A DNA stretch of 64,000 bases from Wenzhouxiangella sp. XN24 (GTDB lineage Bacteria; Pseudomonadota; Gammaproteobacteria; Steroidobacterales; XN24), in NCBI RefSeq assembly GCF_011064545.1, contig NZ_JAAMFG010000036.1, forward strand, positions 1 to 64,000, in the 5' to 3' direction. The position numbers were made by a program, and so were the translations under genes. Each line of letters opens with the position of its first letter. Position 1 is the first letter of the stretch. Below are positions 1-64,000 of the stretch, in pieces. Under the pieces are notes generated by a model. The model did not search any database, was not told the origin of the DNA, and worked only from the letters and a program-made list of their open reading frames with translations.

Positions 1-155
1 TGGCCGGAACCGCTAAGGCGCGCAGAACCAATGACATCCCGTTTCCCTGGCAGCCCTTGAACAACTGGGGCACGCAGTATAAGTCGGTCCCCGTGTACTT
101 TGCCCTGTTAGCTCGGCTCATAATCTGTTGGTTCCAGGTTCGCCCTCGAGCCTTA

Positions 156-210
156 GGCGAGAGAACGATGCCTCATCGAGGCGCCGAAGATGCCTGGCGG
201 GCCCACCATG
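156..210. repeat. Dispersed repeat R1, copy A
   Basis: This 55-nt element matches 1576-1630 at about 50 of 55 positions with no gaps. It contains two small dyads: CCTCATCGAGG, and a longer one centred on GGGCCC within TGGCGGGCCCACCA. A more diverged copy lies at 10571-10610. Only 20 nt separate it from repeat R2 copy A, so the two together form a composite element of about 120 nt. The function is unknown. Confidence 0.75.
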
Positions 211-230
211 CTTTTCAAAAGGTTGGAGTT

Positions 231-276
231 TTATGCCGGGAGGCGAAGGGATTGGAATCCCTTGGTGTGGGGCATA
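231..276. repeat. Dispersed hairpin repeat R2, copy A
   Basis: The core GGGAGGCGAAGGGATT is shared with copies at 1049-1093 and 3346-3392. The copy can fold: AAGGGATT pairs with AATCCCTT around a GG loop, and the outer arms ATGCC and GGCAT also pair. The loops and inner stems differ between copies while the outer arms stay partly complementary. This pattern suggests that structure, rather than exact sequence, is what is kept. Confidence 0.7.
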
Positions 277-495
277 GCGAGCCTGGGCGGCGACGCGTGG
301 AAGAGAACGCTGCACGCATGTACCGGCGTCGGTGAGGAGCGGGCACCAGCCAGCGGAAAGGTGGTATATACGGCTTACACTCTTTGTTGCTGCCGTGCTG
401 GAGGCCTTCGGCATGACCGAGTTCGCGACTTTCATCCGTCGTGACGACCGAGTCGCTGGCGCTCCCACCCGATTTCATCCCTGAAGGAGAACACG

Positions 496-1035
496 ATGCC
501 TGCAAAACCCGCCACCCTCGCCCAAGTTCTTCTGCGCACGCGCCGCTTTCGCACACGACGCTTTACAGGCATAAACCGCTTCCTGCTTGCTCTCTTCGCC
601 GTCGTGCTTTGCACACCTGTCCTCGCGCAGGAGCACGACAACCGCGCGATCGTCGAAACCGCCTACGCCAACTTCGCGCGCGGCGACGTCCCGGCCTTCC
701 TGGACATCCTCGATCCGGGCGTCACGTGGGTCGCCGCCGAGGGCTACCCCTACGCCGGTACGTACGTCGGCCCTGATGCCCTCCTTGAGGGCCTCATCGC
801 GCGCATCGGCGCGGAATGGGACAACTACTCGGTGGTCATCAATACTTACGTCGCCGAAGGCGACCGCGTGGTCGCGCTCGGTTACTACAGCGGCACCTAC
901 AAGGCCACCGGTCACAGCGTCGAGGCGCCGTTTGCCCACGTGTGGCAATTCGTGGATGGCAAGGTCGTCAGCTTCCGCACATACACCGACGGCCCGCCCT
1001 GGCAGCGCGCCGTTTCGCCGACGCCTGGCGACTGA
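496..1035 (+). CDS. Secreted SnoaL/NTF2-like protein
   Basis: The 179-residue product has a long basic N-terminus, a hydrophobic signal segment (about residues 26-44) and a cleavage-like AQ. A SnoaL-like fold of about 120 residues follows: N-terminal helices (IVETAYANFARGDVPAFLDI), a conserved VTWV strand and the C-terminal HVWQFVDGKVV strand pair. AAGGAGA lies 7 nt before the ATG. Such domains are polyketide-cyclase-like or ligand-binding proteins, and the substrate cannot be inferred. The gene stands alone between repeat copies A and B, and its 3' end is 13 nt from repeat R2 copy B. Confidence 0.85.
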   Translation: MPAKPATLAQVLLRTRRFRTRRFTGINRFLLALFAVVLCTPVLAQEHDNRAIVETAYANFARGDVPAFLDILDPGVTWVAAEGYPYAGTYVGPDALLEGLIARIGAEWDNYSVVINTYVAEGDRVVALGYYSGTYKATGHSVEAPFAHVWQFVDGKVVSFRTYTDGPPWQRAVSPTPGD

Positions 1036-1048
1036 GTGACGCAGTTGG

Positions 1049-1093
1049 TTATGGCGGGAGGTGAAGGGATTGGAACCCATTGACCTCTGCATA
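1049..1093. repeat. Dispersed hairpin repeat R2, copy B
   Basis: It shares the core TTATGGCGGGAGGTGAAGGG with copy C and, with few changes, with copy A. A possible fold pairs GAGGT with ACCTC and GGG with CCC, with ATG/CAT outer arms. It marks the 3' end of the truncated ferric-reductase-like gene on the minus strand. It also lies just downstream of the SnoaL gene on the plus strand. Confidence 0.7.
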
Positions 1094-1540
1094 GCCCTGC
1101 CCTGGATCTGTGATGCCTGACGCCTGGTTGAGCCGCGTCGCGAACCAGCGTCCGATTGAATGAATCGTCACCCGGCATACGCGCGACGAAGCCGCTTTGC
1201 TCGGCTCCGCCGCCGCGCCGCGATCAAGGAGGCCAACAGGCGGGAACTGGTCTCTCAGCCAGTTGTAAGTGAGTAGCGCCACGAGGTGGACAAAGAAACA
1301 GGCTGCGAAACCAAGGCCCCACCACCTGCGGTCGCGCATCAGCGCCATGGTCCAGGGGCGCCGGTACAGTCGCAGGATTGACGAGGCGACGAAGGTGACG
1401 AGGAAGAATGGAAAAGACGCGCGGGCGGTAGATCGCGCGGCCAGCTGCCAGTCCTCCTGTAGATCTGCCCCGGCCAACAAGCCCGCTGCCAGAGCCGCAA
1501 GCCCAGCAAGCAAGCCCAACCATGTTGGCCAAGTTTTCAC
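1049..1540 (-). pseudogene. 3'-truncated ferric-reductase-like heme-binding membrane protein
   Basis: Translation probably starts at the GTG at 1540, preceded by GAGGGGAAGG. The first 95 or so residues contain three hydrophobic helices with the ARSTARASFPFFLVTF and RRWWGLGFAACFFVHL segments. These are typical of the ferric-reductase-like (MsrQ/YedZ-type) membrane domain, and the His in FVHL would be a heme ligand. After about position 1230 the similarity stops, and the rest (GLLDRGAAAEPSK onward) has no membrane character and runs into repeat R2 copy B. Intact relatives are around 200 residues with about six helices, so the 3' half appears lost. An alternative is a short diverged variant. Confidence 0.55.
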
Positions 1541-1575
1541 AACCCTTCCCCTCTCAAGCGGCAACGCAGATGACA

Positions 1576-1630
1576 GGCGAGAGAACGGTGTCTCACCGAG
1601 GCGCCGGGGATGCCTGGCGGGCCCACCATG
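1576..1630. repeat. Dispersed repeat R1, copy B
   Basis: This copy is nearly identical to 156-210. On the minus strand it sits just upstream of the ferric-reductase-like remnant (start 1540), whose 3' end carries R2 copy B. The bases next to it (1631-1640) keep the complement of the CCTATGCC border seen at the edge of R2 copy C. The missing R2 core may therefore have been deleted here. Confidence 0.75.
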
Positions 1631-1796
1631 TGGCATAGGTTACCGCGCCTGCACCGATCATCGGTATGCCAGCTGCCCAAATCCCGGGCATCGAAGATCC
1701 CGACCGACAACCCCTGACGTCTGCCTTGGAATCGCTCAACTGGCCGAGACCGGCCAACAGCAGTCCTTTCGATCTGTGCCTTTCTTAGCAGCCGCG

Positions 1797-2462
1797 TCAG
1801 CCAAGGCCTAGCAGGCTCTTGACGAAATCTTTGAACAGATCGATGAATGTGGGCCCGAAAACTGAAATGCCGACCACCAGAAGAAGAATCCACGCACTGC
1901 CGATGGCCAGACCTGCAAGAACAAGTAGCCCGTCACGGGTTATAAGTCCGATGGACGCGATGGCGATACCTATGCCAGGAACAGTGTTAGTTGCTGGTAA
2001 CGGTATCAAGATGCTGGCAATGAACACGACAAAGACCGCGCCCACCAACCGTTCCGCAGTGGGTCCTGACAGCAGCAGTAACTGCGGGCGGGCAATGCGC
2101 TCGAGCCATCCGAAGTACTTTTCCGCCCCTGCCGCCATTTTCTGCAATCCTTCTTTACTCAGCAGCCGTGCACCGAAACGCCGGGGCACCCAGGGTTCGG
2201 GGCGACCGATGGCCATCTGCAACGCAATGGCCATCATCGGCAGCGCAACGATCTGTGGAATGCCGTACAACAGCGGGATGGAGACCGGCAACGACAAGGC
2301 GAACAGCATCAAGCCGAAGGCCCGTTCGCCGAGGGCTTGCGTGAAGTCGTGCAATGTCAATCCGGAGGCTGGCGCTTCATCAGCTATGACCTTTAATGCG
2401 GCGACCAATCCGCCGCTCGGTGCGACCTCGTCTGATACAACTTCGACGGATTTTTTGTTCAT
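1797..2462 (-). CDS. ExoD family membrane protein
   Basis: The 221-residue product matches the ExoD (exopolysaccharide synthesis) family. It has an N-terminal segment TLHDFTQALGERAFGLMLF and a hydrophobic stretch with LSLPVSIPLLYGIPQ. An amphipathic middle part follows, with W(V)PRR, then a second membrane region containing IPLPATNTVPGIGIAI. Length and motif order are as usual for the family. In rhizobia ExoD affects exopolysaccharide production and alkali tolerance, but the molecular role is unknown. It is not in an obvious operon; the next gene upstream (2511-2702) is on the same strand, 48 nt away. Confidence 0.88.
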   Translation of the reverse strand: MNKKSVEVVSDEVAPSGGLVAALKVIADEAPASGLTLHDFTQALGERAFGLMLFALSLPVSIPLLYGIPQIVALPMMAIALQMAIGRPEPWVPRRFGARLLSKEGLQKMAAGAEKYFGWLERIARPQLLLLSGPTAERLVGAVFVVFIASILIPLPATNTVPGIGIAIASIGLITRDGLLVLAGLAIGSAWILLLVVGISVFGPTFIDLFKDFVKSLLGLG

Positions 2463-2510
2463 TTGGAATGAGCCTGCGACTTGCTCGAGTGTCGAGAGGG
2501 TATTGGCGAG

Positions 2511-2702
2511 TTAATGTGCCTGGACCGCAGCAATCAGCGACTTGGTTTCAAGCGACTGGATAACTTCGCAACTTGTCCGCAGGCAGCCCAGCCAGGGCCA
2601 GAGATCCTGGCGGCTCAGGAAGTCACTCACCAGCAGGGCGCAGCAGCCGATGATGCGCGGTCTGGAATCCTCCTCGCAGTCGACAAGCACGCCCCGGATC
2701 AC
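2511..2702 (-). CDS. Small unrecognised ORF coupled to the gene upstream
   Basis: This frame of 63 codons starts with a GTG overlapping the TGA of the membrane protein gene (GTGA at 2702-2699), an arrangement that allows translational coupling. The product has four cysteines, including a CC pair, and no clear membrane segment or family. It may be a genuine small partner of the preceding membrane protein or an incidental frame; only the overlap supports it. Confidence 0.35.
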   Translation of the reverse strand: MIRGVLVDCEEDSRPRIIGCCALLVSDFLSRQDLWPWLGCLRTSCEVIQSLETKSLIAAVQAH

Positions 2703-3235
2703 GCGAGGAACCTCCTCACCACGAGCGCCCAGGTCAGGATCGAGACCAGGAACCAGGTGCTCAGGAAACGGTGGAAGACATCCGACTTGATGAGGTAGCC
2801 CGCGCCTGACAGCACGATGTAGTGCCCGACGAAAGGCAGGTAGTACCAGGGCTCGAACAGGGTTCCGCGCATCGCCGTCTGCGCGATGTCGAACAACCCC
2901 GTCATGACGAACGCCAGCAGGAACAGGTGCAGTTCGAACCGACTGTCCGATTCCCGGTCATCGGGTCGATACAAGGTAATCGCCACAGCGTAGTGAGATA
3001 TGGCCCAGAGCACCAGCACCAGGAAAATCTCGAAGCTCCAGACCTCGTTGTTCCGCCAGCTGAAAAACACCCACCAGTTCAGGACGAGAACGACGACAAA
3101 GAACGCGGCATACGAAAGACGGAGATCCAGGGCCTGCTTGCGGAAGATCTGGCTGACGGAGCCTCTCAGGATATGAGTGAGCCCGAAACCGAAGATGATC
3201 GACACCAGGACCGCTAAAAACTCGAACTCGCTCAT
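2699..3235 (-). CDS. Uncharacterised multi-pass membrane protein
   Basis: The 178-residue protein has about five hydrophobic helices: near the N-terminus (LAVLVSIIFGFGLTHIL), around 42-60, 68-88, 103-122 and at the C-terminus. A charged loop (YRPDDRESDSRFE) lies between the third and fourth. GGCGGAA lies upstream of the ATG. I know the general type, small membrane proteins of unknown role, but no named function. The start lies about 110 nt from repeat R2 copy C. Confidence 0.7.
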   Translation of the reverse strand: MSEFEFLAVLVSIIFGFGLTHILRGSVSQIFRKQALDLRLSYAAFFVVVLVLNWWVFFSWRNNEVWSFEIFLVLVLWAISHYAVAITLYRPDDRESDSRFELHLFLLAFVMTGLFDIAQTAMRGTLFEPWYYLPFVGHYIVLSGAGYLIKSDVFHRFLSTWFLVSILTWALVVRRFLA

Positions 3236-3345
3236 GGGGTTGATTCCGCCTGGCTCAAAGTCCAGGCATTATCGGCAACATCGCCGCGCAGGGAAACCGC
3301 CAGGCTTTACGCCCTGCATGGATGTGATTCTATGAACTTACGGAG

Positions 3346-3392
3346 TTATGGCGGGAGGTGAAGGGATTCACCGTCCCTCGGTGCGGGGCATA
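3346..3392. repeat. Dispersed hairpin repeat R2, copy C
   Basis: It shares the first 20 nt or so with copy B. The inner stem is built differently here, with GGTGAA pairing with TTCACC. The right border GGGGCATAGG resembles copy A. It lies in the gap between the divergent membrane-protein gene (start 3235) and the beta-propeller lipoprotein gene (start 3515). Confidence 0.7.
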
Positions 3393-3514
3393 GGTGAGGC
3401 GCGCGCTCATTCCCCCCAGGTTCTGCGCAACATGAGGAGCGCCACCTCGCAGCCTTGTAATCGCCGAAGAGGACACTAAATTCAAGGTGAGTGGATTGCA
3501 AAATTTCAGGTCCG

Positions 3515-4525
3515 ATGAAAACTGCGTCGCGAATTTCCATGCGTCTTGCATTCGTCGTTCTGGCTGTCGCGTTCAGCGCCTGCTCCGTTGTGTCCCAAGA
3601 GGGTATTCAATCCGTCTCGATGGCGCCGCACGATGATCGTTGTGTTTTCAGCTACCGAAAGGGTGACGACAGCCTGATAGCGACGAGGAATTTGAACGAG
3701 CCGGTTTCATCGATCGTCGTCGAATCCGAAGACGGCACGATTTATGAAAGGCCCGTATTTTCCAATGATGGTCAGAAACTGTATTTCATCGCCAGGAAGA
3801 AACCCGACCGGAGTGATTTATTCTCTGTAGCCATCGATGGCTCTGAGATGACCCAGATCACTCATGGCCAAGAAGGCGCACAAAACATCCAGGATCTGGC
3901 CTTGTCACAAGATGGCAACACGATCTACTACATCAACTCCGGGTACTTTGGGCATTCTTCTCCGATTGCCACATCGCGCCCCCACCGCATGGATTTTTTC
4001 TCGATACGCACAGACGGGGAAGAATTGGAAAGATTAAGCTATGGCAATGTTTATGTTCTTCACGGCCTGTCGGTGTCGCCATCTGGCAACGAGATATATT
4101 CCCGCTCGAAAATCCTGCATCTGGACAAGCCGCGCTACTTCACGGATTTTGATCCTTCCCCCTTCATAGTATTCACCTCTACGTATCCAGTTTCAGAATT
4201 CACAGACGATGGGAAATTCGTGCTCGCAAGCGCCAAGGTGGAAGAACGAAAGCCGGGGTACAGCTCTCGCGGGGCGCTCAATTTGGGGGAGTATTCCGCA
4301 GTTTATGGCTTTGGGCTGTTCCTGATCGACACCAATAATGAAACTGTGCGGGAAATCATTCACCTGCACTCCTACCTCGACAGCCCCGCACTGTCCCATG
4401 ATCGAAAACGAATTCTCTTTGTCAGTAATGACACCGTTTATGGTGGCCAGGCAGGACGAGAACTGTGGAGCGTCGACCTGGATGGTTCAAACCTGCAAAA
4501 GATTGATTTGGGGATCGAAAAGTAA
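3515..4525 (+). CDS. TolB-like beta-propeller lipoprotein
   Basis: From the ATG at 3515 the product is 336 residues. It has a short signal peptide ending in FSAC, a lipobox that predicts a lipidated, membrane-anchored periplasmic protein. Four or more WD40-like/PD40 blades can be seen, each with a PxFSxDGxxLYF-type core followed by a DG turn (RSDLFSVAIDGSEM, LALSQDGNTIYYI, LSVSPSGNEIYS, ELWSVDLDGSN). TolB-type propellers usually bind proteins or peptides. Base composition is clearly lower in GC than its neighbours, with many A/T third positions. With the adjacent repeat copy C, this suggests acquisition by transfer. Confidence 0.85.
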   Translation: MKTASRISMRLAFVVLAVAFSACSVVSQEGIQSVSMAPHDDRCVFSYRKGDDSLIATRNLNEPVSSIVVESEDGTIYERPVFSNDGQKLYFIARKKPDRSDLFSVAIDGSEMTQITHGQEGAQNIQDLALSQDGNTIYYINSGYFGHSSPIATSRPHRMDFFSIRTDGEELERLSYGNVYVLHGLSVSPSGNEIYSRSKILHLDKPRYFTDFDPSPFIVFTSTYPVSEFTDDGKFVLASAKVEERKPGYSSRGALNLGEYSAVYGFGLFLIDTNNETVREIIHLHSYLDSPALSHDRKRILFVSNDTVYGGQAGRELWSVDLDGSNLQKIDLGIEK

Positions 4526-4848
4526 ACTGGCTGCGTAAAGCCTGCAAATTGGAACCCCGGCGATACCGTACAGCCCACCAGCGTCCATGCGCCTGTCGTT
4601 GCGGCCTTTTGCCAATGCCCCTCCGGGACAATCGCCTGCGGCAACTGCCCTGCACCAATACCAGGTCCGAGATGCTGATCTACGGCCGGACCCTCCAATG
4701 TTGGCGCGCATGACAAAATCAGCGACGCGCCGGCATAATAGTGCCAGATTTCAACGGCATCGACCGCGTGCCAATGGGTTTCCTGCCCAGCCTTGAGCAG
4801 GAAATAGATGCAGGTACCGGTGGCACGCCCTGCGTTCCCGGCAATCAG
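4526..4848 (-). pseudogene. DUF985-type cupin fragment, both ends lost
   Basis: Read on the minus strand from about 4848, the frame gives GTCIYFLLKAG, then THWHAVDAVEIWHYYAGA, then IVPEGHWQKA and WTLVGCTVSPGFQFAGF. This is the recognisable core of the DUF985/cupin_5 family, including the HWH and E..H metal-binding pattern. About 25-30 N-terminal residues are missing, with an in-frame TGA just upstream. The C-terminus runs into the 3' end of the propeller gene. No start codon precedes the conserved part, so I call it a remnant. It fills the gap between 4525 and 4873. Confidence 0.65.
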
Positions 4849-4872
4849 TAAGCCAGATCAAGGAGCAGCGCC

Positions 4873-5211
4873 ATGGGGCAGAAATCAATGGGTGTGGACC
4901 GGAACGTTGCCGGCTTGCTCGCCTACGCGCTCGGCTGGATAAGCGGGCTGATCGTGATCCTGGTGGAAAAAAACAACGATTTTGTTCGTTTTCACGCCAT
5001 GCAGTCGATTGTAACGTTCGGCGCCTTGACGGTCTTGAACCTCGTGCTCGGCAGCCTGCTGGGGTTTTTCCTGTTTCTCATTCCATTTTTGAATTTGCTG
5101 GGCGTCGTATTATGGATACTGCTGATGATCAAGGCCTACCAGGGAGAGCGATACAAGCTGCCGGTTATCGGCGACCTGGCTGAGGAATGGTCGCGAAAAG
5201 TAGACCTTTAA
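4873..5211 (+). CDS. DUF4870 family membrane protein
   Basis: The 112-residue protein has three to four hydrophobic helices and the family signature GLLAYALGWISGLIVILVEK followed by FVRFHAMQSI. It ends in a charged tail after KAYQGERYKLPVIG. AAGGAG lies 9 nt before the ATG. The family (Tic20-like fold) is widespread and its function is unknown. The DUF2835 gene starts 18 nt downstream, so the two are probably co-transcribed. Confidence 0.9.
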   Translation: MGQKSMGVDRNVAGLLAYALGWISGLIVILVEKNNDFVRFHAMQSIVTFGALTVLNLVLGSLLGFFLFLIPFLNLLGVVLWILLMIKAYQGERYKLPVIGDLAEEWSRKVDL

Positions 5212-5229
5212 AAGGTGTCGCAACCTTCA

Positions 5230-5451
5230 ATGCCACAGATTCGTTTTCGACTGGAACTCGATCGTGCCGAGGTGATGCGCTACTACAGGGGCTCGGCGAG
5301 GCGCGTGCGTGTGCTCGCTGAGGATGGACGCGTTGTCGACTTCGACGCTCGCCTGCTGCGCATGATGATCCGGGACGGCGGCATAAACGGTCGCTTCGAG
5401 ATTGAAGTCGACGAACAAGGCCGCTTTCGCAACCTTCGCCAGTTAGGGTGA
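5230..5451 (+). CDS. DUF2835 family protein
   Basis: This small soluble protein of 73 residues has the DUF2835 pattern: RFRLELDRAEVMRYYRG, a VRVLAEDGRVVDFDARLLR strand-helix unit and a C-terminal GRFEIEVDEQGRF. A GTG at 5215 in the same frame has AAAAGG directly abutting it. I prefer the ATG at 5230, where the same AGG is at a more workable distance. The family is largely gammaproteobacterial and of unknown function. It follows the DUF4870 gene closely. Confidence 0.85.
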   Translation: MPQIRFRLELDRAEVMRYYRGSARRVRVLAEDGRVVDFDARLLRMMIRDGGINGRFEIEVDEQGRFRNLRQLG

Positions 5452-5569
5452 GCATGACCCATTCATCACTCAACTTTGGGTCAATTGCAGCTCACGGCAC
5501 GTACTCGATCGTTGGCGCGATTGTTCACAAGAGTTTGCGATACGGCATGATGTACATTAATTTTCATGT

Positions 5570-5809
5570 ATGAAAACCATCACGATCAATGTATCTGAGC
5601 CGGTCCACGCGGAATTTCAGGCCGCTTCCAAATCAGCCGGCCGGCCCACCCCTGAACTGATCCGCGAGGCCATGGAGCTGTACCGACGCGAACGTCTCCG
5701 TCCGGTCAGCGACTTGGCCGCATTCCGGCCGCGCTCGGCCGGCCGGGTGCTTCGTCCGCTGACCGCCGCCGATGACCTGCTCGATGAAATGCTGGATCGC
5801 AATTCGTGA
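5570..5809 (+). CDS. Ribbon-helix-helix antitoxin
   Basis: The 79-residue protein opens with the beta strand KTITINVSEPVHAEF, followed by two helices (SAGRPTPELIREAMELYRRE). This is the MetJ/Arc DNA-binding fold used by VapB-type antitoxins. The C-terminal tail (RPLTAADDLLDEMLDR) would wrap the toxin. It overlaps the start of a PIN-domain toxin remnant by a GTGA. The region just upstream is AT-rich (TGATGTACATTAATTTTCATGTATG) and probably holds the promoter and operator. The toxin is broken, so the antitoxin is now an orphan. Confidence 0.8.
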   Translation: MKTITINVSEPVHAEFQAASKSAGRPTPELIREAMELYRRERLRPVSDLAAFRPRSAGRVLRPLTAADDLLDEMLDRNS

Positions 5810-6038
5810 TCGGACTGGATACCAGCTTTCTGGTCGGCCTGGCGATCCGCGAGCATCCTGCCCATTCGGCCTGCCTGGAACTGTTTGAAACCGGCATCGA
5901 CTCAGGCGCAAGCGCGTTCTCGATACCCTGCTTGCCGCGAATTATCACAGCGCGGGCATCAAGCGAACCGCGACCACCGACTGGCGCGATTTCAGTATAT
6001 TCGGCGTGTTCGACATCGTTCATTTGACGAGCGTTTAG
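5806..6038 (+). pseudogene. PIN-domain (VapC-type) toxin remnant with internal deletion and frameshift
   Basis: From the GTG at 5806 the frame gives MIGLDTSFLVGLAIREHPAH, a PIN N-terminus with the first acidic residue in LDTS. At about 5913-5922 the homologous reading moves to another frame: DTLLAANYHSAG, then ATTDWRDFSIFGVFDIV, a PIN C-terminus. It ends at the TAG at 6036-6038. About 60 middle residues, including central acidic active-site positions, are missing, and the two halves are out of frame. The toxin must be inactive. It overlaps the antitoxin gene as in intact vapBC operons. Confidence 0.75.
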
Positions 6039-6196
6039 CCATAGCTGGCCTGACGGGATTCGAGCGAGGCTAGATCACTGCCTCCAGCCCCTTCCGCTCG
6101 ATCAGGTTCAACAGCTTCAGCGAAGGTGATCGCGGCAATGGATACGGGTACCGGCCGTCGAAACGGCGCGTTGCACTGCTTATACTCCCGTCCAGC

Positions 6197-7921
6197 ATGA
6201 GTAATCCCAGACAAGCCGTCTTCCTGAGTTATGCATCGCAGGACACGGACGCCGCCCGGCGCATCCACGACGCGCTGTGTGCTGCGGGGATCGAGGTGTG
6301 GTTCGACCAGAGCGAGCTGCGCAGCGGCGACGCGTGGGATGCTGCGATTCGCCGGCAGGTCCGGGAATGCGCGCTGTTCATCGCGGTGATCTCGGCCAAC
6401 ACCAATGCGCGCAGCGAAGGCTATTTCCGTCGCGAGTGGAATCTCGCGGTGCGCCGGATGCTGGACATGGCCGACGACCAGGTGTTCCTGCTGCCGGTGC
6501 TCATCGACGACACTCCGGAACCCGCGGCGCGCTTGCCGGATCGCTTCCGCGAGCGGCAGTGGACGCGACTGCCGGGAGGCGAAGTGGCTGCCGAATTCGT
6601 CGAACGAGCGGCATGCCTGCTTGCTGGCGGACCAGTAATTGCTGCGGCGACACCCGCCCGGGCTCACCCGTCCGTGGCGGTGACCGGAGCAACTCGCCGG
6701 GACGACGGCTTCTGGGTCGCCGTGCTGCCCTTTGCCCACGGCGGCACCGACCCGGGCGCTGCCGCAGTTGCCGATGGACTGTCCGAAGGCATCGTCACCG
6801 GGATGTCGCGCTTCTCATACCTGCGCGTCGTGGCGCGCGGGGCCACGCTGCGCTACGCCAGCACGGCGGCCGACACCCGCTCCGTGAGCCGCGAACTCGG
6901 TGCCCGCTACCTGATGGAGGGAAGCGTGCGTCAGGCCGGCAACAAGGTGCGCATAGCGGTGCAGCTGGTCGACGGGAATTCAGGCGCCACTCTCTGGGCT
7001 GAGGCCTACGATCGGCCCTACGACCCCGCAGCCGTCTTCGACCTGCAGGACGAACTGGTGCCTCGAATCGTCGCAACAGTTGCCGACATGCACGGCATCC
7101 TGCCCCGGAGCATGAGCGCCGCTTTGCGCAGCCGGGACCCCACGCAGTTGAGCCCGTACGAGGCCGTGGTGCGCAGTTTTGCCTACTCGGAGCGGGTCAC
7201 CGCGGACGAGCTCGTCATCGCGCGGCAGGGCGTGGAGCTGGCGGTGCGTAGCGCACCGGACTATGCCGATGCCTGGGCGATGCTGGCGTGGCTGTGCCTG
7301 CAGGATCATGCGCAGGGCTTCGGCATCCAGGCGGATTCCCTGGCCCAGGGATTGGCCGCTGCGCGTCGAGCCGTGGAAGCCGCGCCGTCGAATCACCTGG
7401 CGCACTTCGCCCTGGCCCAGGCGTTCTATTTCAGCAAGGACCTGGAGAGTTTTCGCAATGCGGCGGCGCGTGCCGTCACCCTCAACTCCATGGACGGCTA
7501 CTCGATCGCTTTTCTCGGTGAGCTGTTGACCTATTCGGGCGACTGGCAGCGCGGGCTCGAGCTGGCGGGGTGCGCCAAGCAGCTTAATCCCCACCACCCG
7601 GGATGGTACTGGTACGCCGACGTCTACCACGCCTTCAGCCAGCACGATTTCCGCGCCACAATCGCCTTCGTGCTGCGCGCCAACATGCCGGGCCACTGGG
7701 GCTTCCACGCGATGCTCGCGGCAGCTCACGGCCACCTCGGGGAACGGGATGCGGCGGGCAAAGCTTTGCAGGAACTACTCAAGCTGCGGCCGAACATTGC
7801 CGCCTCGGTTCGCGCGGAGTTTGCCAAGTGGTGGAACCCCCAATACGCGGAGCTCTTCATCGACGGCCTCCGCAAGGCCGGGCTCGAGATTCCGCCCGGG
7901 CCACCTGTGGTGTCGGTATAG
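6197..7921 (+). CDS. TIR-TolB-like-TPR protein (paralogue 1)
   Basis: The 574-residue protein has a TIR domain at about 6-125 (FLSYASQDTDAARR, then VWFDQSELRSGDAW). A TolB-N-like domain spans about 172-295 (VAVLPF, ADGLSEGIVTGMS, YLMEGSVRQAGNKVRIAVQLVD). Tetratricopeptide-like helices run from about 330 to 565. No membrane segment is apparent, so it is probably cytoplasmic. The position equivalent to W in the WxxxE motif of bacterial TIR NADases is Y (YFRRE), while the E is kept. TIR proteins either cleave NAD or act as scaffolds, and which applies here is unknown. It shares its architecture with the genes at 58124 and 61986. Confidence 0.88.
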   Translation: MSNPRQAVFLSYASQDTDAARRIHDALCAAGIEVWFDQSELRSGDAWDAAIRRQVRECALFIAVISANTNARSEGYFRREWNLAVRRMLDMADDQVFLLPVLIDDTPEPAARLPDRFRERQWTRLPGGEVAAEFVERAACLLAGGPVIAAATPARAHPSVAVTGATRRDDGFWVAVLPFAHGGTDPGAAAVADGLSEGIVTGMSRFSYLRVVARGATLRYASTAADTRSVSRELGARYLMEGSVRQAGNKVRIAVQLVDGNSGATLWAEAYDRPYDPAAVFDLQDELVPRIVATVADMHGILPRSMSAALRSRDPTQLSPYEAVVRSFAYSERVTADELVIARQGVELAVRSAPDYADAWAMLAWLCLQDHAQGFGIQADSLAQGLAAARRAVEAAPSNHLAHFALAQAFYFSKDLESFRNAAARAVTLNSMDGYSIAFLGELLTYSGDWQRGLELAGCAKQLNPHHPGWYWYADVYHAFSQHDFRATIAFVLRANMPGHWGFHAMLAAAHGHLGERDAAGKALQELLKLRPNIAASVRAEFAKWWNPQYAELFIDGLRKAGLEIPPGPPVVSV

Positions 7922-7976
7922 CCGTGAATTGGACGGGTCAGCCAGGCGCTGCCGGCGAACGGCAAATACCCGACAG

Positions 7977-10160
7977 TTACCCGATATCCGGAATAGAGAA
8001 GGTGTCGACCTGGCGCTGCAGGTCAGCTTCGATGAGCGTGAGGATGTCCTGGTACGCAGGTAGCTCGCGCAGCGAATCGTGACTCGGATTCAGGTTGGTG
8101 TCGAAATGCCACAGGACTCGCCAGCCATCGTCAGCCAGTTCTCGAAGGCGCGTCACCGCCTCCTCTTCGCGGCCTAACAACGCGAGCGCATCGACAACCG
8201 CTATACCCAACGGATAATTGGCTGACCCCAGGGTGTACTGCTGCTCATAAGCGGCGATCGCTGCGTGCAGCAACTCTGTCGCTTGCTGGTCGGGCCCGGC
8301 CCGCTGCAGCAATGACGCGAGGTCCACGGCCTTGCGCAAGTTCCCGGCGGTGATCTGCGGCGGTGATTCGAACAACCCAGGCTCGTACTTCTGGAACAGG
8401 GCGAGCGCCTCGTCGAACTCGCCGGCATCCAGCGCTGCATTTCGGACCAGCCTCAGGAACACGAAGTGCGACCCCCACCGGTCTTCCAGGTCTCTCGCCA
8501 GGGCGCCGCGCGCCATTGCCACGGCTTTCTGCGTTTCCCCGGTCATCGCGAGCAACAGCGCTTTTGACGACAGGGGATACGGTTCCGCCGGGCCCATCTC
8601 GAGCGCCAAGTCTGCATGCCGGCGCGCCGACTCGTAATCTCCAAAGCTCGCGTATATGACCACGCAGGTTGCCGGATTCTCGAAATCGTCGGCATCCTTC
8701 GACAGGGCCTGCTCTGACCAATACGCGGCCTCGACGAGGTCGCCGCTGAGAATTGTCGCGGTGGCTGCGCCGTGGGCGGCATACGGGTTTCCTGGACTTA
8801 GCTGGGCGATTCGCTCAAAAGCCTCGAGGGCTGGCTCGAACTGGCCGAGCGCCAGGTGCATGCGCCCGAGGTCGTGGTACAGCGGTGCCGATAACGGGTC
8901 CAGGTCCAGTGCCTGCCGAAGTACTTCCAGCGCTTCCTCGCCGCGCCGCTGGATTCGAAGATACGTCGCATAGATGCTGAGCACGTCGACATCGTTCGGC
9001 GCGGCGACAGTGGCCGCCTTCATGACCGCGTCGGCTTCCGGATCATCTGCGAGGCTTAGATACCTGCCGCGGACTGCCTGTACGAACGGATTATCGGCAT
9101 AGAGTTCCACGGCACGGTCGAGGTGTGACTGGCCTTGAGCCAGCGCTTCGGCGGGTGTAATTGCCCCCGTCACGGCGAGCTGTGCGAACGTGTTGGCCAG
9201 CGCGGCGTGGGCCAGCACATACTGCGGGTCGATTTCCAGCGCCCTCTGGAAATGGTCGACTGCCTCGCGCAGCGCCGCAAACGAGGCAATATCGACTTGC
9301 TGCTTCCCGTACGTGTATTCGCGAAACGCATCGAGATTGTCGGTACGGTCCCGGCCGATGCGCCTGCGTTCTTCGGCCGTAAGCTCCATCTTGAGCTGAG
9401 CTGCGATGGTCTCCACGATCTCGCTCTGGATAGCAAACACGTTCTGCGCGGTCAGCGCGCGATCGTAGGTATGAGCCCAGACATGGCCGTCTGTCCGCGA
9501 ATCGATAAGCTGCACATTGATACGAACATTTTCGCCGGCCTGTTGCACGCCGCCCTCGAGAACAAATGCGACGCCAAGTTCGTTGCCGATCTCCGGGATG
9601 CTCTTTTCAGTATCGCGGTATCTCAGCACCGAAGTTCTCGAAATGACCCTCATTGACATGACTTTTGCCAGAGAGGTCAGGAGGTCGTCGTGGACGCCGT
9701 CGGCAAAGAAAGCCGTATCGGCGACACTGCTACGCGTCGCGAAAGGCAACACAGCGATCGAGGCAGGATCAATCGCGCGGGCAATGATGTTCTCTCGTGA
9801 CTCGTCTTTGTTGCCTGCTACCTGCTCGACCGTCCACCAACCACTCAGCGCAGCAACGGCAACCAGGGCAGACAGGATGACGAAGTCCGGTGTCTTCAGG
9901 GACAGGTCAGCGCTGCCAGTCGCGGGCGGCGTTCGCACGATGCCATGCGCGGTGATGTCGTAGCGCCAGCCGAATACGAGTGCGACCGGAAACAACAGCA
10001 GCGCGGCGATCCACACGAAGCGCAAAGCGCTGGATGGCACGCCCCACGACTCGAAGCCAAGATCGGCGACCTGCAAAACCACCCAGGCCGCGACAATGTA
10101 CAACCCGGCGACGCGGAACACGTGTCGGCGCCGCAGTTCGCTGAAGAAGGACATTGGCAT
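7977..10160 (-). CDS. Membrane-anchored TolB-like-TPR protein
   Basis: From the ATG at 10160 (AAGG upstream, and MSFF matching the start of the paralogue at 54155) the product is about 727 residues. It opens with FFSELRRRHVFRVAGLYIVAAWVVLQV, a basic motif plus membrane helix, followed by two further helices to about residue 110. A TolB-N-like domain follows (IAVLPFATRS, FFADGVHDDLLTSLAKV, VLEGGVQQAGENVRINVQLID). Many TPR helices fill the rest. There is no TIR domain. The small DUF6090-like gene lies 28 nt upstream on the same strand. It is probably an inner-membrane sensor or scaffold of unknown role. Confidence 0.85.
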   Translation of the reverse strand: MPMSFFSELRRRHVFRVAGLYIVAAWVVLQVADLGFESWGVPSSALRFVWIAALLLFPVALVFGWRYDITAHGIVRTPPATGSADLSLKTPDFVILSALVAVAALSGWWTVEQVAGNKDESRENIIARAIDPASIAVLPFATRSSVADTAFFADGVHDDLLTSLAKVMSMRVISRTSVLRYRDTEKSIPEIGNELGVAFVLEGGVQQAGENVRINVQLIDSRTDGHVWAHTYDRALTAQNVFAIQSEIVETIAAQLKMELTAEERRRIGRDRTDNLDAFREYTYGKQQVDIASFAALREAVDHFQRALEIDPQYVLAHAALANTFAQLAVTGAITPAEALAQGQSHLDRAVELYADNPFVQAVRGRYLSLADDPEADAVMKAATVAAPNDVDVLSIYATYLRIQRRGEEALEVLRQALDLDPLSAPLYHDLGRMHLALGQFEPALEAFERIAQLSPGNPYAAHGAATATILSGDLVEAAYWSEQALSKDADDFENPATCVVIYASFGDYESARRHADLALEMGPAEPYPLSSKALLLAMTGETQKAVAMARGALARDLEDRWGSHFVFLRLVRNAALDAGEFDEALALFQKYEPGLFESPPQITAGNLRKAVDLASLLQRAGPDQQATELLHAAIAAYEQQYTLGSANYPLGIAVVDALALLGREEEAVTRLRELADDGWRVLWHFDTNLNPSHDSLRELPAYQDILTLIEADLQRQVDTFSIPDIG

Positions 10161-10188
10161 CAGCCGCCTTGGATCGGAAGCGGTCATT

Positions 10189-10527
10189 CTACTTCGTTCC
10201 CGGCGCTTGGCCTTGCCTCTCGATCAAATCAACCAGGGTATCCTTGAGTTCGAGGAGATGGTCCCGTCGTTCCGCCACGAAACCGATCAGCACTTTTGCC
10301 CGAGACCGAAGCGAGGCCAGTTCCCGCTCGTGAGCGTCGATCAGCGATCGAGTCTCCTCGAACAGGCGAACCATTAACACGCCTTCTTCGACTCGCTCCT
10401 TGCGGGAGTCATTCCAGTCCTGGACCTGCAGGCCGACGAACACGCCGACTACGACGATGACGAAGTCGAGGCCGACCGCGAACCAGTTTTGCGCTTTCAC
10501 ATGCTTAGTGATCCTGCGGAGCAACAT
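10189..10527 (-). CDS. DUF6090-like single-pass membrane protein
   Basis: The 112-residue product has one N-terminal membrane helix in WFAVGLDFVIVVVGVFVGLQV, immediately followed by the WNDSRKER motif. A long, probably coiled-coil, charged tail rich in E, R and L comes next. This matches the DUF6090 group of small bitopic proteins of unknown function. It is 28 nt from the TolB-TPR gene, so both may be co-transcribed and interact at the membrane. Confidence 0.75.
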   Translation of the reverse strand: MLLRRITKHVKAQNWFAVGLDFVIVVVGVFVGLQVQDWNDSRKERVEEGVLMVRLFEETRSLIDAHERELASLRSRAKVLIGFVAERRDHLLELKDTLVDLIERQGQAPGTK

Positions 10528-10570
10528 GGGCGCGCCTCTTTAGTGGAGCTGGGCCGAGTATATGCGACTG

Positions 10571-10610
10571 TGCCTCATCGAGGCTGCGGCGGTCCCTGGC
10601 GGGGCGAACC
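10571..10610. repeat. Diverged copy of repeat R1
   Basis: Compared with 156-210, this 40-nt stretch keeps TGCCTCATCGAGGC exactly. After a changed middle it keeps CCTGGCGGG and a related end. It lies between the divergently transcribed DUF6090-like gene and the fusion gene at 10717. The R2 partner was not seen nearby. Confidence 0.45.
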
Positions 10611-10716
10611 TCGTCACCGGATGTCACAGTGCCTCGCAGCGACAAGCGCATTTCTCTCGGCCCGCCGTACTTCAAGCTATCCTCTTTATTATTCTTTTCC
10701 ACATCCAGGCCTGTTC

Positions 10717-11964
10717 ATGCCCAACCACCTCAAAACCTACCTCGCTGACCATGCCGCCCTCACGCTTGCCGCGCTGGAACTGGCCAAACGGGCCAGGAAC
10801 AGCAACCCCGAGGGCGAACTGGGCGAGTTCCTGACCGGGGTCATCCCGACTTTGGAGGCGGAGCGGAAGACTCTCAAGGAAATGCTCCGCCGGATCAAAG
10901 CCTCTGATTCTTCCCTCAAAAACTTCGCCGCCTGGGGCGCGGAAAAGGCGGGCCGCTTCAAGCTCAACGACAGCCTGTTCACCTACTCCGACCTCTCCCG
11001 CGTAGTGGAGCTCGAAGCCCTGCTCGCCGCCACCGAAATCAAGACCGCCATGTGGGACGCCCTGGGAACCCTTGCCATGACTCGATCCGATTTCCGGGAC
11101 CTGGACCTCGGCGGGTACCTCCGCAAAAACAAATCCATGGGCGAAAAGCTCCAAGCCTTTCACCGAACCGCCGCGCACCGGGCGCTCCACCGTGCCATCA
11201 CGTGCTGCGCTGTCGCCGTCTTTGCGTTCGTGGGCTACGGGCTTCCGCTGCCCGCAACCGCGTCCGGAGTCGAGGACGCTGACTCGCCCCGTCGTGGCGC
11301 CCTCGTGCTGGAAACCGGGCCGGTCTGGTTTTCTCGCAATGACGTGCGCATCCCCGGGGACTCGGGCACCCGATTCGACATGCTCGAGCTCACCGGCAAC
11401 GGACCGGAGGCCTTCGCCCGGCTCGAGGGCACCTGGGACTTCAACGAGCGTCACGGGATACGACTCCTGGTCGCGCCCCTCGAGGTCTCCGGCACGGGCG
11501 ACCTGCCACGGGACACCCAGTTCGCCGGCGAGACGTTTGCAGCCGGTCCGACCAGCGGCACCTACAAGTTCAATACCTACCGGGTCACGTATCGATACAC
11601 GTTCCATGACCACGGCCCATGGCGCTGGCGGGTCGGCGGGACGGTGCTGGTGCGCGACGCGAACATCGAGCTGCGGCAGGGCTCGCTCCAGGCCAACGAC
11701 GACGACCTGGGTTTCGTTCCGGTGCTGTACTTGCACGGGGAGTATGCCCTGGGCGAACGCTGGCGACTGGCGCTGGACTTCGACGGGCTGGCGGGCGGGC
11801 CCGGCCGCGCTTTCGACGTGGCGCTCAAGGGTACCTACGAGCTCGGTTCCGGCTGGCGGATCGGCGCCGGCTACCGGCTGCTCGAAGGGGGCGTTGATAC
11901 CGACGACGTCTACAATTTCGCCTGGCTGCACTACGCTGTCGCAAGCTTGGAGTACCACTTCTAG
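10717..11964 (+). CDS. Fusion of a helical-bundle protein with an outer-membrane beta-barrel protein
   Basis: From the ATG at 10717 the frame encodes 415 residues. Residues 1 to about 150 form an all-helical domain (MPNHLKTYLADHAALTLAALELAKR, LRRIKASD, RVVELEALLAATEIK). I know it as a stand-alone family of unknown function. It runs directly into a signal-peptide-like stretch (AITCCAVAVFAFVGYGLPLPATA). This leads to a beta-barrel of alternating amphipathic strands ending in VASLEYHF, a typical outer-membrane C-terminus. An internal in-frame ATG at 11137 could start the barrel separately. A cytoplasmic domain ahead of a signal peptide is odd; see findings. Confidence 0.7.
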   Translation: MPNHLKTYLADHAALTLAALELAKRARNSNPEGELGEFLTGVIPTLEAERKTLKEMLRRIKASDSSLKNFAAWGAEKAGRFKLNDSLFTYSDLSRVVELEALLAATEIKTAMWDALGTLAMTRSDFRDLDLGGYLRKNKSMGEKLQAFHRTAAHRALHRAITCCAVAVFAFVGYGLPLPATASGVEDADSPRRGALVLETGPVWFSRNDVRIPGDSGTRFDMLELTGNGPEAFARLEGTWDFNERHGIRLLVAPLEVSGTGDLPRDTQFAGETFAAGPTSGTYKFNTYRVTYRYTFHDHGPWRWRVGGTVLVRDANIELRQGSLQANDDDLGFVPVLYLHGEYALGERWRLALDFDGLAGGPGRAFDVALKGTYELGSGWRIGAGYRLLEGGVDTDDVYNFAWLHYAVASLEYHF

Positions 11965-12018
11965 GGAGGCAGTGCCCAGCCAAATGATGGCGCTCTCAGT
12001 CCGGGTGGTGACTTGAGA

Positions 12019-12825
12019 TCAGGAGACGCACTTCGGCCTCGCAGGCATTGCGTCCTGCGGCGTCTTCAGCGTCACCTTGGAAATGGATTCATTATTCTTG
12101 ATGGTCTGGCGCTGCGGCAGGTAATTAAGCAGGATTTTGGTTTCCTTCAGGACCGCCTCGTAGCACTCGCAGCTGAGCGTTTCGAGCTTTGGCCGGTCAA
12201 GCACCTCGAGCAAGCCGCGGTGATAGGAAATCACGCCCAGGTTTCGCAATTTCGTTGCTGCCTGGGTGACACCCTCGCGACGCACACCGAGCATGTTGCC
12301 GATAAATGCCTGGGTCATGGTCAAGCGATTGTGCGACAGGCGATCCATCGAAAGGAGCAGCCAGCGGCAGAGCTGCTGGTCAATCGTATGGTGCCGATTG
12401 CACACCGCGGTCTGAGCCACGTGGGTGATGAGGGCCTGCGTATAGCGGAACATCAGCAACATGAACTCGCCGTGGCGATTGAACTCCTCCATCACCCGCT
12501 TCCTGGGGAGGCGGTAGGCGTAGCCGGCGCTCTGCACCAGCGATCGGCTCGGTGCGCTGTCCTCACCCATCGACAACGTGACGCCAAGCAATCCTTCGTT
12601 GCCCACGACCAGGATCGCAGTCGAGGCGCCGTCCTGCATCAAGTACTGCACGGAGATGATGGAGTCCGTCGGAAAATAAACGTGACGCCGGGGGCGCCCG
12701 CATTCGTACAATATGCCGCGCAGTGGCATAGTCACGAGTTCCAGGTGCGGGAACAAACGGTCCTGAGCCTCAGGCGGCAAGGCTGCCAGGAGGTGGTTAT
12801 GTTCGGGCAGCGGTTTGACGTACAT
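12019..12825 (-). CDS. Crp/Fnr family transcription regulator
   Basis: The 268-residue protein has an N-terminal cyclic-nucleotide-binding-like domain (LYECGRPRRHVYFPTDSIISV, GNEGLLGV). A C-terminal winged helix-turn-helix follows (LTMTQAFIGNMLGVRREGVTQAATKL). The Arg/Ser residues that bind cAMP in CRP are not evident, and there is no Fnr-like N-terminal cysteine cluster. The effector therefore cannot be named. The C-terminal 40 residues extend beyond the usual family length. It stands alone; the barrel gene at 13169 is divergent, across a 343-nt gap. Confidence 0.88.
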   Translation of the reverse strand: MYVKPLPEHNHLLAALPPEAQDRLFPHLELVTMPLRGILYECGRPRRHVYFPTDSIISVQYLMQDGASTAILVVGNEGLLGVTLSMGEDSAPSRSLVQSAGYAYRLPRKRVMEEFNRHGEFMLLMFRYTQALITHVAQTAVCNRHHTIDQQLCRWLLLSMDRLSHNRLTMTQAFIGNMLGVRREGVTQAATKLRNLGVISYHRGLLEVLDRPKLETLSCECYEAVLKETKILLNYLPQRQTIKNNESISKVTLKTPQDAMPARPKCVS

Positions 12826-13168
12826 GCTGGCGCCGTTGACCTGTGACGTGCTTAGTCACCGTAGGCTCTATGACGCACGATTTCAATACGGGGAATCTAC
12901 CACCGGACGTCTTGCCTCGACCGGGGTTCGGCCCGTTCGGACGGGCGAATTCGACTGATGCGGGCGGTGAAAAGGCCCTTGCGTTTCTTCTCATTATCTA
13001 ACGCGAACCCGCGCGACGAGGCTGGTGACCACGAAGCGCGGAATCGCCTTGTCGCCGGTATGCCCCCGGAGTAAAGTTGTGCGTTGCGGAAGGCGCTTAC
13101 AGGCCGTCTCCCACAGTCCCGGCCGTGATGGCCGGCAGTATTTTCCAGTTCCCAAACAGGGGTAACGT
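12826..13168. other. Intergenic region with two perfect hairpins
   Basis: This is the shared upstream region of the Crp/Fnr gene (minus) and the outer-membrane protein gene (plus). GCCCGT-TCGG-ACGGGC near 12930-12945 is a perfect 6-bp stem with a four-base loop. CCGGCC-GTGAT-GGCCGG near 13121-13137 is another. Neither is followed by a T-run, so I do not call them terminators. They could be regulator sites or mRNA structures. I see no gene. Confidence 0.5.
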
Positions 13169-13867
13169 ATGTCCACTCGTCACAAGATGCTCGCACTTGC
13201 CGTGGCGGCCGCGCTTAGCGCGCCAGCCGCAGCTGGGGCCCAGGATTTCAGCTTCACTTACCTCGAAGGCGGCTTCATCGCCGGCTTCGTCAACGACGTG
13301 GAGGGGTCCGGGACAATCACGGAGAACGGCAGCACGTTCGACCTCGAGACCGATGCCGGCGGCGGCGGCTTCATCGGCGGCGCGTGGGAGTTCGGGGAGA
13401 ACATGCACCTGTTCGGTGACTATGCGGTGACCAGCCAGGACCTCGAGGTCAGCGACGGCATCGACACCGTCGAAGGTGATTTCGACGTGGTGCGCTGGCG
13501 TATCGGGGTCGGCTATGCATACCCATTCTCGCCCACGATGAACTTCTACGGCCGCCTCAGCTTTGACAGCATCGAGTTCAAGGACGTGCAGGTCGCCGGC
13601 TTCAATCTCGACGCCGACGTCGACGACGACGGCATCGGCGGCGAGGTCGGCATGATCTGGGCGGCGACGCCGGCGCTCCACCTGCAGGGCCATGTGCGCT
13701 ACACCTCGGTCGGCGAGGTCGCCGGCGATGGCTCCGATGCCTTCGACTCCGACATCCTGCTCGCCCTGAACGGGCGCTGGTACTTCCGGCCTGACATCGC
13801 GCTGGTCACCGGCTACGAGTTCGGCAAGATCACCTTCTGGAACGTGGGCGTGCGATTCACGTTCTGA
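13169..13867 (+). CDS. Small outer-membrane beta-barrel protein
   Basis: The 232-residue product has a clear signal peptide (KMLALAVAAALSAPAAAGAQ) and then about eight amphipathic beta strands ending in VGVRFTF. The closing aromatic F is what the BAM machinery recognises. Size and pattern fit OmpA/OmpW-like eight-stranded barrels. AGGGG lies 7 nt before the ATG. Periplasmic turns are Gly/Asp-rich (DADVDDDGIGGE). No transport function can be assigned. Confidence 0.85.
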   Translation: MSTRHKMLALAVAAALSAPAAAGAQDFSFTYLEGGFIAGFVNDVEGSGTITENGSTFDLETDAGGGGFIGGAWEFGENMHLFGDYAVTSQDLEVSDGIDTVEGDFDVVRWRIGVGYAYPFSPTMNFYGRLSFDSIEFKDVQVAGFNLDADVDDDGIGGEVGMIWAATPALHLQGHVRYTSVGEVAGDGSDAFDSDILLALNGRWYFRPDIALVTGYEFGKITFWNVGVRFTF

Positions 13868-13903
13868 CTTTTCCAAGGCCGCTGCATATCCCCCTGGAGC
13901 GGG

Positions 13904-14205
13904 TTACACCGACTCGACGCGAACATAGGTCTGGCTGACCGGATAAAGCACGTCGATGCAGTCGACCGTGTGGTCGTTACTGCACGGCCATACGATGCGC
14001 CTTGACTGTGCCGTTCACGAACGGCTTCAAACCACGGGCGATGTCCTGCAGTGCCGCGGCGTTGTACCTGATGTTGTCGAGGTCGATGCCGTTGTGGAAC
14101 ACCGGCTTGCTATTGACGCTGACACTCAGCAGATCGAGTTCTGCCCGCAGAATGTGCGCCGAGACCTCCTCGCAGTTCTTCCACCGCTCGAGCGGAAGCT
14201 AAGCT
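13904..14205 (-). pseudogene. Mu-type transposase C-terminal remnant
   Basis: On the minus strand from about 14205 the frame reads ERWKNCEEVSAHILR and then VFHNGIDLDNIRYNAAALQDI. This matches the C-terminal domain of Mu-like transposases, where a GI.(F).N.RYNS core is diagnostic. At about 13985 the frame breaks with a TAA. The homologous reading resumes in another frame as CIDVLYPVSQTYVRVESV, ending at the TAA at 13904-13906. The catalytic core and the N-terminus are absent. It is a fossil of a Tn7/Mu-class transposon or phage. Confidence 0.65.
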
Positions 14206-14221
14206 TTGAGTGACGCGCTGT

Positions 14222-15646
14222 TCAGTAGAGGTAGACGGCGCCACTGCCTGGGAGGGCGTTGTCGTCCTGGTTGCCGCCGATACCGGTGGCACTGCCATCT
14301 TCGTTGGTCGCTCCCGCTGCCAGGGTCGTACCGTCGCCCGACAGCGCCACGTCGAATCCGAACGCATCGCCCTGGTCGGTGTTGGCGGCCTTGACGTAGG
14401 CCTGCTGGGCCCAGATGGTGCCGGTGCGCGCGAAGACGTACACGGCCCCGCTCCCGCTCGTGGTGTTGTCCTCGGCCTGGTCGCCGCCGATACCCGTGGC
14501 GTTGCTGCCTTCGCCCGTGGCCCCGACCACCAGCGCGTTGCCGTTGTCCGACAGCGCCAGGCTATGCCCGAAAACGTCGTTCAGGCCGGGGTTGGAGGCC
14601 TTCACGTACGCCTGCTGTGACCAGCTGGTGCCGCTGCGGGTGTAGACGTAGACGGCGCCGCTGCCGAATACATTGTCGTCGTCCCCGTTGCCGTCGATGC
14701 CGGTGGCGCTGCTGTCCTCGGCGACGGCCCCAACCGCCAGGGTCTCGCCATCGCCCGACAGTGCTACGGCGCGGCCGAACATGTCTTGCTGGCCGGTGTT
14801 GGACGCCTTTATGTAGGCCTGCTGTGACCAGCTGGTGCCGTCGCGGGTAAAGACGTAAGCGGCGCCGCTGCCGGGTGCGTTGTTGTCGCTACCGTTACCG
14901 TTGACGCCGGTGGTGTTGCCGTCTTCGCCCCGGGCGCCCACGGCGAGCGTGCTGCCGTCGTCCGACAGCGCAACGGCGGTACCGAACTCGTCGTCCTGAT
15001 CGGTGTTGGCGGCTTTGACGTAAGCCTGCTGGGACCAGCTCGTGCCGCTGCGGGTAAAGACGTAGACGGCACCGCTGTCGGGTGCATTGTCGTCGCCCTG
15101 GTTGCTCTCGATACCCGTGTCGCTGCTGCTCTCGCCGACAGCCCCCACGGCGAGCGTGTCGCCGTCGCCCGAGAGCGCCACGCTGGTGCCGAACTCGTCG
15201 TCCTGGCCGGTGTTGGAGGCCTTGATATAGGCCTGCTGGGACCAGCTGGTGCCGCTGCGGGTGTAGACATAGACAGCGCCGCTTTCGGGTGCACTGTCGT
15301 CGCCCTCGTCGGCATTGACGCCGGTGGCGTTGCTGTCTTCGTCCCACGCCCCCACGGCCAGCGTGCTGCCGTCGTCCGACAGCGCGATGGCGGCGCCGAA
15401 CTCGTCGTTCGTGCCGGTGTTCGACGCCTTGACATAGGCCTGCTGCATCCAGCTGGCGCCATCGCGGATGAATACGTAGACGGAGCCGCTGTTGACGACG
15501 CTGTCGTCGCCCTGGTTACCGTCGATACCGATGGCGTTGCTGTCTTCCTGCCTGGCCGCCACGGCAAGCGTGGTGCCGTCGCCGGACAAGGCAAGGCTGA
15601 CGCCGAAAGCGTCGAAGAGTCCCGTATTCGACGCCTTGACATAGCC
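14222..15646 (-). repeat. Seven tandem coding repeats of about 207-210 bp
   Basis: Seven units in direct orientation encode the FG-GAP-like modules of the lipoprotein. Neighbouring units are highly alike at the DNA level, for example the CAGCTGGTGCCGCTGCGGGT block seen in several units. This implies recent duplication or homogenisation. The last unit stops directly after SGAVYLY, so the array ends with the gene. Confidence 0.85.
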
Positions 15647-16300
15647 CACGGCCTCGGCGAGCGTGCCGCTGACGAACACGGTGTTGGAGTCGGTGCAGCC
15701 GCCGCTGTTGCAGGCCTCGAGGATGTAGCTGGCGTTGACGCGTCCGGGCAGGAAGACCTCGAGATCGAGACCCGTGTCGGTGCCGGGGGCGGTGGCCACC
15801 TGGGTGTAACCGGAGCCACCGTCGGGGTTCTCGAACAGCCGGTACTCGGAGGCGCCGGGCACGGCGGCCCAGCTGAAGGCGAAGGTCTTGATGGCCTCGG
15901 GCGTGAGGGTCAGGGCCGGGGCGGCCGGGAGTGCCTCGAAGGTGGCGGAGACGGTGCAGTTGGCGGTGATGGCCGCGGTGGTGAAGGTATTGCCGGCGAG
16001 CGTGCCGCCACAGCCGGTCACGGCGGCGATGCCGAAACCGCTGGCGGGGGTAATGGTAAAGCTTGTGACCTGGCCCTGGGTGACGGTCTGTGCGGTCGCC
16101 GGGGCGATGCTGCCGTTGGCGCCTGCGGATGGCGTGACGGTGAAACTGGGGGTGCCGCCACCACCACCGCCACCGCCGCATGCGGCGAGGCCCAGGCAGC
16201 TGATGAGCGCAAGCGCAGCGAGCCGGGGTAACGGGGAGTGAATGCCGGACCGACGACCCGCGCTGCCGCGGGCGACGAGCAGGGTTTGTGAGTCTTCCAT
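14222..16300 (-). CDS. Lipoprotein with seven FG-GAP-like repeats
   Basis: The start at 16300 is chosen because GGAGA lies 7 nt upstream and a standard signal peptide follows, ending in the lipobox LGLAAC and a poly-Gly linker. Next come a divergent InlB-B/Flg_new_2-like repeat domain (FTVTPSAGANGSIAP, TFTTAAITANCTVSATF) and a fibronectin-III-like domain (TFAFSWAAVPGASEYRL). Seven tandem units of about 69-70 residues follow, each built as KASNTG..DEFG..VALS.DG.TLAVGA, then a Gly/Asp/Asn-rich loop, then SGAVYVFTR.GTSW.QQA. Such beta-propeller-like units are used in cell-surface proteins. It is probably exposed on the outer membrane. Confidence 0.85.
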   Translation of the reverse strand: MEDSQTLLVARGSAGRRSGIHSPLPRLAALALISCLGLAACGGGGGGGGTPSFTVTPSAGANGSIAPATAQTVTQGQVTSFTITPASGFGIAAVTGCGGTLAGNTFTTAAITANCTVSATFEALPAAPALTLTPEAIKTFAFSWAAVPGASEYRLFENPDGGSGYTQVATAPGTDTGLDLEVFLPGRVNASYILEACNSGGCTDSNTVFVSGTLAEAVGYVKASNTGLFDAFGVSLALSGDGTTLAVAARQEDSNAIGIDGNQGDDSVVNSGSVYVFIRDGASWMQQAYVKASNTGTNDEFGAAIALSDDGSTLAVGAWDEDSNATGVNADEGDDSAPESGAVYVYTRSGTSWSQQAYIKASNTGQDDEFGTSVALSGDGDTLAVGAVGESSSDTGIESNQGDDNAPDSGAVYVFTRSGTSWSQQAYVKAANTDQDDEFGTAVALSDDGSTLAVGARGEDGNTTGVNGNGSDNNAPGSGAAYVFTRDGTSWSQQAYIKASNTGQQDMFGRAVALSGDGETLAVGAVAEDSSATGIDGNGDDDNVFGSGAVYVYTRSGTSWSQQAYVKASNPGLNDVFGHSLALSDNGNALVVGATGEGSNATGIGGDQAEDNTTSGSGAVYVFARTGTIWAQQAYVKAANTDQGDAFGFDVALSGDGTTLAAGATNEDGSATGIGGNQDDNALPGSGAVYLY

Positions 16301-16605
16301 CGGAGATCTCCTTGTGCTGATTCGGGGGCCTCCGGCCTGCACCGGCCTTGCGCGCGCCCTGCCAGACTAACCCAGTTTGGGTTTCATGGTCTAACGGACT
16401 CAAGTATCCCAAGGTCGAACGTCATCCCGTGGTCCCGGGTTCGCCCTCAAGCCATCGGGGGGTAGGCAAAGGGCTACGCTAGCGGGAGGCGGCGGTCACT
16501 GCAGGTCACCATGGTCGGCTATGCGGGACGATCCGGCCGGGCAGCGGGCGTACTTCATGCCTGTGCAAATTCTGCCCCCCCTTCGATCACACTATTCCAT
16601 GGTGG

Positions 16606-17526
16606 CTACAAAAAGGCGAAGCGAAAGCCCGCCATGAAAAAGAGCTGTGCGGAATCTTCCCCATTGGCCTCCGCGATGCGGTCAGTGTCTCCAACGAGAA
16701 ACTGGGAGCGAACGCCGAAATAGGCAGCAAACTCGCGCTTGATCTCGTAACGCAGGCGGACGTCGAGCTTGACGTCGGTCATGCCTGCGCCAAGGCTGCG
16801 TTCGGGAATATCCTGAAAGGCAAATCCCATTTCAGTTCGCGGCTGAAGCACGAGGCGCTGGGTGATGCGGAGGTCGTACTCGGCTTCGATCGCCAAAGTG
16901 ACGTCACCGTCCTCGGAGATGTAGAGCGAGTTATCAAGCTCGAACATGTAGGGAGCCAGGCCCTGCAGCGCGATCACGCCGGACCACCGGTCCTCGTAGT
17001 CGCCACTGTGCCACTCGTTGGCGTATTGCACGCCCGCCTGGAAGTTCCAGAACGGCGTGACCAGGCGAGAATAGAGCAGATCGGTTTCCGTTTCTCCCTC
17101 GTCCGGACCCTCGAAAACCGCCTCGCCCTCGTTCTTCCACCAGAACTTGTTGAAGTCGCCGCCGATCCACCCCTGCGCCTCCCACCCGAGCTGGTCGGCC
17201 GCCTCGTCTGTCGCGACCCTGTATTCCAGCTGCTCGAAGAGGGTGAAGACATAGATCCTGTCATCGGGCACCGGTTCGGGGAAGTCGGCGGGCGGCGGTG
17301 ACTCGGCGAAGTCGAACACCTCATCCAGGGTCATGCCTGGTGGGATTGCCGGTTCGTTCTCCGGTGCGCGGGGCGCCGACTCATCGTGCTGCGCGGCCGA
17401 TTCGCCATGCATCGGGCGATCCGCCGTGCTCGGTATGGCGTCGTCCTGGGCCCATGCCGGGGCGGCGAATGCCGGCAGCATGGCGAGCACGATCATGTTC
17501 CAGGGGCTGAGTTTAGGACGTGACAT
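16606..17526 (-). CDS. copB: Copper resistance protein B (outer membrane)
   Basis: The 306-residue protein has a signal peptide (LAMLPAFAAPAWAQ) and a short His/Met-containing linker (MHGESAAQHDE). The CopB barrel domain follows: YVFTLFEQLEYR, GWEAQGWIGGDFNKFWWKNEGE, LLYSRLVTPFWNFQAGVQY and RYEIKREFAAYFGV. The length fits the family. It overlaps the 3' end of copA by 14 nt, so translation is probably coupled. CopB exports or binds copper at the outer membrane in periplasmic copper tolerance. No cop regulator (CopRS, CueR) is next to it. Confidence 0.95.
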   Translation of the reverse strand: MSRPKLSPWNMIVLAMLPAFAAPAWAQDDAIPSTADRPMHGESAAQHDESAPRAPENEPAIPPGMTLDEVFDFAESPPPADFPEPVPDDRIYVFTLFEQLEYRVATDEAADQLGWEAQGWIGGDFNKFWWKNEGEAVFEGPDEGETETDLLYSRLVTPFWNFQAGVQYANEWHSGDYEDRWSGVIALQGLAPYMFELDNSLYISEDGDVTLAIEAEYDLRITQRLVLQPRTEMGFAFQDIPERSLGAGMTDVKLDVRLRYEIKREFAAYFGVRSQFLVGDTDRIAEANGEDSAQLFFMAGFRFAFL

Positions 17527-19360
17527 TGATCGGAGCTGCTTCCAGCGAGCGGACGACGGCCACGGTGCGGAACATGCCGGCCTCCATGTGATAGAGCAGG
17601 TGGCAATGGAACGCCCACTGTCCCGGGGCGTCGACGCTGATGTCCACGGTGAGCAACTCCGCCGGCTGGACGATCACCGTGTGCTTGCGTGGGTTGTCGC
17701 CATAGTTCTCGGCCCCCGCGTAGAGATCCATCCACATGCCGTGCAGGTGAATCGGGTGGCTCATCATGGTGTCGTTGATCATGTTGATCCGGACTCGCTC
17801 GCCGTACTGCAGGCGAATCATGTCCGACTGGGACCACTTCTTGCCGTCGAAGCCCCAAATGTACTTGTGCATATTGCCGGTCAGGTGCAGGTCGAACTGG
17901 CGCGTGGGCGGCCGCCGATCATAGGGTTCTTCCAGCGCCCGCAACTGGCTGTAGGTCAGCACACGCCAGCCGTCGTTTCCAAGTCCGGCGCCGGGATAGT
18001 CGAGCCGGCGATATGCCGTTTGAGCCATGGTGATGCTGGCCGGGCCGTGCTGGTCGGGGCCGTGCTCGATACGCTCGACGAGGTTGGTCGTCGGCAGTTC
18101 CGTTCCATGCCCGTGGCCGGGTGCGCGCTGCGGCATCTCGTGTCCCATGCCGGCATGGTTCTCGTCGTCCATGCCGTCCATGCCGTCCATGTCACCGTGC
18201 ATCATCATGCCCATGTCGGCCATGGTGAGCATGGGCCGGCGTCGCTGTTCGGGCACGGCCGCCGACATTCCCGGTCTCGGGGCCAGCGTGCCGCGTGCAT
18301 GACCGCTGCGGTCCATGGTCTCCGCGAACAGGGTGTATGCGCGTGCGTCCGGCAGCGTCACGATCACGTCATAGGTTTCGGCCACTCCGATCCGAAGCTC
18401 GTCGGTCTCTACCGGCTTGATGTTCTGGCCATCTGCCTGCACGACAGTCATTGGCAGGCCCGGGATGCGGATGTCGTAGAACGTCATCGTCGAGGCGTTG
18501 ACGATCCGCAGGCGCACGCGTTGGCCGGGCCTGGCGACGAAGGTAGGGTTCTCGTGGGCCGCCTTGCCGTTCATCAGGTACGTGTAGGTCGCGCCGGTAA
18601 TGTCGGCGATGTCGGTGGGGTCCATCCGCATCCGGTCCCACGCCAATCGTTTCTCCAGCACCTCGCTCAGCGACATACCTGTCGCTTTCATCTGGTCGTC
18701 GATATTCGCCAGCGTCGGACGCTGGAAGTTGTAGTAGCCCTCCATGGTCTTGAGCTTTTTCAGGACACGATGCGGATCCTCGAAAGTCCAGTCGGACAGA
18801 ACGATCGAATGCTCCACGTCGTAGCCCACCGGGTCCGGTTCGGCGGGCTCGACGATCAGCTGGCCGTAATGCCCGAGCTGTTCCTGCAGGCCGGTGTGGC
18901 TGTGATACCAGTAGGTGCCGTTCTGCCGGACGGGGTAGCGGTAGGTAAATGTTTCGCCGGCGGGAATGCCGGGGAAGCTGATGCCCGGGACACCGTCCAT
19001 GTTGAACGGCAGCAATATCCCGTGCCAGTGAATCGACGTAGATTCGCCCAGCCGGTTGTGGACGCGGATCAGCGCCTCTTTGCCTTCCTGCATCCGGATG
19101 ACCGGCCCGGGAATGGATCCGTTGATCGCGATCGCCCAGCCGGGTTTACCGCCGATCAGCAGGTCCTGGCGTTCGAGGTAAAGGTCGATGCCGGCAGGAT
19201 CGGTCGCGGTCAGTTCGCCAAACTCGCCGGCACGCCTGGTGGCTGGCTGGGCCGCCCAGAACGGACGTAAGGAGGGCAACAACATGCTGGTGGAAACCAG
19301 GCACGTCGTGCAGAGGAACTCCCTTCGCGACAAGGTCTTTGTTTGGGGGCGATCTTTCAT
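17513..19360 (-). CDS. copA: Copper resistance multicopper oxidase CopA
   Basis: The 615-residue protein has a Tat signal (SRREFL near residues 11-16) and three cupredoxin domains. All four copper motifs are visible: HWHG, WYHSHTG, HPIHLHG and HCHLLYHMEAGM, the last with a Met axial ligand. A Met/His-rich insertion around residues 375-420 (MGMMMHGDMDGMDGMDDENH) is typical of CopA/CueO-type proteins and binds Cu(I). The enzyme would oxidise Cu(I) in the periplasm. It is the first gene of a two-gene operon with copB. Confidence 0.96.
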   Translation of the reverse strand: MKDRPQTKTLSRREFLCTTCLVSTSMLLPSLRPFWAAQPATRRAGEFGELTATDPAGIDLYLERQDLLIGGKPGWAIAINGSIPGPVIRMQEGKEALIRVHNRLGESTSIHWHGILLPFNMDGVPGISFPGIPAGETFTYRYPVRQNGTYWYHSHTGLQEQLGHYGQLIVEPAEPDPVGYDVEHSIVLSDWTFEDPHRVLKKLKTMEGYYNFQRPTLANIDDQMKATGMSLSEVLEKRLAWDRMRMDPTDIADITGATYTYLMNGKAAHENPTFVARPGQRVRLRIVNASTMTFYDIRIPGLPMTVVQADGQNIKPVETDELRIGVAETYDVIVTLPDARAYTLFAETMDRSGHARGTLAPRPGMSAAVPEQRRRPMLTMADMGMMMHGDMDGMDGMDDENHAGMGHEMPQRAPGHGHGTELPTTNLVERIEHGPDQHGPASITMAQTAYRRLDYPGAGLGNDGWRVLTYSQLRALEEPYDRRPPTRQFDLHLTGNMHKYIWGFDGKKWSQSDMIRLQYGERVRINMINDTMMSHPIHLHGMWMDLYAGAENYGDNPRKHTVIVQPAELLTVDISVDAPGQWAFHCHLLYHMEAGMFRTVAVVRSLEAAPINVTS

Positions 19361-19432
19361 GATACGTGTGAAAGCAAGGCCAGGAGGGACGCCATGCGCT
19401 CCTCGCAGCCTGCTATATGGTCGGGTCGAGGA

Positions 19433-19633
19433 TCAGTCGACTTCCCGGCTCCACTCGTCGACTTCGCGCTCGGCCTGGTCCCTGGTCTTGCCGTAGCGCT
19501 CCTGGATCTTGCCCACGAGTTCCTCCCGTTTCCCCTCGATGGTATCCAGATCGTCATCCGTGAGATCGCCCCATTGTTGACGAGCCTTGCCCTTGATCTG
19601 CTTCCAGTTTCCCTTGATACGATCCCAGTTCAT
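19433..19633 (-). CDS. CsbD family stress protein
   Basis: The 66-residue hydrophilic protein carries the full CsbD signature: MNWDRIKGNWKQIKGKARQQWG, then LTDDDLDTIEGKREELVGKIQ, then YGKTRDQAEREVDEW. GAGGAGA lies upstream of the ATG. Members are abundant general-stress proteins in many bacteria, with no known biochemical activity. The gene sits alone just upstream of the copAB operon on the same strand. Confidence 0.95.
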   Translation of the reverse strand: MNWDRIKGNWKQIKGKARQQWGDLTDDDLDTIEGKREELVGKIQERYGKTRDQAEREVDEWSREVD

Positions 19634-19786
19634 TGTCGATCTCCTCAGAAATTTCAGGTTTGCCCTGCTACTTCAGTCTAGGTCAAGGCAACCCGGAGCG
19701 CTGGTTGAGGAGGGGCGCAATGCACCGGTCGTCCGCGCGAGCGTTATTAATCGGCACCGACGCTTTGCACTGCTTACACTCAGGAT

Positions 19787-20971
19787 GTGAGACACCTGGT
19801 AGGCCTGCTTGCATTGCTCTGTCCTGTCGGCCTCGGCGCGGCTGACCTGGAAAGTATCGGCATCGTCGGCGACAGCGTCTCCACCGGCGCGCTCACGGGG
19901 AAGGGCTTTACGGCGACTTCAGGCGCCTTGGTAGGGCACACAGTCCGGGGACACCTCGAGATGGCGGCGCCGTTCGCCACCCCGGGCAACACGCCGGTTT
20001 ACGACGCATATGCCGATCCGGCGGCATTCAACATCCGCCGACCCATCTGGCCTCCCACGCGCTTGTGGATGAGCCACGGTGAACCGCCCGATGTCTCCCG
20101 TAGCACCGGCAGCGATCGCCTCCGGACCATGATCATCGACACGGAGCAGTACAGCTGGGGTTACCTGCTCGGACGCAAGCTCGGCGTGCTGCCCCGTCAT
20201 ATTTACCTGGCGGCGAGACATGGCAGCGGCGCCAGGAATCTCCAGTACCAGTTCGCGGCGCTGCAGATGCGCGCTCCTGCAATGCCTGCCGTGCTCCCCG
20301 GGCACCAGCCTGAGCTCGTGCTGGTGATGATGAACCTGTACGAGACGTGCGACTTTCCCGCCGGCCTCGAGCAGGATCCGCATTACCGTCGCGCGTTCCT
20401 GGACACGTATGCGCAGGAATTCCTTGGCGGATTCGTTACGGCGCTGGAACAAATCGCGCCTCATCCCAAGGGGACGGCGATCGTCGTCCTCTCACCGGTG
20501 AACCTGCTGCAAACCTCCAGGCGTGACGACCTGCTGGACCGCCGGGTACGATACGAGGATGCCGAGGTCACCTGCCGTGACATCCGGTCGGGGGAGCTGC
20601 GGCCCTTGCGATGGATGGGCCGCGATCTGTTCGACATGTCGAATATCTGCAGGGGTGTGCTGGGCATCCCGTGGCATGCCGGTGAGAGGCTCGACGCCAT
20701 CGAGTCGCTGGCCCGCGAAATGGCCGACATCCAGCGGCGCGTGACGCTGGAACTTGCCGCGCACCCGCCGGAAGGAACGAGGATCGCCTTCATCGAGGAG
20801 ACCGCGTCGATCCGCTTCGAGGCCGAGGATTTTGTAGACGACTGTTGGCACCCCTCCTTGCGGGGCGCGGAAAAAATAGCCCGCACAACTCATAAAGCGC
20901 TCGAAGAAAAAGGCATCATGAGCACGCTGACACCACCCGCCGCGCCGCCCGGGCGCGCATCCCGCCCATGA
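19787..20971 (+). CDS. SGNH/GDSL-like hydrolase
   Basis: The 394-residue product starts at a GTG and has a signal-like N-terminus (LVGLLALLCPVGLGAAD). The GDSVSTGAL block I follows, with the nucleophile Ser in GDS. Near the C-terminus lies DDCWHPS, the Asp-x-x-His block V of SGNH hydrolases. These enzymes are esterases or lipases, often acting on envelope lipids or polysaccharides. The 3' end overlaps the FkbM methyltransferase start by four bases (ATGA). It is therefore the first gene of a three-gene operon leading into the GTP-derived-metabolite cluster. Confidence 0.75.
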   Translation: MRHLVGLLALLCPVGLGAADLESIGIVGDSVSTGALTGKGFTATSGALVGHTVRGHLEMAAPFATPGNTPVYDAYADPAAFNIRRPIWPPTRLWMSHGEPPDVSRSTGSDRLRTMIIDTEQYSWGYLLGRKLGVLPRHIYLAARHGSGARNLQYQFAALQMRAPAMPAVLPGHQPELVLVMMNLYETCDFPAGLEQDPHYRRAFLDTYAQEFLGGFVTALEQIAPHPKGTAIVVLSPVNLLQTSRRDDLLDRRVRYEDAEVTCRDIRSGELRPLRWMGRDLFDMSNICRGVLGIPWHAGERLDAIESLAREMADIQRRVTLELAAHPPEGTRIAFIEETASIRFEAEDFVDDCWHPSLRGAEKIARTTHKALEEKGIMSTLTPPAAPPGRASRP

Positions 20972-21720
20972 CACTGCGCAGCATGATCGGCCTGGCGCGG
21001 TCGATGTGGACCTACCGCCGGCCCGGACGGCTGCACGGACTGCTGGCGCTGTATCGCCCGTTCGTACCGGACGGCGGCCTGGTGTTCGACATCGGAGCCC
21101 ACCTTGGCGATCGCACGCGAGCCTTTCGCCGCCTGGGCGCCCGGGTCGTCGCACTCGAGCCCCAGCCAGCATTGATGCGCTGGCTCGAGCGCTTTCACGG
21201 CGGCGACGCCGGCGTCGTCCTGGTCGATCGCGCAGCCGGCGCCGAACCGGGGCGGGCCCGGCTGGCCATCAGCGAAATGCACCCGGCGGTCGCCTCGCTT
21301 TCGACTCGCTGGCGCGCCGAAGTCAGCGATAGCCACGCCGGGTTCGCCGCAGTTCGCTGGCCGCACTCGATCGAGGTGACCGTGACGACCCTCGACGAAC
21401 TGGTCGATCGCCACGGCCTGCCGGATTTCTGCAAGATCGATGTCGAGGGCCACGAAAGCGAGGTGCTCGAGGGCCTGTCGCAGCCTTTGCCGGCGCTTTC
21501 GGTCGAGTTCGTCGCAGGCGCCCTGCACCGCGCGCGGGCCTGCATCGACCGCCTGTCGGCCCTGGGGGACTACCGATACAATGCAGTGGCCGGCGAGCAG
21601 CGGGAATACCTTTGGTCCGAGTGGGCGGAACCGGAAACGGTTCGCAGCTGGCTGGCCGCCGGCGCCGACGGGCTGAGATCGGGTGATCTCTATGCCGTTC
21701 ACCGCCCGAGGGGAAGCTGA
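20968..21720 (+). CDS. FkbM-type SAM-dependent methyltransferase
   Basis: The 250-residue protein has motif I GLVFDIGAHLGDRTRAF, an acidic end of strand 2 (VVALEPQPALM) and the FkbM feature FCKIDVEGHESEVLEGL. FkbM enzymes O-methylate sugars, macrolides and other small molecules. The start overlaps the SGNH gene by ATGA, and the creatininase gene begins 4 nt after its stop. All three are one transcription unit. Confidence 0.88.
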   Translation: MTLRSMIGLARSMWTYRRPGRLHGLLALYRPFVPDGGLVFDIGAHLGDRTRAFRRLGARVVALEPQPALMRWLERFHGGDAGVVLVDRAAGAEPGRARLAISEMHPAVASLSTRWRAEVSDSHAGFAAVRWPHSIEVTVTTLDELVDRHGLPDFCKIDVEGHESEVLEGLSQPLPALSVEFVAGALHRARACIDRLSALGDYRYNAVAGEQREYLWSEWAEPETVRSWLAAGADGLRSGDLYAVHRPRGS

Positions 21721-21724
21721 CACC

Positions 21725-22498
21725 ATGCGATATGACTGGGGCGATCTCACCAGCACCGATCTTGCCGCATTGGCCGCGAGAAAACCGGTCGCGGCGCTCG
21801 TGCTCGGCGCGATCGAGCAGCATGGGCCGCACCTGCCGCTGGCAACCGACCTCATCATCGGCGAGGGCCTGCTGAGCCTTGCCGGCGAACGACTGGAAGA
21901 GGATTTTCCGCTGCTGGTATTGCCCTCGCTCTCGCTCGGCGCAAGCGCTGAGCACGCCGGCTTTGCCGGCACCCTGGTTCTCTCCCCGGAACAGATGAAG
22001 CACCAGGTCGTGGCCATCGGCGACGGGCTCGCCCGCTCCGGCTTCGAGCGCCTCGTGCTCGTCAATGCGCACGGCGGGAATATCGGCTGGATGAATGACG
22101 CCGCGCTCGAATTGCGCCGCCGCCTGGGCCTGCTGGCAGTCAAGGCCAGCTACATGCAGTTCGAGCCGCCCGCCGAACTGCTATCCGCCGCCGAGCTGCG
22201 CGACGGCCTGCATGGCGGACTGGCCGAAACGGCCATGATGCTGCACATCGCACCCGAGCTGGTGCGCATGGAGCGTGCGCGGGACTTCCGGCCGAATTAC
22301 CCGCACGGAAGTCCGCTGGCGCCCCAGGGCGAAGCGGCCTGGGCCTGGCTGGCCGAAGACCTGCACGCCGCCGGCGTGGTCGGCGACGCCGCCTCGGCCG
22401 ACGCGGCACTGGGCGAACGCCTGCTCAGCCATTACGCCAACCGGCTGGCGCGAATCATCGAGGCCAGCCGGGACCTGGTGTGGCCCCCACCTGCATGA
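21725..22498 (+). CDS. Creatininase family amidohydrolase (ArfB-like)
   Basis: From the ATG at 21725 (GAGGGGAAG upstream) the product is 257 residues. The metal site is intact: AIEQHGPHLPLATD gives Glu, His and Asp ligands, NAHGGN is the next conserved block, and GLAETAMML provides the late Glu. The family includes creatininase, the mycofactocin peptidase MftE and ArfB. ArfB deformylates the formamidopyrimidine made from GTP in archaeal flavin/F420 synthesis. With a GTP cyclohydrolase II gene next door, an ArfB-like step is the most attractive reading, but this is an inference from context. Confidence 0.88.
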   Translation: MRYDWGDLTSTDLAALAARKPVAALVLGAIEQHGPHLPLATDLIIGEGLLSLAGERLEEDFPLLVLPSLSLGASAEHAGFAGTLVLSPEQMKHQVVAIGDGLARSGFERLVLVNAHGGNIGWMNDAALELRRRLGLLAVKASYMQFEPPAELLSAAELRDGLHGGLAETAMMLHIAPELVRMERARDFRPNYPHGSPLAPQGEAAWAWLAEDLHAAGVVGDAASADAALGERLLSHYANRLARIIEASRDLVWPPPA

Positions 22499-22536
22499 GC
22501 CAGGACCTGGACCAGGCCGACCGGCCGAGGCGCAAG

Positions 22537-23655
22537 TCACTGTTCGTCCAGCACGTCCCTCAACAGGTGGCCCGAGCGGCGGGCCTTGGCTTCGAGGTAG
22601 CACCGGTTCTGCCGCGTGACCCGGCCGTAAACGCTGCCCCGCGCGCTCACCTCGATTCCGCCCTCGGCAAGCGCGTGGATCTTGTTGGGATTGTTGGTCA
22701 GCAGCTTGACGCGTTTTATGGAAAGCGCGGCGAGGATATCAACCGCCGCGCGATAGCGCCGCTCGTCCTCGCCGAAGCCGAGAACCTGGTCGGCATCGAC
22801 GGTGTCCAGCCCGGCGTCCTGCAAATCGTAGGCTCGCAGCTTGTTGGCCAGGCCGATGCCGCGCCCTTCCTGCGCCAGGTACAGCAGCAAACCGCCGCCG
22901 AGCTTGAGTATGGTTCGCACCCCGTTCTGCAGCTGCTCGCCGCAATCGCAGCGCAGGCTCCCGAACAGGTCGCCGGTCAGGCAGGCCGAGTGCAGGCGCA
23001 CGGGCACTTCATCCGGCCAGTTTTCGGCATCACCGATCGCCACCGCGACATGCTCGCGCAGGCCGTCGGGTTCGCGAAACAGGATGAAGCGGGAGCGGAC
23101 CGACTCGACGAGCGGGATGTCAGCCTCGCTGACACGGCGGAGCATACCAGTGCCGGATTCGAAGCAGCGCTCGGCCGCGCGCGCCGACACGCGCAAGATC
23201 CTGCCGTCGGCGACCAAGGAATCAAGCGCGGTACGCCTGCTGGCGTCGATGCCCGCGGTGATCGCCGCGGGCACCAGCAAGGCACGCCGCATCAGCGCCA
23301 GCGCAGCGCGTTCGCTGGTGCCGGCCGGTCGCGGGTCGCCGAACAAGCGGGCCCCGATCCCGTCGCTGGCCACCGCGGCGAGGTAGAGCGCTTCGGCGCG
23401 CAGGCCGTCGGCCCGCCGCAACGGCAGGCAAGCCGCCTCGGCCTGGGTTGAAAAACCCATCGCTTCCATGCGGTGGCGGGTGACGGTCAGGGCCGGCGCG
23501 CCTCCGACCAGTTCGAGGGTCTCCCGCAATTCCGCATCCGCGATGGATTCGACCGGATAGACCAGCACGCCGGCATCAGAGGGTTCCCGGTCGTCGTGTA
23601 TGACGACCGCCAGTCCCCGGCGAAGATCGAAAATAGCGCGTTCTACCTGGTACAT
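22537..23655 (-). CDS. GTP cyclohydrolase II with degenerate RibB-like N-terminal domain
   Basis: Of 372 residues, about 175-365 are a complete GTP cyclohydrolase II. The zinc site is C...LRCDC in SACLTGDLFGSLRCDCGEQ. GGLLLYLAQEGRGIGL and LLTNNPNKI are also present. Residues 1 to about 165 resemble RibB (dihydroxybutanone-phosphate synthase) in layout, but the DDEDRENEGD active-site motif is replaced by IHDDREPSDAG. That half is probably inactive. The reaction is GTP to a 2,5-diaminopyrimidinone ribosyl phosphate plus formate and pyrophosphate. The gene is divergent from the RibD-type reductase and convergent with the creatininase gene. Confidence 0.9.
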   Translation of the reverse strand: MYQVERAIFDLRRGLAVVIHDDREPSDAGVLVYPVESIADAELRETLELVGGAPALTVTRHRMEAMGFSTQAEAACLPLRRADGLRAEALYLAAVASDGIGARLFGDPRPAGTSERAALALMRRALLVPAAITAGIDASRRTALDSLVADGRILRVSARAAERCFESGTGMLRRVSEADIPLVESVRSRFILFREPDGLREHVAVAIGDAENWPDEVPVRLHSACLTGDLFGSLRCDCGEQLQNGVRTILKLGGGLLLYLAQEGRGIGLANKLRAYDLQDAGLDTVDADQVLGFGEDERRYRAAVDILAALSIKRVKLLTNNPNKIHALAEGGIEVSARGSVYGRVTRQNRCYLEAKARRSGHLLRDVLDEQ

Positions 23656-23759
23656 GGTTTCTTTTCAGCTTATGCCATCATCATGGCACGCGATTGAGGC
23701 GTTCGCGACCTGCAGCTGGTCTGTGCGAATTGCCTGGCGGTACGCCCGGAGCGATGTGA

Positions 23760-24605
23760 ATGACCACGGACACTGAATCAATCTGGCGAGCTTTGCTCGA
23801 CGCGCGCAGCCTGGATTGGATCGATCGCAGCAGCTGGTGCCGATCCACCCCGGCCGGCAGAGTCACGTTGTTCGGCTCGGGTACCTGGCAGGCCGACTTC
23901 ACGCTCGATGAAGAGGCCCGCACGTTGCTTGACTCACTGGCTCCGTTGGCAACCGCGGCCCGGCTGGTCGTGGGCCAGCTCGGCCAGAGTCTCGACGGAC
24001 GCATCGCCACCGAAAGCGGGCACTCCCACTACATCAACGGCCCGGTCGCTCTCAAGCACCTCCACCGCCTGCGCGCACTCGTCGACGCGGTAGTGATCGG
24101 CGCCAACACCGCCTGCGCCGATTGTCCGCAGCTGACCGTTCGCCGCGTGACCGGGCCCAACCCGGTACGGGTCGTCATCGACCCGCGTGCGCGCGTGCCG
24201 GCCCGGGGCCCGCTGTTCGATGCTGACGGGGACCCGCCCCCTGTTCTCCATGTCATTGGTCCAGAGGCGTCGCCCGAGCCGGCGCCCGGGCATGTCGAGC
24301 GCCTCAGGCTGGCTACAGGCGAACGCGGTTTTTCGCCCGCTGCCGTGCTTGCCGCGCTAAAGGAGCGCGGCCTGCATCGGATCCTGGTCGAAGGCGGGGC
24401 CGAGACGATCTCGCGCTTCATCCACGCCGAGGCGCTCGACCGGCTGCACCTGCTTATCGCGCCGCTGATCATCGGCTCGGGCCGCAACGGGCTGGACCTG
24501 CCCGTGATCGAACGGCTCGATGAGGCACGCCGGCCCCGCATGCGAAGCTTTTCGCTCGACGGCGAACTGCTGGTCGACGTGGATCTGCGCTTGTCCCAGG
24601 GCTGA
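23760..24605 (+). CDS. RibD C-terminal-type reductase
   Basis: The 281-residue protein has the dihydrofolate-reductase-like fold of RibD_C: RLVVGQLGQSLDGRIATESG, HLHRLRALVDAVVIGANTACADCPQLTVR, RILVEGGAETISRFI and LHLLIAPLIIGSG. There is no deaminase domain (no CHAE/PCxxxxC zinc motif). An unrelated N-terminal stretch of about 65 residues precedes the reductase. In riboflavin synthesis this domain reduces the ribosyl side chain to ribityl with NADPH. The product pathway here is unknown. A 104-nt divergent promoter region separates it from the GTP cyclohydrolase gene. Confidence 0.88.
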   Translation: MTTDTESIWRALLDARSLDWIDRSSWCRSTPAGRVTLFGSGTWQADFTLDEEARTLLDSLAPLATAARLVVGQLGQSLDGRIATESGHSHYINGPVALKHLHRLRALVDAVVIGANTACADCPQLTVRRVTGPNPVRVVIDPRARVPARGPLFDADGDPPPVLHVIGPEASPEPAPGHVERLRLATGERGFSPAAVLAALKERGLHRILVEGGAETISRFIHAEALDRLHLLIAPLIIGSGRNGLDLPVIERLDEARRPRMRSFSLDGELLVDVDLRLSQG

Positions 24606-24646
24606 ATGGACGACGCCTTCCAGGCTGCGCCTGGTAATGCCTGCAG

Positions 24647-25504
24647 TCACTTCGCTTGCGGCAGGGCCAGGATATCGACGTGCCCGACGACCAGGCCGAC
24701 ACGTCCACGCTCCAGGTCGGCGCGGCGGGCTCGGTACCAGGCCTCGATCCACGCTGCATCATGCGGCGATTGCGCGACGGCAGCCTGCATCCAGTCCTGC
24801 AGCAGCGCCGCGCCGAGCGCGGGCGTATGCGCCTGGCCGGCGTCGAGCCGCCAATCGGCCCTGGCCATCCAGGTCCTCAGGCCCGCCTTTTCAAGCAGTG
24901 CCGGCAACACGTCGGCGGCCTCCGGCCCGAGGGCTTCGCCCATGCCCTTGCGCCGTTGCTGGTGCCGGTTGAACAGTGCCTCCAGGCGCGCATCACGTTC
25001 GTCTTCCAGACGCCGGCCGCGTTCGTCGACGAACCCGCGCCGGCCATCCACGGTCAGGGCGAACAGCGCGGCCGCCCCGCAACCAGCGATCCGCCCGGCC
25101 AACGCTTCGATCCAGTCCTTCGAGACCAGGTCGAAAATCGCCGCGGCGGTGACCAGGCCGGCATTGTCGAACAACTCGCGCGGCAATCCGCCCAGGTCCA
25201 TGCAGCGGGTGCTGATCCGCACGGCCCGTCCACCGGCGTCTGCGACAACCGGAGCCTGCCGTGCCATCGCCAGCAGCGCGTCGTCATGGTCGATCAGCAA
25301 CCAGTCCTGCTCGACGTCAAGCCGCGGTGCGAGCCAGCGCAGGTTGCTGCCGGTGCCCGCGCCCAGGTCGATCACCCGCAGCCTGTCCCTGTCCCGGAGC
25401 CACTCGGCAAGCTGGTCGGCGAAGCGCGCCACTCGCGCGGCATGATCGGCCGGTTCGCGCAGCGCGAGCCAATCCCCGGCAAAACGAGCCGCCTCGTGCG
25501 CCAT
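24647..25504 (-). CDS. Class I SAM-dependent methyltransferase
   Basis: The 285-residue protein has motif I RVIDLGAGTGSNLRWLAPRL and an acidic LLIDHDDALL after strand 2. A late TVDGRRGFVDERGR segment follows. It is the last gene of a four-gene minus-strand operon. Its ATG overlaps the stop of the glycosyltransferase gene (ATGA at 25504). The substrate is unknown, and the context suggests methylation of the GTP-derived or glycosylated product. Confidence 0.85.
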   Translation of the reverse strand: MAHEAARFAGDWLALREPADHAARVARFADQLAEWLRDRDRLRVIDLGAGTGSNLRWLAPRLDVEQDWLLIDHDDALLAMARQAPVVADAGGRAVRISTRCMDLGGLPRELFDNAGLVTAAAIFDLVSKDWIEALAGRIAGCGAAALFALTVDGRRGFVDERGRRLEDERDARLEALFNRHQQRRKGMGEALGPEAADVLPALLEKAGLRTWMARADWRLDAGQAHTPALGAALLQDWMQAAVAQSPHDAAWIEAWYRARRADLERGRVGLVVGHVDILALPQAK

Positions 25505-26580
25505 CAGCCTGCGCCGCCCTCCAGCGCGGCGGCGAAGGCGCGCCCCGCCTCCGGCCAGCTGCGCAAGGTTGCGCGCCGCTCGGCGGCACTGCGCGTCAGG
25601 CGTCGGCGCAGGGCGGCATCATCCAGCCACCGGGCCAGGGCTTGGGCCAGCGCGCCGATGTTGCCGGGTTCGACCCGGAGGCAACAGTCTTCCGGCGCGG
25701 TCTGCGCCAGGGCCCCACCGGTGGTCGTGATCATCGGCAGCCCCCGCGCCAGCGCTTCGCTGACCACCATGCCGTAGCCCTCGTAATGCGACGGCAGCAG
25801 GCACACGCCGGCGCGGCGATACTCGGCATCGAGCGTGGCCTGGTCGCACTCGCCGATGCAATCGATCCGGTCCGCCAGGCCGGCTTCCCGAACCAGGCCA
25901 GCGACACGTTCGGCAAAGGCAGGGTCACGCGCGCTCGAACCGAGCAGGGTGCAGTGCCAGTCACGGTCAGCCAGTTGCGCCAGGGCCCGGACAAGCAGGT
26001 CCTGGCCCTTCCGCGGCGTCAGGCTGGCGACGCAGAGCAATCGCTCCGGCCCCTCCGGCTCGCGGCCTTGCAGGCGCGCCGCGACCGCTGCGGCCAGTTC
26101 TGCGCCGTTCACGCCCGGCTCGACGACGCGCGGCGTTCTTTGCTCGAAACCCAGCTCCCGCAGCCGGCGGGCCGTGAAAGGGCTGGTGACGATGACCCTG
26201 CGGCAGGCGGCAAGCGCGCGCGTTTCGCGCAAGAGCAATCGTTCGCGTACCGCCGCATCGAGGCCGGTTTCGTCGGCCAGGGGATGATGCACCAACGCGT
26301 TGATGTCCAGGCGCCCGGCATGCGCAGCGACTTCATCAGGCAGCCCGCCCAGTGCGAGCCCGTCGATGACCAAGCGCGCACCGTCGGGCAATCTCCCCAG
26401 CGCGTGATGCATCGCCGTGGCAGCGCGATCGTCGGTGTCGGGGAAGCGCCCCTCGAGCCCGATCACGTCGACCGTCCAGCCCAGCTCTCGAAGCTCGCGC
26501 GCCATGTGCGCGTCATACAGGTACCCGCCGGTGCGCTGTCCCGGCTCGCCGGGAATGATCATGTACAGGTGCCGGCTCAC
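25504..26580 (-). CDS. Family 4 glycosyltransferase
   Basis: The 358-residue GT-B fold protein has an N-terminal Gly-rich donor/acceptor loop (GEPGQRTGGYLYDAHM). In the C-terminal half are RLLCVASLTPRKGQDLLVRAL and the E-x7-E nucleotide-sugar motif region (LLPSHYEGYGMVVSEALARGLP). These are hallmarks of GT4 (group 1) retaining transferases. It starts with a GTG overlapping the stop of the PTPS-like gene (GTGA). Its presence inside the operon implies that the product is glycosylated. Confidence 0.9.
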   Translation of the reverse strand: MSRHLYMIIPGEPGQRTGGYLYDAHMARELRELGWTVDVIGLEGRFPDTDDRAATAMHHALGRLPDGARLVIDGLALGGLPDEVAAHAGRLDINALVHHPLADETGLDAAVRERLLLRETRALAACRRVIVTSPFTARRLRELGFEQRTPRVVEPGVNGAELAAAVAARLQGREPEGPERLLCVASLTPRKGQDLLVRALAQLADRDWHCTLLGSSARDPAFAERVAGLVREAGLADRIDCIGECDQATLDAEYRRAGVCLLPSHYEGYGMVVSEALARGLPMITTTGGALAQTAPEDCCLRVEPGNIGALAQALARWLDDAALRRRLTRSAAERRATLRSWPEAGRAFAAALEGGAG

Positions 26581-26975
26581 ACCGCTCCTTCGAAGCTGGC
26601 CGAGGCCTGGTGCGATTCCTTGAGCTTGACCTTCAGGCGCGTCAGCCCGCCGGCCGCGGGGCCGAGTCGCCCGTCCGAAATGGCGCGGACCAGGCGGTCG
26701 AAGATCGCCCGGGCCATGAACTCGGTGGTCGTGTTCCGCCCCGAGAACTCGTCGAGATCATCGAGATTGCGGTAGTTGAATTCGGCCAGGATCTCGCCGA
26801 GCACCTTTCCGGCCAGGCCGATATCGACCACCAGTCCGTCGTCGTCGAGTTCGGGACGCATGAAACTCGCATCAACGACGTAGGTGGCCCCGTGCAGGCG
26901 CTGTGCCGGCCCGAATATCTCGCCGGAGAAACTGTGGGCGATCATGAAGTGATCGCGAACGGTCAATGTGTACAT
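26577..26975 (-). CDS. PTPS/QueD-fold protein with altered active site
   Basis: The start at 26975 (GGACAGC before the ATG) gives 132 residues, normal for the 6-pyruvoyl-tetrahydropterin synthase/QueD family. Family features are RDHFMIAHSF, LHGATYVVDASF, GLVVDIGLAGKVL, LDEFSGRNTTTEFMARAIF and KLKESHQASASF. In typical members three His residues bind zinc, two of them in an HGH motif, and a catalytic Cys lies just before it. Here HGH has become HGA, and no Cys occurs in the preceding GPAQR. A new chemistry or a binding role is likely. It sits between the dehydrogenase and glycosyltransferase genes. Confidence 0.85.
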   Translation of the reverse strand: MYTLTVRDHFMIAHSFSGEIFGPAQRLHGATYVVDASFMRPELDDDGLVVDIGLAGKVLGEILAEFNYRNLDDLDEFSGRNTTTEFMARAIFDRLVRAISDGRLGPAAGGLTRLKVKLKESHQASASFEGAV

Positions 26976-26991
26976 GCTGTCCTTCCTCGAA

Positions 26992-27972
26992 CTATGGGCT
27001 GCCGTACTCGACACGATGGCACAACACGTCATTCGCTGCCGCCAGCACTTCGGGCATGTCTTCGGCCAGGGTCGCGAACCGGCTCGTGCCCGAGACCAGG
27101 TGATCGAGAGCCGGATCGGTCAATAAGCGCAGCGCCAGTTCCAGTCGTCGCCGGTGCGTCCAGCGCGGCTGCCGAGCGGGCGGAAGCTGTCCGACCTGGC
27201 TGGCGATCAGCGACAGCCGGCGCGAGTGGAAGGCTTCACCCAGCGGAACCGCCGGACGATTTGTGCCGTACCAACTCATCTCGACCACGCGCGCCTGGTT
27301 CCCGGCCAGGGCCAGCGCGGTGGCCAGCCCGGCCTCGCTGGCGCTCGCGTGCACGACCACGTCGCAAGCTCCTTCAGCGTCCTGCGGCAGGGCGAAATCC
27401 ACCCCCAGTCGCGAGGCGAGCCGCGCGCGATCGGACCGCACATCGACCAGCGTCACCTGCGTGCCGGGAATGCGCCCGGCCAGCCACGCAGTCAGCGCGC
27501 CGATGACGCCGGCGCCGATGACCGCCACACGATCACCGGGACCGATTCCGGCGTCCCAGGCAGCGTTGACCGCGGTTTCCATGTTGGCCGCCAGCACGGC
27601 GCGCCCGGCCGGTACGCCTTCGGGCAGCCCGACGACCGATGCGGCGGGCACGATGAACCGATCCTGGTGCGGATGCAGGCTGAAAACCTGGCGTCCCTGC
27701 AACGCTTCCGGCCCGTCCTCGACGACACCCACCGCGCTGTAGCCATACTTGACCGGGCCGGGGAACTCGCCCTGCTGGAAGGGCGCGCGCATGCGCTCGT
27801 ATTCCGATGGCGGCACTTGTCCATTGAACACCAGCGCCTCGGTGCCGCGGCTGATGCCGGAGAAAAGCGTGCGCACGAGCACCTGGTCGCCGGCCACATC
27901 CGGCAACGACTCGCCACGAATCTCGCCGCTGCCGGGAGCGACGATCCAGAAAGCTCGGGCAGTTCCGCTCAT
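26992..27972 (-). CDS. Zinc-type medium-chain dehydrogenase/reductase
   Basis: The 326-residue MDR protein has GISRGTEALVF where alcohol dehydrogenases have the catalytic Cys region. GYSAVGVV follows, then the Rossmann motif VAVIGAGVIGALTAWLAG with VTLVDVRSDRA. The classical zinc ligands are not evident, so a non-zinc oxidoreductase is possible. It is the first gene of the operon MDR, PTPS-like, GT4, methyltransferase. The gap to the PTPS-like start is 16 nt. The divergent CDP-alcohol transferase gene begins 119 nt upstream. Confidence 0.87.
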   Translation of the reverse strand: MSGTARAFWIVAPGSGEIRGESLPDVAGDQVLVRTLFSGISRGTEALVFNGQVPPSEYERMRAPFQQGEFPGPVKYGYSAVGVVEDGPEALQGRQVFSLHPHQDRFIVPAASVVGLPEGVPAGRAVLAANMETAVNAAWDAGIGPGDRVAVIGAGVIGALTAWLAGRIPGTQVTLVDVRSDRARLASRLGVDFALPQDAEGACDVVVHASASEAGLATALALAGNQARVVEMSWYGTNRPAVPLGEAFHSRRLSLIASQVGQLPPARQPRWTHRRRLELALRLLTDPALDHLVSGTSRFATLAEDMPEVLAAANDVLCHRVEYGSP

Positions 27973-28091
27973 CAGCGTGTCTCACTCCAAAAATGCCGCA
28001 CATCATCACGATAACTTAGTAGCGCTGATGTTGATGTGCCCGATCGAGCCATTATGCGATCATCAGGCTTCAGAAAAACGAGCAGTTTCCG

Positions 28092-28817
28092 ATGACAAGC
28101 CGCTTGATCAAGGCGGAACTGGCTGTGGGTGCGCTGGCCACGGGCGGGCTCGCGATGTTGGTTTCGGCCTCGCCAGGCCCGAGCTGGCAACCCCCGGCCG
28201 CGGCCGTTTTCGTTTACGGCATCGTTGCTTCGATCCTGGTCATGGCACTGGCAGGCAAGCACGGCCTCGGCTGGGCCAACCGGGTCACCCTGCTGCGCGC
28301 CGCGATCACCTGCGCCCTCGCCGGCGCTCTCGTTCAACCCAGCCTGTTCGATGAGCGAGCGGGATTGATAGTCAGCCTGGCGCTGGTCTCGCTGGTGCTG
28401 GACGGCGTCGATGGCTGGCTGGCACGGCGCAACGGCGAGTCCAGCGCATTCGGGGCGCGTTTCGACATGGAGACCGACGGCGCGCTCATCCTCGTGTTGT
28501 GTGCCGGCCTATGGCTTTCCGGCCTCGCCCCGGCCTGGGTACTGGCCATCGGCCTGATGCGCCCGGCCTTTCTCGCCGGCGCCCTGATCTGGCCCTGGCT
28601 GTCGAAACCCCTTCCCGACAGCTTCCGCCGCAAACTGGTCTGCGTGGTCCAGGTTGCCGTATTGCTGATCGCTCTTGTGCCATTCGTGACGGCATTAATG
28701 CGCGTGGCCCTGCTGGCCGTCGCGCTGCTCGCCCTGTCAATTTCCTTCGCCACAGACATAGCCTGGCTGCTCAGGACTCGCCAGGCCTCGAAACATACGG
28801 AGCGGACCATTCCATGA
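28092..28817 (+). CDS. CDP-alcohol phosphatidyltransferase
   Basis: The 241-residue membrane protein has about six hydrophobic segments. The complete family motif D-x2-D-G-x2-A-R-x8-G-x3-D-x3-D is present (DGVDGWLARR, then G and two D in FGARFDMETD). The enzyme moves a phosphoalcohol from a CDP-activated donor to an acceptor alcohol. It starts the plus-strand pair with YceI (ATGA overlap at 28814) and is divergent from the dehydrogenase operon. In this setting it may attach a lipid or polyol to the cluster product; ordinary phospholipid synthesis is the alternative. Confidence 0.92.
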   Translation: MTSRLIKAELAVGALATGGLAMLVSASPGPSWQPPAAAVFVYGIVASILVMALAGKHGLGWANRVTLLRAAITCALAGALVQPSLFDERAGLIVSLALVSLVLDGVDGWLARRNGESSAFGARFDMETDGALILVLCAGLWLSGLAPAWVLAIGLMRPAFLAGALIWPWLSKPLPDSFRRKLVCVVQVAVLLIALVPFVTALMRVALLAVALLALSISFATDIAWLLRTRQASKHTERTIP

Positions 28818-29407
28818 ATACGACACCTGCCATTCGCGGCCTGCTGGCCGCGCTTATCGTCGGCGTCTCGAACGCATCGTTCGCCGAGCCGGCAAACTTC
28901 GAAATCGACAAGGAGCACTTCTCCATTGCCTTCTTGGTCGAGCACGTGGGTTACGCCAATACGATCGGCCAGTTCCTCGAGGCCGAGGGCCGCTTCGTCT
29001 ACGACGAATCAGCCAATCAACTGAGCGCAGGCGAGGTGATCATCGCGGCCGACAGCGTGTTCACGAATCACCGGCGCCGGGACAAGCACCTGAGAAGCGA
29101 CGACTTCCTCGACGCCGACCGTCACGAGGCGATCCGCTTCGAGGCAACCCAATGGCGTCCCGCAGGCAAGCGAAAAGGCACGCTCGCAGGAGATCTCACC
29201 CTGCTCGGCCAAACGCGTGCAGTAGAACTGGGCGTAACCATCAACAAGTCCGCCAAATACCCCTTTGGCCACGGACGGCACACGCTCGGCATCTCGGCCC
29301 GCACGACCATCAAGCGCAGCGAGTGGGGCATGACCTACGGCGTCGAAGACGGCCTGGTCGGCGACGAAGTCGAACTGATTCTCGAGTTCGAGGCGATTCG
29401 GCAGTAA
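28814..29407 (+). CDS. Periplasmic YceI family protein
   Basis: The 197-residue protein has a signal peptide (LLAALIVGVSNASFAEP) and the YceI lipocalin-like barrel. Visible features are FEIDKEHFSIAFLVEHVGY, HLRSDDFLDADRHEAIRFEA, GDLTLLGQTRAVELGVTI and RTTIKRSEWGM. Characterised members bind isoprenoid or amphiphilic ligands in a deep pocket. Translational coupling to the CDP-alcohol transferase suggests that it carries a lipid-linked intermediate or product in the periplasm. Confidence 0.92.
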   Translation: MNTTPAIRGLLAALIVGVSNASFAEPANFEIDKEHFSIAFLVEHVGYANTIGQFLEAEGRFVYDESANQLSAGEVIIAADSVFTNHRRRDKHLRSDDFLDADRHEAIRFEATQWRPAGKRKGTLAGDLTLLGQTRAVELGVTINKSAKYPFGHGRHTLGISARTTIKRSEWGMTYGVEDGLVGDEVELILEFEAIRQ

Positions 29408-29426
29408 CGCATGCAGGCTCTCCCGT

Positions 29427-29948
29427 TTAACAGGTGTCCCCTGCTCCACTGCGCGCCATCAGTAGCCGGTCGGACTGCCACCATTCCGGGTGGTGGTCTC
29501 GTATCCAGTCGCCCATGGCTTCTCGCAGGCGCATCTCCATCAGCCAGGTATCGGCCGGATTGCTGCCAGTGGCGACGAAAGAGATCTCCTGGTAGTCCTC
29601 GTTATGCTCCGTCACCAGCGTCAGTGTCATCCCGCCATCGACGGCATCGTCATCCTCGGCCACGATTTTCTCGAACACGTCTCTCAGCTCGCCCGGCCGT
29701 GCGCAATGGTCGAGCCGCAGGGTGAACGTGCGCGTGATCCTGGCGTCGACCATCGACCAGTTTTCGAACGGGTAGGTGATGAAGTACTGAACGGGAACTA
29801 CCAGGCGTCGGCCGTCCCATACGCGCAGGACAAGGAAGCTGTAGTAGATCGATTCGACGTAACCCCAGTAGTCCTGGTACTTCACCGTGTCACCGATGCG
29901 CACCGGTTTGGCAATGGCGATCTGAAAGCTCGCGAGGCCGCGAGACAA
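29427..29948 (-). pseudogene. 5'-truncated mechanosensitive channel (MscS) C-terminal part
   Basis: The 173 codons match only the MscS pore end and cytoplasmic domain: GLASFQIAIAKPVRIGDTVKYQDYWGYVESI, then VRVWDGRRLVVPVQYF and FENWSM. Intact proteins have roughly 150-250 additional upstream residues with membrane helices. Homology stops abruptly at about 29945, where a plus-strand YqjD-like fragment begins. Without the membrane part it cannot form a channel. Confidence 0.7.
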
Positions 29949-30225
29949 GGCTGCTGCAGCGGGCGATCGCGTGCAGGGTGCAACAACAGATGTGAAGGAG
30001 TCGGCGCAGCACGCCCGGGACAGCCTCGTGCAATTTTATCGCGAGCAACCGTTGCTCGCGGGAAGCCTCGGCATCGCGATCGGCGCCGCCCTGGGTGCAC
30101 TGGTGCCGCCGACCGGAATGGAAGACCGGATTTACGGTGACGCGAGCGACCGAAGCGTCGATGCTGCGAAGGCCAACGCCGCGGAGAAGTACGACGACGT
30201 TCGGGAGTCGGTCAGGGCGGAATAA
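29938..30225 (+). pseudogene. 5'-truncated YqjD/DUF3618-like membrane-associated protein
   Basis: The frame is open from about 29938. A GTG at 29971 is a possible but poorly supported start. The product has an amphipathic helix region (VKESAQHARDSL), the conserved REQPLLAGSLGIAIGAALGALVP helix and a charged tail (MEDRIYGDASD). This is the C-terminal half of ribosome- or membrane-associated YqjD/DUF3618-type proteins. The expected N-terminal half is missing at exactly the place where the MscS fragment begins on the other strand. It may still be expressed as a short membrane peptide. Confidence 0.55.
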
Positions 30226-30366
30226 ACCCCTGGCCGAACACGGGCTCCGACCTGGCCGCGACCAGGGACCGGCACGATCACGGCGTCGTGCGCATCAAAT
30301 TCAACAAGAGCCGGTTTATACTCTCATGGCGCCCGGCACGTCTGCCTGGGGTGAGAGTAAGACCAG

Positions 30367-30807
30367 ATGAGAATCGTCGCTGCCGTTGATCGTTCCGACT
30401 TCGCCGACCTCGTCGTGGGGATGGTGCGCCGCCTCGCGGCCGCCGAATCGACCGAAGTGCTGCTCCTCAACATTGCGCCGCGCGAGGCCGACGTACTCGG
30501 CCGGCAGTTGTCCCGCAAAGAGGTACTGGATCCAGTGCCCGAGGCCCTGCGAGACCGACGCGAATTACTCGATCGGCTGGCCGGGGAGCTTCAAGCCAGC
30601 GGTATTCGTTGCTCCACGCTGCTGCTCAGGGGCGTGCCGGCGAAAGCAATCGTCCAGGAGGCGAGCCGCTGGTCAGCCGACCTGATCGTCGTCGGCTCGC
30701 AGGGACGCGGGATGCTCTATCGTCGCGTCCTGGGCAGCGTCAGCGAGGAGGTGCTGGCCGCACGCCGCTTCCCGGTGCTGGTGGTGCCGCGCCAGGTCGA
30801 TGCCTGA
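30367..30807 (+). CDS. Universal stress protein (UspA family)
   Basis: The 146-residue single Usp domain opens with RIVAAVDRSDFADLVV and carries the C-terminal ATP-binding motif G-x2-G-x9-G-S (GSQGRGMLYRRVLGSVSEE), ending VLVVPRQ. Such proteins bind ATP or AMP under stress. It stands alone; the gap upstream (30226-30366) shows no gene. Confidence 0.93.
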   Translation: MRIVAAVDRSDFADLVVGMVRRLAAAESTEVLLLNIAPREADVLGRQLSRKEVLDPVPEALRDRRELLDRLAGELQASGIRCSTLLLRGVPAKAIVQEASRWSADLIVVGSQGRGMLYRRVLGSVSEEVLAARRFPVLVVPRQVDA

Positions 30808-31021
30808 GCGGCTGGAGGCGCCCTGAGCGTGCGCGTGCGACGAGTGCAGGCCGTATAGAGCACCTGTTCGCTGGCCGGTGCCCGCTCCTCCCAACGGGGC
30901 CGATTCCCGCGAGACTCTCGGGATCCCGGCGATCAGGGAAGTTTGCCACGAGCATAGCCTGTGGAAACGGAGCGCGTCGGCTTGCTAGGATCAGCGCTCA
31001 CGAAGCCAGAGGCTCGGCACC

Positions 31022-32929
31022 ATGGCGCTCAAGCTTTCCCCGCAGGACGCGCCCGCCTTTTGCGCCTTCATTTCCTACAGCCACGCCGACGAGCGTCACG
31101 CCGCCTGGCTGCAGAAAGCACTGGAACGCTGGAAAGTCCCCCGGCGCCTGGTCGGCAGCGAGGGGCGTTTCGGGCCCATCCCGGAGCGCCTGGGAAAGGT
31201 CTTCCTCGACCGGGACGAATTGCCCTCCGCATCCAGCCTGACTGACGAGATCCAGGCGGCCCTCGCGGCCTCCGAGACGCTGGTCGTCATTTGTTCCCCC
31301 GCCGCCGCCCGGTCCCGCTGGGTGAACGAGGAGATCCGCAGCTTCAAGGCCCTGGGCAAGGCACAGCGTGTCCTGGCCATGATCGTCGACGGCGAGCCCT
31401 GGGCCTCCGACCAGCCGGACCGGGCCGACGAGGAATGTTTTCCGAAGGCCCTCCGTTACACGGTCGATGCCGCTGGCGAGCTGACCCTGGAACGCACCGA
31501 GCTGATCGCGGCGGACCTGCGCCCGGGCAAGGACGGCAAGCAGGCGGCGTTGCTCAAGATCGTCGCCGGCATCCTGGGCGTGGGCTTCGACGCGCTGCGC
31601 CAGCGCGAAGCCCAGCGCCGGCAGCGCCGGCTCGCGGCCGTGGCGGCGGCCGCCGTCGTGGGCATGGGCATCACGTCGTTGCTCGCGGCCAGCGCCTGGT
31701 TCGCGCGCATCGAGGCGGACGTGCAACGCGCCAAGGCGGAGGCCAACTTCGACCTTGCCCGCGACGCCGTCGACCGCTACCTGACCCGGGTCGCAGAAAA
31801 TCCGGAGCTCAAGACCAGCGGCCTGACGACCCTCCGGCGGCAACTGCTGGAGACCGCCCGCGAGTTCTACCAGGACTTCGCGTCCCGCCAGGACGGCGAG
31901 GAGATCACGGCGGAACTCGCGCATGCGCACCACCGCCTCGCGAACATCAGCCGCATCATGGGTGATCTCGACGTGGCCGAAGCGGAGGTCCGCCTCGCGA
32001 TCGACAACACCGAGCAGTTGCTCGCCAGGGAGCCGCAAGACGAGCTGCATGCTTTCAACCTGGCGAACATGACCAGCGAGCTCGGGCTGGTACTGGCGGA
32101 CCGTGGCAAACCGGAGGCTGGCGCAGCTTACGCGGAAGCCCTCGAGCGCATGGAGGCGCTCGACCTGCGGCGCAGCGACAACCTCTTCCGCCGCTCCGCC
32201 CTCGCCAGCCTGCTCGACAACTACGGCCAGTGGATCGAAAGCCAAGGCCGGCCGGCGGAGGCCGAAACCCGGTTGCTGGAGGCGCTGCGACTGCGCCAGG
32301 GGCTGGTGCTGGCGGATCCGGACAACCTGGCATACCAGGGCCTGGTGATTTACAGCGCCATCAATCTCTCGGCGCTGTATGGTCGTACGGGACAACTGGA
32401 GGCCGGGCGGGACACGGCCCGGCTCGGCGTGGACCAGGGCGAGGCCCTGCTGCCCCGCCAACCCGACAACCCAGAGACGCGCATCAGCCTCAGCGCCGCC
32501 TACGAGAACCTGGGCGGCATCGAAATGCTGCTGGAGAACTACGACGCATCCGCTGCGGCCTACGACCGGTCGCGAGAACTCAAGGCGGCGCTGGTCATGG
32601 ACCATCCCGCGGTGCTCGACTACCGCCTGAAGCTGGCCGGCACCTACACGAACCTCGGCGAGCTCGCCAGCCGCCAGGCGAATCATCAAGACGCGCTGCC
32701 CTGGTATGACCAGTCCACCGAACTGCTCCGGTGGATCCTCGGCCGCTCCCCGGACATGGCCCTGGCCCGCTTTTACCTAAGCTACACCTGCGGCTGGCAG
32801 GGGCGCGCCCTCGATGCGCTCGCGCGCCGCACCGAGGCCGTCGACGCGTGGCAATGCGCCGTCGAGAACGACCCCACCGGGGACGCATCGCTGGTCGAGT
32901 CGCTGGAGGCGGCGCGCGCGCGGTTGTGA
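31022..32929 (+). CDS. TIR-TPR membrane protein (paralogue 2)
   Basis: The 635-residue protein has an N-terminal TIR domain (AFISYSHADERHAAWLQKAL, then FLDRDELPSASSL, SRWVNEEI with WxxxE present, FPKALRYTV). A membrane helix follows at about 205-230 (LAAVAAAAVVGMGITSLLAAS). A long tetratricopeptide region runs to the end. Unlike paralogues 1, 3 and 4 it lacks the TolB-like domain. The TIR would be cytoplasmic and the TPR part extracytoplasmic if the helix inserts once. It could be an NAD-cleaving effector or a signalling scaffold. It is convergent with an amidohydrolase gene. Confidence 0.88.
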   Translation: MALKLSPQDAPAFCAFISYSHADERHAAWLQKALERWKVPRRLVGSEGRFGPIPERLGKVFLDRDELPSASSLTDEIQAALAASETLVVICSPAAARSRWVNEEIRSFKALGKAQRVLAMIVDGEPWASDQPDRADEECFPKALRYTVDAAGELTLERTELIAADLRPGKDGKQAALLKIVAGILGVGFDALRQREAQRRQRRLAAVAAAAVVGMGITSLLAASAWFARIEADVQRAKAEANFDLARDAVDRYLTRVAENPELKTSGLTTLRRQLLETAREFYQDFASRQDGEEITAELAHAHHRLANISRIMGDLDVAEAEVRLAIDNTEQLLAREPQDELHAFNLANMTSELGLVLADRGKPEAGAAYAEALERMEALDLRRSDNLFRRSALASLLDNYGQWIESQGRPAEAETRLLEALRLRQGLVLADPDNLAYQGLVIYSAINLSALYGRTGQLEAGRDTARLGVDQGEALLPRQPDNPETRISLSAAYENLGGIEMLLENYDASAAAYDRSRELKAALVMDHPAVLDYRLKLAGTYTNLGELASRQANHQDALPWYDQSTELLRWILGRSPDMALARFYLSYTCGWQGRALDALARRTEAVDAWQCAVENDPTGDASLVESLEAARARL

Positions 32930-32948
32930 TTCGCTGCCGCTGCTTTTG

Positions 32949-34310
32949 TCAGCGGTGAACCGGGACAGCGTCCTTGAAGATTTTTCCATCCTTCATGATC
33001 ACGATGAAATTCTTCTCGGCGTCCGCGACGAGGTCGATATTCTCGAGCGGGTTGCCGTCTACCAGCAGGAGATCGGCGAGCGCCCCTTCTTCAACGACGC
33101 CCAGCTTTCCTTCATAGGGACTGCGCAGGCCCGACAACGCCAGCAGCTCGGCATTTCCCGAGGTCGCGATCCGTAGTGCCTCGGCCGGGGTGAACCAGCG
33201 GACCATGCCGGCCAGTTGCGCGCCCTGCGTCGCCGCCGTCTCGGCGTTGAACAGCGTGTCGGTGCCCCACGCGATCTTGAGCTTGTGTTTCTTTGCCAGT
33301 GCGTAGGCCCTATCCGTGCCGGCGAACATCGCGAGCTGCTTGCGGCGATTCGCCGAACCCTCCGGATACGGCGAGCGGCCGGTGTCCACGAACGGCTGCA
33401 GGCTCCACCAGGTGCCCTTGCGTGCCATCAGCTTGACGGTGTCCTCGTCGAGCATCTGGCCGTGGTCGATACATTTCACGCCGGCCTCGATCGCCTGCCG
33501 GACCGCCCGGGGCGTGTAGGCGTGCACGGTCACGTAGGTACCCCAGTTTTCGGCCGCCTCCACTGCCGCACGCAGTTCCGGCACGGTGTACTGGGTGACG
33601 TCGAGCGGATCGAAGCTGGAGGCGACGCCGCCCCCGGCCATCAGCTTGATCTGCGATGCGCCCAGCGCCAGTTGCTCGCGCGCGCGTAAACGGACCGCGT
33701 CGGGGTTATCGGCGATCGCGGCCGCGCCCACCCGCTCGCTGAAAGAGAAACTGCCCGGCGCCGCCGGAAGTTCGTTGGGCAGACGGAAATCGCCATGGCC
33801 GCCCGACTGCGAAATGAATGCGCCCGAAGGCCAGATCCGCGGCCCGGGTACCAGGCCCAGGTCGATGCCGCGCTTGAGCCCGTACACGGGTCCGCCCAGG
33901 TCGCGGATGCTGGTGAAGCCCCGCAACAGCATGTCCTCGGCGGCGCGCGTGGCGGCGACATTCAGAAAGCCCACGTCACTGGTCAGGACGGCGAGCTGCG
34001 GCACGGTCGCGAACATGATGTGGGTGTGCGCATCGATCAGCCCCGGCATCAGCGTGCGGCCTTCGCCGTGGATGATGCGGGTCATCGCGCTGCGGTCCGT
34101 GGCGATCGGGTCAGGGGATATCTTCTCGATGCGATTGCCACGCACCAGCACATTCACCGCGGCGGACAAGCGCTCGGACTTGCCGTCGTAGACCCGGACA
34201 TTCTCGAACAGGATCGTTGTCGGCTGCGTACCCTGGGCGGCCGACACGGAGGCCGCCAGGCCGCTTGCCACGAGCACGCCCGCGACCAGGATCGATGACA
34301 GGAACCTCAT
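32949..34310 (-). CDS. Imidazolonepropionase-like amidohydrolase (secreted)
   Basis: The start at 34310 follows GGAGG and begins a signal peptide (FLSSILVAGVLVASGLAASVSAAQ). The 453-residue enzyme has the amidohydrolase metal set: DAHTHI, the bridging Lys in IKLMAGGG, VTVHAYT, CIDHGQ and the Asp in WGTDTLF. The family includes imidazolonepropionase and Xaa-Pro/Xaa-Arg carboxypeptidase-like dipeptidases; secreted versions commonly hydrolyse peptides. A second member lies at 36993. Convergent with the TIR-TPR gene. Confidence 0.9.
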   Translation of the reverse strand: MRFLSSILVAGVLVASGLAASVSAAQGTQPTTILFENVRVYDGKSERLSAAVNVLVRGNRIEKISPDPIATDRSAMTRIIHGEGRTLMPGLIDAHTHIMFATVPQLAVLTSDVGFLNVAATRAAEDMLLRGFTSIRDLGGPVYGLKRGIDLGLVPGPRIWPSGAFISQSGGHGDFRLPNELPAAPGSFSFSERVGAAAIADNPDAVRLRAREQLALGASQIKLMAGGGVASSFDPLDVTQYTVPELRAAVEAAENWGTYVTVHAYTPRAVRQAIEAGVKCIDHGQMLDEDTVKLMARKGTWWSLQPFVDTGRSPYPEGSANRRKQLAMFAGTDRAYALAKKHKLKIAWGTDTLFNAETAATQGAQLAGMVRWFTPAEALRIATSGNAELLALSGLRSPYEGKLGVVEEGALADLLLVDGNPLENIDLVADAEKNFIVIMKDGKIFKDAVPVHR

Positions 34311-34370
34311 GGAAGCCTCCTTGGCGCACGCGGCGCGCGTAATCACGAAAAATCCCGTCACGCCTGGAGG

Positions 34371-34715
34371 TCACCCCGTTGCCGAGCCACCCAGTGTGAT
34401 CGCGGTAATCGCCAGGTCGATGAAAACACCTGCGAAGGTGATACAGATGCCGAGGATGAAAAGCTTGAGCGTCCTGCCGTAGTACGCGCCGGCCTCATCG
34501 CGCGGGTAGTCGTGGCGCAGGATGCGGAACAGGGTCGCGATCATCGCGATCGTCCCGGCCAGCACGCAACTGCCGACCAGTAGCGCCTGGATGGCGCCGA
34601 ACGGGTTGTCGGTCTGCACCCAGGTGGCGGCGAAGCCCAGCGTGAAGCCGAGCAAGAGCCCGGTCGCAGTCACCATCGGTTGCCGATACGAGGACAAGGG
34701 ATCCGGCGTGGTCAC
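34371..34715 (-). CDS. Small three-helix membrane protein
   Basis: The 114-residue protein has three hydrophobic helices (VTATGLLLGFTLGFAATWV, ALLVGSCVLAGTIAMIATLF, LKLFILGICITFAGVFIDLAI) and a DYPRDEAGAYY loop. I do not recognise the family. Its start overlaps the end of the antiporter gene by four bases, so it is probably co-translated with it. It may be an accessory subunit. Confidence 0.7.
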   Translation of the reverse strand: MTTPDPLSSYRQPMVTATGLLLGFTLGFAATWVQTDNPFGAIQALLVGSCVLAGTIAMIATLFRILRHDYPRDEAGAYYGRTLKLFILGICITFAGVFIDLAITAITLGGSATG

Positions 34716-35869
34716 GGGACCATCGCCAGGAAGAGAAACACGGCGAACACGACCAGGTGCACAGCGCCCTGCAATATGGTGGCGCGCCCGGGCAGGACGG
34801 TCATGGCCGTCAACAACAGCGTCAGGCCCAGCAGCACCATCTCCGTGGGCGGCAAGCCGAGGGTCAGCGGCAGTCCGAGGGCGATCGACGCGACGGCGAC
34901 CGCGGGGATGGTCAGGCCGATCGTCGCGAGCGCGGAGCCGAGCCCGAGGTTCATGCTGGTCTGCAGCCGGCCGCGCCTCGCGGCACGCAAGGCCGACATG
35001 GATTCAGGCAGCAGCACCATCATCGCGATGGCGATGCCTACCACTGCGCGCGGCATATCGGCTGAATCGACCGCGCCTTCAATAGTCGGCGCCAGCACCT
35101 TGGCCAGGCCGACGACCGCGACCAGCCCGACGAGCAGCAAGCCAAGACTCAGCAGCGCTGCGCGCAGGGTCGGGGGGGTTGCATGTTCTTCCTCGGCGCC
35201 AGCGTCTTCCGGCAGGAAATAGCCGCGGTGGCGCACCGTCTGGACGAAGATGAAGACGGCATAGAGCAGCAGCGACACGATTCCTGCGAAGGCAAGCTGA
35301 GACGACGAGTAGGTCGGCCCATCGCTGGCCAGCGTGAACTGCGGGAGCACGAGCGTGAGTGTTGCAAGCGTGGCCAGCACCGCGACCGCGGGCGTCGTCC
35401 CCTCGGGTTTGAAGCTCACCACCCGGTGGCGCAGTCCGCCGACGAGAAGGGACAAGCCCAGCACACCGTTGCACACGATCATCACGGTGGCGAATACCGT
35501 GTCACGCGCAAGCTCGCTCGATTCGGCGCCGCCCGAGAACATGACCGAGACGATCAACGATCCCTCGATCACGGTGACGGCCAGGGCGAGCACGAGAGTG
35601 CCGAAAGGTTCGCCGACCTTCAGCGCGATGACCTCGGCGTGGTGAACCGAGGCGAAGACCGCGGCGAACAGGAGTATCGTCGAAACGATCACGACCACCG
35701 AGGCGGCCGCGGGCAGCAGCCCGGCGAGCTTTGCCGTCAACCAGGCGCATGCCACTGCAGGCACGATCCAGGTTGACGGAGGCAGGCGCTCGATGGCGCG
35801 GGCGTCACTGGACAAGTCGTTACTCCGCAAGGCTGGCGGCGGCCAGTCTAGCAGAGCGCCTGGCGACAT
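34712..35869 (-). CDS. ChaA-like cation/proton antiporter
   Basis: The 385-residue membrane protein has about eleven helices and the two CaCA alpha motifs: GEPFGTLVLALAVTVIEGSLI, and in the second half LLPESMSALRAARRGRLQTSMNLGLGSALATIGLTIP. The acidic residues in VTVIE and LPES are the ion-binding ones. The family exchanges Ca2+, Na+ or K+ for H+. It forms an operon with the small membrane protein downstream (4-nt overlap). Confidence 0.9.
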   Translation of the reverse strand: MSPGALLDWPPPALRSNDLSSDARAIERLPPSTWIVPAVACAWLTAKLAGLLPAAASVVVIVSTILLFAAVFASVHHAEVIALKVGEPFGTLVLALAVTVIEGSLIVSVMFSGGAESSELARDTVFATVMIVCNGVLGLSLLVGGLRHRVVSFKPEGTTPAVAVLATLATLTLVLPQFTLASDGPTYSSSQLAFAGIVSLLLYAVFIFVQTVRHRGYFLPEDAGAEEEHATPPTLRAALLSLGLLLVGLVAVVGLAKVLAPTIEGAVDSADMPRAVVGIAIAMMVLLPESMSALRAARRGRLQTSMNLGLGSALATIGLTIPAVAVASIALGLPLTLGLPPTEMVLLGLTLLLTAMTVLPGRATILQGAVHLVVFAVFLFLAMVP

Positions 35870-35876
35870 GACCGCG

Positions 35877-36242
35877 CTAGTCCGCCTTGCTCGACAGCTT
35901 CAACTGGACCAGCGCCAGTTCGCGCAGGATGCGGTTGGCCTCGAAGTGGCTGCCCATGAAGCCGCGCAGGAAGGTACTGACCTGGACCAGCACCACCACC
36001 AGGACGCCCCATTGCACGGCCTGGACAGGATCGCCGGCAGCCATCAGCTGGAAAGCTGCCCAGACGGCGGCGCCGAACAGCGACAGCTGGACGACCATGA
36101 CCGTCCACAACACCCAGCCCAGCCGGCCGCGAAACAGGCCGAAGGCCTGGCGCAGGTACCCGGGCTCGTCGCCCAGCTCCGTCCAGGCGGCGCGGTCCTG
36201 CTCCTCAAGAGTCTTGCGGATCATGTCATCAACATTGCTCAT
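35877..36242 (-). CDS. DUF6768 family membrane protein, likely ECF sigma partner
   Basis: The 121-residue protein has two membrane helices (WVLWTVMVVQLSLFGAAVWAAF and WGVLVVVLVQVSTFLRGFMGSHF) and the family pattern FRGRLGW and ANRILRELALVQLKL. Its start overlaps the stop of the ECF sigma gene by four bases (ATGA). DUF6768 genes commonly follow such sigma factors, so an anti-sigma or membrane-sensing role is plausible though not demonstrated. Confidence 0.8.
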   Translation of the reverse strand: MSNVDDMIRKTLEEQDRAAWTELGDEPGYLRQAFGLFRGRLGWVLWTVMVVQLSLFGAAVWAAFQLMAAGDPVQAVQWGVLVVVLVQVSTFLRGFMGSHFEANRILRELALVQLKLSSKAD

Positions 36243-36790
36243 GGTGATTCTCCTTGCAAAAGAACGCGCATGCGATGGCGCGCATGCATCAGCCGGGTCT
36301 TCACAGTGCCCGGCGCAATTTCGAGCGCGGCGGCGATCTCTGTCACCGTCAGGCCTTCCAGGTAGAACAGCGCCAGCGTGGCGCGATGGTGGGCCGGCAA
36401 GCCGTCCAGCAGCGCATGCAACTCAGCGGCTGAAGCGCCCTGCTCGGGTGATGCAGTGGTTGACGCCACGTCATCGAAAGTCTCGGCAACATCCCGCCGG
36501 CGTCGGCCTTGTGCTTGACGGATACTGCCGGCGCAGCGGCGCGAGACGATCCGATAGGCCCATGCGGGAAAGGCGCGTGCTTCGCGAAGACCGGACAACC
36601 CACGCAGGATCTCCAGCCAGGCCTCCTGGGTCGCCTCGCGCGCCGGCTCTTCCTCGCCCAATAGACGCCAGGCGTGCTTCAGCAACTTCGGCTGCCAACG
36701 CTGCGCCAACTGGCCCAGTGCGCTTCTGTCTCCCGTGCGGGCCACGGTCACCAGGTAGTGATCGAGCGCAATGGATTGGTCTGTCCGCAC
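36239..36790 (-). CDS. ECF-type RNA polymerase sigma factor
   Basis: The start chosen is the GTG at 36790, preceded by GGGGAGGAA. The 183-residue protein has sigma region 2 (LAQRWQPKLLKHAWRLLGEEEPAREATQEAWLEIL), a linker and region 4 (LPAHHRATLALFYLEGLTVTEIAAALEIAPGTVKTRLMHAR). It directs polymerase to an unknown regulon. It is coupled to the DUF6768 gene. No conserved autoregulatory promoter was recognised upstream. Confidence 0.92.
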   Translation of the reverse strand: MRTDQSIALDHYLVTVARTGDRSALGQLAQRWQPKLLKHAWRLLGEEEPAREATQEAWLEILRGLSGLREARAFPAWAYRIVSRRCAGSIRQAQGRRRRDVAETFDDVASTTASPEQGASAAELHALLDGLPAHHRATLALFYLEGLTVTEIAAALEIAPGTVKTRLMHARHRMRVLLQGESP

Positions 36791-36992
36791 GTGTTCCTCC
36801 CCTGGTTGAGCGCCAGCCTGCCAGCTGTCAGCAGCCTTTCTGACGGCGGGGATCGTTGCACCAGCGCCGAAAATAACCGTCAACAGTCTTAGGGTGTTCG
36901 TGGAGAGGGAAACGGTTCAACGGTGGCGGGAGAAACTTGTTGAACGGCGAATAAATTCAGGGAGGCCAGGGCGGGAAGTGACAGCTTACGCC

Positions 36993-38447
36993 TCAGAGCT
37001 TCATTTGCAGCGCTCGCCAGGCCGCGCGGATAAGAGAAGTGTCGCGGGCAGCTTGTCTTAATTCTTCAAGTATCACTTCATCCATCCAGTACCCGCCGAG
37101 CATCACGGCGGCCGGGAATTCAACCGCACTGATCCGAGTCAACGGATCGTCGCGAAGTAACACGAGATTGGCGCGGTAGCCCGGTGCAATCATTCCGGTT
37201 TGCTCAAACCCCAAAGTCTGTGCGCTTGTCCGCGTGGCTGATGCCAGCGCCTGGTGCGGGGAAAGCCCTGCCTCGACCATGAGCTCCAGCTCCCGGGCCA
37301 TGGATGCCCCCGGTATCACAGCGAATACTCCTGCGTCGGTTCCCGCGACCAGGGGGACGCCTGCCTCGTGCAGCAATCGAGTGGCCGTAAGATAGAAGTC
37401 GGCGCGTGGCCCCTCGTAAGCCGACGGATCGGCCTCGCTCCAGAACCTCGCTTCGGCACGCTGTGCAATACGTATCAGCGGGTTGATGGTGTCGGAGCCG
37501 GGGCGATCCAGGTATGCGCCCCTGGTCTCTGCAATCAGCACCAATCGCTTGTGAGCAAGTAGCGTGGGTGTCACCGCTTCGCCCGACGCCGCTAACCTGG
37601 CAGCCACCTCACGCATCTGGTTCTCATCCAGCCGACCACGAAGACTGTGCCAGACGAGTGTTTCGACATGCTCGAATGTCGTGAAACCCCGCCCTAGCGA
37701 AGCTTCCCACGGGATTTCGAAAGGCTTGTCGCGAGGCATCCCGGCGCTACGCCGCCCTTCTGGCGAATGGCCCATAATTCGCATGCCGAGCACGGCGGCC
37801 TCGTCGAGAATGGCGTCGAAGGCATCGCGACTCAGATTCGAGTACAGCTTCAGCCTGCGATATCCCGCGTCATATTGAGCACGCACGGCGGCGCGCGCCT
37901 CAGCGGCCGTCGCGACGGTCTGCTGAAGGAGGTTTTCATTCGGTCCAGGGCTGTTGAGTATCGGACCAGTGGTAATAAAGTCCGGGCTGAGAATCAGCCC
38001 CTCCGCAATGCGCTCGGAGAGGCGCAAATGGAATGGGTAGCCCGACACGTTACGCAGGCCGGTAACCCCGTGAGCAAGATAGCCTGCCAACTCCGCCTCG
38101 TCACTAAGATGGATATGTGCATCGATCAGCCCCGGCATGAGACTGAGTCCGCGGGCGTTGACGATGCGCACGCCTTCCGGAGCCGATAATTCCCCGGCGG
38201 CGCCCACCTGGACGATGCGATCCCCGATGACCAGCACGGACCGTGCATCTTCGACATCCGGCGCCCCAGGGATCATCGAGATCAGCCGAACGTTGTCGAT
38301 CAGCACGCCGGCAGGTTTATGCTGCGCCGGTTCGAGCGCCTGCGGAAAATCAGTCACGATCTGCCACAGCCAGGCGAGCGCTATGGTAAAGATTATCGCG
38401 ATCGCGACGCCGGCCTTTCCGGTCCTCGTGAATCTCGTGTTCTGCAT
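36993..38447 (-). CDS. Membrane-anchored imidazolonepropionase-like amidohydrolase
   Basis: The start at 38447 has AGG 7 nt upstream. The 484-residue protein has an N-terminal membrane helix (AGVAIAIIFTIALAWLWQIV) and no clear cleavage site. The amidohydrolase domain has DAHIHL, the bridging Lys in RRLKLYSNL, MGHSPE, FEHVE and the Asp in AGTDAGVF. The catalytic domain would face the periplasm. A membrane AraC-type regulator gene lies 39 nt upstream on the same strand and may control it. Confidence 0.88.
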   Translation of the reverse strand: MQNTRFTRTGKAGVAIAIIFTIALAWLWQIVTDFPQALEPAQHKPAGVLIDNVRLISMIPGAPDVEDARSVLVIGDRIVQVGAAGELSAPEGVRIVNARGLSLMPGLIDAHIHLSDEAELAGYLAHGVTGLRNVSGYPFHLRLSERIAEGLILSPDFITTGPILNSPGPNENLLQQTVATAAEARAAVRAQYDAGYRRLKLYSNLSRDAFDAILDEAAVLGMRIMGHSPEGRRSAGMPRDKPFEIPWEASLGRGFTTFEHVETLVWHSLRGRLDENQMREVAARLAASGEAVTPTLLAHKRLVLIAETRGAYLDRPGSDTINPLIRIAQRAEARFWSEADPSAYEGPRADFYLTATRLLHEAGVPLVAGTDAGVFAVIPGASMARELELMVEAGLSPHQALASATRTSAQTLGFEQTGMIAPGYRANLVLLRDDPLTRISAVEFPAAVMLGGYWMDEVILEELRQAARDTSLIRAAWRALQMKL

Positions 38448-38486
38448 TTTTTTACCTGACCGGTCTGACATCTTGGAAAGATGTCA

Positions 38487-39617
38487 TCACCTTGGCCGTC
38501 TTGCTGCTTTTTTTCGTCCGGTATCCGGATTTTGCACTTGCTGGCGCTGATATTGGCTTGGCGTCAGGCCGGTACTGGCTTTGAACAGCGTATTGAAAGT
38601 GGACTTGGAATTAAAACCGGCGGCAAAAGCGATTTCCAGAATGGGCGTTCGGCCGGGCAACTGCAGCTCTCGCTGCACATGCGCCAACCTGAGTTGATTG
38701 ATGTAATCACAAAAACTGATGCCGGCTCCCCGATTGATGGCCCAGGACACATCTTTAGTCCCCAAACCGGTCAGTTCCGCCAGGTCGGCCACCGCCAGCC
38801 GGGGTTGCAGATACAACTGCTGCTGTTCGATCAGTTCAGCCAGTTCCATGAACACCGCCCGCGCCCGGGCATCCGTAGCCGTGGTCGTGCTCTCGGCCAC
38901 CGCCGCATTCGTATCGAGCCCGTCGAAAAACTCCTGCTGCCGGCTGGCGCGCAATACCAGCAGGCAAATCAAGGCGAAAACCAGCAACTGCTGCAGGAAA
39001 TACCACTGGTTACGGAGTTCATAAGGCAAATAGGGCTGTAGATTCAGCCGGACCAGGTCAGCCAGCAACAAGCCGGCCAGCGCCAGTAGCAGCCAGATCA
39101 GCCATTGAAGGCCCAGCCGATCGGCATCGGACCGTTCGGAGCGTAGCTTCTGTTGGTATTGCCACAATAGGTGCGCGGCTACCGCCAGATAGATCAGCTG
39201 GCTTGCGGTACCCAGTGCCAACACCAGCTGTACTTGCCCAGCCAGGGGCAACAACAGCACGGCAGGTATGGCATGTCTGCCATCACGCCATCGAAGTTGC
39301 GCATCAGAAAATGCCAGCTGGCGAACCAACAGATAACAAGCCGGCCCGATGAGCAGGCTGAAAGCCGGCGTGACCATTAGCACGTGGCGAGTGATGCCGG
39401 TTTCTTCCAGAAGATTGAACAACATCAGCCCGCTGTTCATTCCCAGCAACAATAACAGCCCACGTAGGCGCGGTTGCGGCCAGATCATCGCAGCCATCAG
39501 CAAACTGCCAAAGATGACAGTGACCTGCAGCACATTCACCGGAAGTAAAACCAGTGGCGAAATCAGCGGCGAAATCAGCGAGTCGGCCGCTGCGGCGTTT
39601 GAGATGGACTCAAACAT
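38487..39617 (-). CDS. Membrane AraC-type regulator (7-helix sensor plus HTH)
   Basis: From the ATG at 39617 the 376-residue protein has about seven hydrophobic helices up to residue 235. A C-terminal AraC-type DNA-binding domain follows (LAVADLAELTGLGTKDVSWAINR, and IAFAAGFNSKSTFNTLFKASTGLTPSQYQRQ). The membrane part would sense a ligand and the HTH would work from the membrane. GC content is lower than that of the flanking genes. The gene lies directly upstream of a secreted-type hydrolase. The same architecture and order are seen at 52900-54087. Confidence 0.88.
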   Translation of the reverse strand: MFESISNAAAADSLISPLISPLVLLPVNVLQVTVIFGSLLMAAMIWPQPRLRGLLLLLGMNSGLMLFNLLEETGITRHVLMVTPAFSLLIGPACYLLVRQLAFSDAQLRWRDGRHAIPAVLLLPLAGQVQLVLALGTASQLIYLAVAAHLLWQYQQKLRSERSDADRLGLQWLIWLLLALAGLLLADLVRLNLQPYLPYELRNQWYFLQQLLVFALICLLVLRASRQQEFFDGLDTNAAVAESTTTATDARARAVFMELAELIEQQQLYLQPRLAVADLAELTGLGTKDVSWAINRGAGISFCDYINQLRLAHVQRELQLPGRTPILEIAFAAGFNSKSTFNTLFKASTGLTPSQYQRQQVQNPDTGRKKAARRPR

Positions 39618-40079
39618 GATCAGCAGTGGGGCCGGTCCATGTTGTCGTTGACTCAAGGACCGCTCGATCGCCCGCCGCACACGACAGGCATCGATTGTTC
39701 CTCGGGCTGGCCAAGATGTGTTTCATTATCGTTCTGAAGATGCTGAACGTGATGGCGAGTGACCGCCTGTACTTGAACGCGCCTTGCTGGTTCTTGCTCG
39801 ACCTTGACTGGAGTATAAGCGCGAATCTCGAGGCCTTAAGCATCGCGACCTGCTTGTGGAAGAATAGGGAGCCTGACGTGGGAGGCCCGACACGATGCGT
39901 GACCTGGCGAGGCAGTTGACCCTTTTATTGAATGCGTCGGCCAGCGCCAACGTGGATTTTTGGGCGCTGTACGGAGAAGCAGCCAAAACATCGATCGGCT
40001 TCTTCTGGAAAGCGAACCGGACCTGTCTCGCCGTCATGCTGAGCGGACTCGTTCTCCACAATCCGGGCAGCGCCTGATC
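39618..40079. other. Intergenic region, lower GC, possible small ORF
   Basis: The 462-nt gap lies between the AraC-type regulator (minus) and the EamA transporter (plus). It is noticeably richer in A/T than its surroundings. A 60-codon plus-strand frame at 39895-40077 (starting MRDLARQL, ending HNPGSA) stops 2 nt before the transporter start. It has no family match that I know. It could be a leader peptide or a chance frame. Confidence 0.35.
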
Positions 40080-40946
40080 ATGTTTTCCTTCTGGAGCTGG
40101 ACGCTGGCGGCCGTGCTTGCACTGGCGTTTGCCCCGCTGGCCATGAAGATGGCGTTGTCGGTCGGCGGCTCCACGTTGCCGGTGGCACTGGTCACGGCCC
40201 TGGTCGCGGCCTTGCTGGTCTGCGGCTGGATGCTGGTGCGCGACAAGGCGCGCAGATTGCCGCGCATGCCGTGGCGCCAGCGCATGGCCCTGCTGCTGGT
40301 CGGTGCGCTCGGTTCCGGCCTGGTCCCGCTGTTCGGGATCCTGGCCATGACGGAGACCAGCGCGTCGAACCGTGCACTGTTCCAGTCGGCCTACCCGGCC
40401 GCGACCGCGCTGGCGGCCCGGTTCCTGCTCGGCGAACGCCTCGGGCCGTTGAGCTACGTGCTCATCGCACTGGTCTGCACCGGCCTCGTCTTGATGAACA
40501 TCGAGCCGGGCGCGGGACTGTCGATGCTGAACTGGCCGTTCTGGCTGTTGCTGACCACCCTCCCCATGATCGGCCTGGCGGACGTGATCGCGAAGAAAAA
40601 CCTGGTCGACCAGCCACCGGAAGTGGTGGCCGCCGGTCGCGCCGTGGGCGGGGTGCTCATTCTCGCGCTGGCGCTGCCGTGGGCCCTCGCCGACCTCGGC
40701 AACACCTTGCACGCAGCATGGCACTGGCTGTTGCTGGGCGGCGTGTGCATGGGCGTCTTTGCGGTGGCTCTCTACCAGGTGTTCGACCGCACAGAGGCCT
40801 CGCTGGCCGCGAGCCTGGTCGCGCTTGCGCCGGTGCTGACCCTGGCCGCCGAGGCCGCGTTGCTCGGGGTTTCACTGCATGCCTGGCAGTGGGCCGGCTT
40901 CGCGCTGGTGCTCGTTGCGCTGCTGTGGCTGGGCCGGCGAGTTTGA
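40080..40946 (+). CDS. EamA-type (DMT superfamily) transporter
   Basis: From the ATG at 40080 the 288-residue protein has ten hydrophobic helices in two five-helix halves. The EamA repeats are visible in ALFQSAYPAATALAARFLLGERLGPL and SLAASLVALAPVLTLAAEAALLG. Members export amino acids, metabolites or nucleotide-like compounds across the inner membrane. The substrate is unknown. Confidence 0.88.
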   Translation: MFSFWSWTLAAVLALAFAPLAMKMALSVGGSTLPVALVTALVAALLVCGWMLVRDKARRLPRMPWRQRMALLLVGALGSGLVPLFGILAMTETSASNRALFQSAYPAATALAARFLLGERLGPLSYVLIALVCTGLVLMNIEPGAGLSMLNWPFWLLLTTLPMIGLADVIAKKNLVDQPPEVVAAGRAVGGVLILALALPWALADLGNTLHAAWHWLLLGGVCMGVFAVALYQVFDRTEASLAASLVALAPVLTLAAEAALLGVSLHAWQWAGFALVLVALLWLGRRV

Positions 40947-41057
40947 GCGCCGCGCCGGACCGGGCGGTTTTCCCCTGCTGCCCCCTGGGCATCGCATTCT
41001 GGCAGAATCCCGAACCATGCCGGACGGCAAATCATGATCATCGAGCGGGGAAACGCC

Positions 41058-41576
41058 ATGCGCATTCATCATCAAAGTTCGTCTATCGGAATCCTGAAGG
41101 TGATTGCGCTCTCGGTTGCCGTGTCGGTCGGCGCTTCGATCGCCATGCCGGTCCATGCTGAAGTCGAGCAGGAGGCTGCCGCCCGAACAATCACGCTCGA
41201 CGGCCTGGAATGGGCGCCCGCGAGCAGCGGCGAAGACATCAAGTGGCCCGAGGCCGTCGAATACTGTGCAGCGCTCTCGCTGGCCGGCCACGATGACTGG
41301 CGCCTGCCCACGCTGGCGGAACTGGCAGGGCTGCACGATGCGGACGGTGAGGGCGGAGAAGGCATCCGCAGTCCCTTCGTCATCGGAAGCTGTTGTTTGT
41401 GGAGCAGCGAATCGCTGGTCGATCGTCCGGCCGAGGACGGCGACGAGATCGCGGGACGACCGGAGATGTATCACTGGGGATTCATGTTCGACGGCGGTTT
41501 TCCCTACTACGCCGTGCATATTTTCGATGATGGTCGCGCGCTGTGTACGCGCGATGTCGAGGGCGCCGCGGAATAG
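41058..41576 (+). CDS. Secreted DUF1566 (Lcl C-terminal-like) protein
   Basis: The start at 41058 has GGGGAA upstream and opens a signal peptide (ILKVIALSVAVSVGASIAMPVHAE). The remaining 130 or so residues are a DUF1566 domain: GLEWAP, WPEAVEYCAALSLAGHDDWRLPTLAEL, then CCLWSSES and the closing GGFPYYAVHIFDDGRALCTRD. The domain is common in surface or periplasmic proteins and resembles formylglycine-enzyme/lectin-like folds. No partner gene is evident. Confidence 0.82.
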   Translation: MRIHHQSSSIGILKVIALSVAVSVGASIAMPVHAEVEQEAAARTITLDGLEWAPASSGEDIKWPEAVEYCAALSLAGHDDWRLPTLAELAGLHDADGEGGEGIRSPFVIGSCCLWSSESLVDRPAEDGDEIAGRPEMYHWGFMFDGGFPYYAVHIFDDGRALCTRDVEGAAE

Positions 41577-41598
41577 GCCGCGCCATTCCCGGCCGGAC

Positions 41599-42087
41599 TC
41601 ACCAGTAGCCGATCATCCGGCCGCAGCTGATCACGGTCAGCCAGGTCAGCAGGGAAAGACTGCCGAAGCTCGCGAGAATCCTCTGGTCGCCGGGTTCGGA
41701 CCGCAGCCCCGCTGCGGCCCGTCGCCAGGCCGCAAGACGCTGGATGATCGCGACGTTCAACAGTCCGAGCACGATGACCGGCAGCTTGATGTATAAGAAC
41801 GGATTGCCGTGGTATTCGGTCGTGTTGAACGACAGCATCATGATGCCGCTGATTGCAGCGAGCACGAAGCCGAACGCGGCCAGCGGGACCGTGGGCCGGA
41901 TCAGGCTGACTGCGGGAATCGAACGCCAGAGTCCCAGCAGTTTCAGGTCCAGCAACAGCACGGCGCCGAACAGGCTGCTGATGCCGATGATGTGGGCCAG
42001 GTTGAGCAGGCCGTAGGTCCAGATGCCCAGGCCGCGCAGGAACCCGGCCAGCGCCGAGCTTTCCAGCCAGGTCATCACCTCAAGCAT
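41599..42087 (-). CDS. DUF6644-like four-helix membrane protein
   Basis: The 162-residue protein has four to five hydrophobic helices. It opens with WLESSALAGFLRGLGIWTYGLLNLAHIIGISSLFGAVLLLDLKLLGL, in which H27 and nearby residues could bind heme. The DUF6644/DUF2214-like type is of unknown function. The DUF6152 gene lies 23 nt upstream on the same strand. The two are commonly neighbours and are probably one operon. Confidence 0.78.
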   Translation of the reverse strand: MLEVMTWLESSALAGFLRGLGIWTYGLLNLAHIIGISSLFGAVLLLDLKLLGLWRSIPAVSLIRPTVPLAAFGFVLAAISGIMMLSFNTTEYHGNPFLYIKLPVIVLGLLNVAIIQRLAAWRRAAAGLRSEPGDQRILASFGSLSLLTWLTVISCGRMIGYW

Positions 42088-42110
42088 GGGCGACGCCCCG
42101 GATGTCCAAC

Positions 42111-42482
42111 TTACTCGGGCGGGTAGACGTCGAACACCTGGTCTTTCCAGACCACGCGCCGGACCTTGGCCTCGAAGACCTCCGGATCCTCGTTGCGCTC
42201 ACCGAACACCGTCACCTCGGCGCCGACCGGAATGATGTCTTCGCGCAGGCCGGCGCGATGGGTACGCGGCCCCGGCGCCAGCGTGATGTCCCAGGTATTC
42301 CCGTCCGCATCCTTGATCTGCATCGTGCCATGCGCACCGGCCAGCCTGACGCCGGTCACCACCGTACCCGTCACTTCGACCTCGCCGGCGCTATTGCCCG
42401 ACCAGCCATGATGCGCGAGAACGGGAACCGCGCTCGCGGCCAGCACCAGGAGCAGGAATCCTTTCAGAAGTGAGCGTTTCAT
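42111..42482 (-). CDS. Secreted DUF6152 family protein
   Basis: The 123-residue protein has a signal peptide (LLKGFLLLVLAASAVPVLA) followed at once by HHGWSG, the family hallmark. An OB-like beta fold comes next (VTGTVVTGVRLAGAHGTMQIKDADGN, and VGAEVTVFGERNED). Exposed N-terminal His residues suggest metal binding. It is the first gene of a pair with the DUF6644-like membrane protein. Confidence 0.82.
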   Translation of the reverse strand: MKRSLLKGFLLLVLAASAVPVLAHHGWSGNSAGEVEVTGTVVTGVRLAGAHGTMQIKDADGNTWDITLAPGPRTHRAGLREDIIPVGAEVTVFGERNEDPEVFEAKVRRVVWKDQVFDVYPPE

Positions 42483-42649
42483 CGGCGTACCAGCGAAGCT
42501 TGGGAAGGTGATTCCGATCCTACCAAGAATTCCGGTCGAGTTGGCTACGATACCGCCAGCGCTTTCAGAAGCGTCGCTTTATGGGTATCGTCTATCCATC
42601 TTTTGACCCGCTCCCGCTCGACGCCATCAATCATCCTGGGAACCCGACG

Positions 42650-42994
42650 ATGCCTAAACTGACTGTCCTGTTCGCTGCCCTGCTGATCGCTCTCGGCGTC
42701 GGCGCGTTCCTCTTCTCCGGCAGCCGGACCGCGCTGCTGCCGGCCTACGCCGGCCTCGTGATCGGGATCCTCGGCGGGCTCGCACTCGCCTTCGAAGGCG
42801 GACGACGGCACCTGATGCACGTCGCCGCCGTGGTCGCGCTGCTCGGCGCGCTGGCCCCGGCCGCGACGCTCGTCATCCGGGCGGCGCAGATGAGCCCGCT
42901 CGCGCTGACGGTGAACATCGGTATGCTGGTGCTGTGCGGCGGGCTGCTCGCGCTGATGGTGCAGTCGTTCATCGCCGCGCGCCGGGCGGCCTGA
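42650..42994 (+). CDS. Small four-helix membrane protein
   Basis: From the ATG at 42650 the 114-residue protein is almost entirely hydrophobic. It has four helices (LTVLFAALLIALGVGAFLF, AYAGLVIGILGGLALAF, LMHVAAVVALLGALAPAATLVI, LTVNIGMLVLCGGLLALMV) and an EGGRRHLMH loop. Similar small proteins are frequent in Gram-negatives, with no known role. The gene is monocistronic and converges with the hydroxylase-like gene, 2 nt apart. Confidence 0.75.
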   Translation: MPKLTVLFAALLIALGVGAFLFSGSRTALLPAYAGLVIGILGGLALAFEGGRRHLMHVAAVVALLGALAPAATLVIRAAQMSPLALTVNIGMLVLCGGLLALMVQSFIAARRAA

Positions 42995-42996
42995 GC

Positions 42997-43938
42997 CTAC
43001 CGAAACCCGTAGATTGCGCGGTCGCGGTCCGCCTGCCAGGCGCGGTGCACCGCATCGAGCCCGCCGGCCTCGCTGATCGCCTCGGTGATCTCTTCGGGCC
43101 GGATCCGCTCGATGTCCAGCAGCCCCAGTGCCCAGCCGATGGCCGATTCCAGTCGTGCCAGCCCGGGACCGCCGAGACCGGGCCAGAACAACCGCGCAAG
43201 CGCCCCAATGGGCTTCTTTCGCGCGAACTCCAGCAAGCCCGCGTCGCTGAGCGTCCCCGCCCAGCGCTCCGGGTTACCCCGTGCCGCGACATAAAGCGTG
43301 ACGGCACGGGCGACCTCCTCGACCCACCGTCGTTCGCGCGCCGCCAGCTCCGTTTCCAGGAGCTGGCCCGGGTCATCGAACAGCGCCGACGGTTCCGCAT
43401 CGGCCGGCAGCAGGTCGAAGATCAGGTGAATCCGGTCCGCGCCGGAGTCGTTGCAGGCGTCATGCAGGGCCTTGTTGTCGAACCACCAGAGCTCGCCCTC
43501 GCGCATCCGCACCGATTCGCCACCCGCGTTGAGCACGCTGCCCTTCTCGCTCCGGATCACCAGGTGGTAACGGTCCCGCAGCCGGTAATATTCGCCGCGA
43601 TCCACGTGCGGCAACACGGTTTTGCCGGCCGGCAGGCAGGCGAAACGCGCGCGGCCCGGCGTGGCACCCTGCTCGGCTGCGAACGCCTCGATGAAGGCGA
43701 CGGTCGCGGAAAACTTCGCGGACAACGACGTCCAGCGGCTCTCGTGCACGTCCCGCCGGCGGCGCCCGCGGATGCAGGATCGCCGCAGGCCCCGGAGCGG
43801 GATCGCGTTGGTGTCACGCTGCGCCGGCGCCGTGAGCTGGCGGCCGACCTGGAGATCCCATGCGCTCGAGTGACGCCCCAGTTCCAGCCGCAGGGGCTCG
43901 AGATCGACGCCGGTACGGATGCGACGGAAATGCACCAT
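42997..43938 (-). CDS. Aspartyl/asparaginyl beta-hydroxylase-like protein
   Basis: The 313-residue protein has a double-stranded beta-helix core. LPHVDRG gives the HxD iron pair, RYHLVIRSE follows, and WWFDNKALHDACN supplies the distal His. The Arg of RIHLIFDLL would bind 2-oxoglutarate. Such enzymes hydroxylate Asp/Asn/His residues in proteins or peptides. The C-terminal 110 residues are helical and extra to the catalytic fold. It is the last gene of a five-gene operon, 10 nt after the porin gene. Confidence 0.85.
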   Translation of the reverse strand: MVHFRRIRTGVDLEPLRLELGRHSSAWDLQVGRQLTAPAQRDTNAIPLRGLRRSCIRGRRRRDVHESRWTSLSAKFSATVAFIEAFAAEQGATPGRARFACLPAGKTVLPHVDRGEYYRLRDRYHLVIRSEKGSVLNAGGESVRMREGELWWFDNKALHDACNDSGADRIHLIFDLLPADAEPSALFDDPGQLLETELAARERRWVEEVARAVTLYVAARGNPERWAGTLSDAGLLEFARKKPIGALARLFWPGLGGPGLARLESAIGWALGLLDIERIRPEEITEAISEAGGLDAVHRAWQADRDRAIYGFR

Positions 43939-43948
43939 GACCGTTCTC

Positions 43949-45121
43949 CTACAAGGCTGCCTGGAAGCGGAACATCAGGATCGAGCCGTCCTCGTCGATG
44001 CCGTCCCGGTTCGGCGCGGCGTCGTAGCGGCTGTAGTTGAGGCTGGTCCGCAGGTGCTCGTTCCAGTACAGCGACACGGCCGCCGTGACCTGGGTCTGCT
44101 CGCCGCCCGTCACGACGCCGTCGTCCAGGTCGAGCATGCTGTAGCGCAGGGAGAATTCGAGCGCACCCCAGTCGCCTTTCGGCCGCACGGCCGTCGGCAC
44201 GCCGCGTGAACGGCTGTAGCGATAGCGCTCCCCGGTGACCAGCCAGCTCGCCTGGGCATAGCCGCCGCTGAAGTCCGCCGCCTCGGATCCACCGTCCAGG
44301 CTCATGAACATGTACTCGCCCTGCAGCCGCACGTTGTCGAGGATGCCCATCACTTCCAGCCCGGTGGTGGAGAGGCTGTCGATGCCGGCGAGGGAGCGGG
44401 TGTCAACCAGCCGTTCGTTCGCAAGGCGGGATTCGGGGCGCGCGCGGATACGCACATCGGCATTGGAATCGACCGAGCGGTACTCGTGGGCAATACCGAA
44501 GTGCAGTACCTGGCGCCTCTTGCGTATCGGCGCATAGGTGAAGCGGCCGATGATCGAGTTGCCGTCGACAGCGCGCCGGTCGAGATCGCTGAGCTCGTTG
44601 CCGAACACGCCCGCCGTCGCGCTCCAGTTGCTGCCCCAGGTCCTGGCCGAGGCACCCGTGAGCATCGCAGGACTCAACGCCGAGGCGAGAGAGCGCTCCA
44701 TCAAGGCGAGATCGTTGGAACTCGAGAGCTCATCCAGCGAAAACGGCGCCACCTGGTTGCCGACCGTGACGCGCACGCGCTTCCAGCCGCCGTAGCGGAC
44801 GTAAAGACTGCGCCAACCGTCCACCAAGCCCAGGTCGTAGTCGGCCCGGAATTGCCAGTCGTCATAGCCGGCGCGCAATATCAGGCGTGCGCGGCGGAAG
44901 TCCTGGTCGTCCTCGAGCAAGGTGACGTCGTCGCTGTAGCGCGCCACGTCATAGTGGATGCGTCCGCCGAGCCGCACGTAGCGATCGTCATCCCACTCCA
45001 TCATCGCGCCGTCGTCGAGCGTGAACGAAGTCTCCGCCGCCTGGCTGGCCACCGCGGGCGCCAGGGCGAGAGCAGCGATCATCAGGTAACGATTCCAGGG
45101 ACTTTGCATCATCATCTCCAT
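43949..45121 (-). CDS. OprO/OprP-like porin
   Basis: The 390-residue protein (start at 45121; in-frame ATGs at 45115-45109 are alternatives) has a signal peptide (YLMIAALALAPAVASQAAE). The phosphate-selective porin pattern follows: MEWDDDRYVRLGGRIHYDVARY, DFRRARLILRAGYDDWQFRADYDLG, WKRVRVTVGNQVAPFSLDELSSSND and LMERSL. It ends in FRFQAAL. It would be a trimeric outer-membrane channel for phosphate or other anions. In this operon it may serve as the outer-membrane route for the ABC-transported product. Confidence 0.9.
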   Translation of the reverse strand: MEMMMQSPWNRYLMIAALALAPAVASQAAETSFTLDDGAMMEWDDDRYVRLGGRIHYDVARYSDDVTLLEDDQDFRRARLILRAGYDDWQFRADYDLGLVDGWRSLYVRYGGWKRVRVTVGNQVAPFSLDELSSSNDLALMERSLASALSPAMLTGASARTWGSNWSATAGVFGNELSDLDRRAVDGNSIIGRFTYAPIRKRRQVLHFGIAHEYRSVDSNADVRIRARPESRLANERLVDTRSLAGIDSLSTTGLEVMGILDNVRLQGEYMFMSLDGGSEAADFSGGYAQASWLVTGERYRYSRSRGVPTAVRPKGDWGALEFSLRYSMLDLDDGVVTGGEQTQVTAAVSLYWNEHLRTSLNYSRYDAAPNRDGIDEDGSILMFRFQAAL

Positions 45122-45138
45122 GTGTTCGGCATAGGTGA

Positions 45139-45987
45139 TCAGGGGGCGGCGACGCTGGTCGCGTCTGCGACCGGTTTGCATGGCTGCCCTGCATTGCAGA
45201 CGTCGTCGAAGAAGCGGGCGACATGCTCGTGCATGCGCCCCTGCGCGTAACATTCCTGCCAGTCATGGCCCGCCTCCGGTACGACGACCAGCCGACAGGC
45301 GGAGGCCTGCCCGGCCTTGCTGGCGGCGCGCTCGAGCGCGGCCACCCAGGCGGTGGCGCGGGCGAGACGGTTGTCGCCCTGCTCACGGTCCAGTACCCGG
45401 TTGGAACGCAGCGCCGGGTCGCGCTCCACGTCCCGGTCGCCGACGAGCACGCATTTCGGCAATTGCAGAAAGGCCGGGAAGTCGATCGCGAGCGAGGCCG
45501 GCAGGCGCCCGGGCGAGAGTCCGTAGGGGAAGCTCGCCGCGACGGTCGGGAAGGTGTACCAGCCGGCCGCAGCCAGGGCGACGCCCGCGACACGCTCCGG
45601 CCGCACCAGTGCATACCGGTGGGCGAACTGGGCACCGCCCGAGAATCCGTACAACAGGCAAGGCCGGTCACCGACGGTCTCATCCAGCATCGCGTCCAGC
45701 GCTGCCACGGGGTGCAGCGTGCGGTTGGAGGACCTGAGCCGCTGGTAGCCGCGGTAACGTCGGCGATCGAACAGGGGCGCCAGCAGCTCGGTGCCGGTCC
45801 GCTCGGCCCAGTCGATGAATGCTTCCAGGTGGCCCTCCGCATCGCGACTGATGCCGTGTACGCAAACCAAGGGGGGACGTTGCGGATCCGGGTTGCCCGG
45901 CACGAACCGCAGGTAGCGGGTGCGGTGATCGGTTGCCAGGCGATGCTTGACCGGGGCGCCGGCCGGGACTGATGAGCGGGTCATGCA
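45139..45987 (-). CDS. Alpha/beta hydrolase
   Basis: The start at 45987 follows GGAGGCGCTGC. The 282-residue protein has LVCVHGISRDAEGH (oxyanion region), the nucleophile elbow GFSGGAQFAHR, an Asp in VLVGDRDVERD and the catalytic His in VVVPEAGHDWQEC. No signal peptide was seen, so it is cytoplasmic. It could be an esterase, a thioesterase or a peptidase-like tailoring enzyme. It lies 7 nt after the ABC transporter gene and 17 nt before the porin gene. Confidence 0.87.
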   Translation of the reverse strand, partial: CMTRSSVPAGAPVKHRLATDHRTRYLRFVPGNPDPQRPPLVCVHGISRDAEGHLEAFIDWAERTGTELLAPLFDRRRYRGYQRLRSSNRTLHPVAALDAMLDETVGDRPCLLYGFSGGAQFAHRYALVRPERVAGVALAAAGWYTFPTVAASFPYGLSPGRLPASLAIDFPAFLQLPKCVLVGDRDVERDPALRSNRVLDREQGDNRLARATAWVAALERAASKAGQASACRLVVVPEAGHDWQECYAQGRMHEHVARFFDDVCNAGQPCKPVADATSVAAP

Positions 45988-45994
45988 GCGCCTC

Positions 45995-47629
45995 CTAGGC
46001 CACGTCCGCCGCCGGCCGGCGGCGGTCGCTGACCACGGCCCCGTCCGCGCCCAGTTCCACCACGCGCTCTGCCGCATCCAGCAGGCGCGGGTCGTGGGTG
46101 ACGACGATGACCGTGCCCGGGAAGGTGGCAATGACGCCGCGCAGCACCTCGAGGCTCTCGGGATCCAGGTGATTGTCGATCTCGTCCAGCAGCAGCACGC
46201 TGGGTTCGGGCCACAGCGCGCGAGCCAGTGCCAGGCGCTGGCGTTCCCCGCTGGACAGGTTGAGGCCGGCCTCCGCGATGCGGGCCGGCGAGTCGCTGTC
46301 GTTCTCGACGAGATGTTCCAGCCGGCAGCGCCCCATCAGCGTACGGAACGCCTCCGCCGTCATGCCACGACTGCGATAACTCGCATTGCGACGCACCGAA
46401 CCGCGGATGAGCGGGAGATCCGGGCCGACGATCGCGATGTGTTGTCTCAGGTCGCGGTTGCGCACCTGGGCAAGGTCCTGGCCGCCGAGCCGTACCCGGC
46501 CGGCCAGCGGCGCCTGCAGGCGGGCCGTGACCGCGAGCAGCGAGCTCTTGCCGCAGCCGTTCGGGCCGGTGACGACGGTGACGCTGCCGGGCTCGAGGGC
46601 CAGGTCGATGGGCGTGCCGCCCGGGCAGGCCACCACGCCTTCGTAGCGGAGTTCGCCGCCGGGCCGGCGCAGCCGCCGGCCGTTGCGCACGCCGGGAAGC
46701 TGCGGCCAGCGAAAGAACGCGCTGATCCGCTCCCGGGCGACCGCTGCGGCCTGCCAGTATTCGAACACCCGCCCGAGATCCCGGATCGGTGTCGTGAGCC
46801 AGGCGACGATCGTGAGTGCGGCCACCATCTCGCCGGCCTGCAGTCGCGCAGCGCCAATGATGAGCACGGCCAGCAGGGCGCCCGAGCCGAGCAGCTGCAC
46901 CAGGCTTCGTGCCCGCCCGACGAGCACGGCCCGGTCACAGGCGGCCTCGATGACCTTTTCACCGCGCGTATCGAGACGCCGCTGCTCGCGCAGCTCCTTG
47001 CCGTGCGCCTGCACCGAGGGGGCCGCGCCCATCATCTCGGTGACGAAACGTGCCAGCTGGCCGCGGCGGTTACGGAGTTCGCGGTTGGCGTCCGCCAGCG
47101 GGCGCGCCAGGAGAGCGGCGCCGATCGCGCCGGCGATCACCAGGGCGGCCGCCGTGATGCCGAGGACCGGGTCCATCCAGCCCAGCACGGCGACGGACGC
47201 CACGAGCATCGGCAGCGCCACGATCAGCTGCGCCAGGCCGCGGCTGATCCAGGACTTGATCGCCTGCAGGTCGCCCACGAAACGCACCAGCGCGCCTCCT
47301 TTCGGACGCTCGCTGAGATCCCGCGCCGGCACGGCCAGCAGGTGGTCGAACAGACGCAGGCGAACGTCGTGCACGAAGCGCTGGCCGAGCGCCTCGCCGT
47401 CGACGCGCTCGCGCCCGCGGAGCCAGGCGCCGCCGAGCGCGGCCGCGACGAGCACCGCCACCGTCGCCGTGCCCAGCCCGGAATTGATCGCCGCCCGGGC
47501 GCCGAGTGCGAGCGCCACGGTGCAGGCCGCCTGGGCGACGGCGTTGGCCAGCAGCGCCGCGAAGTGCCAGGGCGCGGCGGCCGCCGCCGCGCGGACGTCG
47601 AGAGGGAGCGACTCAGCCGGTGCAGGCAT
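45995..47629 (-). CDS. ABC exporter (membrane domain fused to ATPase)
   Basis: The start at 47629 overlaps the NTPase gene by 17 nt. The 544-residue half-transporter has an N-terminal membrane domain of about six helices. Its ATPase has Walker A GPNGCGKSS, the signature LSSGERQRLALARAL, Walker B VLLLDEIDNHLD and the switch His in VVTHDPR. The architecture is that of type IV exporters for lipids, peptides or drugs, working as a homodimer. It is the second gene of the operon. Confidence 0.93.
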   Translation of the reverse strand: MPAPAESLPLDVRAAAAAAPWHFAALLANAVAQAACTVALALGARAAINSGLGTATVAVLVAAALGGAWLRGRERVDGEALGQRFVHDVRLRLFDHLLAVPARDLSERPKGGALVRFVGDLQAIKSWISRGLAQLIVALPMLVASVAVLGWMDPVLGITAAALVIAGAIGAALLARPLADANRELRNRRGQLARFVTEMMGAAPSVQAHGKELREQRRLDTRGEKVIEAACDRAVLVGRARSLVQLLGSGALLAVLIIGAARLQAGEMVAALTIVAWLTTPIRDLGRVFEYWQAAAVARERISAFFRWPQLPGVRNGRRLRRPGGELRYEGVVACPGGTPIDLALEPGSVTVVTGPNGCGKSSLLAVTARLQAPLAGRVRLGGQDLAQVRNRDLRQHIAIVGPDLPLIRGSVRRNASYRSRGMTAEAFRTLMGRCRLEHLVENDSDSPARIAEAGLNLSSGERQRLALARALWPEPSVLLLDEIDNHLDPESLEVLRGVIATFPGTVIVVTHDPRLLDAAERVVELGADGAVVSDRRRPAADVA

Positions 47630-48761
47630 TGCGCAGCTCCACGCCGCGAGCGTCGCGGGCCAGGAGGGAACGGGAGACATAGCGATCTGACAGGCCATCA
47701 AGACCGATCACCGGTTGCTGCACCAGGTCACCCGCCTCCCGCATCGCCAGCGGCGCCGCGGTCAGCACGCCGGACACGGCCAGCACGTCGTGGCCGCGCT
47801 GTTCCAGCCAGTCCACGCCGGCCTTCGCGCCCATGGCGTCCTGCGCGCAGAACACCACCCCGTCGATGGCGTGCCGGAACCAGGCCGCGCTCAGCAGTGC
47901 CGCGGTTTCCGCCTGGACCAGCCCGTCGGCGACCTCGAGCACGGCGACGTCCAGCTCATGGCGCCCGAGTTCCGCACTCAGGGTCTCGACGATCCGCCGG
48001 ATCGCCGGTTCGCCGGCACGATAGGTCGAAACATGCCCTGCGTCGGTGAAATCCAGCACGACCGATGCGCCGGCGTCCTGCATCAGGAAGTAGTCGTTGC
48101 AGGCGCCGGTCCCCGTGACCTTGGCGGCGCCGACGCGCAGCCCCGCGCGACTGAGTCCGCGCACCAGGTGGGCGCCGGCCGTGGTCTTGCCGGAGTCCAT
48201 CGAGGTCCCGGCCACCACGATCAGTCGAGGCCGCGGCGCTTCGGTCCGCTGCGGGTCGAGGGCGTAGTGACGGAGGTTGAGGGCGCGCCCTTCGGCATCC
48301 CCGAGTATGCCCAGCACCTCGATCTCCGTCGGGCCGCGCTGGATCCGCTGGTGCCAGTTCACCGCGTGTGCGGCGACGCCGCCCGAGGCCACGAGGTGGC
48401 ACGGGCCGATGGTGGCCGGCACGTAAGCCTCGAACTGCTGGGGCGCATACCGGTCGCCGTAGCAGACCACGATCTCGTCGCCATGAAAGAGCTGCACGCG
48501 GCGGCCGTTGGCCAACTGCAGCCGGGCGTGGTGGCGCAGGCGTTTGACGCGGGCCAGCACGACGTCGCCGGCCCGGGGGGCGGCATTCGTGAGCAGCGTG
48601 CGTGCGTCACCGAGGTCCACGCGTCGCGTGACGAACGCGGCCCGCGCCGCGTCCAGCCGGCCGTTGGCGAGCGGTCGTGCCGCGCCGGCGGGGTTGATCG
48701 TGCCGGCCTCCCCGGGGCAGGGCTCAGGCGCTATTTTCGAGATCAAGGCTTCACTGGTCAT
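47613..48761 (-). CDS. P-loop NTPase of the DUF1611/dethiobiotin-synthetase-like group
   Basis: The 382-residue protein has an N-terminal domain of about 170 residues without a clear match. A P-loop domain follows: VVAGTSMDSGKTTAGAHLV (Walker A), VGAAKVTGTGACNDYF, ASVVLDFTDAGHVSTY and VAVLEVADGLVQAET (Walker-B-like). This resembles ligase-type NTPases such as dethiobiotin synthetase and the DUF1611 family. It might activate a carboxylate on the molecule handled by the operon. It is the first gene, with a good promoter 70-97 nt upstream. Confidence 0.75.
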   Translation of the reverse strand: MTSEALISKIAPEPCPGEAGTINPAGAARPLANGRLDAARAAFVTRRVDLGDARTLLTNAAPRAGDVVLARVKRLRHHARLQLANGRRVQLFHGDEIVVCYGDRYAPQQFEAYVPATIGPCHLVASGGVAAHAVNWHQRIQRGPTEIEVLGILGDAEGRALNLRHYALDPQRTEAPRPRLIVVAGTSMDSGKTTAGAHLVRGLSRAGLRVGAAKVTGTGACNDYFLMQDAGASVVLDFTDAGHVSTYRAGEPAIRRIVETLSAELGRHELDVAVLEVADGLVQAETAALLSAAWFRHAIDGVVFCAQDAMGAKAGVDWLEQRGHDVLAVSGVLTAAPLAMREAGDLVQQPVIGLDGLSDRYVSRSLLARDARGVELRNACTG

Positions 48762-48830
48762 GGGGGCGGGCTCCCTGTTAGCCGGATTCTTCCGGGGCGG
48801 CGCGTCGAGTCGCGAACCTTACAGTTGGGG

Positions 48831-48858
48831 AGAATATACCCAAATATGGGATTGTCAA
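48831..48858 (-). promoter_or_regulatory. Sigma-70 promoter with dyad operator for the 48761-42997 operon
   Basis: Reading the minus strand, a perfect -35 TTGACA (48858-48853) and a -10-like TATTCT (48836-48831) are separated by 16 nt. Transcription should begin near 48824, about 60 nt before the first ATG. The spacer contains CCCA-TATT-TGGG, a dyad centred between the two boxes. This is where repressors, or MerR-like activators, usually bind. Confidence 0.6.
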
Positions 48859-49026
48859 CACTCGAGGACGAAAAAAGGGCGCCCGGCGGGTGTTCTTCTT
48901 CCCGATCCGCGTCTTGCCCGGCATTGCCGCTACGAGATCACCACTTACTCAGTGCGCTTGGCGTGACGGCCGGATGGTGGTATCCATGGGCGCTGGTCAT
49001 CGCATCCAGCCAAGGCTTCAGGCTCC

Positions 49027-49752
49027 ATGTACAAGAGAACCTCGGCATTAGGCCTGGCGACCCGCAGCCACCAGCGCTTCGGCGCCCGTTCGCGCATCGT
49101 GGCGATGTTCGCGGACATGCGCGGCTTCTCGAACTGGAGCGAGACACAACCGCTCGACGACGTGGCGGACCTCGTCAAGTTGCAGTTCGGCTACGTCATG
49201 CAGCTTTGCGACGACTTCCAGCAACCCTTCCAGAAGTTTCTCGGCGACGGCTTCGTGCTGCTGTGGGAGCTGGAGAGCGACGAGGATTTACCGCGCTGCC
49301 TGGTGAGCGCGCTCGACGCGACCTTCGCCCTGCACAAGGGCTACGCCGCCCTCGCGCAATCACTGCCCTATGCCGCGCCGACCGGCTACGGCGTAGGGAT
49401 TTCCATTGGCGAGGCGATCCGCATCCAGCTCGAGCCGCACCTCAGCGCTTCCAGCGAAGTGGACTTCGTCGGCTACCCGCTGAACTGCGCGGCACGCATG
49501 CAGACGCTCGCCTCCGGCTTCGGGACCGCCCTGTGCGCCAGCACGGTCGGCGCCCTGCAGGCCGACCCGGAGCGCTACCTGCGCACGCTGCTGCCCGGTT
49601 TCGGCCGCCGCCTGCTCACGCCTCCGCAGGACATGCTGGATCGCGCCGCGGTCACCAAGGGACTGAAGCCGGCCGACCGGAGGGGCTTCCGGCACCTGTC
49701 TTTCGTGGACGGGGAAGAATGGCTCTGGCGGACGCCTGACGTTCAGCAGTAG
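49027..49752 (+). CDS. Class III adenylate/guanylate cyclase
   Basis: The 241-residue soluble protein consists essentially of a cyclase catalytic domain. AMFADMRGFSNWSE contains the first metal Asp, FLGDGFVLLWE the second, and GVGISIGEAIRI and VDFVGYPLNCAARMQ the later conserved blocks. It makes cAMP or cGMP, or is a regulatory relative, since substrate-specifying residues cannot be judged by eye. There is no sensor domain. It is transcribed away from the operon promoter at 48858. Confidence 0.85.
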   Translation: MYKRTSALGLATRSHQRFGARSRIVAMFADMRGFSNWSETQPLDDVADLVKLQFGYVMQLCDDFQQPFQKFLGDGFVLLWELESDEDLPRCLVSALDATFALHKGYAALAQSLPYAAPTGYGVGISIGEAIRIQLEPHLSASSEVDFVGYPLNCAARMQTLASGFGTALCASTVGALQADPERYLRTLLPGFGRRLLTPPQDMLDRAAVTKGLKPADRRGFRHLSFVDGEEWLWRTPDVQQ

Positions 49753-49762
49753 GCCGGGCGAG

Positions 49763-51049
49763 TCACGGCGCGGCCTGGCCGGGAACGAACCGCTCGCGCG
49801 GCAAACCGTCGACGGCCATCAAGCGTTCGGTGGGCAGCTTGATCACGAGACCGCTGTGCTCAAGCGGGTGGTCATAGATAGCGCCGAGCAGCCCCGCCAT
49901 CGGCGTGCCCGCGACCTCTGCCCCGATGGCGTCAAAACCGATCGCCAGTCCCTCGCCCATGCTGCCGGTCCAGCGACCCACCCACACTTGCACTGGCCCG
50001 TCATGTCGTTTGCCCGGTCTTGGCAGGACCTGCTCGACCCATTGGCGAGCGATTCCTGTGAACCGCTCTTCCGCCGGCAGGCTGTGCACCTGGTAGTCCG
50101 TGGGAGCGTCGACAAACCAGCCAAGAATCGCCCGGGCCACGGTGGTGTTGCCCCCGCCGGGTGTGTCGCGCAGATCAATGACGATCCGCTGCCCCGGTTG
50201 CGCCATGGACATCGCGGCGTCAAACGCAGCGATCGTCGAATTCGATCCGAGCGAATCATTGACGCGGATCACCAGGGCGCCGGCCTGCTCAGTCGCACTG
50301 ACAGGCGGCCGCTCGTCGCGATGCACCTGGTACAGGCTCGGCAATTCCAGCTCGCGCACACTTTCGCCAGTTCGCAAAGCAACGAGCCTTGGGCGGTCCC
50401 TCCGGCCGGCCACCAGGATGCGGGCTGCGAAGGCCGCTCGCTCGGGGGTCACCGGAAGTCCGAGCTCCGCCCAGAACGCCTCGATTGCCGTCTCTATCGG
50501 AACGCCGCCGACCCGCTCGACCACGTCCCCTCGGATGATCTGCGCCTGCTCTGCGGGCGATCCCGCCCGGACCGCATCCACCACGTAGACGCCATCCTCC
50601 TGCAGGATCCACAGGTCCGCATAGCTGGGCACGAGCGCCCAGCTGTCAGACAGCGATGAGCCGAGGATCGCGTGGTGGTCGGCGAGCGAGAGCAATACGC
50701 GCTCCGCATAGCCGATCAAGGAGCGAAAATCGGTGACTTGTCGGGCCTGCTCGGAAAGCGCTGCTGAGACCGGCACGCTGCCCCCGGGGAACCGCTCGAG
50801 ATACGCATAGGTTTGCTCAATGAGCGGTCGGATCGCCAGGGCATCGGCGCGGTACAAGTCTTCAGGGGAGTCCGCCGCAGGCCCGGCGGCCTGGCGCTCC
50901 GTGTCGCCGTTTTCGATTTGCTGCGATGTACACGCGGCGAGTGCCGCGCATGCGAGCGTGACCAGCAATGCACGGCGTCCGCGAATCGTCCGCTGGACAC
51001 GGGCACGACGCGCGTTGCATTCCGGCCCGGACCTGTTAGCCATTTCCAT
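49763..51049 (-). CDS. S41 family peptidase-like lipoprotein
   Basis: The start at 51049 precedes a basic stretch and a lipoprotein signal (LLVTLACAALAAC). The 428-residue protein has a PDZ-like middle (GDVVERVGGVPIETAI). An S41/tail-specific protease fold follows: GALVIRVNDSL, IVIDLRDTPGGGNTTVARAIL and the nucleophile Ser in TGSMGEGLAIGFD. A general-base Lys is not obvious in the expected place. It would be a periplasmic membrane-anchored peptidase. Confidence 0.85.
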   Translation of the reverse strand: MEMANRSGPECNARRARVQRTIRGRRALLVTLACAALAACTSQQIENGDTERQAAGPAADSPEDLYRADALAIRPLIEQTYAYLERFPGGSVPVSAALSEQARQVTDFRSLIGYAERVLLSLADHHAILGSSLSDSWALVPSYADLWILQEDGVYVVDAVRAGSPAEQAQIIRGDVVERVGGVPIETAIEAFWAELGLPVTPERAAFAARILVAGRRDRPRLVALRTGESVRELELPSLYQVHRDERPPVSATEQAGALVIRVNDSLGSNSTIAAFDAAMSMAQPGQRIVIDLRDTPGGGNTTVARAILGWFVDAPTDYQVHSLPAEERFTGIARQWVEQVLPRPGKRHDGPVQVWVGRWTGSMGEGLAIGFDAIGAEVAGTPMAGLLGAIYDHPLEHSGLVIKLPTERLMAVDGLPRERFVPGQAAP

Positions 51050-51104
51050 CTCAACCCCGCCGGTGCTGCGCATGTCCCTGGTGGCGCAGGATGCTAGCGG
51101 CTCT

Positions 51105-52817
51105 TCATCGGGCTGTACATCGGAACGTGACGTCGTCGGCAAGACTGGCTGATGCACGCAACCCTGAAACGTTCCCGTTCCGATCTCTCGTGAAAATGAT
51201 CTCCTGCAAAGGCCCCTCCCCCGTGAAGGCGTCGACCTGGTAGGGGGCCAGGGCGAACGCCGGACGCCGCGGGTGCTTCGCAAAGAGCGTGTCGCCGGAA
51301 ATACTGAAGACGTAGCGCGCAGCGAGCTCGGGGCTCTCGCAGGTCCGGAGATAGTCCGAGAGCTCGACGGTCGCCGGATCGAAGGGCGCCAGTTCCACGC
51401 GGCGCCCTTTCAGTGTTCCGTGCAATCCGATCGTGTAGCTGAACCCGGGGGACTGGCCCTCCACCGGGTCATGGAATGCTATGGAAATGTCTGCGGCCGG
51501 TGAAACGAGGAACCTGTGCCGGCCGATCTGCGGCAGCACCTGGTACTCGTTTTCCGGCGCGTTCAGTGCAGCGAACTTCAGTCCTTCGCTGTCCGCGGAG
51601 ATAGTGAAAATCACGCCGGGGTACATTTCGTAGTGCCCTGCGTAGCTTTTCAGTTGTGCGGACGAAGCCGGTTCCCAATTTTCCGGTTCATCGGGGCGAT
51701 AGAATGGTGAACTCGAGAGGAATGCATCGACGACGGCGAACGCCAGCCTGGCGGTGTCGAAGTCCGTCCGGTTGCTTAGCACGGCAACCGCGAACCCTTC
51801 GGCAGGGACGCGCAGCAGGAACGACCGATAACCCGCGTCGCGCCCGCCGTGGGACCATGTCTCGAGTCCCTTGTACTGGCGCTGTTCCTGTCCCTTGGCG
51901 AAGGTGGCGTCTTCGCCGTCCAGGGCAGCGGCACGTTTTTCCATCAAATCGAACACGATGTCTTCGCCGACCCGCCGGGCCTGGAAGTTCTCCGTCCACT
52001 TCAACAGGTCCAGGGCCGTGGTGTAGAGGCCGGTGGAACCGGTGCTCTCCCCCGCCGCGACGACGTTCCTGAACCCGTCGGTTGCAGGGAAATACGAACT
52101 GGCCCGTCCGCGCACGAGATCGTTCCTGCTCGCCTTGAAGCGCGTGTTGGTCATGCCGAGCGGCGCAAAGATCCGCTCTCTCGTGAACTGTTCGAACGGC
52201 ATCCCGGAGACGCGCGACACGATTTCGGCGAGCAGCATGTAACCGGTGTTGCTGTATTCGACCCGCGCACCTGCTGCGAAATTCACGCCGCGCTGGCGCG
52301 TGACCAGTTCCATGAGTTGTGCGTGGGTCTGGATGTCATCGTCCAGCCACCCCGCCATCGCCGCAAGGGTATTCACTTCCCGAAGGCCGCCCATGTGATT
52401 CAACAGGTGGCGGATCGTGACCGTCACGGGATGTTCAGCGAGCTGGGGAATATACGTCCGGATGTCGTCATCCAGCCCGATCTTCCCTTCCGAGACGAGC
52501 AGGAGCGTCGCGAACGCGGTGAACTGCTTGGACACGGAGGCCACCTGGAAAACCGAGTCCGGCGTGATGGGTTCTCCGTGCTCCAGGTTCGCCATGCCTG
52601 CGCCGCGCGCGAACACGATTTCGCCGTCTTTCGATACCGCGACCGCGACGCCCGGCGCACTGTCGGACACCCAGGGCGCCAGGATCGCTTCGATGGCTTG
52701 CTGGGCCTCAGTACCGGGCGGCGTTGGCCTGCCGGGGCCTGTTGCGGTGCAAGCGATCAGCGCGAGGCTCAACACCGCGCTGACAGTGGATTTCAGGGGC
52801 AAGACTGGAAACATCAT
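51105..52817 (-). CDS. Beta-lactamase-fold serine hydrolase, lipoprotein
   Basis: The start at 52817 has GAGGA 5 nt upstream. The 570-residue protein has a lipobox (LSLALIAC) and the class C/PBP-like catalytic set: SVSK (SxxK), YSNTGY (YxN) and the HGG triad in WSHGGRDAG. About 180 C-terminal residues form a beta-rich domain (SYAGHYEMYPG) typical of this family. The usual activity is D-amino-peptide or ester hydrolysis. A membrane AraC-type regulator gene lies 82 nt upstream on the same strand. Confidence 0.92.
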   Translation of the reverse strand: MMFPVLPLKSTVSAVLSLALIACTATGPGRPTPPGTEAQQAIEAILAPWVSDSAPGVAVAVSKDGEIVFARGAGMANLEHGEPITPDSVFQVASVSKQFTAFATLLLVSEGKIGLDDDIRTYIPQLAEHPVTVTIRHLLNHMGGLREVNTLAAMAGWLDDDIQTHAQLMELVTRQRGVNFAAGARVEYSNTGYMLLAEIVSRVSGMPFEQFTRERIFAPLGMTNTRFKASRNDLVRGRASSYFPATDGFRNVVAAGESTGSTGLYTTALDLLKWTENFQARRVGEDIVFDLMEKRAAALDGEDATFAKGQEQRQYKGLETWSHGGRDAGYRSFLLRVPAEGFAVAVLSNRTDFDTARLAFAVVDAFLSSSPFYRPDEPENWEPASSAQLKSYAGHYEMYPGVIFTISADSEGLKFAALNAPENEYQVLPQIGRHRFLVSPAADISIAFHDPVEGQSPGFSYTIGLHGTLKGRRVELAPFDPATVELSDYLRTCESPELAARYVFSISGDTLFAKHPRRPAFALAPYQVDAFTGEGPLQEIIFTRDRNGNVSGLRASASLADDVTFRCTAR

Positions 52818-52899
52818 GGGGGTCCTCTTCGATTGAGAGGCCCTGGATGCCCGAATTCGCCACCGCCGGCGACCGAGTTCGTGAAATCGTACGTTTTTC

Positions 52900-54087
52900 C
52901 TAGAAGTCGAACGCTTGGGGTGCTTTCGCGTACGGACCTGGAGCGGCCGGTTGCTGCGCCCGAAAGGCGCTCGGAGTGACGCCGCTGTGCTTCTTGAAAG
53001 CCGTATTGAACGAGGACTTGGAGTTGAAACCGACGGCGTAGAGGATTTGCAGGACAGACTGCCGCGGCTCGGCCAGCAACAGGTGTTGCGCCTTCTCGAT
53101 CCGGTAGCCGTTGATGAAATCGAAGAAATGAACTCCAAGGGACCGGTTGAGGAGCTCCGAGAGATCCCTCGGCGTCATGGCCACCTGGGCAGACAGCGAG
53201 GCCAGCGTCAGCCCAGGGTCCAAGTAGGGTTCGTCGGCGTCCATGAATGCATGCAGGCGCTCCAGTTGTGGACTGGGAACCTCGGCCTTCTGGTGCACCT
53301 GGTCCGCGCCACCGGTGAGCGCGATCAACCTCCGGTCCACATCCCTGAACAGGTGGGGCTGAAGCAGCGACTTGAGCGCAATCCAGCTCGTGATGGCGAG
53401 CGCCAACAGGATGCCGATGACCTGCAACGCGAGCACCACATCGGTCGCGCTGGTGAAGAGCAACACGTTGCGGACCAGGATGAGTGTGTGGGCGAACAGC
53501 GACACGGCCGCGAGCTGCGTCAGCCACGTCAGGACCTCCGAGCGGTCACCCGAATGATGCGCGTGAAACAGTCTCCGGAACTGCACGAGCACCATGATGA
53601 CCGCCACCATGTACGCGTAGTACTGGACGTGCGACGCGATCCAGAAGACGTGGCTTTCCAGCTCGGTAAGGTGCAGCGCGGTGGATCCGGATGCGAAGGG
53701 AACCTGGCTGCCGGGTAATGTCATGGCGAGCGCAACCATGAAGGGGACGAGATGGAGCGTGTCGCGCCACCTTGGCCTGAAGTCCGAATAACAGGTGGCC
53801 ACGAAAAAGCCGAAGAAGATCGGCATCTGCAGTTTCCCGAGCGCCAGCCGCAAAGCATTGAGCCATTCGCCGGCATTCCCCGGCGTGACCCACAGCCAGG
53901 CGCTCAGCTCGATGGCCGTCAGGACCAGGAAAACGGCAAGCAATCGGTTCGGTAACCTGCGGGCCGACGGCACGGCAAACAAAAAGACCGCCAGCAGGCA
54001 GCAGGTGAACCCGACCAGGGTGGAGATCACGGCGAAAAAGTTGCCGAGGGTGATGTCTATGGTCGTCTCCAGGATCGACGCGGGCAT
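52900..54087 (-). CDS. Membrane AraC-type regulator (7-helix sensor plus HTH)
   Basis: The 395-residue protein has about seven helices in the first 240 residues. An AraC HTH domain follows (LASLSAQVAMTPRDLSELLNRSLGVHFFDFINGYRIEKAQ, and ILYAVGFNSKSSFNTAFKKHSGVTPSAFRAQQ). It closely parallels the regulator at 38487-39617, including the position just upstream of an envelope hydrolase. It probably senses a membrane or periplasmic cue and controls the serine hydrolase gene. Confidence 0.9.
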   Translation of the reverse strand: MPASILETTIDITLGNFFAVISTLVGFTCCLLAVFLFAVPSARRLPNRLLAVFLVLTAIELSAWLWVTPGNAGEWLNALRLALGKLQMPIFFGFFVATCYSDFRPRWRDTLHLVPFMVALAMTLPGSQVPFASGSTALHLTELESHVFWIASHVQYYAYMVAVIMVLVQFRRLFHAHHSGDRSEVLTWLTQLAAVSLFAHTLILVRNVLLFTSATDVVLALQVIGILLALAITSWIALKSLLQPHLFRDVDRRLIALTGGADQVHQKAEVPSPQLERLHAFMDADEPYLDPGLTLASLSAQVAMTPRDLSELLNRSLGVHFFDFINGYRIEKAQHLLLAEPRQSVLQILYAVGFNSKSSFNTAFKKHSGVTPSAFRAQQPAAPGPYAKAPQAFDF

Positions 54088-54154
54088 CCGGATGGCGTCG
54101 AAGAAAATAGATCTCTGGAGCGGCGCCGACCATCGGACACCGCCCCACCCTCGC

Positions 54155-56317
54155 TCAGTCTGCGACCTGGTATTCCTGCTCGAGCGCCGCGTAGCGCGGG
54201 TCGTTGCGGATCCCGTCGAAGGCGGGGCTCAGCCGCACCCGGTGCCAACTGATGCCTGCCGGCCTTTCCAGCGTGCTCGCGAGATGCTCGAAGGCCAGGT
54301 CATGCTCGCCGAACATGGCGAACGTCTCTGCCCAGAAAGTGTCCGCTTCGGCGTAGCGAACCGCATCGGGCCGCAGGAGCCGCTCCACGTCGGCAAAATG
54401 CGAGAGCGCCTTTTCACGTTCCCCCAGGGCAAGGAACGCGAACGCCAGGTCGCGGTGCACCAGCGAGTATTCTTCGTGCCCGATAAGGAAGGTCTCGAGG
54501 TGTCGCCTGTAGGCATCCGCCTCGGCCCGCATCCGTTCCTCGTCGCCTGTCTCCCGCAGCAGGATGATCGCCGTCAGCCAGTTTTCGTCCGGCCCGGGCT
54601 CCGACGTCTCCGGCCCGTAGCCTTCCAGCAGCGCCAGGGCCTCCCCGGGCTTGCCGTCCACGCGGAGGAGTTGGGCCAGGAGCATGGAGTCGCGGCCGGT
54701 GTCGTGCAGGCGGCTGGCGAATTCGCGCGCCACTGAGAGTTCGCCGCAACAATCGAGGCGCAGCCGTGCGAGGTACCCGAGATAGGTGTCTCGGTCGCCG
54801 CTGATGGCCAGCGCATGCTCGAGCGCCGGCACGGCCTGGTCCCACTGGCGCAGCTGGATGTAGAAATTCGCCAGTTCCAGTGCCACGAAACCGTTACGCG
54901 GATCCAGTTCCAGGGCCCGCGTCAGGTCGGCCACCGCCTCCTCCCAGTTGCCGGCGCGACGATTGAACCAGCCGCGCGACGCCATCCAGTCCCCGTTGTT
55001 GGGGAAGCGCGCGATCAACGGCTCGATCAACTGCAGCGCCGCGGCATAATCCGCCTGCACCCAGTAGTAGTAGTGCGCTTCGGCGTAATCCGCCTCCGGC
55101 AGGCCCGGCTCGAGCTCGCGTGCTGTCGCGATCGCTTCGCGGGCGCTGGCAATGAGCGGCTCATCCTGCGGTGTGATGCCGTCCGACCAGGCTTCCAGCA
55201 GCCGGGCGAACCCCAGCCAGCCCCAGGCCTCCGCGAAATCCGGGTCGAGGGCGACGGCGTCCTCGAACTTGCGCACGGACAGCTTGCGCGCATCCGGGTC
55301 ATAGACATAGGTGTTGAGCCGCGCCTGCAGGAATGCCTCGTAGGCGCCCTGGCTGGAGGTTGGCGCCTGGGCCAGTTGGGCCGCTTCCTCGGCGCTCAGG
55401 GTCGCTTTCAGCGCAGTGGCGATGGCCATCGCGATCTCGGCCTGGATTTCGAAAATCGCGTCCGGCGTCAGCTCGCGCTCGAACGTCTCGGCCCACAGGT
55501 GCTCGTCGGTGACGGCGTCGATCAGCTGCGCGTTGATGCGCACGCGCCCGCCCGCCTGTTGCAATCCGCCCTCGAGGATGTGGCCGGCGCCGAGTTCCTC
55601 GCCGATCTGCCGCATGTTCTTGGTGGTGTCGAGATATTCCATCACCGAGGTGCGCGAAACCACGCGGAAGATCTCGAGCTTGGCGAGCTGGGTCAGCAGG
55701 TCGTCGTGGATGCCGTCGGCAAGAAACCGCCCTTCCTCTCCACCCATGCTGCGCGCGGCGAACGGCAGCACCGCCACCACCGGCACGGCGTCCTCCGGCA
55801 GCGAGTCCGCAACAGCGCCGGGAGACGCCGCCCGTGTCGCCGGCTCGCCCGACGCGGACACGGTCGTGGCCGGCGGCTGCGGAGAAGCCACGGCCGGCGG
55901 TTGCGAAGCCACGGCCGGCCGCTGGGATGCGACACCCGGCGGCTGCGAGGCCATGGCCGGCGGCTCTGAGCGCGAAGACATGAAACGGTCCGCGAGGAAC
56001 ATGCCCATCGCCGCAAGGAGCAGCACGATCACCGCGAGGTTGAGTTTCTTTGCGGTATGCGCCACCGCCGATTCCTCGGGGCGCACCTCGGATTCGCGCT
56101 TCAGGCCCTCCGGCGTCAGCTCATAGACCCAGGAGAACACCAGCGCCGGCAGGAGCCCGATGACGAACATCGTGACCACGAGCTTCAACACCCAGGCCGG
56201 CGCCTCGAAGGCGTCGGCGGCGATCTCCATGACCTGGATAACCACCCACGCCGCGACGACGTAGGCCAGGCCCACGCGGATGACATTGCGGCGTTTCAGT
56301 TCGGCAAAGAACGACAT
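54155..56317 (-). CDS. Membrane-anchored TolB-like-TPR protein (no TIR)
   Basis: The 720-residue protein opens with SFFAELKRRNVIRVGLAYVVAAWVVIQV, the same head as the gene at 7977. Three membrane helices reach to about residue 120. A Pro/Ala/Ser-rich linker of near-repeats (VASQPPAVAS type) follows, then a TolB-N-like domain (VAVLPFAARS, FLADGIHDDLLTQLAKL, HILEGGLQQAGGRVRINAQLID) and a TPR region to the end. The soluble part is likely on the far side of the inner membrane from the basic N-terminus. The role is unknown. Confidence 0.88.
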   Translation of the reverse strand: MSFFAELKRRNVIRVGLAYVVAAWVVIQVMEIAADAFEAPAWVLKLVVTMFVIGLLPALVFSWVYELTPEGLKRESEVRPEESAVAHTAKKLNLAVIVLLLAAMGMFLADRFMSSRSEPPAMASQPPGVASQRPAVASQPPAVASPQPPATTVSASGEPATRAASPGAVADSLPEDAVPVVAVLPFAARSMGGEEGRFLADGIHDDLLTQLAKLEIFRVVSRTSVMEYLDTTKNMRQIGEELGAGHILEGGLQQAGGRVRINAQLIDAVTDEHLWAETFERELTPDAIFEIQAEIAMAIATALKATLSAEEAAQLAQAPTSSQGAYEAFLQARLNTYVYDPDARKLSVRKFEDAVALDPDFAEAWGWLGFARLLEAWSDGITPQDEPLIASAREAIATARELEPGLPEADYAEAHYYYWVQADYAAALQLIEPLIARFPNNGDWMASRGWFNRRAGNWEEAVADLTRALELDPRNGFVALELANFYIQLRQWDQAVPALEHALAISGDRDTYLGYLARLRLDCCGELSVAREFASRLHDTGRDSMLLAQLLRVDGKPGEALALLEGYGPETSEPGPDENWLTAIILLRETGDEERMRAEADAYRRHLETFLIGHEEYSLVHRDLAFAFLALGEREKALSHFADVERLLRPDAVRYAEADTFWAETFAMFGEHDLAFEHLASTLERPAGISWHRVRLSPAFDGIRNDPRYAALEQEYQVAD

Positions 56318-56431
56318 GGCTCAGGCGGCGCGGTGGCAGTGCTTGCGTGATGATGCGTCAGCGCGGATTGATTGTCGAACCGGCCAAAAGGATGGCATGG
56401 TGCGGTCAGGACTCACGACGAAGAGGTAGGC

Positions 56432-57508
56432 ATGAAGATCACCGTACTTGGGGCAGGCGCGGGCGGCACGGCCGTCGCATTCGATTGCGCGGCGCACGGG
56501 CACGAGGTCCGGCTGTTCGATTTCGAGCAATTCCCCGGCAACATCGAGGCCATCGCGACGCAGGGCGGGATCCACGCCGAGGGCAACATCTCCGGCTTCG
56601 GGCCCATCGCGTATTCCGGTCACGACATCGACGCGGCGTTGCGCGGTGCCGAGTTGATCTACGTGGTCGGCCCGGCCTACAGCACCGAGCCGTTCGGCAA
56701 AGCGGTGGCCGGCAAGCTGAGCGCCGGACAGACGGTGATCGTCAGCCCGTGTTCCTGCGGCGGCGCCCTGGCCTTCAAGCGCGCGGCCGGGCTGGCATTG
56801 GACGATGAATCGATCCGCGTCGCGGAAACTTCGACGTTGCACTATGCGGTGCGCGTGACCGAGCCCGGCAGGATCCGTGTGTTCCTGAAGCTGAAGGCGG
56901 GCAACCTCCTGGCCGCACTGCCGGGCAGACACACCGGCGGGATCCTGGAACTCATTGCCGACGTCTATCCGGGGATGGAGCCTGCCGGGAACGTCCTGCA
57001 GACGAGCCTGCAGAACGCCAACCCGATCATTCACCCGGCCGTGACCCTGAGCAATGCCGCGCGCATCGAGACGACCGGCGGGGACTTCCTGTTCTACGAG
57101 GACGGTGTCAGCGATTCGGTCGGTCGCCTCATCGAAGCCCTCGACAACGAACGCATCGCGATCGGCAAGAAGCTCGGTATTACGATCCTGCCCGATCCCG
57201 AGATGGGCATGCGCCAGGGCTACATGCTGGAAGCCAATTACGGCTCCGGCTACCGCAATGCGCCCGGGTTCCGGGGGATCGGTGCCCAGCCGCAACTCGA
57301 CCATCGCTATCTCACCGAGGACGTCGGCTACGGCCTGGTGTTCATGTCCGAGCTGGCGAAGCAGGTCGGCGTTCCGACGCCTGGCATCGACGCCGTCATC
57401 CAGGTCGCCTCGATCGTGATGGCGAGCGACTACCGTGCCACGGCCTTGCGCACGCCGACGTCGCTGGGCATCGCGGATCGCTCGGCCGAGGAGCTCGCGT
57501 CGCTGTAG
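56432..57508 (+). CDS. Opine (octopine/nopaline) dehydrogenase family protein
   Basis: The start at 56432 has GAGGTAGG upstream. The 358-residue protein has an N-terminal Rossmann motif MKITVLGAGAGGTAVAFDCAAHGHEVRLFDFE. The alpha-helical opine-dehydrogenase domain follows, with the LQNANPIIHPAVTLSNAARIE block carrying the catalytic His. Members reductively condense an amino acid with a 2-oxoacid; some make metallophores such as staphylopine. No nicotianamine-synthase-like partner is next to it. Confidence 0.9.
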   Translation: MKITVLGAGAGGTAVAFDCAAHGHEVRLFDFEQFPGNIEAIATQGGIHAEGNISGFGPIAYSGHDIDAALRGAELIYVVGPAYSTEPFGKAVAGKLSAGQTVIVSPCSCGGALAFKRAAGLALDDESIRVAETSTLHYAVRVTEPGRIRVFLKLKAGNLLAALPGRHTGGILELIADVYPGMEPAGNVLQTSLQNANPIIHPAVTLSNAARIETTGGDFLFYEDGVSDSVGRLIEALDNERIAIGKKLGITILPDPEMGMRQGYMLEANYGSGYRNAPGFRGIGAQPQLDHRYLTEDVGYGLVFMSELAKQVGVPTPGIDAVIQVASIVMASDYRATALRTPTSLGIADRSAEELASL

Positions 57509-57593
57509 CAGGCGCTCCGGTCGATCACGCGACCAGGACGCGGCCCGCGGTTCCGAGCGGGCCTCGGCCGGCCTTTACGCCAGTCCGGGCGTG

Positions 57594-58091
57594 TTACCGC
57601 CGGATGATGATCCAGGGATCGAGCACCGGCCGCTCGGATTCTCCCGCGTTGACGATGTCGAATTTGCAGCCGGGCGCCTCGAAACACTCGTGCTCTTCAT
57701 CATCGCGCACGAACAGCCGCGTGCGGCCGGGGGATTTCAGCTCCACTTCGGTGATCGGCTTGCCGTTGGGCCCCGGACGGTCCACGAAGGGCGTGTAGGG
57801 CTCGCCCTGCTCGCCGGCTGCGGCCTTGCGAAAAACCAGCTTCGTCGCTGCCTTTTCGGGTCGCCCGCGCCGGTCGCTCACCGTCGCCAGCATGGCGGCG
57901 CCGCGAACCGCGATGATCGTCTGCTGGCTGCCGGGGATCTCCGGGGCTTTTGCAGTTTCCGCCGGCAGCTCGATATCCATGCCGCAGCTCGGCGGACACT
58001 CCTGTTGCGCCGCCGCGGGCAGTGTTGCGACGGCTGCCATGGAGAGCAGCCCCGCGGCCGCCACCAGTTGTTTCGTGAACTTGCTGCGCAT
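57594..58091 (-). CDS. Secreted hypothetical protein with four cysteines
   Basis: The 165-residue protein has a signal peptide (LVAAAGLLSMAAVATLPAAAQ) and a predicted beta-rich domain. One Cys pair is near the N-terminus (CPPSC) and another near the C-terminus (CFEAPGC). These may form disulfides in the periplasm. I do not recognise a family. The next gene downstream (58124) is upstream in transcription, on the same strand 32 nt away, so the two could be co-transcribed. Confidence 0.75.
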   Translation of the reverse strand: MRSKFTKQLVAAAGLLSMAAVATLPAAAQQECPPSCGMDIELPAETAKAPEIPGSQQTIIAVRGAAMLATVSDRRGRPEKAATKLVFRKAAAGEQGEPYTPFVDRPGPNGKPITEVELKSPGRTRLFVRDDEEHECFEAPGCKFDIVNAGESERPVLDPWIIIRR

Positions 58092-58123
58092 TTTTTCTTT
58101 TCCTCTTCTTCTGGATTCTGGGT

Positions 58124-60343
58124 CTAGGGTCCGGTCGTATTGTCAGCGATCAGGGCCTGGAACTCCGGCAACTCGGCGAGGGGCTCGAGCCGCTTGTCGG
58201 CGGTCAACAGCCATGCAGGCAACCCGGCGGCCCTGGCCACCGCGAGGTGCTCGACGGCTCGCGCCTGTTCGCCGAGGAACAGGCTGGCCATGCCGATTTC
58301 CCGGACGGCCTCCAGCGACAAGTCCTCCTGTTGCCCGAGACTCTCCAGCAGGTCCCGGGCTTCGGCGTCCCGACCGAGCCGCGCGAGGTAGCCGGCGATG
58401 CGCGCGCGCGCCGCATCGTCGCCCGTGCTCACCTCGAGCCGCTCCTGCGCAAGCTCGAGGGCCTTCTCGTAGTACTGCGCCGCATCCGCAGGATCGCGCG
58501 ACGGCTGCATCACGATCGCCTCGGCGACATAGCCCTGGAAACGATCGTCCGAGGGGCTGAGCCTGCCGGCCTGCAGGAACATCTCCTCGGCCTGGACGAA
58601 CTCGGCCGTGTAGAAATACATGGTGCCCGCGTTCGAATAGGCGAACATCTCCTCGGGATCACGGCGTATGGATTCGCGAAAAGCGTCTCCGGCGCGCAGG
58701 AACTCGCCCTGCAGCCAGTAAACGCCGCCAAGGCTGTTGTAGGGTGCGGGGCTGTCGGGATTCAGGCGGATGGCGCGCCTGAACTGGTCCGCGGCAGACT
58801 CGAGCTCGCCCTGGTCGACGAGGATCGCCCCGAGATCCGAGTAGTAGCGCCAGTAGGCCGGATCCAGCTCTATGGCCCGGCGCTGCAATCGGGCCGCCTC
58901 CTCCAGTTCGCCCATGTCGCGCAAGGTGATGGCGAGACCCGAGTTCACCTCGGCATCGTTGGGGCTGAGTTCCAGCGCCTGTCGGAACAGGGACAAGGCA
59001 TACTCCTCGTCGCCGATCCCGCGGTATAGGCTTCCCAGCGCGACCATGAGCTTGACCGAGGATTCCCCGCCCTCGTTTGCGTAGGCACGAATGCAGGCCT
59101 CGATAGCCTCGTCGGCAAGCGCCCGCTCACGGCTGAGCGAATACTTTTCCCAGCGCGCGGTGCAGATGCCCGCGAGCGCCACGCCCATCTGCGGATCACG
59201 AGCCAGGGCTTTCTCGAAGTAACTGATCGCCTGGTCGAAATTGGCGGCGGTTCCCTCGCGCCGCAACTGGTCCTGTCCGCGCAGGTAGTCCTCATAGGCC
59301 GCCTCGTCGCGCGTCGGGATCGGGACGAGCGTTTCGCTGCCCATCAGCTGGAGCTTCAGCGCATCGGCGATCTTGACGGAGATCGTTTCCTGCACCGAAA
59401 AGATATCCTGCATGCTGGCGTCGAAAGTCTCGCTCCAGAGCGGGCGACCGGAACGGCCGTCGAGCAACCGCGCGCTGATCTTGAGCTGGTCACCCGACTT
59501 GCGCACGCTGCCTTCCAGCAGGTTCGCCACCTGCAGGGCGCTGGCCACCTCGGGCACACTCGGCCCCGCCTCGCGAAATGCGAATGACGCAGTGCGGGAC
59601 GCCACGGTGAGGCCCGGAATCCTCGCGAGGCTGTCCATCAACGCTTCGGAAAGCCCGTCGCTGAAATACGCGTTGTTGCCCTCGGGGCTGAGGTCCACGA
59701 AAGGCATGACCGCAATCGAGGGTTCCGATGAGACGGTTGCCTCCGCGGCCGGCGCATCGTCGCCCATGCCGGACGTCCCCGCGGATACCGCCTCGGGTTC
59801 GGGGACATAGGTCTTTATGAGCATTGCGCCGATGCCGAGCGCCAGCACCGCGCCCAGCACCATACCCGCCCGGCGCTTCAGCGGAGATCCGGCCGGCGCA
59901 GCACGCGACCGGGTCGTCCGGGCCACCCATTCGGCATCCCCGGAATCCTGCGAGGACCCCAGCTTCGCCGCCAGCACACGCCGGATACGCTGGAAGCTCT
60001 CCCCCGCGGTATCTCCGCCCCAGTCGTCGAGATCGATGGTGTGCAGGGCCCGGAAGTCGATCGGCAGCTTGGCCTGGTCGAAACGCACCGGCACCAGCAC
60101 GCCCCGGTCCGCCGCATCCCTGGCTTCCCCCCGCACCCAGCGAGAGCCCACGGAATTGGGGGTCCAGACGACGACCACGGCGCGCGCGTTCTCGAGCGCC
60201 TCCGCGATCAGCCCGTCGAATTCTTCCCCGGGCGAGATCTCGGGATCCCACCAGACCGACCAGCCTTCCGCCTCGAGCGCTGCGACCAAGGGCGCGACGC
60301 GCGCGTAATCAAGGCGAGCATAAGAGACGAACACATCGACCAA
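58124..60343 (-). CDS. TIR-TolB-like-TPR membrane protein (paralogue 3)
   Basis: The start is placed at the TTG at 60343, because VDVFVSYARLD then aligns with paralogue 4 and GGGGGG lies upstream. The roughly 739-residue protein has a TIR domain (WSVWWDPEISPGEEFD, SRWVRGEA with WxxxE) and a membrane helix near 165-185 (MVLGAVLALGIGAMLI). A TolB-N-like domain follows (IAVMPFVDLS, YFSDGLSEALMDSLARI, NLLEGSVRKSGDQLKISARLLD). A long TPR superhelix occupies about 360-735. It is divergent from the toxin-antitoxin pair at 60554. Confidence 0.88.
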   Translation of the reverse strand: MVDVFVSYARLDYARVAPLVAALEAEGWSVWWDPEISPGEEFDGLIAEALENARAVVVVWTPNSVGSRWVRGEARDAADRGVLVPVRFDQAKLPIDFRALHTIDLDDWGGDTAGESFQRIRRVLAAKLGSSQDSGDAEWVARTTRSRAAPAGSPLKRRAGMVLGAVLALGIGAMLIKTYVPEPEAVSAGTSGMGDDAPAAEATVSSEPSIAVMPFVDLSPEGNNAYFSDGLSEALMDSLARIPGLTVASRTASFAFREAGPSVPEVASALQVANLLEGSVRKSGDQLKISARLLDGRSGRPLWSETFDASMQDIFSVQETISVKIADALKLQLMGSETLVPIPTRDEAAYEDYLRGQDQLRREGTAANFDQAISYFEKALARDPQMGVALAGICTARWEKYSLSRERALADEAIEACIRAYANEGGESSVKLMVALGSLYRGIGDEEYALSLFRQALELSPNDAEVNSGLAITLRDMGELEEAARLQRRAIELDPAYWRYYSDLGAILVDQGELESAADQFRRAIRLNPDSPAPYNSLGGVYWLQGEFLRAGDAFRESIRRDPEEMFAYSNAGTMYFYTAEFVQAEEMFLQAGRLSPSDDRFQGYVAEAIVMQPSRDPADAAQYYEKALELAQERLEVSTGDDAARARIAGYLARLGRDAEARDLLESLGQQEDLSLEAVREIGMASLFLGEQARAVEHLAVARAAGLPAWLLTADKRLEPLAELPEFQALIADNTTGP

Positions 60344-60527
60344 GCCAATCCCCCCACCAGCCGGATCCCGCCGACCGACCCGCAAAGGCCACGCCTGCGG
60401 AGACTAGCATATGCGTCATTAACGAGGGCACAGACAGGGGCACGCTCCTGCGGAGTGCCGCGGCGCATCGCTTGCCTGGACGTCGCGCACCGGCTTTCCC
60501 GGAGACCCACGTCGCGGCTTCATAGTT

Positions 60528-60547
60528 GGTATATACCGGGATATACT
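60528..60547. promoter_or_regulatory. Palindromic operator candidate for the toxin-antitoxin operon
   Basis: GGTATATACC (60528-60537) is a perfect 10-bp palindrome. It is followed after GG by a second half-like GATATAC, so two related sites lie just before the ATG at 60554. RHH antitoxins often repress their own operon through such AT-rich palindromes. The TATATAC elements could also double as the -10 region. Confidence 0.5.
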
Positions 60548-60553
60548 CGCTGA

Positions 60554-61018
60554 ATGACTTTCCTCTCCAGGATCAGCAAGGCACTCGACGCCGCCGACGT
60601 GCGCTACGCGGTGGTGGGGGGCTACGCCGTGGCATTGCACGGGGCTGTTCGCGGCACGGTCGATATCGATCTCGTGTTGCGCTGGACCCTGCGCGACCTG
60701 GAGGCCGCGGAAGCCGCGTTGAGCAGCATCGGCCTGGTGTCGCGACTGCCGGTGACGGCCGAAAGCGTGTTCCGGTTTCGCGACGAGTACATCCGGAACC
60801 GGAACCTTTTCGCCTGGAACTTCTATAACCCGCATGACCTCAGCGAACAGCTGGACATCGTCATCAGCGAGGACCTCAAGGGCAAGCGGCGGATACGAAT
60901 CGACACACTGGACGGCCCCGTCCAGGTGCTCAGCCGCAAGGACCTGATCGCCATGAAACGGGCGAGCGGCCGGCCGCAGGATCTCGCAGACGTCGCGGCG
61001 CTGGAGAAGCTCGGGTGA
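60554..61018 (+). CDS. Nucleotidyltransferase-fold toxin (DUF6036/AbiEii-like)
   Basis: The 154-residue protein has the minimal nucleotidyltransferase motif: VGGYAVALHG, then GTVDIDLVL, with the two metal-binding Asp residues of DxD. Later come LDIVI and LSRKDLIAMKRASGRPQDLADVAALEKL, the typical C-terminal end of these toxins. AbiEii- or MenA-type enzymes transfer nucleotides to tRNA or other targets. It overlaps the downstream RHH gene by four bases (GTGA), forming a toxin-antitoxin operon. Confidence 0.87.
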   Translation: MTFLSRISKALDAADVRYAVVGGYAVALHGAVRGTVDIDLVLRWTLRDLEAAEAALSSIGLVSRLPVTAESVFRFRDEYIRNRNLFAWNFYNPHDLSEQLDIVISEDLKGKRRIRIDTLDGPVQVLSRKDLIAMKRASGRPQDLADVAALEKLG

Positions 61019-61287
61019 GGCCCGTGCAATTGTTCACCGACGAGTACCTGGCGCAGTGCCGGGGCATGACGCCCGACCAGGTGATCCGTTTTCTCGAGGA
61101 CTTCCGCAAGCTCCACGCGAAGCGCCCGGCCCGCTCCAGGCTGATCAGCCTGAAGGTGCCCGAGGATCTGCTGCATGCGTTCCGCCAGCGGGCTGAGCTT
61201 GCGGGCGTGCCTTACCAGTCGCAGATCAAGCAGCTCATGCGGGAATGGGTGCTGGACGGTCGCGAGAGGACGGATCAGGACGGGTGA
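61015..61287 (+). CDS. RHH (CopG/BrnA-like) antitoxin
   Basis: The 90-residue protein has an N-terminal helical part (PVQLFTDEYLAQCRGM, IRFLEDFRKLHAK). A C-terminal ribbon-helix-helix follows (SRLISLKVPEDLLHAFRQRAELAGVPYQSQIKQLMREWV). It begins with a GTG overlapping the toxin stop. It should neutralise the nucleotidyltransferase and bind the palindrome at 60528. Confidence 0.85.
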   Translation: MRPVQLFTDEYLAQCRGMTPDQVIRFLEDFRKLHAKRPARSRLISLKVPEDLLHAFRQRAELAGVPYQSQIKQLMREWVLDGRERTDQDG

Positions 61288-61323
61288 CCTTCCCGGGTCG
61301 GAGCGGCCGACTGAAGAATACCG

Positions 61324-61851
61324 TCACTCGCCTTCTTCAAGGACCGTCCTGATAAAGGCGCGCCAGGTGTCGTTCGGCTGCCAGGCCGCCTCCAGGTCCT
61401 TTCGCGCCACGGGTTCAGCCACCCCTTCGACCTTGACCCGATAAAGATAGGTCATGGTCGAAGCGCGGTAGTTGGCCTGGCACTGGACGAACACCTTCTC
61501 GCCGGCGCTGGCCTGCATCGCGGCCGTAAATTCGTCGAAGTTCTCTACGGTGGGCTGCTGCCACTCGACCGGGATGTTGATCCACTTGATCCCCCGCCCG
61601 AGGAGCCGTTGCGCCTGGCCCTCGGGTGGCGCGGGCCGGAGATCGATCACCACGGTGACCCCTCGCCCGGCGATGGTCTCCAGTCCGTCTTCTGCAAAGT
61701 CACCGCCGGTAACCAGGCGATCGTTGATGGTGTGGAAATTCATGGCAGGACCTGCGGGATGATCACCACTCGTCTCACCGTGCGCGACTGGCGTCATCAA
61801 GGCCATGACGAGACAAAGGGCAAGCCGGTTCTGGAGTGAATACTTAGGCAT
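61324..61851 (-). CDS. Secreted tyrosine-phosphatase-like protein (CX4R)
   Basis: From the ATG at 61851 the 175-residue protein has a signal peptide (LALCLVMALMTPVAHGE). A dual-specificity-phosphatase-like fold follows: FHTINDRLVTGGDF, VTVVIDLRP and the loop VQCQANYRAST. The loop reads Cys-x4-Arg rather than the usual Cys-x5-Arg. As I recall, this is shared by the beta-lactamase-hydrolase-like phosphatase group. Activity is therefore uncertain. A periplasmic location is expected. Confidence 0.78.
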   Translation of the reverse strand: MPKYSLQNRLALCLVMALMTPVAHGETSGDHPAGPAMNFHTINDRLVTGGDFAEDGLETIAGRGVTVVIDLRPAPPEGQAQRLLGRGIKWINIPVEWQQPTVENFDEFTAAMQASAGEKVFVQCQANYRASTMTYLYRVKVEGVAEPVARKDLEAAWQPNDTWRAFIRTVLEEGE

Positions 61852-61985
61852 CGGCAAAGGGTGCGCAAGCGCTGCCGTCATTGCAAGCCTGGCAGCCGAA
61901 AGCACCGGATTATGGCGCGCCGGATCAATAGGTTATCCTTGCCCCCTCGAGGCTGCGGGGCCCGTGTTGCAAAGGTTTGGCGTGC

Positions 61986-63764
61986 ATGGCTGATGTGTTC
62001 GTGTCTTACGCTCGCGCGGACCGGGACCGGGTCGCCCCGCTGGTGGCCGCGATCGTGGCGAAGGGCTGGTCGGTGTGGTGGGATCCGGAGATCACGCCGG
62101 GCCAGGAATTCGACGACCAGATCGATGCAGAGATCGATGCCGCCAAGGCCGTCATGGTGGTCTGGACACCGACCTCGGTGGCCTCGCGCTGGGTGCGCGG
62201 CGAAGCCCGCGAGGCGGCGGACCGGGGCATCCTGGTGCCGGTGCGCTTCGACAAGGCCCGCCTGCCGATGGACGTGCGCGCCATCCACACGACGGACCTC
62301 GACGACTGGGCCGGGGATCCCGCCAGCCCGCCGGCACGCGAGTTCCTGCACGCGCTGGGCGCGATGATCGCGCGCGCGCCCACCAAGGCCGTCAGCGCCG
62401 CACCCGGCGTGACCCCCGAAGCCGAAAAGCCCAAGGCATTGTTCACGATCTGCGTCCTGCCCTTCACGAACATGAGCGGCGACTCCGAGCAGGAGTACTT
62501 CAGCGACGGCATCACCGAGGATGTCATCACCGACCTGAGCAAGGTGTCGGCGCTGGCGATCATTTCGCGCAACAGTGCGTTCCGCTACAAGGGCACGCAT
62601 GTCGACATCCCCAAGGTGGCCAGCGAGCTGAAAGTCAGCCACGTGCTGGAAGGCAGCGTGCGCAAGGCGGGCGGCCGGGTACGCATCAGCGCACAGCTGG
62701 TGGACGCCACGACCAACAACCATATCTGGGCCGAGCGCTACGACCGCGACTCGAGCGACATCTTCGCCCTGCAGGACGAAATTTCGGAGGCCATCGTCAA
62801 GGCGCTCCGGCTCACGCTGCTGCCCAGGGAAAAGAAGGCCATCGAGCGGCGCGGCACCGACAATGCCGAGGCCCACAACCTCTACCTGATGGCGCGCCAG
62901 ACCCATGTCACCGGACAGGAAGCCTCGGCGAGATCAGCGGAGGCGATCGTGCGCCTGTGCACCCGCACCGTGGAGATCGATCCGAACTATGCGGAGGCCT
63001 GGGCGCTGATGGCCATCGGCCACATGAAGCTGCGCGACGCCCGGCAAGGTTATGGCGACGAGGGCATGGTGGCCGCGGAGCGGGCCCTGGCGCTCAATCC
63101 CGACCTGGCGGAGGCGCATGCGGTCAAAGCGCAACTGCTGCTGTCCGACGGCAATCCGGACGCCGCCGCCAGGGAAGTCGAGATCGCCTACAAGCTCAAT
63201 CCCGAGTCCTACGAGGTGAACCGCTCGGCCGGGCGCCTGAACTACCAGCTCCATCGCTACGAGGATGCGGTCCGTTTCTACGAGAAATCCACGGGGCTGA
63301 TGGAAGCCGATCTGAATTCCCCGTCCATGCTGGTCAGCGCTTACACCGCCCTGGGCGATGACGCGAATATGCGGCGCGCGGCCGAAGTCGCGCTCAAGCG
63401 TGCGGAGACCGTCCTGGCGCACGACCAGAACAACTCGATGGTGGCGGGTTACAGCGCCTATGCCCTGGCTGCGCTCGGCCAGGGCGAGCGGGCCAAGGCG
63501 CGCATGGAACGTGCGCTACTGATCGACCCGGAAAACTGGAACATGCGCTACAACTTCGGTTGCGCCTTGTGCACCTATCTCGCGGACAAGGAAGCGGCAC
63601 TGGACATGCTCACCCCGGTCTTCGCGTGCATCACGGACAGTTCCCTGCTGTATGCCAAGGCGGATCCGGATCTCGACCTGCTGCGTGACGATCCGCGTTT
63701 TCACGCCATGATCGCCGATGCGGAGACGCGCCTGGCCGGCGAAGCCGAGCCGCCCGCAGCCTGA
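61986..63764 (+). CDS. TIR-TolB-like-TPR protein (paralogue 4)
   Basis: The start at the ATG 61986 gives MADVFVSYARADRDRV, 592 residues. The TIR domain spans 2 to about 130 (WSVWWDPEITPGQEFD, SRWVRGEA with WxxxE). The TolB-N-like domain is at about 150-285 (ICVLPFTNMSGDSEQEYFSDGITEDVI, HVLEGSVRKAGGRVRISAQLVD). TPR helices run from 300 to 575. There is no membrane helix, unlike paralogue 3. Its TIR is closest by eye to that of paralogue 3. Another TIR gene begins 133 nt downstream. Confidence 0.9.
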   Translation: MADVFVSYARADRDRVAPLVAAIVAKGWSVWWDPEITPGQEFDDQIDAEIDAAKAVMVVWTPTSVASRWVRGEAREAADRGILVPVRFDKARLPMDVRAIHTTDLDDWAGDPASPPAREFLHALGAMIARAPTKAVSAAPGVTPEAEKPKALFTICVLPFTNMSGDSEQEYFSDGITEDVITDLSKVSALAIISRNSAFRYKGTHVDIPKVASELKVSHVLEGSVRKAGGRVRISAQLVDATTNNHIWAERYDRDSSDIFALQDEISEAIVKALRLTLLPREKKAIERRGTDNAEAHNLYLMARQTHVTGQEASARSAEAIVRLCTRTVEIDPNYAEAWALMAIGHMKLRDARQGYGDEGMVAAERALALNPDLAEAHAVKAQLLLSDGNPDAAAREVEIAYKLNPESYEVNRSAGRLNYQLHRYEDAVRFYEKSTGLMEADLNSPSMLVSAYTALGDDANMRRAAEVALKRAETVLAHDQNNSMVAGYSAYALAALGQGERAKARMERALLIDPENWNMRYNFGCALCTYLADKEAALDMLTPVFACITDSSLLYAKADPDLDLLRDDPRFHAMIADAETRLAGEAEPPAA

Positions 63765-63897
63765 TCTTCGCGCCGCGGCGCAGCATGCTTCTCAGTGCCC
63801 GGCCATTCAGCTACCCTTGGCGGCCAGGGACCACGAGGCCCGGAGCGATTACCCCGCCTCGCTTGGACCCGCCAGGCCAACAAAAACAGGCGATCTT

Positions 63898-64000
63898 GTG
63901 ACACAACAGGCCGACGTATTCATCAGCTATTCGCGCGAGGACAACGACAAGGTCCTCGCCCTGGCGGAAAAGCTGCGCGCCGCGGGCGTGGCGGTCTGGA
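63898..64000 (+). CDS. TIR-domain protein, 5' end only (paralogue 5, partial)
   Basis: A GTG at 63898 opens a frame running off the window. The first residues, QADVFISYSREDNDKVLALAEKLRAAGVAVW, are the first strand and helix of a TIR domain. The full architecture cannot be seen. By position and sequence it is probably another member of the TIR-TolB-TPR set. Confidence 0.8.
   Translation, partial: MTQQADVFISYSREDNDKVLALAEKLRAAGVAVW

Follow-up and report, generated by a model that had tools for sequence, protein, structure and literature searches.

A recurrent bacterial gene cluster with GTP cyclohydrolase II and an SCO6650-type T-fold protein that may divert GTP into a cell-envelope compound

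The window, that is, the whole stretch of 64,000 nucleotides analyzed here (Wenzhouxiangella sp. XN24, assembly GCF_011064545.1, contig NZ_JAAMFG010000036.1, positions 1 to 64,000), contains a locus of eleven genes in five blocks, on the plus (19787-22498), minus (22537-23655), plus (23760-24605), minus (24647-27972) and plus (28092-29407) strands. The layout agrees with that given in an earlier note on this DNA, namely three operons and two single genes; within the operons, neighboring genes overlap by 1-4 bases or lie 4-16 bases apart. The first operon encodes a putative secreted protein with a GDS motif (19787..20971), an FkbM methyltransferase (20968..21720; TIGR01444, 3.5e-24) and a creatininase-family amidohydrolase (21725..22498; PF02633, 3e-65). 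The two single genes encode a GTP cyclohydrolase II (22537..23655, minus strand; 4e-52) preceded by a decayed N-terminal DHBP-synthase domain, and a RibD_C reductase (23760..24605, plus strand; PF01872, 1e-35). The minus-strand operon comprises a class I SAM methyltransferase (24647..25504; PF13649, 2e-5), a GT4 glycosyltransferase (25504..26580; PF00534, 3e-28), a T-fold protein (26577..26975; PTPS profile, 1e-22) and a BchC-like MDR dehydrogenase (26992..27972; Pfam, 1e-4, and best NCBIfam match, bchC, 2e-10, both below cut-off). The last operon consists of genes for a CDP-alcohol phosphotransferase (28092..28817; PF01066, 1.6e-14) and a YceI-family protein (28814..29407; PF04264, 1.5e-37). 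The likely start of the T-fold gene is 26975 rather than 27032, and that of the YceI gene lies near 28814. The families listed in the earlier note all have matches in Pfam or NCBIfam, those of the MDR protein and the class I methyltransferase being below cut-off, except the SGNH hydrolase, for which neither database gives a match to the 19787-20971 product and a GDS-like motif is readable by eye only. Across the fetched loci, phmmer at E 1e-8 found no relative of this protein (none at the 80 best of at least 584), and its gene, although part of the same operon, appears to be private to the window and to lie outside the conserved set. A PADLOC search with ten of the eleven proteins (the creatininase omitted) gave no indication of a defense system, its single hit being a weak one to the SAM portion of the methyltransferase.

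Apart from its first gene, the cluster recurs as a set in many unrelated bacteria, and its genes co-occur more often than expected by chance. A tblastn search with the MDR gene (E 1e-3 or better) retrieved at least 584 genome stretches, the best 80 of which (L016-L095; not a random sample) represent 53 Pseudomonadota, 23 Actinomycetota, 3 Gemmatimonadota and 1 Acidobacteriota, with the phyla assigned by hand from record titles. Within 10 kb of the MDR gene, as detected by profiles grown from the same loci under thresholds of our own choice, these best 80 of at least 584 loci encode the T-fold protein (73), GT4 (71), the class I methyltransferase (71), the CDP-alcohol transferase (63), RibD_C (54), an MprF-like flippase-like protein (49), GTP cyclohydrolase II (39), the creatininase (37) and the FkbM methyltransferase (25); the MDR, T-fold, GT4 and methyltransferase genes are found together at 68 loci and eight cluster genes at 16. 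The co-occurrence in other genomes that the earlier note had called for is thus strong and extends over four phyla. YceI, the periplasmic carrier in the scheme of that note, and the FkbM methyltransferase are accessories, YceI being present at 13 of the 80 top loci (out of at least 584), all 13 in Pseudomonadota. In an evenly drawn sample of 398 genomes of the same phylum, 27 (own genome included) contain an MDR match at E 1.8e-98 or better, the next match being at 1.2e-44, and the T-fold gene lies near the MDR gene in all 26 other positive genomes and GT4 in 24 of the 26 (1.5 kb flank). GT4 and the methyltransferase are fused in 5 loci, and the creatininase and RibD_C in one. The distances between cluster proteins are congruent (pairwise r 0.68-0.95, against a largest value of 0.09-0.39 per pair in 200 permutations), although these correlations may include a contribution of shared descent. 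The MDR ortholog is patchily distributed among relatives, with 2 of 29 searched (own genome included) and none of 6 other members of the same family encoding it, which suggests a mobile trait; the gene occurs on 16 plasmid records, and at E 1e-20 the MDR protein matched nothing in phage records.

The cyclohydrolase of the window retains the zinc motif CX10CXC and the QEGR motif of GTP cyclohydrolase II and is, judging from its domains, a RibBA whose DHBP-synthase half has decayed. The N-terminal domains of 21 cluster sequences align with 20 RibB domains in hhalign with a probability of 90% (E 1.6e-6), compared with at most 0.2% for three column shuffles, and a Foldseek search with the model of the domain (pLDDT 76.5) retrieves RibBA, RibBX and DHBP synthases. 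The DHBP-synthase motifs D[ED]DREN or HTE[AG] are found in none of the 21 extended cluster N-termini, that of the window included, compared to 20 of 20 RibB domains of RibBX; the cluster cyclohydrolase would therefore supply no C4 unit for lumazine. Among 43 cluster copies (score >150), the Tyr is replaced by Met (14) or His (3) in 17, all from Actinomycetes. A creatininase is encoded in the locus of all 17 and also in that of 12 Tyr-type copies, including the window's, leaving 13 copies without one (L042, with a split frame, left out), which is an upper bound, as the sequence available around some of these (L116, L087, L085) is short or truncated. The resulting association (Fisher p 3.6e-4) is overstated because all 17 cases belong to one lineage. 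SCO6655 of Streptomyces coelicolor, in which the Tyr is replaced by Met, is said to stop at the N-formyl intermediate; the window cyclohydrolase, which has the Tyr, lacks this signature. The creatininase is the sole PF02633 match in its genome, and we propose that it acts as a formamidase after the opening of GTP. A creatininase-family enzyme, BrbF, is described as a proven formamidase for the same N-formyl intermediate in the riboflavin pathway of S. meliloti and Brucella, and the BrbF genes of several Rhizobiales groups adjoin marR and cobW homologs (available text of PMC9478397). The likeness to that pathway, a creatininase-family enzyme following GTP opening, rests here on family membership; unlike it, the present cluster has no working RibB, RibE, RibH or deaminase.

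The RibD_C protein of the window consists of the RibD_C domain only, the deaminase domain of RibD not being found with Pfam. Its best matches in PDB are 6p8c, a 2,5-diamino-6-ribosylamino-pyrimidinone 5'-phosphate reductase, and 2azn, a related protein, so that it appears closest to the reductases that act before deamination; such a reductase, with no deaminase beside it, would leave a pterin-type ring in place. We searched for a cluster-type RibD in 15 genomes, those of 12 of the 26 loci lacking RibD_C in the 10-kb neighborhood, of L058 and L074, which have it and served as controls, and of L050, which turned out to encode RibD_C after all, fused to the creatininase. None was found in 9 of the 15, all 9 being Actinomycetes without RibD_C at the cluster; hence this step is either not universal or performed by another reductase. 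An F420-dependent oxidoreductase encoded beside the cyclohydrolase in Streptomyces was considered as a replacement and rejected, as it is present in only 4 loci.

The T-fold protein matches S. coelicolor SCO6650 (PDB 3d7j) over its full length (E 8e-59) and belongs to the SCO6650 family. In the alignment of 104 copies (sequences scoring >150, with the weaker L008 and L042 left out), the Cys of PTPS/QueD is replaced by Ala and HGH by HGA in all 104, giving the motif AQxxHGAT in 103 and ARxxHGAT in one, and the Glu that aligns with that of QueD is present in 103, with a gap in the remaining copy. In QueD-like proteins, the glutamate anchors the 2-amino-4-oxo-type ring. SCO6650, devoid of the zinc and of the catalytic triad, reportedly shows no PTPS activity. 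With the cysteine and one zinc ligand lost, PTPS/QueD-type chemistry, to which the earlier note had linked this protein, is unlikely, and the lost motif also contradicts the annotation of the T-fold gene as 6-carboxytetrahydropterin synthase at 7 annotated plasmid loci. The cluster protein has the T-fold in common with QueD of queuosine biosynthesis and the COG0720 subfamilies but lacks the motifs of PTPS-I, PTPS-II and PTPS-III (CxxxHGH, CxxxxxHGH and ExxHGH, respectively, in the available text of PMC5041015), the three groups that the comparison covers; the same paper describes a further group, PTPS-V, as unclear.

The remaining enzymes are assigned in more general terms. The class I methyltransferase scores 25.6 bits in Pfam against a cut-off of 27, and its AlphaFold model (pLDDT 91.6) retrieves generic class I methyltransferases in Foldseek, with no hint of the substrate. 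The relatives of the MDR protein are annotated as zinc-binding alcohol dehydrogenases, and a PDB sequence search yields generic alcohol dehydrogenases only. The CDP-alcohol phosphotransferase belongs clearly to its family (55 bits, the cut-off being 22), with no solved relative found by phmmer in PDB at E 0.01. Its recurrence together with that of the MprF-like flippase fits the suggestion of the earlier note that the product is perhaps lipid-linked; no flippase is encoded in the window's cluster, and the only PF03706 match in the genome is remote (62 bits).

Taken together, we propose that GTP is drawn away from riboflavin biosynthesis by a pathway of its own, spread by horizontal transfer, whose product is a decorated compound of the cell envelope; we consider this reading about as likely as not. 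Cyclohydrolase II would open GTP to give 2,5-diamino-6-ribosylamino-4(3H)-pyrimidinone 5'-phosphate or, alternatively, would halt at the N-formyl form, to be deformylated by the creatininase-family enzyme; homology and residue patterns both speak for this step. RibD_C, where present, would then reduce the ribosyl to the ribityl chain before deamination, retaining the 2-amino-4-oxo ring, as supported by its closest solved homologs. For the subsequent steps, we infer that the SCO6650-type protein, with its Glu kept and the nucleophile and full zinc site lost, and the MDR dehydrogenase may close or remodel the ring into a pterin-like core, which the methyltransferase and GT4 would methylate and glycosylate. 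The CDP-alcohol transferase would attach a phospholipid to this core or else to its sugar or polyol; the flippase, absent from the window, would turn the product outward. More tentatively, with the chances rather against it, the product might represent a widespread, hitherto unrecognized class of bacterial envelope molecules: a glycolipid (a periplasmic glucan in hosts with OpgH) that bears a GTP-derived, pterin-like headgroup with a redox or light-absorbing function, is flipped outward and is served by cytochrome b561/YceI-type proteins. Of the pathway outlined in the earlier note, a conserved set that starts with the opening of GTP and differs from those for riboflavin, queuosine and F420 is retained, whereas the roles given to the SGNH, YceI, FkbM and PTPS components have been corrected.

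An alternative that we regard as possible but doubtful is that the T-fold protein rearranges and cyclizes the ribosyl-intact diaminopyrimidine to a dihydropterin, bypassing GTP cyclohydrolase I, and that RibD_C, a relative of DHFR, reduces the ring, the product being a glycosylated tetrahydropterin of the cyanopterin or limipterin kind made from cyclohydrolase II. The known pterin glycosides of this type, found in cyanobacteria and Chlorobium, are built from GTP cyclohydrolase I; as far as we are aware, their formation shares with the present cluster a PTPS-fold protein, a glycosyltransferase and the origin from GTP, and differs from it in that here cyclohydrolase II, a T-fold protein without the PTPS active site and a CDP-alcohol transferase are encoded, with a flippase in other loci. 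We know of no CDP-alcohol transferase in the known pterin glycoside pathways, which speaks against this alternative, as does the similarity of RibD_C to ribosylaminopyrimidine reductases and RibD, proteins named DHFR matching it only at E 7e-6 or weaker. On the other hand, such a route agrees with the Glu kept in the T-fold protein, would account for the 9 actinomycete genomes without a cluster-type RibD, and has a precedent in the pterin glycosyltransferases of cyanobacteria and Chlorobium (available text of PMC5683033).

Transfer to a periplasmic glucan is suggested for Gram-negative loci by relatives of OpgH, encoded in 16 loci of alpha-, beta- and gammaproteobacteria and Gemmatimonadota, and of OpgG, in 8 loci (both of the two tested match). 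It is conceivable that the whole cluster serves this end, with a sulfatase/alkaline-phosphatase-fold protein (18 of the best 80 of at least 584 loci) moving a phospho-substituent, the end product of the cluster, from phospholipid onto osmoregulated periplasmic glucan, and the flippase-like protein would suit such a scheme. Nevertheless, we consider it unlikely: OpgH was not found in the 23 actinomycete loci, OpgG has no match in the window's own genome, and the sulfatase-fold protein gives a sub-threshold Pfam match and no NCBIfam match, so that glucan decoration would be at most a Gram-negative elaboration of the proposed pathway.

The genome also encodes ribD-ribE-ribBX-ribH on another contig and a queC-queD-queE locus elsewhere (mostly read from translations, with the RibD_C, T-fold and RibB/RibA domains confirmed by domain search), and accordingly the absence of these genes from the window is not their absence from the cell. 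The possibility, which the earlier note regarded as damaging to its case, that the RibA-like and RibD-like genes are the only copies does not apply to RibD_C, given the full RibD of the rib operon, whereas the cyclohydrolase is indeed the only PF00925 protein in the assembly with the zinc cysteines. As the RibBX of the genome lacks these ligands, riboflavin synthesis may draw on the cluster enzyme as well. That the cyclohydrolase and the creatininase, helped by RibD_C, merely provide a second riboflavin supply amid unrelated envelope genes is nonetheless improbable, because the RibB half has no active-site motifs and RibD_C no deaminase, the cyclohydrolase goes undetected in the 10-kb neighborhood at 41 of the 80 best loci (out of at least 584; some of the 41 truncated), where most other genes are kept, two relatives of the same genus have neither a zinc-type copy nor the cluster, and the linkage to GT4, methyltransferase and CDP-alcohol genes across four phyla would be left unexplained.

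The description of the pathway as new in the earlier note stands in part. A literature search, within freely accessible papers, gave no description of the cluster or its product among the matches listed, but two proteins of the S. coelicolor version have been studied before, namely SCO6650 (structure 3D7J) and SCO6655, named GTP cyclohydrolase II (available text of PMC2853524). The fetched Streptomyces clusters, which do not include the locus of S. coelicolor itself, encode the T-fold protein, the creatininase and a Met-type cyclohydrolase, whereas the window cyclohydrolase keeps the Tyr and a decayed RibB domain and is accompanied by RibD_C.

The MDR protein has relatives in at least 584 genome stretches, and the best 80 of these, from four phyla, share neighbors without a known product. 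The annotation of such T-fold genes as 6-carboxytetrahydropterin synthase should be treated with caution. The gene set makes it testable what SCO6650, a protein without the PTPS catalytic residues, and SCO6655 are for, and it predicts a new branch leading from a riboflavin precursor into the cell envelope.

The gene cluster at 19787-29407 is a real conserved gene set. An alignment of its MDR protein, scanned against named genomes, confirmed at least 584 stretches, and in the best 80 of these we counted the families encoded at most 10 kb from the MDR gene: the PTPS-fold (T-fold) protein in 73 loci, GT4 and methyltransferase in 71 each, CDP-alcohol transferase in 63, RibD_C in 54, an LPG/MprF-type flippase in 49, GTP cyclohydrolase II in 39, creatininase in 37, FkbM in 25, a sulfatase-fold protein in 18, YceI in 13, cytochrome b561 in 6 and the 'SGNH' gene in none. 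The T-fold or GT4 was below threshold in 10 of the 80, several of these at contig ends. MDR, T-fold, GT4, methyltransferase, RibD_C, cyclohydrolase, creatininase and CDP-alcohol transferase occur together in 16 of the 80, of which 11 are gammaproteobacterial and 5 actinomycete loci. Among 398 genomes sampled evenly across the phylum, 27 (own included) encode an MDR ortholog (E 1.8e-98 or better; next match 1.2e-44), and all 26 others carry the T-fold gene nearby. Protein distances of the cluster genes agree with one another, in a comparison that does not control for shared descent. Six open frames hold two cluster families at once: GT4 with methyltransferase in L027, L039, L042, L082 and L083, and creatininase with RibD_C in L050:14110-16173 (minus strand), where the two genes of a cluster from Gemmatimonadota are apparently fused. 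A tblastn search of plasmid records with the RibD_C protein, 6 of 70 records being examined, identified clusters in Rhizobium, Agrobacterium, Methylosinus, a Rhodobacteraceae bacterium, Thiodictyon and Microbacterium; in all six, the RibD_C gene is grouped with those for the methyltransferase, T-fold and MDR proteins, and GT4 is absent only from the Rhodobacteraceae cluster (5/6).

Four loci (L022, L024, L044, L073) have the MDR gene with no T-fold nearby. In the proteobacterial L024, L044 and L073, which lack RibD_C near MDR, a search of 15 genomes located a copy of the cluster type beyond the retrieved stretch (E 3.5e-86, 5.2e-81 and, in a broken frame, 1.5e-55); therefore, clusters can be split. 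No cluster-type RibD_C better than 2.4e-27 was found in nine actinomycete genomes searched.

In the window, Pfam and NCBIfam back the FkbM, creatininase, GTP cyclohydrolase II, RibD_C, GT4, PTPS, CDP-alcohol transferase and YceI assignments, and the BchC-like MDR protein more weakly; the second methyltransferase has a weak profile match but a clear match by predicted structure. The family names proposed in the earlier note hold for all genes except the first, the 'SGNH hydrolase', which matches no Pfam or NCBIfam family, and the note's layout of overlapping operons is borne out. Directly upstream of the cluster, on the opposite strand, lie CopB and multicopper oxidase genes (16606-19360); 31022-32929 encodes a TIR domain protein with TPR repeats.

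The cyclohydrolase (22537-23655, minus strand) retains QEGR as well as the zinc cysteines. The N-terminal part has no Pfam match but is homologous to the half of RibBA that corresponds to DHBP synthase (hhalign 90%, E 1.6e-6; at most 0.2% in three column shuffles), and the enzyme's predicted model (pLDDT 76.5) matches RibBA, RibBX and DHBP synthases. Because this half has decayed, the DHBP-synthase active-site motifs being absent from 21/21 extended cluster copies, the pathway seems to draw on the GTP half of RibBA only. The housekeeping protein of the same genome is the mirror image, a RibBX (a type described in PMC10012899) that retains the RibB motifs and has lost the zinc ligands. Apart from the cluster enzyme, therefore, no zinc-type cyclohydrolase II was detected in the assembly (98.7% complete), so that the cluster enzyme could also feed riboflavin; against this role, neither the cluster nor a zinc-type cyclohydrolase II was found in two relatives of the same genus. 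RibBX-type proteins, with a cyclohydrolase half devoid of zinc cysteines, occur in 28/28 PF00925-positive genomes of 29 searched (L126:3167-4312 on contig C35 of the window's own genome, G000; relatives L132-L158), and are the only PF00925 match in 23 of the 28. A creatininase-family gene is present in 5/29 genomes of the relatives set.

At the position that we take to be Tyr105 of the E. coli enzyme, cluster cyclohydrolases have Met (n=14), His (n=3) or Tyr (n=25). The Met/His copies are all from Actinomycetes (17/17) and all have creatininase in the locus (17/17); among Tyr copies, 12/25 (the window's included) have it and 13/25 do not. SCO6655, the Met-type homolog of Streptomyces coelicolor, reportedly stops at an N-formyl intermediate. 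According to PMC9478397, the creatininase-family enzyme BrbF deformylates exactly that intermediate. The pairing makes biochemical sense but comes from one lineage, Actinomycetes; independently, the L050 fusion ties deformylation to reduction.

The window's RibD_C has no deaminase, and its nearest relatives are the 2,5-diamino-6-ribosylamino-pyrimidinone 5'-phosphate reductase 6p8c, and 2azn. Its product would still carry the 2-amino group, and T-fold proteins bind this pattern. The T-fold protein (26577-26975, minus strand) belongs to the family of S. coelicolor SCO6650 (PDB 3d7j, E 8e-59; next PDB match 5e-7). In 104/104 copies the nucleophilic Cys and the last His of HGH are replaced by Ala; the first His and HG are retained, as is, in 103/104 (one gap), the Glu aligned with that of QueD. 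The family fits none of the PTPS-I, II and III motifs given in PMC5041015. Elsewhere in the genome, a 368-aa protein with three tandem T-fold/QueD-like domains (L127:3189-4295; contig C30:91188-92294) lies between queC-like and queE-like genes and, by eye, retains CxxxHGH in the middle domain only.

GT4, methyltransferase (24647-25504, minus strand, in the window), CDP-alcohol transferase and flippase recur jointly across loci. OpgH relatives are found in 16 loci, e.g. in Methylosinus (annotated as MdoH), Bradyrhizobium, Roseovarius, Thiocapsa, Halomonas and two Gemmatimonadota, and 7/7 tested by NCBIfam are MdoH, above a model's cut-off; OpgG-type genes are found in 8 loci (2/2 tested match). 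In L020, L025, L027, L034, L039, L042, L051 and L079 the cluster is linked to periplasmic glucan genes of both types, a connection that the earlier note had not foreseen. In the window's own genome, OpgG finds no match and no close flippase is encoded; therefore, those parts are missing or replaced in this host.

The window's copy looks acquired. The MDR ortholog is found in 2/29 relatives searched (own included) and in 0/6 other members of the organism's family; the second positive relative, G422, has creatininase, cyclohydrolase, RibD_C, methyltransferase, GT4, T-fold, MDR and CDP-alcohol genes. The MDR gene is also present on 16 plasmid records.

Two cluster proteins were already known from S. 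coelicolor (SCO6650 and SCO6655), and the pathway is a variation on GTP-derived pyrimidine/pterin biosynthesis, a known theme. The cluster is conserved and widely spread and probably encodes a pathway, the later chemistry of which we infer, from GTP to a decorated, presumably envelope-bound metabolite.
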